Shown here one piece after another: positions 1 to 37,124 of a DNA stretch of 37,124 nt. Source of the DNA: Lachnospiraceae bacterium. Lineage in GTDB: Bacteria > Bacillota > Clostridia > Lachnospirales > Lachnospiraceae. Position 1 is the stretch's first letter, and the number at the start of each line of letters is the position of its first letter. The position numbers and the translations under genes are program-made. The stretch lies in assembly GCA_017387565.1 (NCBI GenBank), contig JAFOEY010000009.1:1-37124 (forward strand). The letters are read 5' to 3'. The notes beneath the pieces were generated by a model, which was not told where the DNA came from, made no database searches, and saw only the letters and a list, made by a program, of their open reading frames with translations.

Positions 1-30
1 AAAAATAGATTTTCAAAACAAATCTAACTC

Positions 31-71
31 CGCCAACATATAAAATTATTTCTCTGTGAAAAATGTTGGCG
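31..71. other. 8-bp inverted repeat at window edge
   Basis: Arms CGCCAACA (31-38) and TGTTGGCG (64-71) match perfectly around a 25-nt AT-rich spacer. It may be a transcript-end structure of a gene outside the window or an operator. No U-tract follows either arm closely, so I do not call it a terminator. Otherwise the first 200 nt are AT-rich and show no gene. Confidence 0.35.
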
Positions 72-204
72 AATGCCAAGATATTGCTGAAGATGTGATT
101 TACAGCAGATGTTTTCACTTAAGATAGTTTGTATTATAATTTCTAAAAATATAATTGTCAATACATTTTTCAAATATTTATAAACGAATTTTCGTACATC
201 TTCT

Positions 205-239
205 AAAAAGGCGCAGAACCATAAACTTGATTCTGCACC
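205..239 (-). terminator. Intrinsic terminator of the YARHG lipoprotein gene
   Basis: On the minus strand a 9-bp stem (GGTGCAGAA with TTCTGCGCC, one G-T pair) with a 12-nt loop is followed by TTTTTAG. It lies 35 nt downstream of the stop codon at 274-276, the expected position for a rho-independent terminator of that gene. Confidence 0.8.
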
Positions 240-273
240 TAAAACTCTTTATATCTGCAACTGCACTATAACA

Positions 274-1893
274 TCAATCATACACTAACAACCCATCAAA
301 TACCTGATCGGCATCCATTTCCATCTCATCAAGATAAGGAAACATTGCATCTGCGCGGTTTTCATCATAATGCACATAGCCTTCTGCTCCGTTTGGTCCA
401 TGTACCAGTACCCAGTTTTGTCCAATGCACTCTTTAAAGAAGACCTTGCTGCCACTTGGTATAACAAATGTTGCCGAATCCTGATCCATCGTATAGTGTA
501 ATGGCAGATCGTTAAGCAATGTATGAACTCTGGGCATATCATAATGGCTTTCATCTCCCATTTGCAATTCCAGGCTCCGGTTATCATAATCATACCAGTA
601 ATACACGGTATATTCATGCACATCCAGGGTCATGCATCTGCTATAACCGGTTACGCCTCCGGGCACAAAACCATTTTGAAATCCCATCTGCTTCATCGGA
701 AATCCCGGCACACTGCCAATCGTTTGTAATCCATCCGTCTCATCATATACAAAGAAATGTGTGACAGGGTCATCACTGGGACCATAATCGGCAATGGCAA
801 TTTCCAGACCATCAAAGAATGGCGAAATGTCCGTAATATAAAAGTGTTCTTCTTCGGGTATATCCATATAGATTTGAAAATCTTCTTCCAGATCATAGGT
901 TATGCCATCGACAGTCAGACATCCTTTTGCATTACCATATAAATCTTCGGTCACCTGATATAAAATGGTATTCTTTTTTCCATTTCCGCTTAAATCCACA
1001 GACACTTTCTTTCCTACTTTTTCTTCCAAAGGATAGAGACTTTGTGATGCCGTTTTATCTTCCATCTTCTTAAAAAGACTTACATTATCTTTTTCAATCT
1101 GCGAAAACTCATCTTCCGAAAAAGAATCTCCCCTGTCTTCATACCATGCATATTTTTCAAAATAAGCCTGCAGATATCCATTTTTAAAATGGTAACCGTG
1201 TCTGGCATAGATTTCATTCCGGGCAAGCCACAAATCATTTTCTCCCATATTCAAAAGCATATCTTCCGTCAAAGGATAATATTCACTCATCGGAAATACA
1301 TATTCGGATGCGTTTGTATGAATATGCGGTGCATCAATCACAATGGAAGCTTTGATCTGCTCTAAATCCTGCTGCAGAAGTCCATAGTCTTTGGCAATCT
1401 CCTCGTCCTCACAATCATACGGAACATCTGTCGGCGTTCCAAAATAATAGATTTTATCCTCTGTATAGGCAAGGGCATAGGCACCCGGAGCATCTATGTA
1501 GGGTGTATCGGAAGAATAGACACTAAACAAAAGCCCCCAGCCCTCGTTCTTATCATCCGATGCTTTTTGAAGAACCGAAAAACCGTTGTCATCATCATGT
1601 TTTCTTATCACATAACGCTTTTCCCATGATGCCGGAAAAGTTACAGATATTTCTTTGTATGTATATAAAACATCTTCTCCTGTTGCATTTGTCGGATCTA
1701 TCGTTTCTGCCTTATCTTTATCAAAACCGCTCTCTTGTAAATCAGCATCTTTTGTCTGTTCGTTCTCCGCATTCTCAAGAGCATCCTTGGTTGTCAGCTC
1801 CTGCGAATTGAAAGTATTCATATCTGCTTTGCATCCGGTCATTAATCCCACAATCATTAAAAATGGTAAAACATGATGTAATACTTTTTTCAA
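274..1893 (-). CDS. YARHG-domain lipoprotein with SH3-like C-terminus
   Basis: Predicted surface lipoprotein of 539 aa. I place the start at a TTG (1891-1893) because AAAGGGGAG sits 5 nt upstream. An upstream in-frame ATG at 1944 has no such site and would bury the signal peptide. The N-terminus is a lipoprotein signal (KK, hydrophobic core, lipobox LMTGC with Cys at about 21), followed by an acidic, low-complexity linker. A YARHG domain (ARNEIYARHGYHF at about residues 224-236, then aromatic YFEKYAWY) is in the middle. The last 60 residues (about VIPSGSKVFF to EGYVHYDE) resemble a bacterial SH3 fold. YARHG proteins in Firmicutes are thought to be extracytoplasmic and wall-associated; their substrate is unknown. 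It is a single-gene unit with its own terminator. The lipoprotein and YARHG calls are firm, the function is unknown. Confidence 0.85.
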   Translation of the reverse strand: MKKVLHHVLPFLMIVGLMTGCKADMNTFNSQELTTKDALENAENEQTKDADLQESGFDKDKAETIDPTNATGEDVLYTYKEISVTFPASWEKRYVIRKHDDDNGFSVLQKASDDKNEGWGLLFSVYSSDTPYIDAPGAYALAYTEDKIYYFGTPTDVPYDCEDEEIAKDYGLLQQDLEQIKASIVIDAPHIHTNASEYVFPMSEYYPLTEDMLLNMGENDLWLARNEIYARHGYHFKNGYLQAYFEKYAWYEDRGDSFSEDEFSQIEKDNVSLFKKMEDKTASQSLYPLEEKVGKKVSVDLSGNGKKNTILYQVTEDLYGNAKGCLTVDGITYDLEEDFQIYMDIPEEEHFYITDISPFFDGLEIAIADYGPSDDPVTHFFVYDETDGLQTIGSVPGFPMKQMGFQNGFVPGGVTGYSRCMTLDVHEYTVYYWYDYDNRSLELQMGDESHYDMPRVHTLLNDLPLHYTMDQDSATFVIPSGSKVFFKECIGQNWVLVHGPNGAEGYVHYDENRADAMFPYLDEMEMDADQVFDGLLVYD

Positions 1894-2063
1894 TTTTATC
1901 TCCCCTTTCATATAAAACTGCAATCCTTTAACATTCGAAATCATTACCTAATAAAATGATTTTGTACTAGTATTATCATATCAGAATATCCGTTAAGAAA
2001 CCACCCACTATTCTGAAGCATTATACATATCTTTTCACAGTTTATTCCGGTATCTTTCTATGT

Positions 2064-2102
2064 AAAAACCGGACAGATACTTATTTTCATATCTGACCGG
2101 TT
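2064..2102 (-). terminator. Probable terminator downstream of enolase
   Basis: Minus-strand hairpin with arms AACCGG-T-CAGATA and TATCTG-T-CCGGTT (one internal mismatch) followed by TTTTAC. It lies about 110 nt after the enolase stop, the nearest stem with a U-rich tail. Confidence 0.65.
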
Positions 2103-2137
2103 ATTTCATATTCTATATCTTTTTCTTTACTTCCATT

Positions 2138-2181
2138 CCGGTTTCAACTGTCTGAAGACAAAGTTTGAGTTTTGAAACCGG
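2138..2181. repeat. 10-bp inverted repeat in enolase 3' region
   Basis: Perfect arms CCGGTTTCAA (2138-2147) and TTGAAACCGG (2172-2181) enclose a 24-nt loop that itself contains TGTC-TGAA-GACA. It precedes the terminator hairpin in the enolase transcript, so the 3' UTR would have two stems. With the terminator it accounts for most structure in the 321-nt gap between enolase and the lipoprotein gene. Confidence 0.5.
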
Positions 2182-2214
2182 TCATTTAATAATACTTTGT
2201 GAGCATGCCGCTCA

Positions 2215-3552
2215 TCATCTCTTCACATGAAATGCTTTTATGCCGGGATAGACTGCTGCCACGCCAAGTTCCTCTTCAATTTTAAGCAAACGATTGTATT
2301 TTGCAACTCTCTCACTTCGACAGGGAGCTCCCGTTTTAATCTGGCAGGTATTTAATGCTACCGCCAAATCGGCAATGGTCGTATCCTCTGTTTCCCCGGA
2401 ACGATGTGAGGCAATTGCCGTATATCCGGATGCGTGTGCCATTTTGATGGCCTCAAGCGTTTCTGATACGGAACCAATCTGATTTAACTTGATTAAAATG
2501 GAATTACCGCACTGCTTTTCAATTCCCTTGAAAAGTCTTTCGGTATTGGTGACAAATAAATCATCTCCGACAAGCTGAACCCGGTCGCCGAGTTCTTTTG
2601 TTATTTTTTTCCAGCCTTCCCAGTCTTCTTCATCTAACGGGTCTTCAATGGAGATAATCGGATATTTCTCTATCATATTTTTGTACATAGCAATTAAGTC
2701 ATCCGTTTTATAGTCTTTTCCGGACTTTGGCAGATGATAGCAGAATTGTCCTGTTATTTTATGCTCGGATTCCATCATTGAGCATCCGTCCTGTGGCTTC
2801 CATTCACTGGCAGCCACATCAAGGGCAAAGCAGATATCTTTTCCACATTCATATCCTGCCTTTTTCACGGCTTCTGCTAAAAGTTCCAAAACTGCTTCTA
2901 CACTATCAACATCCGGTGCAAATCCACCTTCATCACCTACTGATGTCGAAAGACCTTTTTCTTCTAAAACTTTTTTCAGGCTGTGATAGACTTCACATCC
3001 CATACGAAGTGCTTCTTTAAAGCAGCACGCTCCAACCGGCAAAATCATAAATTCCTGAAAATCAATGGAGTTTTTGGAATGTGCACCTCCATTTAATATA
3101 TTCATCATGGGTACCGGCATCCGATTGTTACTAATACCCCCCAAAAAACGATACAAAGGCATATTTAATGCCTTGGAAGCCGCTTTTACCGTTGCAATGG
3201 AAACTGCCAGAATGGCATTTGCACCAAGTCTGGATTTATCCTTTGTTCCATCCGCCATCATCATGGCAGCATCAATCTGATAAATATTTGATGCATCCAT
3301 TCCACGCAGTGTATCCGCAATGACTGTATTGATATTTTCTACCGCCGTCAATACACCTTTCCCCAGATAACGCGCCGGATCTTTATCTCGCAATTCCAAT
3401 GCCTCGAACTCACCTGTGGAGGCACCACTGGGTGACATTCCCCGTCCGGTAATTCCACACGCAAGCGTCACTTCTGCCTCCACGGTAGGATTTCCTCTGG
3501 AATCCAGAATTTCTCTCCCAATGACCTTTTGAATTTCCAAATAATTCACCAT
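2215..3552 (-). CDS. eno: Enolase (phosphopyruvate hydratase)
   Basis: Cytoplasmic glycolytic enzyme converting 2-phosphoglycerate to phosphoenolpyruvate. The 445-aa product begins with the family N-terminus ([18 protein letters not shown]). It keeps the proton-transfer acid E208 in GDEGGFAPD, metal ligands D245, E303 and D330, and catalytic lysine K355 in LIKLNQIGS. The signatures [10 protein letters not shown] (381-390) and IKTGAP (405-410) are also present. It is about 15 residues longer than common 430-aa enolases, mostly as an insert around residues 250-285. The ATG is preceded by AAAGGAGTGTTTT. The gene stands alone rather than with gapA-pgk-tpiA, so a second enolase elsewhere is possible. 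Confidence 0.97.
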
Positions 3553-3726
3553 AAAACACTCCTTTTACAAACACTGATTCGATTTTCTGTTACGAATAGC
3601 ATGGCTCAACTTTAAGTGTTTTATGCACAGAACGTTTTTTCATCCGGTTAGCACATGTCAACTTCTAACCGACAGATCATTTCTATAATCAGCTCTGTCC
3701 TTTTTACCGGATTAATTCCGACATAT

Positions 3727-4794
3727 TCATGTCCGGTTTTCTGTTTCTACAACCCTAAAAAATTCTGTTTTAGCCTTTTTAAAGCAGTTCATCACGACCT
3801 CCGAAAAAGCTCCGCATTCACCTTTTCGAATCATGTCAAATGCCTCCGGACAAGATACGGCATCTTGATAAACACGCTTTCTAACAAGCGAATCAAAACA
3901 ATCTGCAACAGCCACAGCTTCGCAGTAAACCGGAATCTCATTCCCAACCAGCCCGTCCGGATACCCTTTGCCGTCAATTTTTTCATGGTGCCATCTGCAG
4001 ATATCATAACAATATTTGAAAAATTCATTATCTGCCAATTGAAACTGCAATATGATTTCGCATCCAACAGTAGCGTGCTTTTTTATCTCATCAAACTCAT
4101 CTACAGTCAGTTTTCGGGGAGCATTCAGGATTTCATCCGGCATTGCAATCTTTCCAATATCGTGCAAAGCTGATGCCTGTGATATCAGATAAATCTTCCT
4201 GTCTGAAAGACCATACTCCGGATAATCAGATTTTACATACCCAAGCAAAATTTTGGTAAAACTCTTAATCCTTTTAATATGCGAAGCCGATTCCAGACTT
4301 CCAAACTCAGCAACAGAACCAAGTGCATCCAGCAAAAACTCATTCATACTTGCTAACTGTTCCATACTTTCAAACACTTCAGATGTCTGAAGCCTCATTT
4401 CTGTTTCTTTTTTCTCCCGGATGCTGAACTGTTCCATCAGATTCATGGCTCTTTTTGTGACGATTTTTTCCGTAAAAGGCTTGTAAATTACATCTGCTGC
4501 TCCATATTTGTAAGCCTTCATATCTGTTTCTTCTGTTGCTTCTCCGGTTATCATAATAACAGGAATACAATCCAACAAACCTACCCCACGTAAATAAATC
4601 AAGACGTCAATCCCATTTTTATTCGGCATAATCAAGTCAAGAAAAATCAAAGAGATTTCCTTCTTTTTTTCATTAATTATCCGAATTGCCTCTTCTCCAT
4701 CGGCCGCCTCTAAAATATTGTACTGTTCCTCAAAAAACGAAGCGAGAATTTTTCTGTTTATTTCAACATCATCTACAATTAATATTGTTTGCAT
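3727..4794 (-). CDS. REC-HD-GYP response regulator, c-di-GMP phosphodiesterase
   Basis: Cytoplasmic 355-aa protein with an N-terminal receiver (about 1-120; phosphoacceptor D53 in FLDLIMP, conserved K105) and a C-terminal HD-GYP domain (about 150-345). Metal ligands are complete: H211-D212 with K215 (HDIGK), H240, H269-H270, D298. The GYP loop HHEKIDGKGYP (269-279) is canonical, so hydrolysis of cyclic di-GMP is expected. Phosphorylation at D53 presumably controls activity, but no histidine kinase is nearby. The start ATG is preceded by AGGAG, which is the last unit of a 16-nt repeat array running back into the upstream response-regulator gene, so the two genes are very likely co-transcribed. 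I see no clear terminator after it. Confidence 0.93.
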   Translation of the reverse strand: MQTILIVDDVEINRKILASFFEEQYNILEAADGEEAIRIINEKKKEISLIFLDLIMPNKNGIDVLIYLRGVGLLDCIPVIMITGEATEETDMKAYKYGAADVIYKPFTEKIVTKRAMNLMEQFSIREKKETEMRLQTSEVFESMEQLASMNEFLLDALGSVAEFGSLESASHIKRIKSFTKILLGYVKSDYPEYGLSDRKIYLISQASALHDIGKIAMPDEILNAPRKLTVDEFDEIKKHATVGCEIILQFQLADNEFFKYCYDICRWHHEKIDGKGYPDGLVGNEIPVYCEAVAVADCFDSLVRKRVYQDAVSCPEAFDMIRKGECGAFSEVVMNCFKKAKTEFFRVVETENRT

Positions 4795-4950
4795 TATTTG
4801 CTCCTGTTTTTATTTGTTCCTGTTTCTATTTGTTCCGTTTTTTTATTTGTTTCGGTTTTAAATTGTCCCGGTTTTCATTTATTCCGGTTTTCATTTATTC
4901 CGGTTTTCATTTACTGCTGTTTTCATTTACTGCTGTTGTATTTGTTGCTG
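4792..4950 (-). repeat. 16-nt tandem repeat array carrying SD-like motifs
   Basis: About ten degenerate head-to-tail units. In the coding sense the best copies read CCGGAATAAATGAAAA (two identical at 4872-4903) and CAGCAGTAAATGAAAA (two identical at 4904-4935); others are 15-18 nt. The array covers the last 13 codons of the upstream gene, the whole 112-nt gap and the start of the HD-GYP gene. The last unit supplies its ribosome binding site (CAGGAGCAAATAATG). Most units hold a GGA/GCA-type purine core a few nt before an AUG- or AUA-like triplet, so the array resembles repeated translation-start modules. Confidence 0.85.
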
Positions 4951-6154
4951 CAACCGCATTTACTAATTCTTTTCCATTTAACGGTTTTATAATATATTCA
5001 TTCATCCCTGCCTGTTTTGCCGCCTCTACATCTTTTGAAAAAACTCCGGCAGTCATAGCAATAATCGGAATTGTCTTTGCATCAGCATGATCGGAACTTC
5101 TGATTCTTTTTGTTGCCTCATAACCATCCATAACAGGCATCTGTATATCCATCAGTATCGCATCAAAGGTTCCCGCAGGTTTTGTATGATATTGCTCCCA
5201 TGCTTCCAGTCCGTTAACTGCTTTTGCAATAACAGCCCCTGCTTCGGAAAGCATATATTCTGCAATATCCATATTTAATTCATTATCTTCTACCAATAAA
5301 ACATGCTTTCCACGTATAGAATTACGTTCAAAACTCTTATTTTCCAAAACTTCCTCATGGTTAATCCGGGGAATACCAAGTTTTTCCGTTATTCTGTCTG
5401 CAACCTCTAAAACTTCCTGTATAGCCTGCGTTTCTTTTTTTCTTATATGTTTCAACAATTCTATATCTTCCGCATTTCTTTCTTCCATTTCAAGCATTCC
5501 CATAATGGAATTTACGGAAGTCCAGATTTGATAGGAATATTCATATAATTCTCTTTCCGGTTCTTTATCAATAAAGCTATTATCATGTCTCTCAAACGTC
5601 AGAACTGCATAAGTCGCAACACCGTCTTTTCTATCACATACGGCATAACGACTTGTCATCCGGATAAAATTTCCGTTCCCCTCCCGATATCGAAAAGGAA
5701 TTTCCATCTTATCGTTTGTCGAAAGCTTCAATCGCAGATTTTCAACAGAAGCCTCATTACAAATATCCGAAACATCTTCTTCACAGATATTCCCCAAAAC
5801 AACATATCGTTCCAACATCCGGGAATACACTTCTTCAATCTCATTCTCATGAAAACAGTGCATGACATCCAAAACTTTATCATTTTCCAAATCAATTAAA
5901 AGTGCACGGTCACAATTGTTCAACAATCCCTTCATCAACAACTGCATTTTTTTCCCGGGTCGTTTATATGCTCCTGTCACGACTCTGTGGTCCACCGGTC
6001 TTTGTGCATTTTCCGGAATAAGCCAGAATTTCCCATTCTGTACCGCTCCATAAATTTTTCCCTCCACACAAAGCTTTCGAACCAGTCTGGAGCTTACGTT
6101 CCACTGTTTTGCTATTTGTTCGGGTGTATAATACTGAATTTCTCTTTCGGACAC
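4907..6154 (-). CDS. HTH-PAS-like-degenerate HisKA-REC regulator
   Basis: A 415-aa protein that looks like a hybrid sensor without a catalytic domain. Residues 1-60 form a MerR/excisionase-type helix-turn-helix (YYTPEQIAKQWNVSSRLVRKL). Residues 75-190 look like a PAS fold (FRYREGNGNFIRMTSRYAV). Residues 203-258 align with a HisKA dimerisation helix but read SYQIWTSVNSIMGML where SHEIRTPLNAIMGML is usual, so the phospho-accepting His is Tyr208. Residues 283-402 are an intact receiver (E289-D290, phosphoacceptor D336 in LMDIQMPVMDG, K390). No HATPase domain follows. The start is GTG with GAGG 8 nt upstream. A good sigma-A-type promoter lies 50-80 nt upstream. It is the first gene of an operon with the HD-GYP regulator. 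Whether it binds DNA is unknown. Confidence 0.85.
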   Translation of the reverse strand: MSEREIQYYTPEQIAKQWNVSSRLVRKLCVEGKIYGAVQNGKFWLIPENAQRPVDHRVVTGAYKRPGKKMQLLMKGLLNNCDRALLIDLENDKVLDVMHCFHENEIEEVYSRMLERYVVLGNICEEDVSDICNEASVENLRLKLSTNDKMEIPFRYREGNGNFIRMTSRYAVCDRKDGVATYAVLTFERHDNSFIDKEPERELYEYSYQIWTSVNSIMGMLEMEERNAEDIELLKHIRKKETQAIQEVLEVADRITEKLGIPRINHEEVLENKSFERNSIRGKHVLLVEDNELNMDIAEYMLSEAGAVIAKAVNGLEAWEQYHTKPAGTFDAILMDIQMPVMDGYEATKRIRSSDHADAKTIPIIAMTAGVFSKDVEAAKQAGMNEYIIKPLNGKELVNAVAATNTTAVNENSSK

Positions 6155-6202
6155 GATTATTTCCTCACATTCAAAAAAACAACTGATTGTTAGAATACAT
6201 AA

Positions 6203-6231
6203 TTTTTACCACGCGTTCGGAAAATTGTCAA
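6203..6231 (-). promoter_or_regulatory. Sigma-A-type promoter of the HTH-REC/HD-GYP operon
   Basis: Minus strand: perfect -35 TTGACA (6226-6231), 17-nt spacer, -10 TAAAAA (6203-6208). It lies about 50 nt upstream of the GTG start at 6154. The -10 is imperfect, the -35 and spacing are ideal. Confidence 0.6.
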
Positions 6232-6250
6232 TAATTTCCATGATATCTTG

Positions 6251-6307
6251 CATTCAGAAAAAAAAGCAAAAAGAACATTGGAAATATATTATTTATTTCC
6301 AATGTTC
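6251..6307 (-). terminator. Intrinsic terminator of the MacB-like efflux operon
   Basis: Perfect 14-bp stem: GAACATTGGAAATA (6273-6286) and TATTTCCAATGTTC (6294-6307), 7-nt loop. On the minus strand it is followed by TTTTTGCTTTTTTTT. It ends the transcript about 110 nt after the last operon gene (stop at 6417). Confidence 0.88.
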
Positions 6308-6416
6308 CATATTAATTTATTCTTTTTCAGATTTGTATTCCTTATTTCTTTATCCGCTGTTTTTTACATGACTTTGTACCTTTCTCAACGACATAATCGG
6401 GAGTATCTCGAAATTA

Positions 6417-7247
6417 TCACATTTGTTTCATCATATAATTAATTTCAGATAAAATAACGCCATAAAAGCGGAAAAATACAACTGCCAACAGAATATAAAC
6501 CAACACCGTAACGACGATAGAAGCTTTTCTTATTTTTTCATTTACGATTCCATATAAAGAATTCACCACCCGGATATTAGGTTTGGTATCTACATTTGCC
6601 ATCCTCTCTTTGATTGGTTGCAAATCAACAGTATCAGTAAACTCCAGATCCGAACGCAATTCTTCAAGCTCCTGAAGAATCAACCGGTATTTTCTGATAT
6701 AGTTTTCACACTGACGAGACTCAGCTGAAAGGACTTCGATGTTCCATTTTTCACAAATCCAGATTCCAAGTCTACTTTGTTTATTAATCTGCATAAGTAC
6801 AAAACCACGCATGACTTTATACAGACAAAGTGGCAGTGCATATAATAAAAAGGGCATATCTACAAGAACCATAAGACTTCCTAATAAGCCAAAAGCAAAT
6901 CCGATTTTTGAGAACATCATTCCTCCACTGATTGCAATCAGAATTCCTATTGGAAGTGCCAAAATAATAATCAAAAGTGCCATGCCAAAGGTTTTCACAT
7001 CCTTCTTTTCATCGTCTTCCCTTTTTTTTGCACTCTGATACTGACTCATAACCTGATAAAGAGCAAAATCCAGCTGCTCTTTATACTTCGCAACCAGATA
7101 CTGCCCTTCATTTTCAAATTCATATTTTATTTTCGGTTGTTGGTCCCCCACCGGTTCTGCCGCTATGTCCTTTTGATTTTCCTTGTCAATCTTATCTGTT
7201 TTTTGTTCCATATTTTGCCATTCCATAGCAATATTTCCACCCATCAT
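6417..7247 (-). CDS. Small membrane protein of the efflux operon
   Basis: Unrecognised 276-aa protein. The N-terminal 80 residues are charged and cytoplasmic-looking. Hydrophobic segments lie at about 87-109, 114-142 and 242-262, with a Glu/Arg-rich helical stretch (about 175-205) between the second and third. Its ATG overlaps the stop of the permease gene as ATGA, so translation is coupled; a second possible start is the ATG at codon 8, which has GGTGG 10 nt upstream. Position as fourth gene after ATPase, adaptor and permease recalls YknW of the Bacillus YknWXYZ system, an extra membrane partner, but I see no convincing sequence similarity. It is likely an accessory or assembly factor of this transporter. 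Confidence 0.8.
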   Translation of the reverse strand: MMGGNIAMEWQNMEQKTDKIDKENQKDIAAEPVGDQQPKIKYEFENEGQYLVAKYKEQLDFALYQVMSQYQSAKKREDDEKKDVKTFGMALLIIILALPIGILIAISGGMMFSKIGFAFGLLGSLMVLVDMPFLLYALPLCLYKVMRGFVLMQINKQSRLGIWICEKWNIEVLSAESRQCENYIRKYRLILQELEELRSDLEFTDTVDLQPIKERMANVDTKPNIRVVNSLYGIVNEKIRKASIVVTVLVYILLAVVFFRFYGVILSEINYMMKQM

Positions 7248-8461
7248 TCATGTCTTAAGGCTTCAATCGGGCTCAGTTTTGCAGCGCGCTTTGCGGGATA
7301 AATACCAAAGAAAATACCCACGGCCGAAGAAAACAATGTTGCAATTATCACTGTTGCAAGAGAAACTTTCGCATGAAAACCAATTGCAGCACAAATTACA
7401 AAAGCTCCCAACGAACCCAAAACAATACCGATAATTCCGCCTAATAAGGTTATGATAGCAGATTCAAACAAAAATTGCATTAAAATGGATTTTGTCCTTG
7501 CTCCCAGCGCTTTCCTAATACCAATCTCTCTCGTTCTCTCTGTCACGGATACCAACATGATGTTCATAACACCAATTCCGCCTACCAGCAAAGCAATGGC
7601 AGCTACCAATACAATAAATACAGTAATCACATCAATGATACCGGTAATCTGCTCCAGTTCATCACTAAAGCTTTGAACACGTACAACTCCCTGTCCGGTC
7701 ACCTTATGTCTTGCTTCTAACAACTGCTTGGACTGCTTAGCAATTTCGGAAGCATATTCATTTCCCTCTCCATAGATCATAATCTGATAATAATCACCCA
7801 AATTAAATCCAAAGTTCATGTAAAACGTCGTAATCGGCATGTCAAACTCTACCTGATCATATGCTCCCATCATGTTTAACAAAGCGGATGCATTGTCAGC
7901 CCGTACACCAACAATCCGCAATTCAAAAGTCTGTCCCCACTGTGAAATTTCAAATGTCTTTCCGATTACATCGGTAGTACCAAACAATGCCATGGCACCG
8001 CTTTCCCGAATGACACAGACTTTTGCAGCATTCTCTACATCACTTACGGTAAAATAGGATCCTTTGATAATCGGCTCCGCAGATCCGTACTCAAGGTACT
8101 GATTTCCTGCATAGGTATAAGCACGAAAATCCCCTTTTGGTCCAACCGCATCCACATATGCACCTTCATTTCCACTGGCGCCCTTTACATGTGGTATTTT
8201 TTCTACCAAAGCATTAATATCACTCTCTGTAAATCCCACCGCTTCATATTCATCATTAGAAGAAGAGTAGATAACAACCTGTCCGTTTCCGATATCATTT
8301 AACTGACTGCTGACAGATCCTGACACACCATTACCAACTGAAATAATCATAATAACAGATGAAATGCCGATGATGATACCTAACATTGTCAAAAATGACC
8401 GACCCTTATTGCTTTTAATATTTTTAAAAGCCATTTTTATATATTCTGCAAACTGTCCCAT
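7244..8461 (-). CDS. MacB/YknZ-like ABC transporter permease
   Basis: A 405-aa FtsX/MacB-family permease. It has one N-terminal membrane helix (about 22-42, in SFLTMLGIIIGISSVIMI), a large extracytoplasmic MacB-PCD domain (about 45-270) and three C-terminal helices (about 280-305, 330-355, 365-390). The family motif ERTREIGIRKALGA lies just after the second helix, and the C-terminus is AKLSPIEALRHE. These proteins work by mechanotransmission, driving export of peptides or lipophilic drugs from the outer leaflet with an adaptor and an ATPase, both encoded immediately upstream. The ATG has AGAGGA 6 nt upstream. The stop overlaps the next gene by 4 nt. Confidence 0.93.
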   Translation of the reverse strand: MGQFAEYIKMAFKNIKSNKGRSFLTMLGIIIGISSVIMIISVGNGVSGSVSSQLNDIGNGQVVIYSSSNDEYEAVGFTESDINALVEKIPHVKGASGNEGAYVDAVGPKGDFRAYTYAGNQYLEYGSAEPIIKGSYFTVSDVENAAKVCVIRESGAMALFGTTDVIGKTFEISQWGQTFELRIVGVRADNASALLNMMGAYDQVEFDMPITTFYMNFGFNLGDYYQIMIYGEGNEYASEIAKQSKQLLEARHKVTGQGVVRVQSFSDELEQITGIIDVITVFIVLVAAIALLVGGIGVMNIMLVSVTERTREIGIRKALGARTKSILMQFLFESAIITLLGGIIGIVLGSLGAFVICAAIGFHAKVSLATVIIATLFSSAVGIFFGIYPAKRAAKLSPIEALRHE

Positions 8462-8509
8462 AGAAGTCCTCTGTTTTCTTTCCTTTGCACATTTTCATGT
8501 CGCATTCGA

Positions 8510-9931
8510 CTATTCTGTTTCGTTATTACCATCTTCCAAAACCATCACTTCCATGCCTTCCACGATGTCACTTGTTACTTCGGAAATGACAACATCTTCA
8601 TCCGTCACACCGTTTACAATCTCAATTTTTTCATCTGAAGACATGCCTGTAACTACATCTTTTCTTACGACAACACCGTCTTCTACCACATAACAGAACG
8701 AGCCCTTAGTGTCATAGTTTACGCAGGAAAAAGGCAGCACACAGGCATCCTTAACGGTATCACACTGGATTTTTACCTTTCCTTCTATACCAATAAAAAT
8801 CTTATCATCCGGATTGTCAATATGTACATCCACATCAACCGTTGCCGCTCCGTTGGAATTGGTTCCGGCTATTTTACTAAGTTTTGTGACAGTTCCGTCA
8901 TATGTGGAACCATTTATCGTAATCAGCGCTTTTTGTCCAACTTCAATCTGTTGTAAATCATATTTTGTAACAGCTGCTGAGACTTTCAGTTTGTCAACAC
9001 TCTGAAGGGTAAATAACTGCGTTCCCTCTGCAAGTGTCTGTCCTTCTACCACACTGACATCGGAAATAATGCCGGTAAAATCTGCGCATATTCCTTTTGC
9101 AGCCTTCGTCAGTTCTTTATCGGCATCTTCTTTTTCCATTTCATTGATTTCTTTTAATACCGACTGCTGTTTGCTCTGGCTTGCCAATGCCGGATTTTCT
9201 ATTTTTTGGGCTTTATATTGCTCTGCCAGTGCTTTATACTCATTCAATTCTTTACTGCAGGTCTGAACCGTACTTTCCAAAGTTGCATAATCGTATTGTG
9301 CCTTTTTTTGCTCCAGTTCGGCAAGCTGTGTCTCTCCCTCTGAAATCATCTGGGCAAGCGCTTCGTTTGGCACCTCATTTTCAGCCTGCTGTATTTTATA
9401 TCCGTCTACCTGTGTTTTCAATGCATCATAAGCACTCGCTATGCTCATGGCCTCATTATAATCACGGGTTGCGCTCTCGAGACATGCAGACCAATGGACA
9501 ACAAATGCCATGGCATCATCATATCCCTTCACCGCTTTACTGTAATCAGTCTGCTCTTTTTGAATATTTGCAACCGTAGCATCAATTCCATACTTTTCGG
9601 CCTGTGCACGAAGGGCATTTTCTTCAGAAACTCTCTGTATATCTTCCAGGTCATAAGTTAAAAGAACATCTCCCTCTTTCACTTCTTCTCCTGCAACGGC
9701 ATTCATAGATGACACCATTCCTGTAACGGGAGAAAAATATGTTTTTATCTCCTCGCTGGCAACCAGACCGGACACCTCAATCTCACTGGAAATATCCTCT
9801 CTAACTACTTTTGCGGTAACTACCGGATAACCAACCGCCCCACCGGATGCTCCTGCTATAATTCCTATAACAACTACCAGAACAACGACAATGGCAACTG
9901 CAATCATGATTATTTTCTTTTTACTCTTCAT
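8510..9931 (-). CDS. HlyD/YknX-like efflux adaptor
   Basis: A 473-aa adaptor (membrane-fusion protein) anchored by one N-terminal helix (about 6-27). A split lipoyl/barrel-sandwich domain is seen as GLVASEEIKTYFSPVTGMV plus AGEEVKEGDVLLTYD (about 54-93) and CADFTGIISDVSVVEGQTL (about 280-300). Between them is a long Glu/Gln/Ala-rich coiled-coil hairpin (about 105-270). Beta-barrel and membrane-proximal domains follow. In Gram-positive bacteria such adaptors couple MacB-type permeases to substrate capture. The start ATG overlaps the end of the ATPase gene by 11 nt, indicating coupled translation. Confidence 0.92.
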   Translation of the reverse strand: MKSKKKIIMIAVAIVVVLVVVIGIIAGASGGAVGYPVVTAKVVREDISSEIEVSGLVASEEIKTYFSPVTGMVSSMNAVAGEEVKEGDVLLTYDLEDIQRVSEENALRAQAEKYGIDATVANIQKEQTDYSKAVKGYDDAMAFVVHWSACLESATRDYNEAMSIASAYDALKTQVDGYKIQQAENEVPNEALAQMISEGETQLAELEQKKAQYDYATLESTVQTCSKELNEYKALAEQYKAQKIENPALASQSKQQSVLKEINEMEKEDADKELTKAAKGICADFTGIISDVSVVEGQTLAEGTQLFTLQSVDKLKVSAAVTKYDLQQIEVGQKALITINGSTYDGTVTKLSKIAGTNSNGAATVDVDVHIDNPDDKIFIGIEGKVKIQCDTVKDACVLPFSCVNYDTKGSFCYVVEDGVVVRKDVVTGMSSDEKIEIVNGVTDEDVVISEVTSDIVEGMEVMVLEDGNNETE

Positions 9932-10610
9932 TTATGTAATCCCTTTCCACTTTTCCGTCTTTGATTCGAATAACACGTTTTGCCTGAGCAGCAATCTCAT
10001 TGTCATGCGTAATCAAAATCACGGTTCTTCCTTCTGCATGAAGCTTTTTTAAGATATCTATAATTTCTTTACTGGATCCCGAGTCCAGATTACCTGTTGG
10101 TTCATCCGCAAGAATAACCGGTGGGGCCTGCGCAATGGCTCTGGCAATTGCCACCCTTTGCTGCTGTCCTCCCGACATTTCCGACGGCTTGTGTGTCATG
10201 CGCGCTCCCAATCCAACCTTTTCCAATGCCTGAATGGCTAACTCATGCCGCTTTGCCTTGGAAACACCTCTATATAAAAGAGGAAGCTCGACATTTTCAA
10301 TCGCAGTAAAACTTGGGATCAGATTAAATCCCTGAAAAATAAAACCAATTTCCTGATTGCGGATATCCGATAATTCATCATCCGATAAACAGGAGACATC
10401 TCTACCATTTAATATGTAGGTTCCACTACTTGGCACATCCAGACATCCCAGCATATTCATCAATGTCGATTTACCCGAACCTGATTGACCGATAATAGCA
10501 ACATACTCACCGGCATCAATCGTTAAATTGATATGATCCAGTGCACGAACTTCATTTTCGCCGGGATTGTACACCTTGCACATATCTTTGACCGATATTA
10601 ATTCACTCAT
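9921..10610 (-). CDS. MacB/LolD-type ABC ATPase
   Basis: A 229-aa nucleotide-binding subunit, the normal length for LolD/YknY/MacB-type ATPases. It has Walker [10 protein letters not shown] (about 41-49), Q-loop FIFQGFNL, signature MSGGQQQR (about 143-150), Walker [14 protein letters not shown] (about 159-171) and the H-loop ITHDNE. The glycine-rich GNLDSGSS D-loop is typical of this family. It powers the MacB-like permease encoded two genes downstream. The ATG is preceded by AAAGGA within a purine-rich repeat tract. It is first in the operon. Confidence 0.95.
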
Positions 10611-10616
10611 ATCTTT

Positions 10617-10667
10617 TCCTTTTACTTCTTCCTTTTTCCCTTTTATTTCTTCCTTTACTTCTTCCCT
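10617..10667 (-). repeat. Purine-rich SD-like repeats in the efflux leader
   Basis: In the transcribed sense the leader just before the ATPase start consists of degenerate repeats of GGAAGAAGTAAAA and GGAAGAAATAAAA, ending in AAAGGAAAAGATATG. Several units look like Shine-Dalgarno sequences; only the last is properly spaced for the ATG at 10610. Confidence 0.6.
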
Positions 10668-10714
10668 GCTTTTGAAACATGGTTTCTTCTTTGCTTAAAA
10701 AATACATTCTATCC

Positions 10715-10727
10715 AAACACAATGTTT
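10715..10727. promoter_or_regulatory. 13-bp palindrome, candidate operator
   Basis: AAACA-CAA-TGTTT lies about 10-20 nt downstream of the expected start point of the efflux operon promoter, a position suited to a repressor. This rests only on symmetry and location. Confidence 0.3.
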
Positions 10728-10740
10728 CGCTCTGTTTCGT

Positions 10741-10749
10741 ATTATAACA
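10741..10749 (-). promoter_or_regulatory. Extended -10 promoter of the efflux operon
   Basis: Minus strand TGTTATAAT: a perfect TATAAT with an upstream TGn extension. No good -35 is visible at 16-18 nt, as is common for extended -10 promoters. The leader to the ATPase ATG would be about 125 nt. Confidence 0.55.
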
Positions 10750-10781
10750 TACTACATCTTGTATTTCTTTAATTTTTTATT

Positions 10782-10822
10782 AAAAATGCCGAAAAATATT
10801 TTTCAATTTTTCGGCATTTTTT
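10782..10822 (-). terminator. Intrinsic terminator after the ferritin-fold gene
   Basis: AAAAATGCCGAAAAA (10782-10796) and TTTTTCGGCATTTTT (10807-10821) form a 15-bp stem with a 10-nt loop. Flanking A and T runs make it usable in both directions. It lies 19 nt past the stop of the ferritin-fold gene and upstream of the efflux operon promoter, insulating the two. Confidence 0.88.
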
Positions 10823-10840
10823 GTACAATTTGCTGATTTG

Positions 10841-11299
10841 TTATGACATTCCATTTACTGTTTTGTACTTATAAAGCATTTCCGCATGATTTTGTTCCTC
10901 AACCTGTATATCTGCCAGAAGCTTTCTGACATCACTGTTTGCAAAATTAAAGACATTTGTATTGTATTCTCCGGATACCAGTTTTTCCGTTCCGATGCAG
11001 TCCGTTGCCAAAAAACAATCTTCCTTTTTCTCTGTTCCGTTTGTCAACTGGTCGTACGTTGCCTTCGGTTCGTAGCACTTACCTTCACAGTCATTACAAT
11101 CACAGGAAGGTACCTTTCCGGTAAGCACCTGTCCCAAGGAATCGTGATGTCTCTGTTCTTCATCCGCCAATTTTGAAAAAAGATCTCTCAATACCTCATC
11201 ATGCGCTTCTTTACTGTATCGATTGTATTTATCGATACATGCCTGCTCCTGTGTCTGCAAATCTTTAATTGTTGTAGTTTCTTTTTCTGTTAAGATCAC
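10841..11299 (-). CDS. Ferritin-fold / CotF-like protein with Cys cluster
   Basis: A 152-aa helical protein resembling the CotF spore-coat/ferritin-like family of Clostridia. Candidate diiron ligands are E18, E47-E48 with H51-H52 (LADEEQRHHDSL) and E134-E135 with H138 (IQVEEQNHAEML). Between the two helical halves is a Cys-rich segment: C66, C68, C71 and C75 (CDCNDCEGKC), plus C95 and C101. The cysteines could bind metal or form crosslinks. The start is GTG with GGAGG 9 nt upstream. It is a single-gene unit with its own terminator. A role in the spore coat or in metal/oxygen stress is possible; ligand assignments are by eye. Confidence 0.75.
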   Translation of the reverse strand: MILTEKETTTIKDLQTQEQACIDKYNRYSKEAHDEVLRDLFSKLADEEQRHHDSLGQVLTGKVPSCDCNDCEGKCYEPKATYDQLTNGTEKKEDCFLATDCIGTEKLVSGEYNTNVFNFANSDVRKLLADIQVEEQNHAEMLYKYKTVNGMS

Positions 11300-11786
11300 G
11301 TTTTTATACCTCCGCTTTTTTCATAATTTTTTACATCTCATAGTATTTTCCATTTTCATTAAACTATGCAGATGCAAATATACATTTTATAACTATTTGT
11401 TTTTATTATCCGTTTTATATACATGGTTTATTATCCATTTGTAATATACATAATCCGGCTTTTTAATTACTTGAGTTATTTATTATTTCCATGTGAAAAC
11501 TTCTCTAACTACTTATCTGTATCTTTTGTTTTTACTTTGACAGCGTTCCCTATTATGCAAGAAAAAATTCATGCCCATTTTGCAAGTCATCTTGCAAACA
11601 AGTGTAATAAAACACAAAAACCGCTAAAATTAGCGGTTTTTGTCATTTCGAAAAATTTGTAGTTAAATTAGAATTATATGTTTTTTATCTTATTTTAATG
11701 TGCATTTTTGCAAGATAATGTATTATTTTGTAGTCAAACGATTGTTGTTTTATTCGTAGTCAATTTCCAGATGTTATCCACAAGCT
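11300..11786. other. 487-nt gap: AT-rich, no gene seen
   Basis: Holds the cobA-side terminator (11614-11643), an 8-bp inverted repeat TTTGCAAG-TCAT-CTTGCAAA (11579-11598) and further TGCAAG words near 11557 and 11709. A single exact DnaA-box sequence TTATCCACA is at 11774-11782; one copy is not evidence of an origin. Open frames here are short and lack ribosome binding sites. Confidence 0.6.
11614..11643. terminator. Terminator after the symporter-cobA operon
   Basis: ACAAAAACCGCTAA (11614-11627) pairs with TTAGCGGTTTTTGT (11630-11643). On the minus strand it is followed by GTTTTATT. It is about 145 nt past the adenosyltransferase stop. The plus strand also has T-rich flank, so it may be bidirectional. 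Confidence 0.75.
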
Positions 11787-12332
11787 TTAATACTCAATTC
11801 CTTTTCTAGCGGGGATTCCTTTTGAAAACGGATGTTTTTTCATCTTCATTTCCGTAACATAATCTGCCAAATCCAACAATTCTCTTCCCGGATTTCTACC
11901 GGTTATCACTATCTCAAGTGTTTCCGGCTTATTCTTTAAAAATGACAGAACATCCTCTTTATCCAATATTCCCCATGAATACACATAGGTCAACTCATCT
12001 AACACCAACAGTCCCACTTCTTCCGGCGATATCGAAAAAAGACTCTGTCTCATATTTTCAAACAGCTTTCGCTGAGAGATACAAAGTGCCTGCTTTTGCT
12101 CTTCGTTCATATTATGATAAAATCCCTTTGGCATATCACAATCCGAGAAATACAAAACAAGCGGCATTTCCTTTAATACTGCCACTTCCCCGGATTGATC
12201 ATCTTTCAGAAACTGTGCAAATAACACGCGTTTTCCATATCCGGCCACACGCATCGCTAATCCAATCGCAGCCGTAGTCTTCCCTTTTCCATCTCCGTGA
12301 TAAAGATGTATCAAGCCCTTGTCCATTCCCAC
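11787..12332 (-). CDS. cobO: Cob(I)yrinic acid a,c-diamide adenosyltransferase
   Basis: A 181-aa CobA/CobO/BtuR-family enzyme, which transfers the 5'-deoxyadenosyl group of ATP to cob(I)alamin or corrinoid precursors. The P-loop GDGKGKTTAAIG (about 14-25) at the N-terminus is diagnostic of this family. Other motifs are AQFLKD, VLDELTY (Walker B-like, about 109-115) and the C-terminal VITGRNPGRELLDLADYVTEM. Start is GTG, 7 nt after AGAGG, which lies in the last codons of the preceding gene; only 2 nt separate the two, so translation is coupled. An alternative ATG is two codons further in. It is the last gene of the symporter/glycosylase-fusion operon. Confidence 0.93.
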   Translation of the reverse strand: MGMDKGLIHLYHGDGKGKTTAAIGLAMRVAGYGKRVLFAQFLKDDQSGEVAVLKEMPLVLYFSDCDMPKGFYHNMNEEQKQALCISQRKLFENMRQSLFSISPEEVGLLVLDELTYVYSWGILDKEDVLSFLKNKPETLEIVITGRNPGRELLDLADYVTEMKMKKHPFSKGIPARKGIEY

Positions 12333-12334
12333 TC

Positions 12335-13612
12335 TTAATCCTCTTTTTTACTCATAATTCTCTGATAGCCATAGTTTTGATTTCCGTTACCGTTTCCACC
12401 CTGCCTCTTTTGCTCATTCCGGCTTTTTCGCATTTTAATCTTTTGAGACATGACCGGATCTATGAGACACTCTTTTACATCATTCCAATCCATTTCCGTT
12501 TTCTGCCTGTTTGCGCATTGTGTATTATCACACATTTCACAGATATTCATACATCCATTTCCACGGTTCGAATTGTTTTCTTCTTCCAACCTTTTTTCTT
12601 TGCCGTCCGAACATGAATTTTCACGAACCTTTGTTGTAAATACAACCGTCTTTTGCGGAATCATGACAAACGCTTCATTCAACATCACATCTGTTATTCC
12701 AAGCCTTTCAAAAAGTTCAGGTATATCTTTCATTTCTTCCTGATTCAGAAATATCATATCCGATGCTAAAAGCCCGGTATGACAAAGATGTGTTTCATAA
12801 AACGTCTGATACGCCATTCTCAGCATTCCCATTCCAAGACAATCCACCATATATGCCAAAAAAAGTTGTTCTTTTTGCTCATACATTTCCATCTTTTCAT
12901 CAAAAAATCCACCTAATGTCATAACCACAAGCTGTTTCCCCGAAAGAGAAACCTGATACCATACCGTTACATCCTGTCTAACCTGTGATTTTGTACCAAA
13001 CAGCTCTCTCCAGACCCGTGCAAATTCCGCGCTGTCCGTTTCTTCCATGTGTCCATCCTGCATGATATTCAGATAATCCTTATAATCCACATTTACCTGA
13101 TAGTGGTAATGTCCCTGGCAAATCCACAACAAACGTTTCCACGAATCAATCAGTGCAGACAAAGAAAAAGCCGCATTTGCCGGGCTTGAAGACGGCAAAA
13201 CAACGGCTTTTATGTGCAAATCCGGTTCGATATACTTTTTATAATACTTTTCCGCTGTTTTACCGTTTACGTAGATGTATTGAATCCGGGATTTTCGAAT
13301 AATTCCCGATATATCTGCCGTCACAACATTTTTTATACTGCTATCCGATGAGCCTTTGATATCACACTCATATATCACATCCCACAACGCGATGTGATGC
13401 GAAAGAAGCATATCTTTCTTTTGCGTGATATCGCCAGGCTCCTTACAGCCGATAACGGCAGATAAAACCTTCCAGAAACGATTTTGCGGATGTCCGTAGT
13501 AAAATCCGTTTTCACGCGATTTTACGGATGGCAGACTACCCAATATTAAAATCTCCGATTTTTCATCAAAAACAGGCTCAAAGGGCTGTACAACATGTGT
13601 ATATTCTGCCAT
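12335..13612 (-). CDS. DNA glycosylase fused to MetH-activation-like domain
   Basis: A 425-aa two-domain protein. Residues 1-165 match the UDG-superfamily hypoxanthine-DNA (deoxyinosine) glycosylase type: ILGSLPSVKSRENGFYYGHP (about 23-42), NRFW, ALWDVI and the C-terminal LPSSSPANA (139-147). Residues about 195-330 resemble the short clostridial vitamin B12-dependent methionine synthase activation protein: VMTLGGFFD, AYMVDCLGMG, LGITDVMLNEAFVMIPQKTVV, then a Cys tail C354, C358, C361, C366 (NICEMCDNTQCANR). That family usually has an RxxPGY AdoMet-binding motif and ends in a similar Cys tail. Here the RxxPGY region is CHTGLLASD, so AdoMet binding is doubtful. A Lys/Arg/Gly/Asn-rich tail follows. 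The ATG at 13612 has GAGG 7 nt upstream. It lies 13 nt after the symporter gene and 2 nt before the adenosyltransferase. Confidence 0.75.
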   Translation of the reverse strand: MAEYTHVVQPFEPVFDEKSEILILGSLPSVKSRENGFYYGHPQNRFWKVLSAVIGCKEPGDITQKKDMLLSHHIALWDVIYECDIKGSSDSSIKNVVTADISGIIRKSRIQYIYVNGKTAEKYYKKYIEPDLHIKAVVLPSSSPANAAFSLSALIDSWKRLLWICQGHYHYQVNVDYKDYLNIMQDGHMEETDSAEFARVWRELFGTKSQVRQDVTVWYQVSLSGKQLVVMTLGGFFDEKMEMYEQKEQLFLAYMVDCLGMGMLRMAYQTFYETHLCHTGLLASDMIFLNQEEMKDIPELFERLGITDVMLNEAFVMIPQKTVVFTTKVRENSCSDGKEKRLEEENNSNRGNGCMNICEMCDNTQCANRQKTEMDWNDVKECLIDPVMSQKIKMRKSRNEQKRQGGNGNGNQNYGYQRIMSKKED

Positions 13613-13625
13613 CACAAAACCTCAT

Positions 13626-15032
13626 CTAAAATATGTTTAAAATTCCAACGGATCTTAAGAACAAAATAAATAACAAAATGGGGGCAATATATTTCATCAT
13701 TACAATGTATAACTTTTCACGGCTAAATTTTTCACCGTTCTTTTCTGCCTCATCAATAATAAACTGCGGTTTTTTCACCCATCCGATCAGGATACAGGTT
13801 CCAATGGAAATCAAAGGCATGAAAACATTGTTACTGATATAATCCATAATATCTAACACCTGTGCAACCGCGCCATTTGGAAGTGTCACCTCAAAATAGA
13901 GCTTATTATAACCAAGACAAACGATCACAGCAAAGAACAAAGCAATAAAAGTCTCTAACAAAGTGGCTTTTAAACGATTCAGATGGAACTGATCCATGAA
14001 ACTTGATACAACCGCTTCCAAAATCGAGATAGCACTTGTAATCGCCGCAAATAAAACCATGGCAAAAAACAAAGCTCCAACCACATTGCCGACAGCTCCC
14101 ATCTGCGCAAAAACCTTGGGCAGGGAAACAAACATAAGACTCGGTCCGGATGCTTCCATTCCCTCTCTTCCCATAAAAGTAAATACCGCAGGAATAATCA
14201 TAACACCTGCCAAAATAGCCACTCCGGTATCGAAAATTTCAATCTGGTTGATGGATTTTACCAGATTTGCTTCATCCTTTACATAAGAGCCATATGCAAC
14301 CATAATTCCCATGGCAACACTCAGGCTAAAGAATAATTGTCCCATTGCATCCACCATGACCGTAAAGAACTTTCCAAAAGTCAAGCCTGACAGATCAGGA
14401 ATTAAATATATTTTCAAGCCCTGCAAACCGGTCCGAACCGCTCCGTCATCACCGGTATAGCTGATGGTTAAAGAAAAAATAGCGATGCCGATTACTAAAA
14501 CAATCAGGATTGGCATGATAATCTTGGAAGAAGATTCAATTCCTTTATTCACTCCCATGATAATAATACCGGATACCAATGCCAGAAAAATCACCATATA
14601 AACAATGGGTGAAACCTCAGATGTGATAAAACCGGTAAAATATCCATCTTCAGCTGCTTTTAATCCGTCTCCTGTTAAAAAAGCAACAAAATATTTTATT
14701 ACCCAGCCTCCGATCGTACAATAATACGGCATAATAATAGCCGGTATCAGACAACCAAGGATTCCCAGAAATCCAAACCTTTTGTCAACCATACGATATG
14801 CAGTAAGTGGCCCCTGTTTAGTATTACGTCCGATGGCAATATCCGTTGTCAAAAGCGAGAAACCAAAAGTCAGCGCCAAAAAAATATAGACAACTAAAAA
14901 CAGTCCTCCGCCATCTTTTGCCGCTAAATACGGAAACCTCCAGATATTTCCTAAACCTACCGCACTTCCGGCCGCTGCAAGCACAAAACCCAGAGAACCG
15001 GAAAATGCATGTCTTTGTGTTTTTTTCTCCAT
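13626..15032 (-). CDS. Sodium-dependent NSS-family (amino-acid) symporter
   Basis: A 468-aa integral membrane transporter of the neurotransmitter:sodium symporter family, about 11-12 helices as in bacterial Tyt1/MhsT. TM1 carries the unwound Na/substrate motif AAGSAVGLGNIWRFPYLAA, TM2 ends in GGGLFLVVYI, and TM6 has VDAMGQLFFSLSVAMGIMVAYGS. Bacterial members take up amino acids such as tyrosine or tryptophan with Na+. The start is the internal ATG at 15030-15032, because AAGGGAG is 6 nt upstream; an in-frame ATG 27 nt earlier lacks a site. It is followed after 13 nt by the glycosylase fusion and is first in that operon. The substrate cannot be read from sequence. Confidence 0.94.
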   Translation of the reverse strand: MEKKTQRHAFSGSLGFVLAAAGSAVGLGNIWRFPYLAAKDGGGLFLVVYIFLALTFGFSLLTTDIAIGRNTKQGPLTAYRMVDKRFGFLGILGCLIPAIIMPYYCTIGGWVIKYFVAFLTGDGLKAAEDGYFTGFITSEVSPIVYMVIFLALVSGIIIMGVNKGIESSSKIIMPILIVLVIGIAIFSLTISYTGDDGAVRTGLQGLKIYLIPDLSGLTFGKFFTVMVDAMGQLFFSLSVAMGIMVAYGSYVKDEANLVKSINQIEIFDTGVAILAGVMIIPAVFTFMGREGMEASGPSLMFVSLPKVFAQMGAVGNVVGALFFAMVLFAAITSAISILEAVVSSFMDQFHLNRLKATLLETFIALFFAVIVCLGYNKLYFEVTLPNGAVAQVLDIMDYISNNVFMPLISIGTCILIGWVKKPQFIIDEAEKNGEKFSREKLYIVMMKYIAPILLFILFLRSVGILNIF

Positions 15033-15070
15033 AAAAATCTCCCTTAACAAATTAATCATATACGCTATCT

Positions 15071-15099
15071 ATTATCTTTTATTTTGAATACTTTTTCAA
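15071..15099 (-). promoter_or_regulatory. Sigma-A promoter of the symporter operon
   Basis: Minus strand TTGAAA (15094-15099), 17-nt spacer, GATAAT (15071-15076). It is about 38 nt upstream of the chosen start codon. Confidence 0.7.
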
Positions 15100-15230
15100 C
15101 ACTTCTTTTTATATCATATCATTTCACGTCTTTTTAATCCCTTTTCGGATTTGTGTTCCCATTATATATCTTTGTCGCCGACTTTTACGAGGTTTCGTGT
15201 CTTTCTTAGCAAAACTCTTTTATGCACAAC

Positions 15231-15272
15231 ATCTTTCTTTACATACATAGAATCTTTCTTTACATACATAGA
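15231..15272. repeat. Two perfect 21-nt direct repeats
   Basis: The unit starting ATCTTTCTTTACATACATAG occurs twice head to tail (15231-15251 and 15252-15272) without mismatch. Perfect identity suggests a recent duplication. It lies about 200 nt upstream of the forward gene. Confidence 0.85.
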
Positions 15273-15360
15273 ATATTCATTTGCATTTTATGCACAAATC
15301 TACTAAACTATTTGTGGAGTAAAACGAATACTTCCGCTCATTTTGAATTTTCACAATGAA

Positions 15361-15399
15361 GATACCAGAGTCAAAAGTGCGTAGCAATCCGTTGATATC
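15361..15399 (+). repeat. Dispersed hairpin repeat, copy 1
   Basis: Begins GATACCAGAGTCAAAAG, continues TGCGTAGCAATCCG and ends TTGATATC, so its ends are imperfect inverted repeats (GATACCA / TGATATC). The same words recur at the right end of the window (36943-36974 inverted, 36988-37004 direct, 37115-37124 direct). Confidence 0.65.
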
Positions 15400-15478
15400 A
15401 TGAGGCAAATTCAAACCGTTGTATTGTTTTGCAATTCTTGCAATCTAAATAAAAATACCAGGAAAGGATGTATCAGAC

Positions 15479-15874
15479 ATGAGTCAGGAAAAAGTTGATC
15501 AATATAAGAAGGAAAAGAAAAACCGTAAGGCCAATATCAAAAAAGCAAAGCGTCGTAAACTGATGTGGAAAATATTTGGTCCCATCTTGGCACTTCTTGT
15601 CATCGCTTTAATCGGTGCCGGTATCTATTTCATTCCCCAGTGGACCAATAACAAGGCACAGGAAGCACAGTCCGATGAAATCGATTATGAACAGTTAATG
15701 GAATTACTTAATCAAAGTAGCGATTCTCAAAGTAGCAATTCCACTGTTGAAACAGAAAATTCCGGCAGTGATTCCGTTGCAGAAGAGGATGAAACCGATA
15801 ATGCATCAGAAACAAATACAGATGCTTCAGAATCTTCCTCAGATAACGGATCTACAACAATTGAAGCAGAATAA
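15479..15874 (+). CDS. Small single-pass membrane protein, acidic Ser-rich tail
   Basis: Unrecognised 131-aa protein, the only convincing plus-strand gene here. Residues 1-30 are strongly basic (Lys/Arg-rich), about 33-52 form one hydrophobic segment (FGPILALLVIALIGAGIYFI), and about 55-131 are acidic and rich in Ser, Asn, Glu, Asp and Thr without cysteines. By the positive-inside rule the tail is extracytoplasmic and probably disordered. AAAGGA lies 10 nt before the ATG. A bidirectional terminator follows at 16009. A cell-envelope role is plausible but not shown. Codon use looks like its neighbours. Confidence 0.8.
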   Translation: MSQEKVDQYKKEKKNRKANIKKAKRRKLMWKIFGPILALLVIALIGAGIYFIPQWTNNKAQEAQSDEIDYEQLMELLNQSSDSQSSNSTVETENSGSDSVAEEDETDNASETNTDASESSSDNGSTTIEAE

Positions 15875-15882
15875 ACAATTTC

Positions 15883-15910
15883 ATAAAATTAAATCAAAAT
15901 TTAATTTTAT
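15883..15910. other. AT-only 12-bp hairpin
   Basis: ATAAAATTAAAT (15883-15894), loop CAAA, ATTTAATTTTAT (15899-15910): a perfect palindrome of A/T only, 9 nt after the stop of the small membrane protein gene. It would be a weak RNA stem; the stronger terminator is at 16009. Confidence 0.4.
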
Positions 15911-16008
15911 AAGATAATGTGCAATAGAATTAAAAATTCACTTATTTTATCACGGATTAATGATTGACAAATTCAACTATGCAAACACACATCCGAAAAT
16001 AAAATAAC

Positions 16009-16040
16009 AAAAAAGGAGCAAATTCATTGCTCCTTTTTTT
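16009..16040. terminator. Bidirectional terminator between convergent genes
   Basis: AAAAAAGGAGCAA (16009-16021) and TTGCTCCTTTTTT (16027-16039), 5-nt loop, with T-runs on both strands. It serves the forward membrane protein gene and the convergent rubredoxin gene. Confidence 0.9.
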
Positions 16041-16091
16041 CGTAACATTTGTTTGCCAACGAAATCATACACAAGATATGTTCTACATATT

Positions 16092-16259
16092 TTATTCTGT
16101 AATCACTTTCATAAACATATCTTTGGATACGCCACAAATCGGGCAACACCAGTCATCCGGAATATCTTCAAAAGCTGTACCGGGAGCAATACCATGCTCG
16201 GGATCTCCTTTCTCAGGATCATAAGTGTAACCACAGGGATTGCAAAAATACTTATCCAT
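16092..16259 (-). CDS. Rubredoxin
   Basis: A 55-aa one-iron electron carrier. It has both Cys pairs of the Fe(SCys)4 site: C6-N-P-C9-G and C39-P-I-C42-G. The aromatic core (Y4, Y11, Y13, W37) and the [12 protein letters not shown] segment are typical. The start is the ATG at 16257-16259, with AGGAGG 7 nt upstream; an in-frame upstream ATG would add ten non-family residues. In anaerobes rubredoxin usually feeds rubrerythrin or flavoprotein oxygen reductases. It is a single-gene unit. A sigma-A-type promoter with two direct repeats just upstream precedes it. Confidence 0.97.
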
Positions 16260-16317
16260 CGTTAATCCTCCTTTTTCTTTTGCATACAATTGGCAAAATC
16301 TGCCTTCTGATATAACA

Positions 16318-16346
16318 ATTTTATTCTTATTAGGATTTCATGCCAA
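16318..16346 (-). promoter_or_regulatory. Rubredoxin promoter
   Basis: Minus strand TTGGCA (16341-16346), 17-nt spacer, TAAAAT (16318-16323), about 60 nt upstream of the start codon. Confidence 0.6.
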
Positions 16347-16351
16347 CAGTC

Positions 16352-16399
16352 GTTCTTGCGTTAAACAATACTGTTGTTCTTTCATTAATCAATACTGTT
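16352..16399. repeat. Two 24-nt direct repeats upstream of rubredoxin promoter
   Basis: Units 16352-16375 and 16376-16399 share GTTCTT at one end and AATACTGTT at the other, about 20 of 24 positions identical. They sit directly upstream of the -35 box, where an activator would bind. Confidence 0.65.
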
Positions 16400-16455
16400 C
16401 TATCTTTGCATTTGCATAATATTGCCATCATCTGCATTATTTCGTTTTGCTATTT

Positions 16456-19400
16456 TTACATAAAATACTGTACACCTGATTCGAAAATCTTCATATCCTG
16501 CTCACCATAGATATTGATTGCCACGGCATCATCCCGTCTTTCGGAGTGCGCCATCTTTCCAAGGCAGCGTCCGTCAGGAGATGTAATACCCTCGATGGCA
16601 GCATAAGAACCATTGACATTCCATTCTTCATCCATGGAAACATTGCCGTTAAAGTCAGCATACTGGGTGGCAACCTGTCCGTTTGCAAACAGCTTATCAA
16701 TCCATTCCTTTGGTGCAACAAATCGTCCTTCCCCGTGTGATGCGGGATTCACATATGTCTTTCCAAGTTCAGCAAGTTGCAGCCATGGTGATTTATTGGT
16801 CACAACCTTGGTATATACCATCTTGGAGATATGTCTGTTGATCGTATTAAAGGTCAAAGTAGGAGAATCTTCTTTCTGACCCACAATTTCGCCATAAGGA
16901 ACCAGCCCAAGTTTAATCAGTGCCTGGAAACCATTACAGATACCCAATGCCAATCCATCTCTTTCATTTAAGAGTTTCATGACAGCTTCCTTGATCTTAG
17001 CATTCTGAAATGCGGTAGCAAAGAATTTCGCACTTCCGTCCGGTTCATCACCGGCTGAGAAACCACCCGGGAACATAATAATCTGTGCCTGGCTAATTGC
17101 TTTTTCAAATTCATCCACAGATTCTCTGATATCTTCTGCGCTTAAATTGCGGAAGACTTTGGTTACAACATTGGCACCCGCTCTTTCAAATGCCTTTGTA
17201 CTGTCATATTCGCAGTTCGTACCGGGGAATAACGGAATAAATACCGTCGGTTTTGCGACCTTGTTTTTGCAGATATAAATATCTTTTGTATCGTATACTT
17301 TTACCTCTATCGGATCGGTATCCTTTACTGCCTTGGTAGGGAATACTTTTTCCAGTTTCTTTTTCCATGCATCCAGTGCTTCTGATTCACTGACGGTTGT
17401 ATCGCCGAATTTAAATCCATCTTCTACAACGGTTCCGACAACTTCATATACAACACCGGCTTTTTCTACAAAGCCCATCATATTGGCCGGTACTTCTAAT
17501 AAAAAGTTTCCAAGTTCATTTGTAAACAGTCCGTCATTTTCTACCAAACCATCAAATCTGACACCAAATCCGTTACCAAATGCCATCTTGGCTGCAGCGG
17601 CTGCAATACCCTTTGAATCGAGTACATAAGCGGATACAACTGCTTTGTCCCGGATGAGCCCGGCAACTTTTTCGTAGGTTTCTGCAACTTTTTTGTAAAC
17701 CGGTAAATCATATTCGTCCTTTGCAAGACGGACAACCACCAGTTTATTACCGGATTTCTTTAATTCCGGCGTAATAATTTCCGGATATTTTGCGGTATCA
17801 ACTGCAAATGACACAAGTGTCGGAGGTACATCAATATCGTTGAAGGTTCCTGACATACTGTCTTTTCCACCAATACTCGGCAGTCCGTATCCGATTTGTG
17901 CATCAAACGCACCAAGTAAAGCGGCAAACGGCTGACTCCAGCGATGTTTGTCCTCGGTCATTCTGCGGAAATATTCCTGGAATGTAAAACGTACTTTTTT
18001 ATAATCACCACCGGCAGCCACAATCTTGCTTAAAGATTCGGTTACAGCATAAACAGCTCCGTGATACGGGCTCCAGGTAGAAAGGTAAGGATCAAAACCA
18101 TAGCTCATCATGGTAACAGTCTCGGTCTTTCCTTTTAATACCGGTAATTTAGCCACCATGGTCTGTGTCTCGGTCAGCTGATACTTTCCACCATAAGGCA
18201 TATAAACACTACCGGCACCGATGGATGCGTCAAACATTTCGACAAGCCCCTTCTGGCTGCAGACATTTAAGTCATTTAATGTACGCAAGAATGCTGTTCT
18301 CACATCGCCTGCTTCAACAGCTTCCTCAACATCTTTAATCGCATATTGTTTAAAGTAATTATCTTCTTCTGCCGGAACATCAATGGCAACATCTGCTTCC
18401 TGATGTGCTCCGTTCGTATCTAAGAACGAACGGGCAATATCGACGATTTTCTTGCCTCTCCATTCAAGAACCAATCTGGGCTCTTTAGTCACAACAGCAA
18501 CCTCAACCGCCTCTAAGTTTTCTTCTGCGGCATAGCCTAAAAATTCCTGTACATCTTTGGGATCTACGACAACTGCCATACGTTCCTGTGATTCGGAAAT
18601 TGCAAGTTCCGTTCCGTCAAGACCTGCATATTTCTTGGGTACTTTATCAAGATCAACAATCAGTCCGGGAGCTAATTCACCGATAGCAACCGATACACCG
18701 CCGGCACCAAAGTCATTACATTTTTTAATCAGCTTTGAAACTTCCGCTCTGCGGAACAGTCTCTGGATTTTACGTTCAGTAGGCGCATTTCCTTTCTGAA
18801 CCTCTGCGCCACAGGTCTCGATAGAGCTTTCGGTATGAACCTTAGAAGATCCGGTAGCACCGCCACAGCCGTCACGTCCGGTACGACCGCCTAAAAGAAT
18901 GATGATATCGCCCGGATCGGAATTTTCACGAATAACATTTTTACGGGGTGCGGCACCCATAACGGCACCAATTTCCATACGTTTTGCCACATAATTGGGA
19001 TGATACAGCTCTTTTACATATCCCGTAGCAAGACCAATCTGGTTACCATAGGAAGAATAACCGCTTGCAGCTCCTGTTACCAGTTTCTTTTGTGACAATT
19101 TTCCTTTTAAAGTATCTTTGATCGGAACTGTGGGATCTGCAGCACCGGTGATACGCATTGCCTGATACACATATCCACGTCCGGAAAGCGGATCTCTTAT
19201 AGCACCGCCAAGACATGTTGCAGCACCACCGAAAGGCTCGATTTCCGTAGGATGATTGTGTGTTTCATTTTTGAAGAATACCAGCCACTCTTCGGTCTGA
19301 CCATCGATTTCAACCGGAACAACAACTGAGCAGGCATTAATTTCATCGGATACTTCCATATCCTGAAGCTTCCCTTCTGCTCTTAATTTTTTCATTGCCA

Positions 19401-20241
19401 TCAATGCAAGATCCATCAGGCAGACAAATTTATCATCCCTGCCCTGATACATTTCATGATGTGCATCCAGATATGCATGATATGATTTTTCAATCGGAGC
19501 TTTATAATAACCATCAGCAATCTCCACATTTTTCAATTCCGTAGAAAATGTGGTATGACGGCAGTGATCAGACCAGTATGTATCCAGAACGCGGATTTCT
19601 GTCATAGTCGGATCTCTGTGCTCGTCCTTTTGATAATAATTCTGAATATGAAGGAAATCTTTAAACGTCATGGCAAGACCAAGCGAATCGTAAAGCGCTT
19701 TCAAATCTGCCTCTGCCATATCTTTAAAACCATCAAATACGATAACATCTGCCGGTTCCTCGTATTCGGCAATCAAAGTATCCGGTTTTACCATATCGGT
19801 CTCACGTGAATCCACCGGATTGATACAGTAAGCTTTGATTTCAGCAAATTCTTCATCTGAAATCTCTCCGGATAATAAATAGGTAACAGCAGTCCGGATA
19901 ACCGGTTCTTCATCTTCTTTTAAGAATTTCACACACTGCATGGCCGAATCGGCTCTCTGGTCGAACTGTCCCGGCAGGTATTCAACACTGAATGTTCTCT
20001 CATCGGGTTTTACCTCGATATTTTCATGATAAAGAATATCAACCGGCGGCTCCGAAAAAACAGTCTTGCATGCTCTTTCAAATACCTCATCCGAAAGATT
20101 TTCAACATCATACCGAATGAATACTCTGACCTGTTTTAGTCCATCCACTCCCAGATAGCTCTTTAAGTCCTCGTACAGCTCTGTGGCTTTCACTGCAAAA
20201 GCAGCTTTCTTTTCTACGTAAATACGTTTTACATTTGCCAT
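16456..20241 (-). CDS. purL: Phosphoribosylformylglycinamidine synthase, single chain
   Basis: Cytoplasmic purine biosynthesis enzyme (FGAR + glutamine + ATP to FGAM), 1261 aa, the long single-chain form common in Clostridia rather than the PurS/PurL/PurQ split. The N-terminal part includes DTYWSDHCRHTTF and ETHNHPTEIEPFGGAATC (ATP/substrate loops), then GGRTGRDGCGGATGSS and GGKDSMSGTFND. The C-terminal glutaminase (about 997-1261) has nucleophile C1102 in LGICNGFQ and H1232/E1234 in AHSERR. The start ATG at 20239-20241 follows GGAGG by 10 nt; an in-frame ATG 36 nt further upstream lacks a site. A clear sigma-A promoter lies 65-90 nt upstream. No purine riboswitch is visible in the short leader. 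It is apart from other pur genes. Confidence 0.97.
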   Translation of the reverse strand: MANVKRIYVEKKAAFAVKATELYEDLKSYLGVDGLKQVRVFIRYDVENLSDEVFERACKTVFSEPPVDILYHENIEVKPDERTFSVEYLPGQFDQRADSAMQCVKFLKEDEEPVIRTAVTYLLSGEISDEEFAEIKAYCINPVDSRETDMVKPDTLIAEYEEPADVIVFDGFKDMAEADLKALYDSLGLAMTFKDFLHIQNYYQKDEHRDPTMTEIRVLDTYWSDHCRHTTFSTELKNVEIADGYYKAPIEKSYHAYLDAHHEMYQGRDDKFVCLMDLALMAMKKLRAEGKLQDMEVSDEINACSVVVPVEIDGQTEEWLVFFKNETHNHPTEIEPFGGAATCLGGAIRDPLSGRGYVYQAMRITGAADPTVPIKDTLKGKLSQKKLVTGAASGYSSYGNQIGLATGYVKELYHPNYVAKRMEIGAVMGAAPRKNVIRENSDPGDIIILLGGRTGRDGCGGATGSSKVHTESSIETCGAEVQKGNAPTERKIQRLFRRAEVSKLIKKCNDFGAGGVSVAIGELAPGLIVDLDKVPKKYAGLDGTELAISESQERMAVVVDPKDVQEFLGYAAEENLEAVEVAVVTKEPRLVLEWRGKKIVDIARSFLDTNGAHQEADVAIDVPAEEDNYFKQYAIKDVEEAVEAGDVRTAFLRTLNDLNVCSQKGLVEMFDASIGAGSVYMPYGGKYQLTETQTMVAKLPVLKGKTETVTMMSYGFDPYLSTWSPYHGAVYAVTESLSKIVAAGGDYKKVRFTFQEYFRRMTEDKHRWSQPFAALLGAFDAQIGYGLPSIGGKDSMSGTFNDIDVPPTLVSFAVDTAKYPEIITPELKKSGNKLVVVRLAKDEYDLPVYKKVAETYEKVAGLIRDKAVVSAYVLDSKGIAAAAAKMAFGNGFGVRFDGLVENDGLFTNELGNFLLEVPANMMGFVEKAGVVYEVVGTVVEDGFKFGDTTVSESEALDAWKKKLEKVFPTKAVKDTDPIEVKVYDTKDIYICKNKVAKPTVFIPLFPGTNCEYDSTKAFERAGANVVTKVFRNLSAEDIRESVDEFEKAISQAQIIMFPGGFSAGDEPDGSAKFFATAFQNAKIKEAVMKLLNERDGLALGICNGFQALIKLGLVPYGEIVGQKEDSPTLTFNTINRHISKMVYTKVVTNKSPWLQLAELGKTYVNPASHGEGRFVAPKEWIDKLFANGQVATQYADFNGNVSMDEEWNVNGSYAAIEGITSPDGRCLGKMAHSERRDDAVAINIYGEQDMKIFESGVQYFM

Positions 20242-20304
20242 GTTTGTCGTTTCCTCCATAGTTAATCTATTAAACATTTCCTATCTTGTTTAAACACTAT
20301 TTTT

Positions 20305-20332
20305 ATTATACAAGATTCAGCTTTTTTTTCAA
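20305..20332 (-). promoter_or_regulatory. purL promoter
   Basis: Minus strand TTGAAA (20327-20332), 16-nt spacer, perfect TATAAT (20305-20310). Confidence 0.75.
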
Positions 20333-21066
20333 TAAAGGGAAAGCGATTTTTCAGAAATACAATATGAATTATTGGTTTACAAAAGATTTATGTGCAATTA
20401 CATTTTGTAGTGTTATGAAATGCTATTTTTCAATGATTTTTGTTGGTTTACAGATAATCTTGCAGATTTTTACGACTTATGTGTACCAAATATTGTTGTT
20501 TGTTGTGTTATTTAATACAATATATTGATTTTCTTTTTATGACAGAAATATCAAATCATATATCACTTTCTGTCAATTATTTCAATAATTTTGATTTTTT
20601 TATTTTTATTACAACTGTATTTTATTTATGAGATTTTGGTTTAGAAAATATGATGACGATTATGTCAATTGATTTTATATAACAATAATAGGCATGTGCA
20701 GTTTACATAACGCGCTATATACATTGACTATTTTGTCTATATCTTGTATTTCTTTTTTCATAACACCACAAATTATATATTTTCTTTTGTTATGTAACCC
20801 ATTGTTATGTAAACTTTTGTGGTTAAAATATGCATATATTTTTTCAAACAAGTCGCCATATCAAATTGAAAACACAAACTAAAGCGCGAATAAACAGAAA
20901 ATCCCGATTTAAAACAGGGAGAATAGAAATCTGGAAGAGAACAAAAATAGAATAATAAAAATAAAAGGAAACTATAGAAACAATAAAAAGTCAGAAAAAA
21001 TCTATAAAAAAGCAGGACGAAAGACATATAGAAAAAAGACTATTATAAAACAAAGAAGATAATCTT

Positions 21067-21149
21067 AGAAAAGCCAAAAAGCCATTTTAAAACAAGGAGA
21101 TATACATAGAAAAGCTAAAAAAGCCATTTTAAAACAAGGAGATGAACAT
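21067..21149. repeat. Two 41-42-nt direct repeats
   Basis: Two near-identical units start at about 21067 and 21108 and share AGCCATTTTAAAACAAGGAG near their 3' halves, each ending in an ACATAGAAAAG-like join. On the plus strand each carries AAGGAG, but no long frame follows either. They lie just beyond the terminator of the flavoprotein operon. Confidence 0.7.
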
Positions 21150-21154
21150 AGAAA

Positions 21155-21191
21155 AGATAATAAAAACAAGCCCGGTAAAAGAGCTTGTTTT
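21155..21191 (-). terminator. Terminator of the amino-acid transport/flavoprotein operon
   Basis: Minus strand: AAAACAAGC, 11-nt loop, GCTTGTTTT, then TTATTATCTTTT. It lies 45 nt past the stop codon of the FMN dehydrogenase gene. Confidence 0.75.
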
Positions 21192-21235
21192 CATTACTTA
21201 TACTATTCATGATGATTAATTTTCACTCTTTATTA

Positions 21236-22255
21236 TTACATCCGAATCATATCGCGACTGATATCGGAAATTTGGCGAGCACCACACATATACATGGTAT
21301 CGACAAGTTCTGCTTTCAACTTGTCAAAATAGCATTCCATGCCCTCCTGTCCCCCTCCATAATAGGAAATCAGAACCGGACGACAGATCATGCATAAATC
21401 CGCTCCCAATGCATAGGCCTTGAACATATCGATGCCGGAACGAATACCACCGTCCACGATAATTGTTGCCCGCCCGGATACCGCATCTGCAATTTCTGAA
21501 AGTACCTCTGCTGTTGCAGGAGTATCGGAAAGTACTCTTCCACCGTGGTTTGACACAATGATGGCATCTGCACCTGCATCAATCGCTTTTAAGGCGCTTT
21601 TTGCCGTCATAATCCCCTTTACAATAAACGGAACCTTCGCTTCCTCTTTTAAGGCGCGTAGCTGTTCAACCGATTTCGTTCCACCGGAACCGTGACATTC
21701 TTTCAGATGTGGCAAACCTGCACTATCTACCACAACCGTAATGGCAAGCGGCGACTGTTTTTCATGGCATCGAGTCATCTGCTTGATGATATTTTCATCT
21801 GCTTCCGGATTGATAACCGGAATCCCATTATTACCATGTGAAATCCTGGACTGAATTGCACTATTATGTACGCTTTCCTCTAATCCGGTACTGTAAAAAT
21901 GCAAAATTCCTCTGCTTTCACAGGCCGCCATACACTTTTCATTAAAATCCCGGACGTCGTCTTCCGAGTTATACTGAAGCCTTATAGAGCCAATTGGTGC
22001 AGATACCAGTGGAAATGCCAACTCTCTTCCGAACAGGCTCGTAGACGTGTCTATTGCCGTATTTTCCACGATGGTATCCATATTCAATTTTATCTTATGC
22101 CAGGCTTCGTAATTATCATTTGCACCATTTCCGGGGCCCTTTGAGCCCGGTCCGGGCAATGTGTTTTTACAAGCCAATCCATTACAAACCGGACACACCT
22201 TACATTTGGGACCGATCTTCTTTTTTGCATTTTCTAATACTTCTGTATAATTCAT
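21236..22255 (-). CDS. FMN-dependent alpha-hydroxy-acid dehydrogenase, Cys-cluster N-terminus
   Basis: A 339-aa TIM-barrel flavoprotein of the lactate oxidase/glycolate oxidase/LldD family. Catalytic and FMN residues are present: K213 (VKGI), H237 and R240 in SNHGGR, and D268-GGIRSG (268-274), then GADLCMICRP for phosphate binding. The N-terminus has C18, C21, C24 and C29 (CxxCxxCxxxxC), absent from textbook members, which might bind an Fe-S cluster or metal. At 339 aa it is slightly short. Gene order puts it last after an amino-acid binding protein, permease and ATPase, suggesting oxidation of a 2-hydroxy acid linked to the imported compound. A promoter-like sequence in the 57-nt gap could give extra expression. 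The ATG has only a weak GGA site. Confidence 0.85.
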   Translation of the reverse strand: MNYTEVLENAKKKIGPKCKVCPVCNGLACKNTLPGPGSKGPGNGANDNYEAWHKIKLNMDTIVENTAIDTSTSLFGRELAFPLVSAPIGSIRLQYNSEDDVRDFNEKCMAACESRGILHFYSTGLEESVHNSAIQSRISHGNNGIPVINPEADENIIKQMTRCHEKQSPLAITVVVDSAGLPHLKECHGSGGTKSVEQLRALKEEAKVPFIVKGIMTAKSALKAIDAGADAIIVSNHGGRVLSDTPATAEVLSEIADAVSGRATIIVDGGIRSGIDMFKAYALGADLCMICRPVLISYYGGGQEGMECYFDKLKAELVDTMYMCGARQISDISRDMIRM

Positions 22256-22289
22256 ATTAAATCCATTCTGTATACGTTTACAATTGCAA

Positions 22290-22318
22290 TGTATAGTCCG
22301 ATGTATACACGATTACAA
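22290..22318 (-). promoter_or_regulatory. Possible internal promoter before the FMN dehydrogenase
   Basis: Minus strand TTGTAA (22313-22318), 17-nt spacer, TATACA (22290-22295). The -35 overlaps the end of the ATPase gene. Several GTATAC palindromes lie in the same gap. Confidence 0.4.
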
Positions 22319-23071
22319 TACACTACTTAAAAACTGCTGTGCTTTTTCTGTCTTGGGATGCTCAAACAATTCTTCCGGCGTTCCTTCTTCCAAAATCACA
22401 CCATCATACATGAAAACCACACGATCTGCCACTTCTTTTGCAAAACCCATCTCGTGTGTCACACAAATCATGGTCATACCCTGTTTTGCAAGATCCTTCA
22501 TAACATTTAATACTTCTCCTACAAGTTCCGGATCGAGTGCGGATGTAGGCTCATCAAAAAGCATGATTTTCGGTTCCATGGCAAGTGCTCTTGCAATGGC
22601 CACACGCTGTTGCTGTCCTCCAGAAAGATTATTGGGATAGGCATTCGCTTTCTCGGATAAACCAACCTTTTCAAGCAGTTCCAAAGCTCTTTTGTCAGCT
22701 TCTTCTTCGCTGATATTTTTCACTTTCATAGGAGAAATTTTTACATTATCCTTTACCGTTAAATGTGGGAACAAATTGAAACGCTGGAATACCATACCCA
22801 TTTCGAGTAAGAGTGCTTTATGCTTTTCTTTGCTCATGCCGTCAATCACTTTCCCATTTTCGGCTTGAACAAATAATTCATCCTCAATATAAATCTTTCC
22901 GGATGTAATTGTCTCTAATGTATTTAAGGAACGTAAAAATGTAGACTTACCGGCACCGGAAGGACCGATAATGACAATTACCTCCCCCTGTTCCACCGTC
23001 AGGTTCACATCTTTTAATACTTCTAAATCTCCAAAATTTTTGCAAAGGTCCACTGTTTTAATATATGACAT
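22313..23071 (-). CDS. Polar amino-acid ABC transporter ATPase
   Basis: A 252-aa GlnQ/HisP-family ATPase. It has Walker [10 protein letters not shown] (about 36-44), Q-loop [11 protein letters not shown], signature LSGGQQQR (about 148-155), Walker [15 protein letters not shown] and the switch His in [11 protein letters not shown]. The FNLFPHLT and [15 protein letters not shown] segments are typical of the polar amino-acid uptake branch. AGGAGG is 8 nt before the ATG. The gene starts 12 nt after the permease stop, so the two are co-translated. Confidence 0.95.
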
Positions 23072-23083
23072 ATCTGACTCCTC

Positions 23084-23743
23084 CTATTCATATACGGAAT
23101 ACTTCTTCTCAAGTCTGTTAAAGATGAATGAGAATACGGCTGTAATAACCAGATAAATAATCATGGCCGGTATATAAACCAGTGCCGTTGCAGATGAAGA
23201 CGAAATTGCACGGGTTACTTTTGTCAAATCGGACAAACCGATAATGGCAACCAATGAAACATCTTTTAAGACCATAATAAATTCATTACCAACCGGTGGA
23301 ATCAGGCGACGGACAGTCTGTGGAATAATAATATACCGCATAGTCTGTCCATAGGTCATGCCAAGTGCTTTGGCAGCTTCGTACTGACCTTTGTCGATAG
23401 ACTGAATTCCGGCTCTGATATTTTCAGCAAGATATGCAGCTGAATTCAGTGTATATGCAATCATGGCTGCAACAAATGCACTTTTGATGGTCAGTGCCGG
23501 ATTAAACTGTGGTAAACCGAAATAAATAAAATAAATCTGCATCAATAAAGGAGTGCCTCTGAAAAAGAAGATATAGGCACTGCACGGTTTATTGATTAAC
23601 GGATTTTTAGCCATTTTTCCCAATGCCAGAAAAAGACTTAAAACAAGACCGATGGCGACAGATAAAATCGTAATCAATATCGTCATCTTAGTACCGTTTA
23701 ACAGCTGCGGCATCCAGGTAATGATTTTGTTTAATGCATCCAC
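23084..23743 (-). CDS. Polar amino-acid ABC transporter permease
   Basis: A 219-aa HisM/GlnP-type permease with about five membrane helices (NGTKMTILITILSVAIGLVLSLF first). The EAA loop EAAKALGMTYGQTMRYIIIPQ (about 140-160) contacts the ATPase. FFRGTPLLMQIYFIYFGLP is a hallmark of this family. The start is a GTG at 23741-23743, 7 nt after AGGAGG. The same frame stays open upstream but that part overlaps the intercistronic hairpin and adds no family sequence. It follows the binding protein gene after a 183-nt gap holding a strong hairpin. Confidence 0.94.
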   Translation of the reverse strand: MDALNKIITWMPQLLNGTKMTILITILSVAIGLVLSLFLALGKMAKNPLINKPCSAYIFFFRGTPLLMQIYFIYFGLPQFNPALTIKSAFVAAMIAYTLNSAAYLAENIRAGIQSIDKGQYEAAKALGMTYGQTMRYIIIPQTVRRLIPPVGNEFIMVLKDVSLVAIIGLSDLTKVTRAISSSSATALVYIPAMIIYLVITAVFSFIFNRLEKKYSVYE

Positions 23744-23833
23744 GTTTGTTCCTCCTAAAGTAACGTTTATTATTGAACCTATATATTTTATAAAACAAAT
23801 TTTCCTATACGTCAAATAATGTTTTGTATAAAT

Positions 23834-23871
23834 AAACTCCCTATCTGTCAATATTATCAGATAGGGAGTTT
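23834..23871 (-). terminator. Intercistronic hairpin after the binding protein gene
   Basis: Perfect 14-bp stem AAACTCCCTATCTG / CAGATAGGGAGTTT with a 10-nt loop, followed on the minus strand by TTTATTTATA, a weak U-tract. Placed between binding protein and permease, it should act as a partial terminator or 3' stabiliser giving excess binding protein. Confidence 0.75.
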
Positions 23872-23926
23872 GATTCATTTTGTATCGGCTGATATTATCT
23901 AAAATAATCTCGCCGCACACTCTGTA

Positions 23927-24799
23927 TTATTCCATATCAGCTGTAATATCGCTTCCGAAATACTTTGTTGCAATTTCACCAAGCTTTCCGCTTGCTTTTA
24001 AAGCATCCAGAGCCTCTTCCATTGCGTTCTTTAAATCATCGTTGCCTTTTTTAAAGCACATAACGATGGGTTCTGCATCGGGTGCCTGCCATACAGTCTT
24101 GTAGTTGTTCGCTTCATCTCCAAGATAGTAAGATGCTACAACGGCATCTGTACATACAGCATCAACACGGCCTGCTTTGATTTCATCAAATGCATTGATA
24201 ACCTTTTCATACTGTCTTAAATCTGTATCCACACCTGCAGCAATCTGATCCTGCATAATGTAATCTGCAGTTGTTTCCATCTGAACTGCAACGGATTTGC
24301 CTGCAAGATCAGCTACATCTGCGATTTCAGAATCGTTGGGAACAACTAAAACGGGAGCATTTGCAACATAAGGTTTTGACAATAAGTATTCTTCGTCACG
24401 ACCTTCTGTCCAGCTTACACATGACATAATAACATCATATTTGTCTGTATCAACACCGGCAAAAATACCATCCCATGCAGTATCAACGATTTCTAATTCC
24501 AAGCCCATCTCATCTGCAAGAGCCTGTGCTAATTCCATATCAAAACCGATTGGTGTGGCACCGTCTTCATCAAAGTATTCCATCGGAGGGTAACCAATTT
24601 CAGCACCAACCAATAATTTTCCGGGCTGTAATGTTAATGAGGTCTCTTCTGCAGCCTCTGCTGTTTCGGAACTACCGGCTTCGGTTGTTTCCTCAGTTGT
24701 TTCTGTTGTTTCTTCAGCAGGCTGTGCAGAACCGCATGCTGTCAAAGAAGCAACTACCATAGTACCTGCAAGAACACAGGCAAGTAATTTTTTCATCAT
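23927..24799 (-). CDS. Polar amino-acid-binding lipoprotein
   Basis: A 290-aa extracytoplasmic substrate-binding protein of the SBP_bac_3 type. A lipoprotein signal ends in the lipobox SLTACG (Cys22), followed by a Glu/Thr/Ala-rich linker (about 27-58). The binding domain starts at KLLVGAEIGYPPMEYFDEDG; IGFDMELAQALADEMG and KYDVIMSCVSWTEGRDEEY are typical ligand-pocket segments. R-x-x-D near FDEIKAGRVDAVCTDAVVASYYL is also conserved. The start is the first of two ATGs at 24797-24799, with AGGAG 7 nt upstream; further upstream frame is leader. Expression comes from a strong promoter at 24873-24901. The exact amino acid cannot be deduced. Confidence 0.95.
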   Translation of the reverse strand: MMKKLLACVLAGTMVVASLTACGSAQPAEETTETTEETTEAGSSETAEAAEETSLTLQPGKLLVGAEIGYPPMEYFDEDGATPIGFDMELAQALADEMGLELEIVDTAWDGIFAGVDTDKYDVIMSCVSWTEGRDEEYLLSKPYVANAPVLVVPNDSEIADVADLAGKSVAVQMETTADYIMQDQIAAGVDTDLRQYEKVINAFDEIKAGRVDAVCTDAVVASYYLGDEANNYKTVWQAPDAEPIVMCFKKGNDDLKNAMEEALDALKASGKLGEIATKYFGSDITADME

Positions 24800-24831
24800 A
24801 ATAATTCTCCTCTCGTCGCTATAACAAAAAA

Positions 24832-24869
24832 TATGGACAATGTATCTGTTTCTGACATCATTGTCCATA
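24832..24869 (-). promoter_or_regulatory. Inverted repeat at the transcription start of the uptake operon
   Basis: Perfect 11-bp arms TATGGACAATG (24832-24842) and CATTGTCCATA (24859-24869). On the minus strand the second arm is followed by TTTTTTGTTATAG. The likely start point (about 24866) falls in the first arm, so it could be an operator, a 5' stabilising hairpin or a leader terminator. Confidence 0.6.
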
Positions 24870-24872
24870 GGT

Positions 24873-24901
24873 ATAGTATCATTCCATGTTTGATTTGTCA
24901 A
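24873..24901 (-). promoter_or_regulatory. Strong sigma-A promoter of the amino-acid uptake operon
   Basis: Minus strand TTGACA (24896-24901), 17-nt spacer, TACTAT (24873-24878). Confidence 0.8.
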
Positions 24902-25061
24902 ATCTAATTGATTGCTTTTTAATATGCTTTTTAAATCATTTTATAAACCATTTTAATATCATCCAAATACTTGCATTTTAAATCAACGTACGTTTTCAAT
25001 CATTTTCCATATCATTTCTTTCATGCAGCCAATTATACAGGCAACTTGTTTGGATTACTAT

Positions 25062-26792
25062 TTATTTTGCCAGGCGATACAGCTCTGAATAAAAGCCTCC
25101 GCGCTCCAACAGACTTTTATGATCTCCCTGCTCAATGATATTTCCGTCTTTCATAACCAATATAATATCAGCCTCTTTAATTGTGGAAAGGCGGTGTGCG
25201 ACAATAAAAGTTGTTTTTCCTTTCATCAGTTTTGCAAAAGCATTTTGGATTTTCAATTCCGTACGTGTATCAATGGAGGAAGTTGCTTCATCCAAAATCA
25301 GCATCGGTGGCAGTGCCAACATAACTCTGGCAATACATAACAGCTGTTTTTGTCCTTGACTTAAGGAACCACCATCTTCTCCGATTACCGTATCATAACC
25401 GTTTGGAAGCCTTTTGATAAAGCTGTGTGCATGCGATGCTTTGGCAGCCTCGATGACTTCCTCTAAAGTTGCGTCCGGCTTACCCATACTGATATTTTCA
25501 AAAATCGTACCGGACTTCAACCAGGTTTCCTGCAAAACCATACCATACGAAGCCCGTAAACTATCCCTGGTAATATGGCGGATATCCTCTCCCATTACCT
25601 TAATACTACCTTCCTTTACATCATAAAAGCGCATCAGCAAGTTGATAATGGTTGTTTTCCCGCATCCCGTAGGGCCGACAATCGCGACACGTTGTCCCGG
25701 CTTAACACATAAATTAAAGTCCTCAATCAATTTCTGCTCTTCATGATAAGAGAAGCTGACATCTTCCAAAGATACTTCTCCATCATCATAATGCAGGACC
25801 ACGGCGTCCTCATCATCCGGAATTTGCGGATCTTCTTCGATTAATTCAAAAATTCTTGCCGCACAGGCAATGGCATTCTGAAGTTCCGTAACCACACCGG
25901 ATATTTCATTGAAAGGTTTGGTGTACTGGTTTGCATAGCTTAAAAAAGCAGATAACTGACCAATACTCATATATCCTGAAATAACTGCAAAAGCGCCGCT
26001 TACGCCCACGCCGGTATACACCAGACTGTTTACAAACCGCGTACAGGGATTTGTCAGGGATGAAAAAAAGGTTGCCTTTAAAGAACAGGCTTCCAGCCGG
26101 TCATTGATTTGAGCAAACTTCTCAGATACATCATCCTGCTTTGAAAAAACCTGAACAACTTTCTGATTTCCGATCATCTCATCAATTAGGGCAGTCTGTT
26201 CTCCTCTCGTCTCTGACTGCAGTTTGAACATTGAATAGGTTTTTCTGGCAATATAGCTTGCCACAAAAAGTGACACAGGTGTTATAATGATTACCACCAG
26301 TGCTACAATCAGATTTACGGAAAGCATAAAATACAACGTTCCACAGATCGTCAATACCCCCGAAAACAATTGTGTAAATCCCATCAACAGACCATCCGCA
26401 AACTGATCCACATCAGCAATGACTTTGCTGACAATTTCTCCGGTGGGATGATTGTCCGCATATTTTAAAGGGAGAATCTGAATTTTGTCAAAAGCGGCTT
26501 TACGAATATCTCTGACCACCAGATACGTCATACGGTTATTGCAAAGACTCATAAGCCACTGCGATGCTGCTGTCAATAAAATAACTGTTCCCATACTTTT
26601 TAACAAAACAAACAGCATTTCAAAATTTACCATTCCCTGTTCTATCATCTGATCGACAGCACGGCCGGTCAAAATCGGCAGATACAGAGTTCCTGCCACA
26701 GTCAAAAATGCCAGCAGAAGAGAGGCAATCAAATAAAACCAATATTTTTGAATATATTTAAAAACTTTTTTCAGTGTATTTTTATGGCTCAT
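25062..26792 (-). CDS. ABC exporter subunit, consensus ATP site Walker motifs
   Basis: A 576-aa half-transporter of the type I exporter (MDR/LmrCD) family: six membrane helices (about 20-310) then an ATPase domain. Walker A GPTGCGKT (373-380), Walker B MLILDEATSS with catalytic E502 and switch H533 (VAHR) are intact. Its signature is LSQGQ (477-481) rather than LSGGQ. That pairs with the degenerate partner encoded just upstream to give one consensus and one degenerate ATP site, as in TM287/288 and BmrCD. The ATG at 26790-26792 follows AGGAGG by 9 nt and overlaps the end of the partner gene by 11 nt. Likely role: drug, peptide or lipid export. Confidence 0.94.
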   Translation of the reverse strand: MSHKNTLKKVFKYIQKYWFYLIASLLLAFLTVAGTLYLPILTGRAVDQMIEQGMVNFEMLFVLLKSMGTVILLTAASQWLMSLCNNRMTYLVVRDIRKAAFDKIQILPLKYADNHPTGEIVSKVIADVDQFADGLLMGFTQLFSGVLTICGTLYFMLSVNLIVALVVIIITPVSLFVASYIARKTYSMFKLQSETRGEQTALIDEMIGNQKVVQVFSKQDDVSEKFAQINDRLEACSLKATFFSSLTNPCTRFVNSLVYTGVGVSGAFAVISGYMSIGQLSAFLSYANQYTKPFNEISGVVTELQNAIACAARIFELIEEDPQIPDDEDAVVLHYDDGEVSLEDVSFSYHEEQKLIEDFNLCVKPGQRVAIVGPTGCGKTTIINLLMRFYDVKEGSIKVMGEDIRHITRDSLRASYGMVLQETWLKSGTIFENISMGKPDATLEEVIEAAKASHAHSFIKRLPNGYDTVIGEDGGSLSQGQKQLLCIARVMLALPPMLILDEATSSIDTRTELKIQNAFAKLMKGKTTFIVAHRLSTIKEADIILVMKDGNIIEQGDHKSLLERGGFYSELYRLAK

Positions 26793-28620
26793 GTGACTCC
26801 ACCTCCTCTTTATACTGAGAATCGTAGATTTCACGATATACTTCGCATTCCTTTAACAAGGCTTCATGTTTACCGATACCAACAATTTCTCCATCATCCA
26901 GTACAATAATCTGATCGGCATTCTGAATGGAAACAGTTCTCTGGGATACCAAAAAGACCGTCGGATGATAGGATAATTTTAACAGACCATCTCTGAGCGC
27001 CGCATCAGTAGCATAGTCTAAGGCACTACAACTATCATCCAAAATCAGGATTTCAGGTCTACGCACCAATGCTCTTGCAATCGTTAACCTTTGTCGCTGA
27101 CCTCCGGAAAGATTCCGTCCGCCCTGTTCTACCGGCGTATCCAGCCCCTCTTCTTTTTTTTCAATAAATTCTTTTGCCTGTGCAACCAAAATAGCTTCTT
27201 CTATGGCATCATCCGATTCATCCGTTTTTCCGAAACAGATGTTATCCTTGATTGTACCTTTAAATAATGCTGTCTTTTGCGGTACGTAACCAATCATTTT
27301 ACGAAGCTCGTCCAAATCATAGTCTTTGACATTCTTGCCCTTGACCATGACACTTCCTTTTGTGACATCATATAATCTCGGGATTAACTGTACCAACGTA
27401 GATTTTCCCGAACCGGTTCCACCGATAATACCGATAGTCTGTCCTTTTTCCACCGAAAAATTCAAATTGCTCAAAGCTTCCTCGGAAGCCTGCGTATAAG
27501 CAAAGGAAACATTACGAAATTGAATAAACGCATCTTTTGATACCGCTGATTTCGCGCAACATGTGTCCTGTATGTTTTTTTTATCATCTGACACTTTTAT
27601 CGTTTTTGTTACTTTTACTTTGCCACTACTGCATACGGCTGCTCCAACATCATAATGATCTGCATTTTCTCCCATTCCTTCTTCAATTTCCATAATATTC
27701 TCAATACGGGATGCGCAAGCCATGGCTTTAGTCAATGTCACAATCAGATTCGCCAGTTTAACAAGCTCTACCAGTATCTGAGACATATAATTTACAAGTG
27801 AAACTACATCTCCCTGTTTGATGTCACCAATATCAACCCTGAATGCACCGGTATATAACAAAGCAACAAGCGCAAGATTGATAATAACATAGGTCAATGG
27901 ATTTAAAAGTGCCGATACACGCCCTGCCATTAGCTGTATTTTGGTCAATGCAGCATTTTTTTCATCAAACTCCTGTATTTCATCCTTTTCCTTTCGAAAA
28001 GCACGTATTACACGAATGCCATTTAAATTTTCACGCATAGCCATTGTAACCTTATCAAGCTGCCCCTGCACTTTTTTGTACAATGGAATATTTGCAAAAA
28101 CAATACCAAAAACAACAATGGATAAAATAGGAATAGCAACTGCAAAAACAAGTGCTGCCTTGACATCCACATAAAATGCCATAATAACTGCCCCGATTAC
28201 AATAAATGGAGAACGTAAAAACAGCCTTAAAAACATGTTTACGCCATTCTGAACCTGATTGATATCACTCGTCATTCGCGTAATCAGCGTTGACGTCCCC
28301 ACTGTATCCAGTTTTTCATAGCTGAATGCCTGAATATGAGTAAACATTGCATAGCGAAGCTTTGCGGCAAATCCGGTTGCAGCTTTTGCCGAAAAGTACT
28401 GGGCGGTAACGGAACAAATCAGTCCCACGACGCCAAGCGCAACAAGTACACCACCCATGGACAAAATATAGGTTTTATCCATGTTGTCAATACCGACATT
28501 AATTATAGCCCCAATGACAAGAGGCACCAATAACTCAAACGATGCCTCAAGCATCTTGAATACCGGTGCCAATATACTTTCTTTTTTATATTGTTTCAGA
28601 TACTTTAACAGGCCTTTCAT
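26782..28620 (-). CDS. ABC exporter subunit, degenerate ATP site Walker motifs
   Basis: A 612-aa half-transporter partner. The membrane domain is about 10-300. The linker to the ATPase domain is unusually long (about 312-364) and has Cys330, Cys354 and Cys355. Walker A GGTGSGKST (400-408) and signature LSGGQ (504-508) are canonical. The catalytic Glu after Walker B is Asp529 (ILILDDS) and the switch His is Gln560 (VSQR). These are the hallmark changes of the degenerate site in heterodimeric exporters. Its ATG overlaps the VanZ-like stop as ATGA, with AAGGAGG 12 nt upstream, so VanZ-like protein and both subunits are translated as a unit. Confidence 0.94.
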   Translation of the reverse strand: MKGLLKYLKQYKKESILAPVFKMLEASFELLVPLVIGAIINVGIDNMDKTYILSMGGVLVALGVVGLICSVTAQYFSAKAATGFAAKLRYAMFTHIQAFSYEKLDTVGTSTLITRMTSDINQVQNGVNMFLRLFLRSPFIVIGAVIMAFYVDVKAALVFAVAIPILSIVVFGIVFANIPLYKKVQGQLDKVTMAMRENLNGIRVIRAFRKEKDEIQEFDEKNAALTKIQLMAGRVSALLNPLTYVIINLALVALLYTGAFRVDIGDIKQGDVVSLVNYMSQILVELVKLANLIVTLTKAMACASRIENIMEIEEGMGENADHYDVGAAVCSSGKVKVTKTIKVSDDKKNIQDTCCAKSAVSKDAFIQFRNVSFAYTQASEEALSNLNFSVEKGQTIGIIGGTGSGKSTLVQLIPRLYDVTKGSVMVKGKNVKDYDLDELRKMIGYVPQKTALFKGTIKDNICFGKTDESDDAIEEAILVAQAKEFIEKKEEGLDTPVEQGGRNLSGGQRQRLTIARALVRRPEILILDDSCSALDYATDAALRDGLLKLSYHPTVFLVSQRTVSIQNADQIIVLDDGEIVGIGKHEALLKECEVYREIYDSQYKEEVESHEP

Positions 28621-29126
28621 TGTATAACAGATCCTCCTTTTCGGGATTTAATCCATTTCCCGATAATCAAAAAGATAATATATCCCAACAAACCGCCGAA
28701 AGTATTTAAAATGATATCGTCTACATCAAAAATGCCAAAATGGGTAACCAACTGAAACAGTTCAATCAATAAAGAGTACACTCCGCAGAATAAAACCGGC
28801 AGACCATACTTTTTATAATTCGGCAGAGCTGCACAAAATAGTATGCCCAATGGAATAAACAGACATACATTTCCAATCAGATTTCCGAAACCATTAATCC
28901 GTTTGAAATAGCGTATGTACAAAATAATACTGCGAAACGGTTTAAAATTCGCCTTTTCTATTCCAATTAACAATCCCTCTTTTACAGTTAATAATCCCCA
29001 TTCATCCATAATATCCCGTAAAACAGAATATGGATATTTTAACACAATAAACCGAATTAGCAGAATGAGATAGACGATTAGAACAACCCGGAACATGGTA
29101 ACCCATGCTTTTTTTGATTTTTCCAT
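28617..29126 (-). CDS. VanZ-family membrane protein
   Basis: A 169-aa protein with about four to five membrane helices. Family segments are NLIGNVCLFIPLGILFC (about 82-98), then E-x-FQ (IELFQLVTHFG) and the acidic FDVDDIILNTFGGLLGY (about 132-148). VanZ was named from teicoplanin-resistance clusters; the mechanism of these proteins is not settled, and many family members occur in envelope-stress settings. The ATG follows AGGTGG by 7 nt. It is first in a tight operon with the heterodimeric ABC exporter. A weak hairpin (29165-29188) separates it from engB. Confidence 0.9.
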   Translation of the reverse strand: MEKSKKAWVTMFRVVLIVYLILLIRFIVLKYPYSVLRDIMDEWGLLTVKEGLLIGIEKANFKPFRSIILYIRYFKRINGFGNLIGNVCLFIPLGILFCAALPNYKKYGLPVLFCGVYSLLIELFQLVTHFGIFDVDDIILNTFGGLLGYIIFLIIGKWIKSRKGGSVIQ

Positions 29127-29198
29127 TCTCGTACCACCTGTTATATATTTTCTATCATTTATTTGTCCCCATGATACCCTAATGGGACTCCGATTGCC

Positions 29199-29789
29199 CT
29201 ATGTTGTTCCCAGCAAAGATTCAATATATTCATAAATTTCTTCCCGTCCCTGTTTGCTCAATGCCGAATAAGGCAAAATCGTACTTTCCGGCCCCATCGA
29301 CAGGGTGGTTTTAATCAATTTAATTTGTTTTGCAACCTGGGAGCGTTTGATTTTATCTAATTTTGTTGCGATAATAACCGGCATAAATCCTTGTTCCACA
29401 ATCCATTGATACATTTGCACATCATTTGCAGAAGGCTCATGCCGAATATCAATCAGTAAAAAAACAGCTTTTAACTGCTTGGAATTATGCAGATACCGTT
29501 CAATCATCTTGCCCCATTTTGCCTTCACTTCCACTGAGGCATTGGCATAACCATATCCCGGTAAATCCACAAAATACAATTCATTATTTATATTGTAAAA
29601 ATTAATGGTCTGGGTTTTCCCCGGCTGTGCCGAAGTCCGTGCATAATTCTTACGGTTCATAAGTCCGTTAATAAGCGAAGATTTTCCGACATTACTTTTT
29701 CCCGCAAATGCAATTTCCGGCAAACTATTTTCCGGAAGTGTACTCGTAATCCCACAGACCGTCTCCAAATTCACACTTTTTATAACCAT
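29199..29789 (-). CDS. engB: Ribosome-biogenesis GTPase EngB/YsxC
   Basis: A 196-aa GTPase needed for late assembly of the large ribosomal subunit. G1 GKSNVGKSS (30-38), G2 region TSAQPGKTQTINFY (52-65), G3 DLPGYGYA (75-82), G4 ATKLDK (141-146) and G5 YSAL (174-177) are all present, at normal length. The ATG follows AAAAGGG by 6 nt. It sits 469 nt downstream of clpX, with an inverted-repeat element between. In many Clostridia lon genes occupy that place. Confidence 0.97.
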   Translation of the reverse strand: MVIKSVNLETVCGITSTLPENSLPEIAFAGKSNVGKSSLINGLMNRKNYARTSAQPGKTQTINFYNINNELYFVDLPGYGYANASVEVKAKWGKMIERYLHNSKQLKAVFLLIDIRHEPSANDVQMYQWIVEQGFMPVIIATKLDKIKRSQVAKQIKLIKTTLSMGPESTILPYSALSKQGREEIYEYIESLLGTT

Positions 29790-29825
29790 AATGTACCCTT
29801 TTCTAATCAGTTTTCATTTTTCCCT

Positions 29826-29930
29826 TTACGCTCTGGAAAGATATTTTGTTTCCAGTTCATGACTAACGTTGATAAGTTTATCTAAATATTCCGAATGCAG
29901 TTTATTTATGCCCGTACGCACGCGGCGCAT
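29826..29930 (-). CDS. Possible 34-aa small protein in the inverted repeat
   Basis: A short frame encodes MRRVRTGINKLHSEYLDKLI and a further 14 residues ending YLSRA. It is basic at the N-terminus and otherwise amphipathic-helical. AGGA lies 8 nt upstream of the ATG, but the start is inside a stable hairpin. The opposite arm of the inverted repeat encodes a decayed version on the plus strand, with a stop after SEY followed by DKLIN. That could mean the small protein was real and duplicated, or simply follows from the repeat. I cannot name it. Confidence 0.3.
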   Translation of the reverse strand: MRRVRTGINKLHSEYLDKLINVSHELETKYLSRA

Positions 29931-30066
29931 AAAAGACATCCTGTCTTGATGCGCCTTTTGCGACATCCATGTCGCAAAGTGCTGATAGTCTCTCGGAATA
30001 TTAAGATAAACTAATCAACATCGTCCAAATGAACCGTAAACAAAATATCTTTCCGCCGCTCGTAAA
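29826..30066. repeat. Large imperfect inverted repeat between engB and clpX
   Basis: Left arm 29826-29894 and right arm 29993-30066 are reverse complements at most positions, sharing CGGAATATT, AGATAAACT, ATCAAC, ATGAAC and AAACAAAATATCTTTCC in order. The roughly 100-nt centre holds two more stems: GGCGCAT/ATGCGCC with inner AAGACA/TGTCTT (29924-29955), and TTTGCGACAT/ATGTCGCAAA (29957-29978). Beyond the right arm is CGGACAT-GG-ATGTCCG (30068-30083). It could be a MITE-like remnant, a structured RNA or an mRNA-processing element. Confidence 0.75.
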
Positions 30067-30234
30067 TCGGACATGGATGTCCGGGTGCACCGATGCGTCC
30101 GTTTAGACAGACCGGATACGAAATCTTTAGATGTACTTATACATCGGAGCCTAAACGCGAAAGAATACTGTTTTCATGAAACGTCCGCCCCCAACATTCC
30201 CAAAGCATTCCAACATAAGCATACAGAAAGTAAT

Positions 30235-30254
30235 ACGCCGCCTCTCGGCGACGT
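30235..30254 (-). terminator. Hairpin after clpX with GAGA tetraloop
   Basis: Minus strand ACGTCGCC-GAGA-GGCGGCGT: 8 bp with one G-T pair and a GNRA loop, 5 nt after the clpX stop. The U-tract is poor (ATTACTTTCTG), so it may be a weak terminator or 3' stabiliser. Confidence 0.5.
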
Positions 30255-30258
30255 TTAT

Positions 30259-31497
30259 TTACTTACGGTAGGTAATCTTTGGTTCTGATTCTCCTAATAC
30301 CGCTGCTTTTGTAATAATGCAGGATGAAATCGTATCATCGGAAGGAATTTTAAACATGATATCCACCATAATACGTTCAATGATAGAACGAAGTCCGCGC
30401 GCACCGGTTTTACGTTCCATTGCAAGCTTAGCAATACATCGTACTGCATCTTCCTCAAAAATCAACTCTACTTCATCCATTTCAAATAATTTCTGATACT
30501 GCTTGATTAATGCATTTTTAGGCTCTGTCAGAATACGAACCAGAGCATCTTCATCAAGGCCTTCCAGAGAAACGGAAATCGGTACACGACCTACAAATTC
30601 GGGAATTAAACCAAATTTCACTAAATCCTGAGCTGTCACTTCTTTGAATAATTCATCCAGTTCCCGACTTGATTTACTAACAATCTGAGCATTAAATCCA
30701 ATTGATTTACGATCCAGCCTGGCTTCTACTATCTTTTCCAATCCATCAAATGCACCAGCGCATATAAATAAAATATTTGACGTATCAATCTGGAGCATTT
30801 CCTGATGTGGATGTTTTCTTCCTCCCTGGGGAGGAACATTTGCAACAGTTCCTTCAATTATCTTTAATAAAGCCTGTTGAACTCCTTCTCCGGAAACATC
30901 ACGTGTAATTGAGACATTTTCACCTTTTTTGGTAATCTTATCAATTTCGTCAATATAAACAATTCCGTATTGAGCCTTCTCAATATCATAATCAGCAGCC
31001 TGAATTAATTTTAACAGAATATTTTCAACATCTTCACCAACATATCCGGCCTCTGTCAATGTCGTAGCATCTGCGATGGCGAAAGGAACATTGATAATCT
31101 TCGCTAAAGACTGTGCCAGATAAGTTTTACCTGATCCGGTAGGTCCAATCATAATAATATTGCTCTTTTGTAATTCCACATCCAAGTCTTTATCTGCCGT
31201 AACTCTTTTGTAATGATTGTAAACGGCAACAGAAAGGACTTTCTTGGCATCCTCCTGTCCGATTACATATTCATCCAGGAATTCCTTTATTTGAATGGGT
31301 TTTAATAAGTTAATAGAAGATTTAACTTCTTCAATATCCTCATCTTCCATCTCTTCTTCAAGGATTTCGGTGCAGAGTGAGATACACTCATCACAGATAT
31401 AAGCACCATCCTGACCCGAAATCATTTTCCTGACCATATCCTGGGTTTTATTACAAAAAGAACATCTGATTTTATCCTGTGGGGTTCTTCCTGCCAT
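30259..31497 (-). CDS. clpX: ClpX, ATPase of the ClpXP protease
   Basis: A 412-aa AAA+ unfoldase. The N-terminal zinc-binding domain has C12, C15, C35 and C38 (CSFC, CDEC). Walker A GPTGSGKT (118-125), Walker B IVYIDEID (179-186), sensor and arginine regions (EFVGRVP, GARGLRS) and the ClpP-docking IGF loop (KSIGFNA) are all visible. It unfolds substrates and feeds them to ClpP, encoded just upstream. The ATG follows AGGA by about 10 nt. A 9-bp hairpin separates it from clpP. Confidence 0.98.
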
Positions 31498-31539
31498 GGG
31501 TTTTGTTCCTGCTTCTTTCTATAGTTTCATTTAAACAAC

Positions 31540-31565
31540 CATGCCAAGCTCGTAAACTTGGCATG
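31540..31565 (-). other. Intercistronic hairpin between clpP and clpX
   Basis: Perfect 9-bp arms CATGCCAAG (31540-31548) and CTTGGCATG (31557-31565), 8-nt loop. The following minus-strand sequence GTTGTTTAAATG is only mildly U-rich. It may reduce clpX relative to clpP or protect the clpP message. Confidence 0.6.
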
Positions 31566-31574
31566 ATAAGTTTA

Positions 31575-32174
31575 TCATTCTTTATCGTCTTTTTCACGAT
31601 TTGTAACAATTTTATCAATCAGGCCATATGCAACAGCTTCTTGTGCTGACAACCAGTTATCTCTTTCTGTATCTGCTGTCACCTGCTCCAAATCCTTGCC
31701 TGTGTTTTCAGCTAAGATTTTGTTCAATTTTTCTTTGGTCTTTAAAATATGCTTTGCAGCAATCTCAATCTCTGTTGCCTGCCCCTGAGAGCCACCTGAA
31801 GGCTGATGAATCATAATCTCCGCATTGGGAAGTGCCAGTCTTTTTCCTTTGGCACCGCCTGCGAGCAAAAATGCACCCATACTTGCAGCCATTCCGATAC
31901 AGATGGTACTGACATCGCATTTGATATACTGCATGGTATCATAAATTGCCATACCGGCTGTTACACTGCCGCCCGGAGAATTAATATACAGATGAATATC
32001 CTTATCCGGATCCTCTGCCTCTAAGAACAGAAGCTGGGCAACAACAATACTTGCCGATGCATCATTGACTTCCTCTCCCAGAAAAATAATTCTGTCTTTT
32101 AATAATCTTGAGTAAATATCATATGAACGTTCTCCTCTGGATGTTTGTTCAATGACATAAGGCACTAAACTCAT
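31575..32174 (-). CDS. clpP: ClpP, ATP-dependent Clp protease proteolytic subunit
   Basis: A 199-aa serine peptidase forming a tetradecamer. The catalytic triad is S98 (GMAASMGAF), H123 (MIHQPSGG) and D172 (TERDNW). The N-terminal processing region ([23 protein letters not shown]) and oxyanion segment NSPGGSV (65-71) match the family. AAGGAGG lies 7 nt upstream of the ATG. It follows tig after a 198-nt gap and precedes clpX by 77 nt, the usual clostridial order. No CtsR or CIRCE operator was recognised upstream. Confidence 0.98.
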
Positions 32175-32372
32175 AGTAAATCCTCCTTATTTATTTGCCA
32201 TCATAATAAAATAAATAATGATACTTATGAAAATACTGCTAAATCATACATTTTTCAATCAACTCCCGGTTTAAAATCAGAAGTGTAAATCCGTAGTTTT
32301 AATCACTAGTTTTAAATTTGTGGTTTAACAATTATTATCACAACAATTATGCATTTATAATATTGCAAATTT

Positions 32373-33659
32373 TTACTTTTCTACTGCATTTTCCACAACG
32401 AAATCAGCAGCCTTTGTTACGGCAAGGTCAGCCATAATTTCTTTCTTGCCTTCTTCGCCAACCATAGCTTTTGCTTTATCAGCACTCATCTGGTAAGCTT
32501 CTGCTAATTTTGTAATCTCTGCTTCGAAATCTTCTTCTGTGGCTTCAATCTTTTCTGCTTCAGCAATTGCTTCTAAAACAAGTCTGGACTGAATTCTCTT
32601 AATAGCCTGGGGTTTTACCTGATCTTCCATGGATTCCGGAGTAGCACCCATCAGGTTTAAATACTGCTCAAAAGAAATACCCTGCATCTGAATACGCTGT
32701 GCAAATTCATTTACCATCTGTTTCTGAACGGTTTTCACATATGCATCCGGAATTTCCATTTCAGATGTTTCAATAATAGCATCAATAACAGCCATCTGTT
32801 TTGCATCTTTTGCAGAATTGACTTTCTTTTCTTCAAGTCCCTTCTTAACATCTGCCTTGTACTCTTCCAATGTGTCAAAATCAGAAACTTCTGATGCAAA
32901 TTCATCATCCAGCTCTGCAAGAATTTTTTCTTTGATATCATTGATTTTAACCTTGAACATAGCCGGTTTACCTGCTAAGTCTGCTGCATGGTAATCTTCA
33001 GGGAAAGTTACATTAACTTCCACTTCTTCTCCGATATTTTTACCAATCAACTGATCTTCAAAAGTGTCAATGAAAGAATGCGAACCAATCATAAGTTCAT
33101 ATCCTTCATCTTTACCACCTTCAAAAGCCTCTCCATCAACAAACCCCTCATAATCAATGACGGCAATATCATTTGTCTGAATTGCACGACCTTCTACAGA
33201 CTGAATACGTGCACCGTTTTCTCTTTCTTTGTTGATTGCTTCCATAACTTCATCTTCAGTCACTTCAGTCTCAACTTTATCAATTTCTACACCTTTATAC
33301 TGGCCAAGCTTTACTTCAGGCTTTAATGCTACAGTTGCCGTAAATACAAAAGGAGAACCCTCTTCCATAGTAACAACATCAATTTCAGGTGAAGAAACGA
33401 TTTCTTCTCCACATTCTTCATATGCTTTTTCATATTCTTTTGAAATTAAAGCATTCGCTGCCTCTTCATAGAAAATTCCTTTTCCGTACATTTTTTCAAT
33501 CATATTTCTCGGAACTTTACCTTTACGGAATCCGGGAATGTTGATACTGTTTTTATTTTTCTGATAAGCAGCATCCACTGCCTTCACAAAATCTTCAGCT
33601 GCTACTTCAATGGTAAGCTTAGCCATGTTTTTTTCTAATTTTTCAACTTGTACGCTCAT
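32373..33659 (-). CDS. tig: Trigger factor, ribosome-associated chaperone
   Basis: A 428-aa chaperone and peptidyl-prolyl isomerase that meets nascent chains at the ribosome exit tunnel. The ribosome-docking signature GFRKGKVPRNMIEKMYG lies at about residues 43-59. The FKBP-like domain (about 155-240) reads DIAVIDYEGFVDGEAFEGG to FPEDYHAADLAGKPAMFKV. The helical C-terminal cradle fills the rest. AAGGAG is 11 nt before the ATG. An extended -10 promoter lies about 60 nt upstream. It starts the tig-clpP-clpX-engB block. Confidence 0.97.
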   Translation of the reverse strand: MSVQVEKLEKNMAKLTIEVAAEDFVKAVDAAYQKNKNSINIPGFRKGKVPRNMIEKMYGKGIFYEEAANALISKEYEKAYEECGEEIVSSPEIDVVTMEEGSPFVFTATVALKPEVKLGQYKGVEIDKVETEVTEDEVMEAINKERENGARIQSVEGRAIQTNDIAVIDYEGFVDGEAFEGGKDEGYELMIGSHSFIDTFEDQLIGKNIGEEVEVNVTFPEDYHAADLAGKPAMFKVKINDIKEKILAELDDEFASEVSDFDTLEEYKADVKKGLEEKKVNSAKDAKQMAVIDAIIETSEMEIPDAYVKTVQKQMVNEFAQRIQMQGISFEQYLNLMGATPESMEDQVKPQAIKRIQSRLVLEAIAEAEKIEATEEDFEAEITKLAEAYQMSADKAKAMVGEEGKKEIMADLAVTKAADFVVENAVEK

Positions 33660-33720
33660 CTTATATCTTTCTCCTTCTGAAACTTTTGTGAATACCTTGC
33701 ATACTCACAGTCATTTTAGC

Positions 33721-33729
33721 ATTATATCA
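33721..33729 (-). promoter_or_regulatory. Extended -10 promoter of tig
   Basis: Minus strand TGATATAAT, a perfect TATAAT with upstream TGn. No strong -35 is visible at 17-18 nt. The leader would be about 55 nt. Confidence 0.55.
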
Positions 33730-33793
33730 CACTGTTTCCCAAAATACTAGGTTTATTTTCTTAAAAGAATATGAAAGAAATAGCAAAATTTCT

Positions 33794-34099
33794 CTATTTT
33801 CTGCTCATTATCACCTTTGCGGTTATCCCTTTACACATTCCGATTTTCCCACTTATGGAATTGATGATTTCTTCCGGTGCATCAACCACGATACAAATCA
33901 CATTTTTGTTGTTCTGAACGCGCGGAATTCCCATGCGACCGACAATATAATCTCCTGCCTCGTGTAAAATATGATTCAAACGTTCTACAGAATTGCTTTC
34001 TTCCATAATAATCCCGATAATCGCAACTCTGGTCCCCGTTTTTTCCATGCTTTCTTCAGCAATCGTACTTTGTTTTCGATCAGTCCTATCAGTCACCAA
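33794..34099 (-). CDS. TM1266-type iron-only hydrogenase system regulator
   Basis: A small ACT-like/ferredoxin-fold protein. The core reads RVAIIGIIMEESNSVERLNHIL, DYIVGRMGIPR, VICIVVDAPEEIINSISGKIG, the pattern of the TM1266 family often encoded near [FeFe]-hydrogenase maturation genes. Family members are about 80-85 aa. The start is uncertain: GGAGG is 7 nt before a TTG (34099) and 10 nt before the next codon, a GTG (34096), giving about 101 aa. An ATG at 34048 gives a family-length 84 aa with a weaker GAAGAAAG site. No hydrogenase or hydE/F/G gene is in the window. It follows the fused ABC transporter gene by about 100 nt and may share its transcript. Confidence 0.8.
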   Translation of the reverse strand: MVTDRTDRKQSTIAEESMEKTGTRVAIIGIIMEESNSVERLNHILHEAGDYIVGRMGIPRVQNNKNVICIVVDAPEEIINSISGKIGMCKGITAKVIMSRK

Positions 34100-34196
34100 C
34101 TGTATCCCTCCATTTCGAATAGCCATATTATTTTAAACATGATCATTTTCTTTATCACACGATCCCGATTTGTTCTTGCGGCATCGTTTTATCGTA

Positions 34197-35570
34197 TTAC
34201 AGTTTCCACAGAATACCGCTGAGCAGTTCGCAATCTGCTTCATTATGCGAGGCAATCAGCATAGTACGTCCATTCTGATATTTTATGATAAAAGAAATCA
34301 CCTTTCTCTTTGTTTCTTCGTCCAATCCAGAAAAAGGTTCATCTAAAAGACAAACTGCATCCGGATTGTCATACTGAAACAACATGGCACGAAGCAATGC
34401 AACTCTGCGTTTCATCCCACCGCTCAGTTGGGAAGCCGGTTTTCGCATACAATCCTTTGGCAGAATTTCCCCGGCTGCTAACAGGTATTTATTTCTTGCC
34501 GGAGTATATGGGGCAATATTTGTAATTGTCAGTTCCTCTTCCAGAAGGCGGTCTTCCTGAAACATATACGTCACTGCATGATTCCCCTCGATACGTCCTT
34601 CATCTGCTGTCTCTAAACCTGCAATTATCCGTAGCAGAGTAGTTTTCCCGCTACCTGAAGGTGCCATCAGAAAATAACGCCCGCCTTTTTGCAGTTGCAT
34701 ACTGATATGATTTAAAACCATTTTTTCTCCATAGGATTTGGAAATGTTATCCACCACCAGCTGATGATTAGAATCGGAAGACAGGCTGCTTTTGTTTTTC
34801 TTTCCGTTTTGCACCTCATTTTTTCCATATCGAATCGGCGTAAGTGCCTTTCTCATCAGAAAAAGTATTCCTTTTTCCACTATAAAACTGAGTAGGATTA
34901 AACTAATCGTCCACGCAAATAAACCGGCAGTATCAAGATATACTTTAGAAACATAGATTCTCTCACCAATGGAAAAATCCGGTGTTCCAATCACCTCTGC
35001 AGCAACACCGGATTTAAAACTCATACCGATGGATATTTCCATACAGGAAATCAGAAAAGGCAGAACGGATGGACGGTAAATATACACCCATTTTCCTATT
35101 CCTTTCATACCAAAAATCTTCGCCATCTCCATTTTTTCTTTCGGAACTGCCAGAAGACCATTTTTCATACTGACACAGATATTGGGAAATACAACGATAA
35201 AACTGATAAAGACGGATAGATTTTCAGAGCCCTGCCAGATTAATAGCAAAACCACAAAACTTGCGACAGGAATAGACTTCATGACCGCTAAAACAGGCGA
35301 TATGATTTCTTCAAACAAGTTCCATTTATACATGCAGGCACCAAAAAAACATCCAAGAAAGAAAGCAGCCGTCATTCCCACCATAATACGAAATAACGAC
35401 ATCAGGCAGATTTGGTAAAAATCTACTGTATGCAGAAGTTGCCATAATCTGCTCATCACTTCCGTTGGACCAACCAATAATATGGAATTATGAACCAGCA
35501 TGGCTGCAAATTCTAAAATTGCAAGCCATGCCAGTAATATCATCACCTTTTTAAACTTTTTCTTCATCAT
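34197..35570 (-). CDS. Fused SsuC/TauC-like permease and SsuB/TauB-like ATPase
   Basis: A 457-aa single-chain importer half. Residues about 1-240 are a BPD-type permease (about six helices) with the coupling loop EKMEMAKIFGMKGIGKWVYI (145-164). After a Lys/Asn/Ser-rich linker (about 250-268), residues 270-457 form an ATPase: Walker A APSGSGKTT (303-311), signature LSGGMKRR (382-389), Walker B VCLLDEPF with E411, H442 in IASHNE. In the nitrate/sulfonate/taurine/thiamine-precursor family these are normally separate genes. The ATPase part is shorter than SsuB by about 50 residues at the C-terminus. The adjacent upstream gene encodes the binding protein. The ATG pair has no strong ribosome binding site. 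Confidence 0.92.
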   Translation of the reverse strand: MMKKKFKKVMILLAWLAILEFAAMLVHNSILLVGPTEVMSRLWQLLHTVDFYQICLMSLFRIMVGMTAAFFLGCFFGACMYKWNLFEEIISPVLAVMKSIPVASFVVLLLIWQGSENLSVFISFIVVFPNICVSMKNGLLAVPKEKMEMAKIFGMKGIGKWVYIYRPSVLPFLISCMEISIGMSFKSGVAAEVIGTPDFSIGERIYVSKVYLDTAGLFAWTISLILLSFIVEKGILFLMRKALTPIRYGKNEVQNGKKNKSSLSSDSNHQLVVDNISKSYGEKMVLNHISMQLQKGGRYFLMAPSGSGKTTLLRIIAGLETADEGRIEGNHAVTYMFQEDRLLEEELTITNIAPYTPARNKYLLAAGEILPKDCMRKPASQLSGGMKRRVALLRAMLFQYDNPDAVCLLDEPFSGLDEETKRKVISFIIKYQNGRTMLIASHNEADCELLSGILWKL

Positions 35571-35623
35571 TAAGGATTTGATTTCCTATCTAAAACACCG
35601 ATTTCAGTTCTTTTAAATTCTTC

Positions 35624-36733
35624 TTATGGCCGGATCACATAAAAATCATCATCCGGAACTTTTCCACCGATAAATGATGCATCCTGACCTTCCAGAATTT
35701 CCAGATAAGCAGACAGCATCTCCTTCATTTCTTCACCGGTAATACAGGTAATGTTACATTTTGGAATTGCCTTTTCTGCGACAGGTGTTTTTTCTACAAT
35801 ACCGTTTTCCACAACAAGCTCAGCCGCTTCTTTTACATTTTCATTAACGTATGAAGCACTGTTTTTATGATCTTCCAAAAAGGCATCAACACAATCAGGA
35901 TGCTCCTCGAGAAATGCTTTTCTGACTATAGTCACACCTGTAACAAGTCCATTTTGGTCATTTTTTTCTTCCCATAATGCATTGACATCCAGCACAATTT
36001 GCAATTTCTCATTTTGTGAGCAGGCGGCAATTACAAACGGCATCGGCAACAATCCAACCAGATCTGTATTTTGAGAAAGAGCTGCTGCCACTTCGGCTGC
36101 CTCAGATTTGTATTCAATTGTCACATCTTTTTCTTTGATATCGTGACTTGCTAACAGATACTGCAATGCCAGATCCGGAGTTGTTCCTTTTCCGGTGAGA
36201 TAAATCGTTTTTCCTTTTAAATCTTCCATGGTAGAAATAGAAGAATCACCGGAAATCATGTAAAGAACGCCCAATGTATTGATATCAAGAACAGCTATCG
36301 CACCTTCACTTTTCTGATACAGATTGGCTGCGGCATTTGCAGGCACAAGAGCAATATCCAGATCCCCTTTTATCATAAGAGGCAGAATTTCATCAGCTGC
36401 TGTTGACATACTGAATTCATACTCCGTATCTGTCTTACCTTCTTCTGCATCTTTCCACAATTTTACCAGTCCGATAGAAGTCGGTCCTTTTAGAGAGCCA
36501 ACTCTGACAACCACATCATCATCTTTTTCCAATACGTCTTCCTGCCCGGATTCCGACTCATCCTGTACCACCTCGGTCTGCACATCCTCTTCTACATCCG
36601 GTTCATTTTCTGTCTGCTCCGTCTGTTGGTTGTTTTCTTGTGCATTCTGCGCATTTTCCGTTTGTCCGCATCCGCATAGAATTCCTACCGCAAGACTCAT
36701 TGCCATTAACAATGATAATACTTTTTTCTTCAT
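35624..36733 (-). CDS. NMT1/SsuA-like ABC substrate-binding lipoprotein
   Basis: A 369-aa extracytoplasmic binding protein. The lipoprotein signal ends in LCGC (Cys22), followed by a long Gln/Asn/Glu linker (about 23-75). The binding domain starts VVRVGSLKGPTSIGLVKLW and includes MIKGDLDIALVPANAAANLY, MEDLKGKTIYLTGKGTTPD and AFLEEHPDCVDAFLEDH, typical of the NMT1/SsuA-like group. Ligands in this group include sulfonates, nitrate and thiamine precursors; the substrate here is not readable. The start ATG at 36731-36733 follows AGGAGGG by 7 nt; the frame further upstream is leader. It is followed after 53 nt by the fused permease-ATPase gene. Confidence 0.92.
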   Translation of the reverse strand: MKKKVLSLLMAMSLAVGILCGCGQTENAQNAQENNQQTEQTENEPDVEEDVQTEVVQDESESGQEDVLEKDDDVVVRVGSLKGPTSIGLVKLWKDAEEGKTDTEYEFSMSTAADEILPLMIKGDLDIALVPANAAANLYQKSEGAIAVLDINTLGVLYMISGDSSISTMEDLKGKTIYLTGKGTTPDLALQYLLASHDIKEKDVTIEYKSEAAEVAAALSQNTDLVGLLPMPFVIAACSQNEKLQIVLDVNALWEEKNDQNGLVTGVTIVRKAFLEEHPDCVDAFLEDHKNSASYVNENVKEAAELVVENGIVEKTPVAEKAIPKCNITCITGEEMKEMLSAYLEILEGQDASFIGGKVPDDDFYVIRP

Positions 36734-36942
36734 TTCTTTTCCCTCCTGATATTCCGTCGGAACGTATCCTTCGGATAATCTGTTCACTGCCATTTTAACA
36801 CAATGCAAAAATCATTGCACTATACAATCAATTTTTTGCAAAAACATATGCAAATAGAGCGATTGATTTTCATATAGATTCTTATGCTGTGATTTGATAT
36901 ACTGATTTTATGATGCTGGGGCAAAAGGTATTTTGTTTCCGG

Positions 36943-36974
36943 GATACCAACGGTTGCTACACACTTTTAACCCC
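36943..36974 (-). repeat. Dispersed hairpin repeat, copy 2 (inverted)
   Basis: On the minus strand it reads GTTAAAAGTGTGTAGCAA then CCGTTGGTATC. About 26 of 30 positions match the core of the 15361-15399 copy. Confidence 0.65.
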
Positions 36975-36987
36975 GGTAGTATTATAT

Positions 36988-37048
36988 GATACCAGGGTCA
37001 AAAGGTCATACTTTTCATGCTCGCATGAAAAAGTATGACTTTGGGACC
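36988..37048. repeat. Repeat fragment with long hairpin
   Basis: GATACCAGGGTCAAAAG (36988-37004) matches the start of copy 1 at 16 of 17 positions. It runs into a stem GTCATACTTTTCATG-CTCG-CATGAAAAAGTATGAC (one bulge), extended outward by imperfect GGGTC / GGGACCC pairing. The last 10 nt of the window (AGTGCGTAGC) match copy 1 again, so the element continues past the edge. Confidence 0.65.
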
Positions 37049-37124
37049 CGCAAAACATGAGAAAGTAGCCCGATTAGGGCGGATTTCGATTGTTTACGGA
37101 TTGCGAGAGCACAAAGTGCGTAGC

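Follow-up and report, generated by a model that had tools for sequence, protein, structure and literature searches.

The reverse-strand frame at 12335-13612 encodes a DNA-deoxyinosine glycosylase (HDG) and, in the same chain, a divergent relative of the methionine synthase (MetH) activation domain. This C-terminal half and its relatives are labelled CD. Judged by sequence, CD and the MetH activation domain are sister families; CD has no AdoMet motif and no name in Pfam or NCBIfam. On balance, the fusion is probably incidental. CD would act without AdoMet as an adaptor, bringing corrinoid enzymes to the ATP-dependent corrinoid reductase RACE so that cob(II) is reduced to cob(I), in the service of MetH and probably of CobO.

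The window is the whole stretch of DNA that was analysed, 37,124 nucleotides of a contig from a Lachnospiraceae bacterium. The fused gene is a single open frame of 425 amino acids from ATG; an in-frame GTG at 13615 is an alternative start. The first-pass annotation had placed the frame at the right coordinates and strand and had correctly seen in it a glycosylase-type and a MetH-activation-like domain. The HDG half spans residues 1-165 from ATG (13118..13612, minus strand). Its residues 11-158 match TIGR04274, DNA-deoxyinosine glycosylase, with 139.9 bits (cut-off 80) over model positions 2-150 of 150. PF03167 (42.1 bits, cut-off 24.3) and the solved protein 2L3F (E 1.1e-19) were also matched. 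The whole-domain match identifies the first half as a predicted ordinary deoxyinosine DNA glycosylase. The CD half, including a Cys tail and a C-terminal tail, occupies 12335..13117 (minus strand). The next downstream gene had been called a cob(I)alamin adenosyltransferase 2 nt away, and PF02572 (192 bits) confirmed it as cobO, encoding ATP:cob(I)alamin adenosyltransferase (11787..12332, minus strand; gap of 2 nt, counting cobO from the GTG at 12332). No cobalamin riboswitch scored above threshold within the window. Other features of the window are a TwoAYGGAY RNA element at 29861-30026 on the minus strand (104.1 bits, gathering 43), a Clostridiales-1 RNA at 36987-37124 on the plus strand (94.5 bits, incomplete at the window's end), a protein downstream of cobO that matches both Coat_F and rubrerythrin models (10841-11299, minus strand) and two open frames with no Pfam match at E 0.001 (6417-7247, minus strand, and 15479-15874, plus strand).

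The fused protein had a match in eight of nine genomes of the genus. The full fusion is present in four (G000, which is the genome of the window, G302, G086 and G299). Four others have CD without HDG (G300, G301, G303 and G304), and a search for a separate HDG gene in these gave no match at E up to 0.01. G305 had no match. The joined frame recurs in four of nine genomes, three of which are also found among named public contigs; it is therefore not a frameshift of the window assembly, and an assembly error as the source of the fusion is ruled out. A split of the homologues into two genes had been proposed as a check. Homologues without HDG were indeed found outside the genus, yet the uninterrupted fusion frame does exist and one clade has conserved it. 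In the tree, the CDs of the four fusions group together (100/98) within the genus clade (100/99), and the fusion is one event in the genus. Where neighbours were compared, the locus is syntenic: an MSQEKVD gene is located near all four fused loci and near both CD-only loci covered, L045 and L047. Directly upstream of the fusion lies a gene of the sodium:neurotransmitter symporter family (13626..15059, minus strand; PF00209, 194 bits), also seen upstream of the fusion in L041, L042 and L043. In L045 and L047, an ABC-type gene takes the place of symporter and HDG. The symporter arrived with HDG at the window locus, with no sign of a shared function.

Between G000 and G299, identity is 77% for HDG and 38% for CD, with dN/dS of 0.11 and 0.37 at a dS of about 1.5, which makes these values rough. 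Within the fused clade, dN/dS ranges from 0.09 to 0.16 for HDG and from 0.22 to 0.38 for CD. Both are well under 1, so HDG and CD alike are under purifying selection. Inspection of the junction DNA by eye gave no convincing internal ribosome site for separate translation of CD.

The other fusions of HDG show how much weight the join can bear. In a survey of 299 genomes of the bacterial family, standing for 298 genera, HDG was found in 185. Most HDG rows among the matches listed lie in open frames of 150-230 amino acids, the length of a lone domain. Ten open frames among the matches listed have at least 280 amino acids, two of them from the window genus. The eight others, from eight further genomes of the family (L159-L166), are in-frame fusions with five other domain kinds: glycosyltransferase family 2, radical SAM and Nudix (two genomes each), a laccase-like Cu-oxidase_4 domain and an acylphosphatase (one each). 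A 255-amino-acid HDG frame in G232 has an upstream extension only and was left out of this count. Seven lone HDG genes (L172-L178) had no CD, cobO or metH match within about 4 kb on each side, where the contig allowed. HDG occurs in 20 of the 26 genomes with CD, where 16 are expected (p 0.14), and this is not beyond chance. Homologue searches, a pattern search of public contigs and the HDG matches listed yielded no HDG-CD fusion outside the window genus. Corrinoid neighbours (cobO, metF-metH, RACE) accompany CD in genomes without HDG beside it. Among unannotated gut 'Bacteriophage sp.' records, six contain an HDG-like stretch and one a CD-like stretch (phage hits H1-H7); these may be bacterial DNA.

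Because HDG is fused to five other domain kinds and co-occurs with CD no more often than by chance, a special link between base repair and corrinoid chemistry, as raised in the first-pass annotation, is not supported. Neither the other HDG fusions nor the neighbours of HDG provide such a link, and the corrinoid neighbours follow CD. The annotation had also considered a co-expression accident. This idea fared better: given the varied partners of HDG, the join looks incidental. The HDG-CD fusion is stable, conserved in one clade and most likely of no functional consequence; the join to HDG would be neutral. It is of little weight in itself, and cautions that a fusion alone does not prove a functional link.

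The identity of CD emerged from profile comparisons. No family of Pfam or NCBIfam was matched above its cut-off. A single-sequence search found the solved structure 1J6R, deposited as 'METHIONINE SYNTHASE', with E 0.0012. A profile of 31 CD rows improved this match to E 3.4e-9, and the next match was at 0.77. An alignment of the CD profile with five canonical clostridial activation proteins by hhalign had a probability of 98.8 and E 8.4e-17, and it extended through the Cys tail. These matches identify CD, by sequence, as a homologue of the MetH activation domain. The other check proposed in the first-pass annotation, a structural match to the MetH activation fold, is covered by them at the level of sequence. 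PF02965, the Pfam model of this domain, did not match the window protein at E up to 10 (gathering 25 bits). None of the 31 CD members reached its cut-off; two gave weak matches at E up to 1, the best at E 0.0052. Weak matches to RFX and CodY were taken as chance.

CD retains the TLG..D, AY..DCL, PQKTVVF and Cys-tail blocks, as the first-pass annotation had described in similar terms (TLG...AY..D..G, MxPxK, Cys tail). The TLGGFFD motif is located at 12899..12919 (minus strand); L68 and D73 are invariant and G69 is conserved in at least 90% of the 31 rows. In PQKTVVF (12638..12658, minus strand; P.KS.. in canonical activators), the proline is invariant and the lysine is conserved in at least 90%. 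The Cys tail C-x3-C-x2-C-x4-C..R (12506..12553, minus strand) has two invariant cysteines and one conserved in at least 90%. It is a possible metal or Fe-S site and is also present in canonical activators. The protein ends with a YGYQRI tail (12356..12373, minus strand). Such a tail was found by a loose pattern in 18 of the 31 CD rows, and in 24 of 24 rows of the alignment from the public-contig search, a figure that is partly circular because the search used that pattern.

The loss of the AdoMet motif had also been noticed. At the place of the canonical R[FY]SPGYG, the profile alignments put GLLASDMIFLNQEEMKD (12725..12775, minus strand). RxSPGY is present in five of five canonical rows and in none of the 31 CD rows, so its loss is a trait of the family and not peculiar to the HDG fusion. 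R[FY]SPGYG was found in all 20 canonical loci fetched, each of which adjoins a MetH gene or gene piece and none a cobO match. These were the first 20 PF02965 places after omission of G045, an E. coli-like full-length match, so the sample leans to the best matches. The motif is absent from 15 of 15 RACE-fused relatives (14 genomes), in which R.EAP is common. Two genomes with class A MetH, the MetH type defined below, and no RACE match encode an activation protein with a partial motif, GIGYGDLP (L204 in G127 and L206 in G173). The R[FY]SPGYG loop is taken by us to align with the loop around Pro1173 of human methionine synthase. In the available text on that enzyme, Pro1173 is flanked by Arg1172 and Ala1174, which are predicted AdoMet contacts, and the P1173L variant raises the KM for AdoMet about 40-fold (PMC12272874).

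Across the 299 genomes, the CD profile had a match in 142, of which 26 were strong and are counted as CD type (E up to 1.9e-38). Weaker matches followed from 1.4e-22 on, many at the same places as PF02965 matches; the limit was chosen after this gap was seen. PF02965 had a match in 113 genomes, 96 over the cut-off. In a phylogenetic tree of 73 rows, CD formed one clade (100/98) that also included G156, a long-branched non-CD row. RACE-fused domains and three lone relatives formed a second clade (100/98). The 21 canonical rows grouped together with G127 and G173 (100/95), and the canonical rows alone only with 88/21. The bootstrap of this tree was not settled and its root is not known. CD members keep invariant or near-invariant residues despite only about 20-40% identity. 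In the part of the literature covered, no description of an activation domain without the AdoMet motif, or of its fusion to RACE, was found.

The genomic neighbourhood connects CD with corrinoid metabolism. In 10 of the 26 CD genomes, cobO is fused to CD or next to it (in G251 upstream and interrupted by a stop). CD-CobO fusions are encoded by G207, by G363 of the same genus and by G147. metF-metH lies beside CD in four genomes (G025, G082, G183 and, with one gene between, G151). Neither cobO nor metF-metH was found by CD in 12 of the 26. Among genomes with a long type of CobO, cobO adjoins CD in 10 of 15 and a canonical activator in 0 of 15 (of 20 examined; p 2e-4). The long type is absent from 11 of the 26 CD genomes. 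In the window genus, cobO follows seven of the eight CD genes; the only CobO of G299 is of the short type and encoded elsewhere. The 23 loci taken from named public genomes include 11 with cobO downstream and three with HDG fused, and seven of the 23 appear identical to genus genomes already counted. CobO has further fusion partners: in G003 (L247:879-2078) presumably an ATP-pyrophosphatase-like domain and in G183 (L248:785-2797) what we take to be a CobQ-like protein.

Outside the family, CD or a CD-like domain is fused to RACE. Three genomes of two other families encode such proteins. In G308, CD (profile E 7e-47) directly precedes the RACE core without a 2Fe-2S match. In G338 and G325, which belong to one genus, a CD-like domain (E about 3e-29 and 7e-29), a 2Fe-2S domain and RACE form one chain. 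The Pfam run covered G308 and G338. None of the three fusions has RxSPGY, and in all three metF and metH are the next genes. Activation-like domains ahead of 2Fe-2S and RACE were also seen in frames of about 720-870 amino acids (L170, L171, L189-L200 and L207); none of these has R[FY]SPGYG, and several adjoin a match that resembles MetH or a corrinoid protein. In G214 (C45), G038 (C12) and G064 (C72), a cobO gene lies about 3-5 kb from a RACE gene, which also hints at a link between RACE and CobO. The fusions to RACE and CobO point to candidate partner proteins of CD. The first-pass suggestion of a corrinoid- or metal-binding module is supported as far as another kind of corrinoid module is concerned.

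The distribution of RACE (PF14574) was compared with that of CD and PF02965. All 26 CD genomes have RACE versus 175 of 299 overall (p 7e-7), none has PF02965 (p 2.5e-6), and RACE is found in 23 of 113 PF02965 genomes versus 152 of 186 others (p 2e-26); these p values are overstated because the genomes are related and the tests treat them as independent. RACE is present in all nine genomes of the window genus, where no RACE gene adjoins CD. G000 has one RACE gene with a 2Fe-2S domain, separate from and distant to CD. CD is the only activation-type match of this genome. Its MetH has homocysteine, pterin, cap and B12 domains and no PF02965 activation domain. A MetH type, class A, was defined by a best match to the MetH of G025 better than about 1e-195 and comprises 100 genomes with 51-100% identity. 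RACE is present in 93 of them and PF02965 in two. Class A MetH is found in 25 of the 26 CD genomes; the exception, G147, has the CD-CobO fusion and RACE and no MetH match at 1e-20. Within class A, RACE occurs in 25 of 25 genomes with CD and in 68 of 75 without (p 0.19); tested in this way, an excess of RACE tied to CD at a given MetH type is not significant. Of 58 class A genomes without any activation-domain match, 55 have RACE. As RACE is equally common without CD inside class A, its presence tracks the MetH type and does not depend on CD. CD is an accessory retained by some lineages.

The usual account of MetH reactivation has AdoMet and an electron donor working on one activation domain. 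For CD, a different course is proposed. MetH in the genome of the window has no activation domain of its own. Once its cobalamin has lapsed into the inactive cob(II) state, CD would probably dock onto the B12 domain of MetH in the reactivation pose. RACE would supply the electron, driven by ATP, and the cob(I) formed would be re-methylated by methyl-tetrahydrofolate instead of AdoMet. CD and RACE probably also supply cob(I)alamin to CobO, encoded next door. CobO requires cob(I)alamin, which would explain why cobO is beside or fused to CD. Precedents exist for parts of this course. A full-length methionine synthase structure has the activation domain above the B12 domain (available text of PMC10567725). 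In the accessible part of the work of Price and colleagues (PMC5764234), reactivation of B12 for the MetH of bacteria that have no PF02965, for example Phaeobacter and Desulfovibrio, was attributed by inference to DUF4445 (RamA-like) proteins. RamQ of E. limosum together with ATP reduces the corrinoid protein MtqC, according to the text available in PMC8604678. A tentative extension would make CD a general loading dock for cob(I)alamin, with one RACE serving both MetH and CobO and the Cys tail as electron relay. The context of the relay idea is the G308 protein, in which CD precedes the RACE core with no 2Fe-2S domain between.

Several observations count against the adaptor reading: the equal frequency of RACE without CD in class A (p 0.19), the 23 of 113 PF02965 genomes that also carry RACE, the 12 of 26 CD genes without cobO or metF-metH beside them, the lack of a MetH match in G147, the Cys tail shared with canonical activators and the lack of a RACE gene next to CD in the window genus. 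A rival reading has CD work chiefly with CobO, for which it would reduce cob(II)alamin or hand it over for adenosylation, with MetH not a client. This is unlikely. The fusions in G207, G363 and G147, the last without a MetH match, and the neighbourhood of cobO in 10 of 26 genomes (where the long CobO type is present, 10 of 15, compared with 0 of 15 in the case of canonical activators) speak for it; however, CD lies by metF-metH in four of 26, the CD-RACE fusions of G308, G338 and G325 precede metF-metH, 11 of 26 CD genomes have no long CobO type, and G299 retains CD without it. Classical reductive methylation, with AdoMet held by other residues and electrons from flavodoxin or ferredoxin, is quite improbable. 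The lost loop carries predicted AdoMet contacts in human methionine synthase (available text of PMC12272874), RACE accompanies CD in 26 of 26 genomes and the motif is equally missing from 15 of 15 RACE-fused relatives, although the fold is the same by sequence and CD sits at the activator's place by metF-metH in G025, G082 and G183 and one gene off in G151.

CD as a decaying leftover of an activation domain, kept as neighbour or tail with no present activity, is very unlikely. Such a leftover would be consistent with RACE alone in 55 of 58 class A genomes without an activation-domain match and with the faster evolution of CD than of HDG (dN/dS about 0.35 versus 0.1). Yet this dN/dS is still well under 1, residues remain invariant or nearly so at about 20-40% identity, and links to cobO, metF-metH or RACE recur across many genera, with three genomes from two further families among the cases. 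A functional HDG-CD fusion, coupling removal of deaminated adenine to the corrinoid state or to AdoCbl supply, is scarcely credible. HDG joins five other unrelated domain kinds among the matches listed, co-occurs with CD only as expected by chance and is fused to it in the window genus alone in the searches made and the HDG matches listed. The single origin in the genus (100/98) and the preservation of frame and both halves from G000 to G299 (77% and 38% identity) favour coupling, but selection that acts on the two halves separately is no evidence of a role for their join.

Should the AdoMet-free form act together with RACE, B12 would be restarted in many gut bacteria of the family along an ATP-driven route that includes an adaptor, and methionine synthesis and AdoCbl formation would be tied to one cob(I)alamin source. 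If the loading-dock idea is true, one bacterial family would have three routes of MetH reactivation: through the AdoMet domain, through RACE by itself, and through RACE assisted by a dock that needs no AdoMet.

Four known systems invite comparison. The HDG of the window shares the whole domain and the sequence blocks of the lone enzymes of TIGR04274 (family 6 of the UDG superfamily) and differs from them in bearing CD as a C-terminal extension. CobO (BtuR, CobA; PF02572) is a separate enzyme, the next gene in the window and located behind CD in the fusions of G207, G363 and G147; to our knowledge, CD does not belong to its known domain set. PF02965 activators, in the stand-alone clostridial form and 1J6R, are like CD in profile homology and in the TLG..D, P.KS and Cys-tail blocks, and CD likewise lies beside metF-metH in some genomes. 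Unlike them, CD has no R[FY]SPGYG, stays below the Pfam cut-off, never shares a genome with PF02965 (0 of 26) and frequently adjoins cobO or is fused with it, or with RACE in its relatives. The ATP-dependent reductive activators of the RACE, RACo and RamA type (PF14574; DUF4445 in the available text of PMC5764234) occur in all 26 CD genomes; in G308, G338 and G325 they form one protein with CD or a CD-like domain. CD itself has no ASKHA or 2Fe-2S domain, whereas its proposed job, cob(II) to cob(I), would be like theirs.
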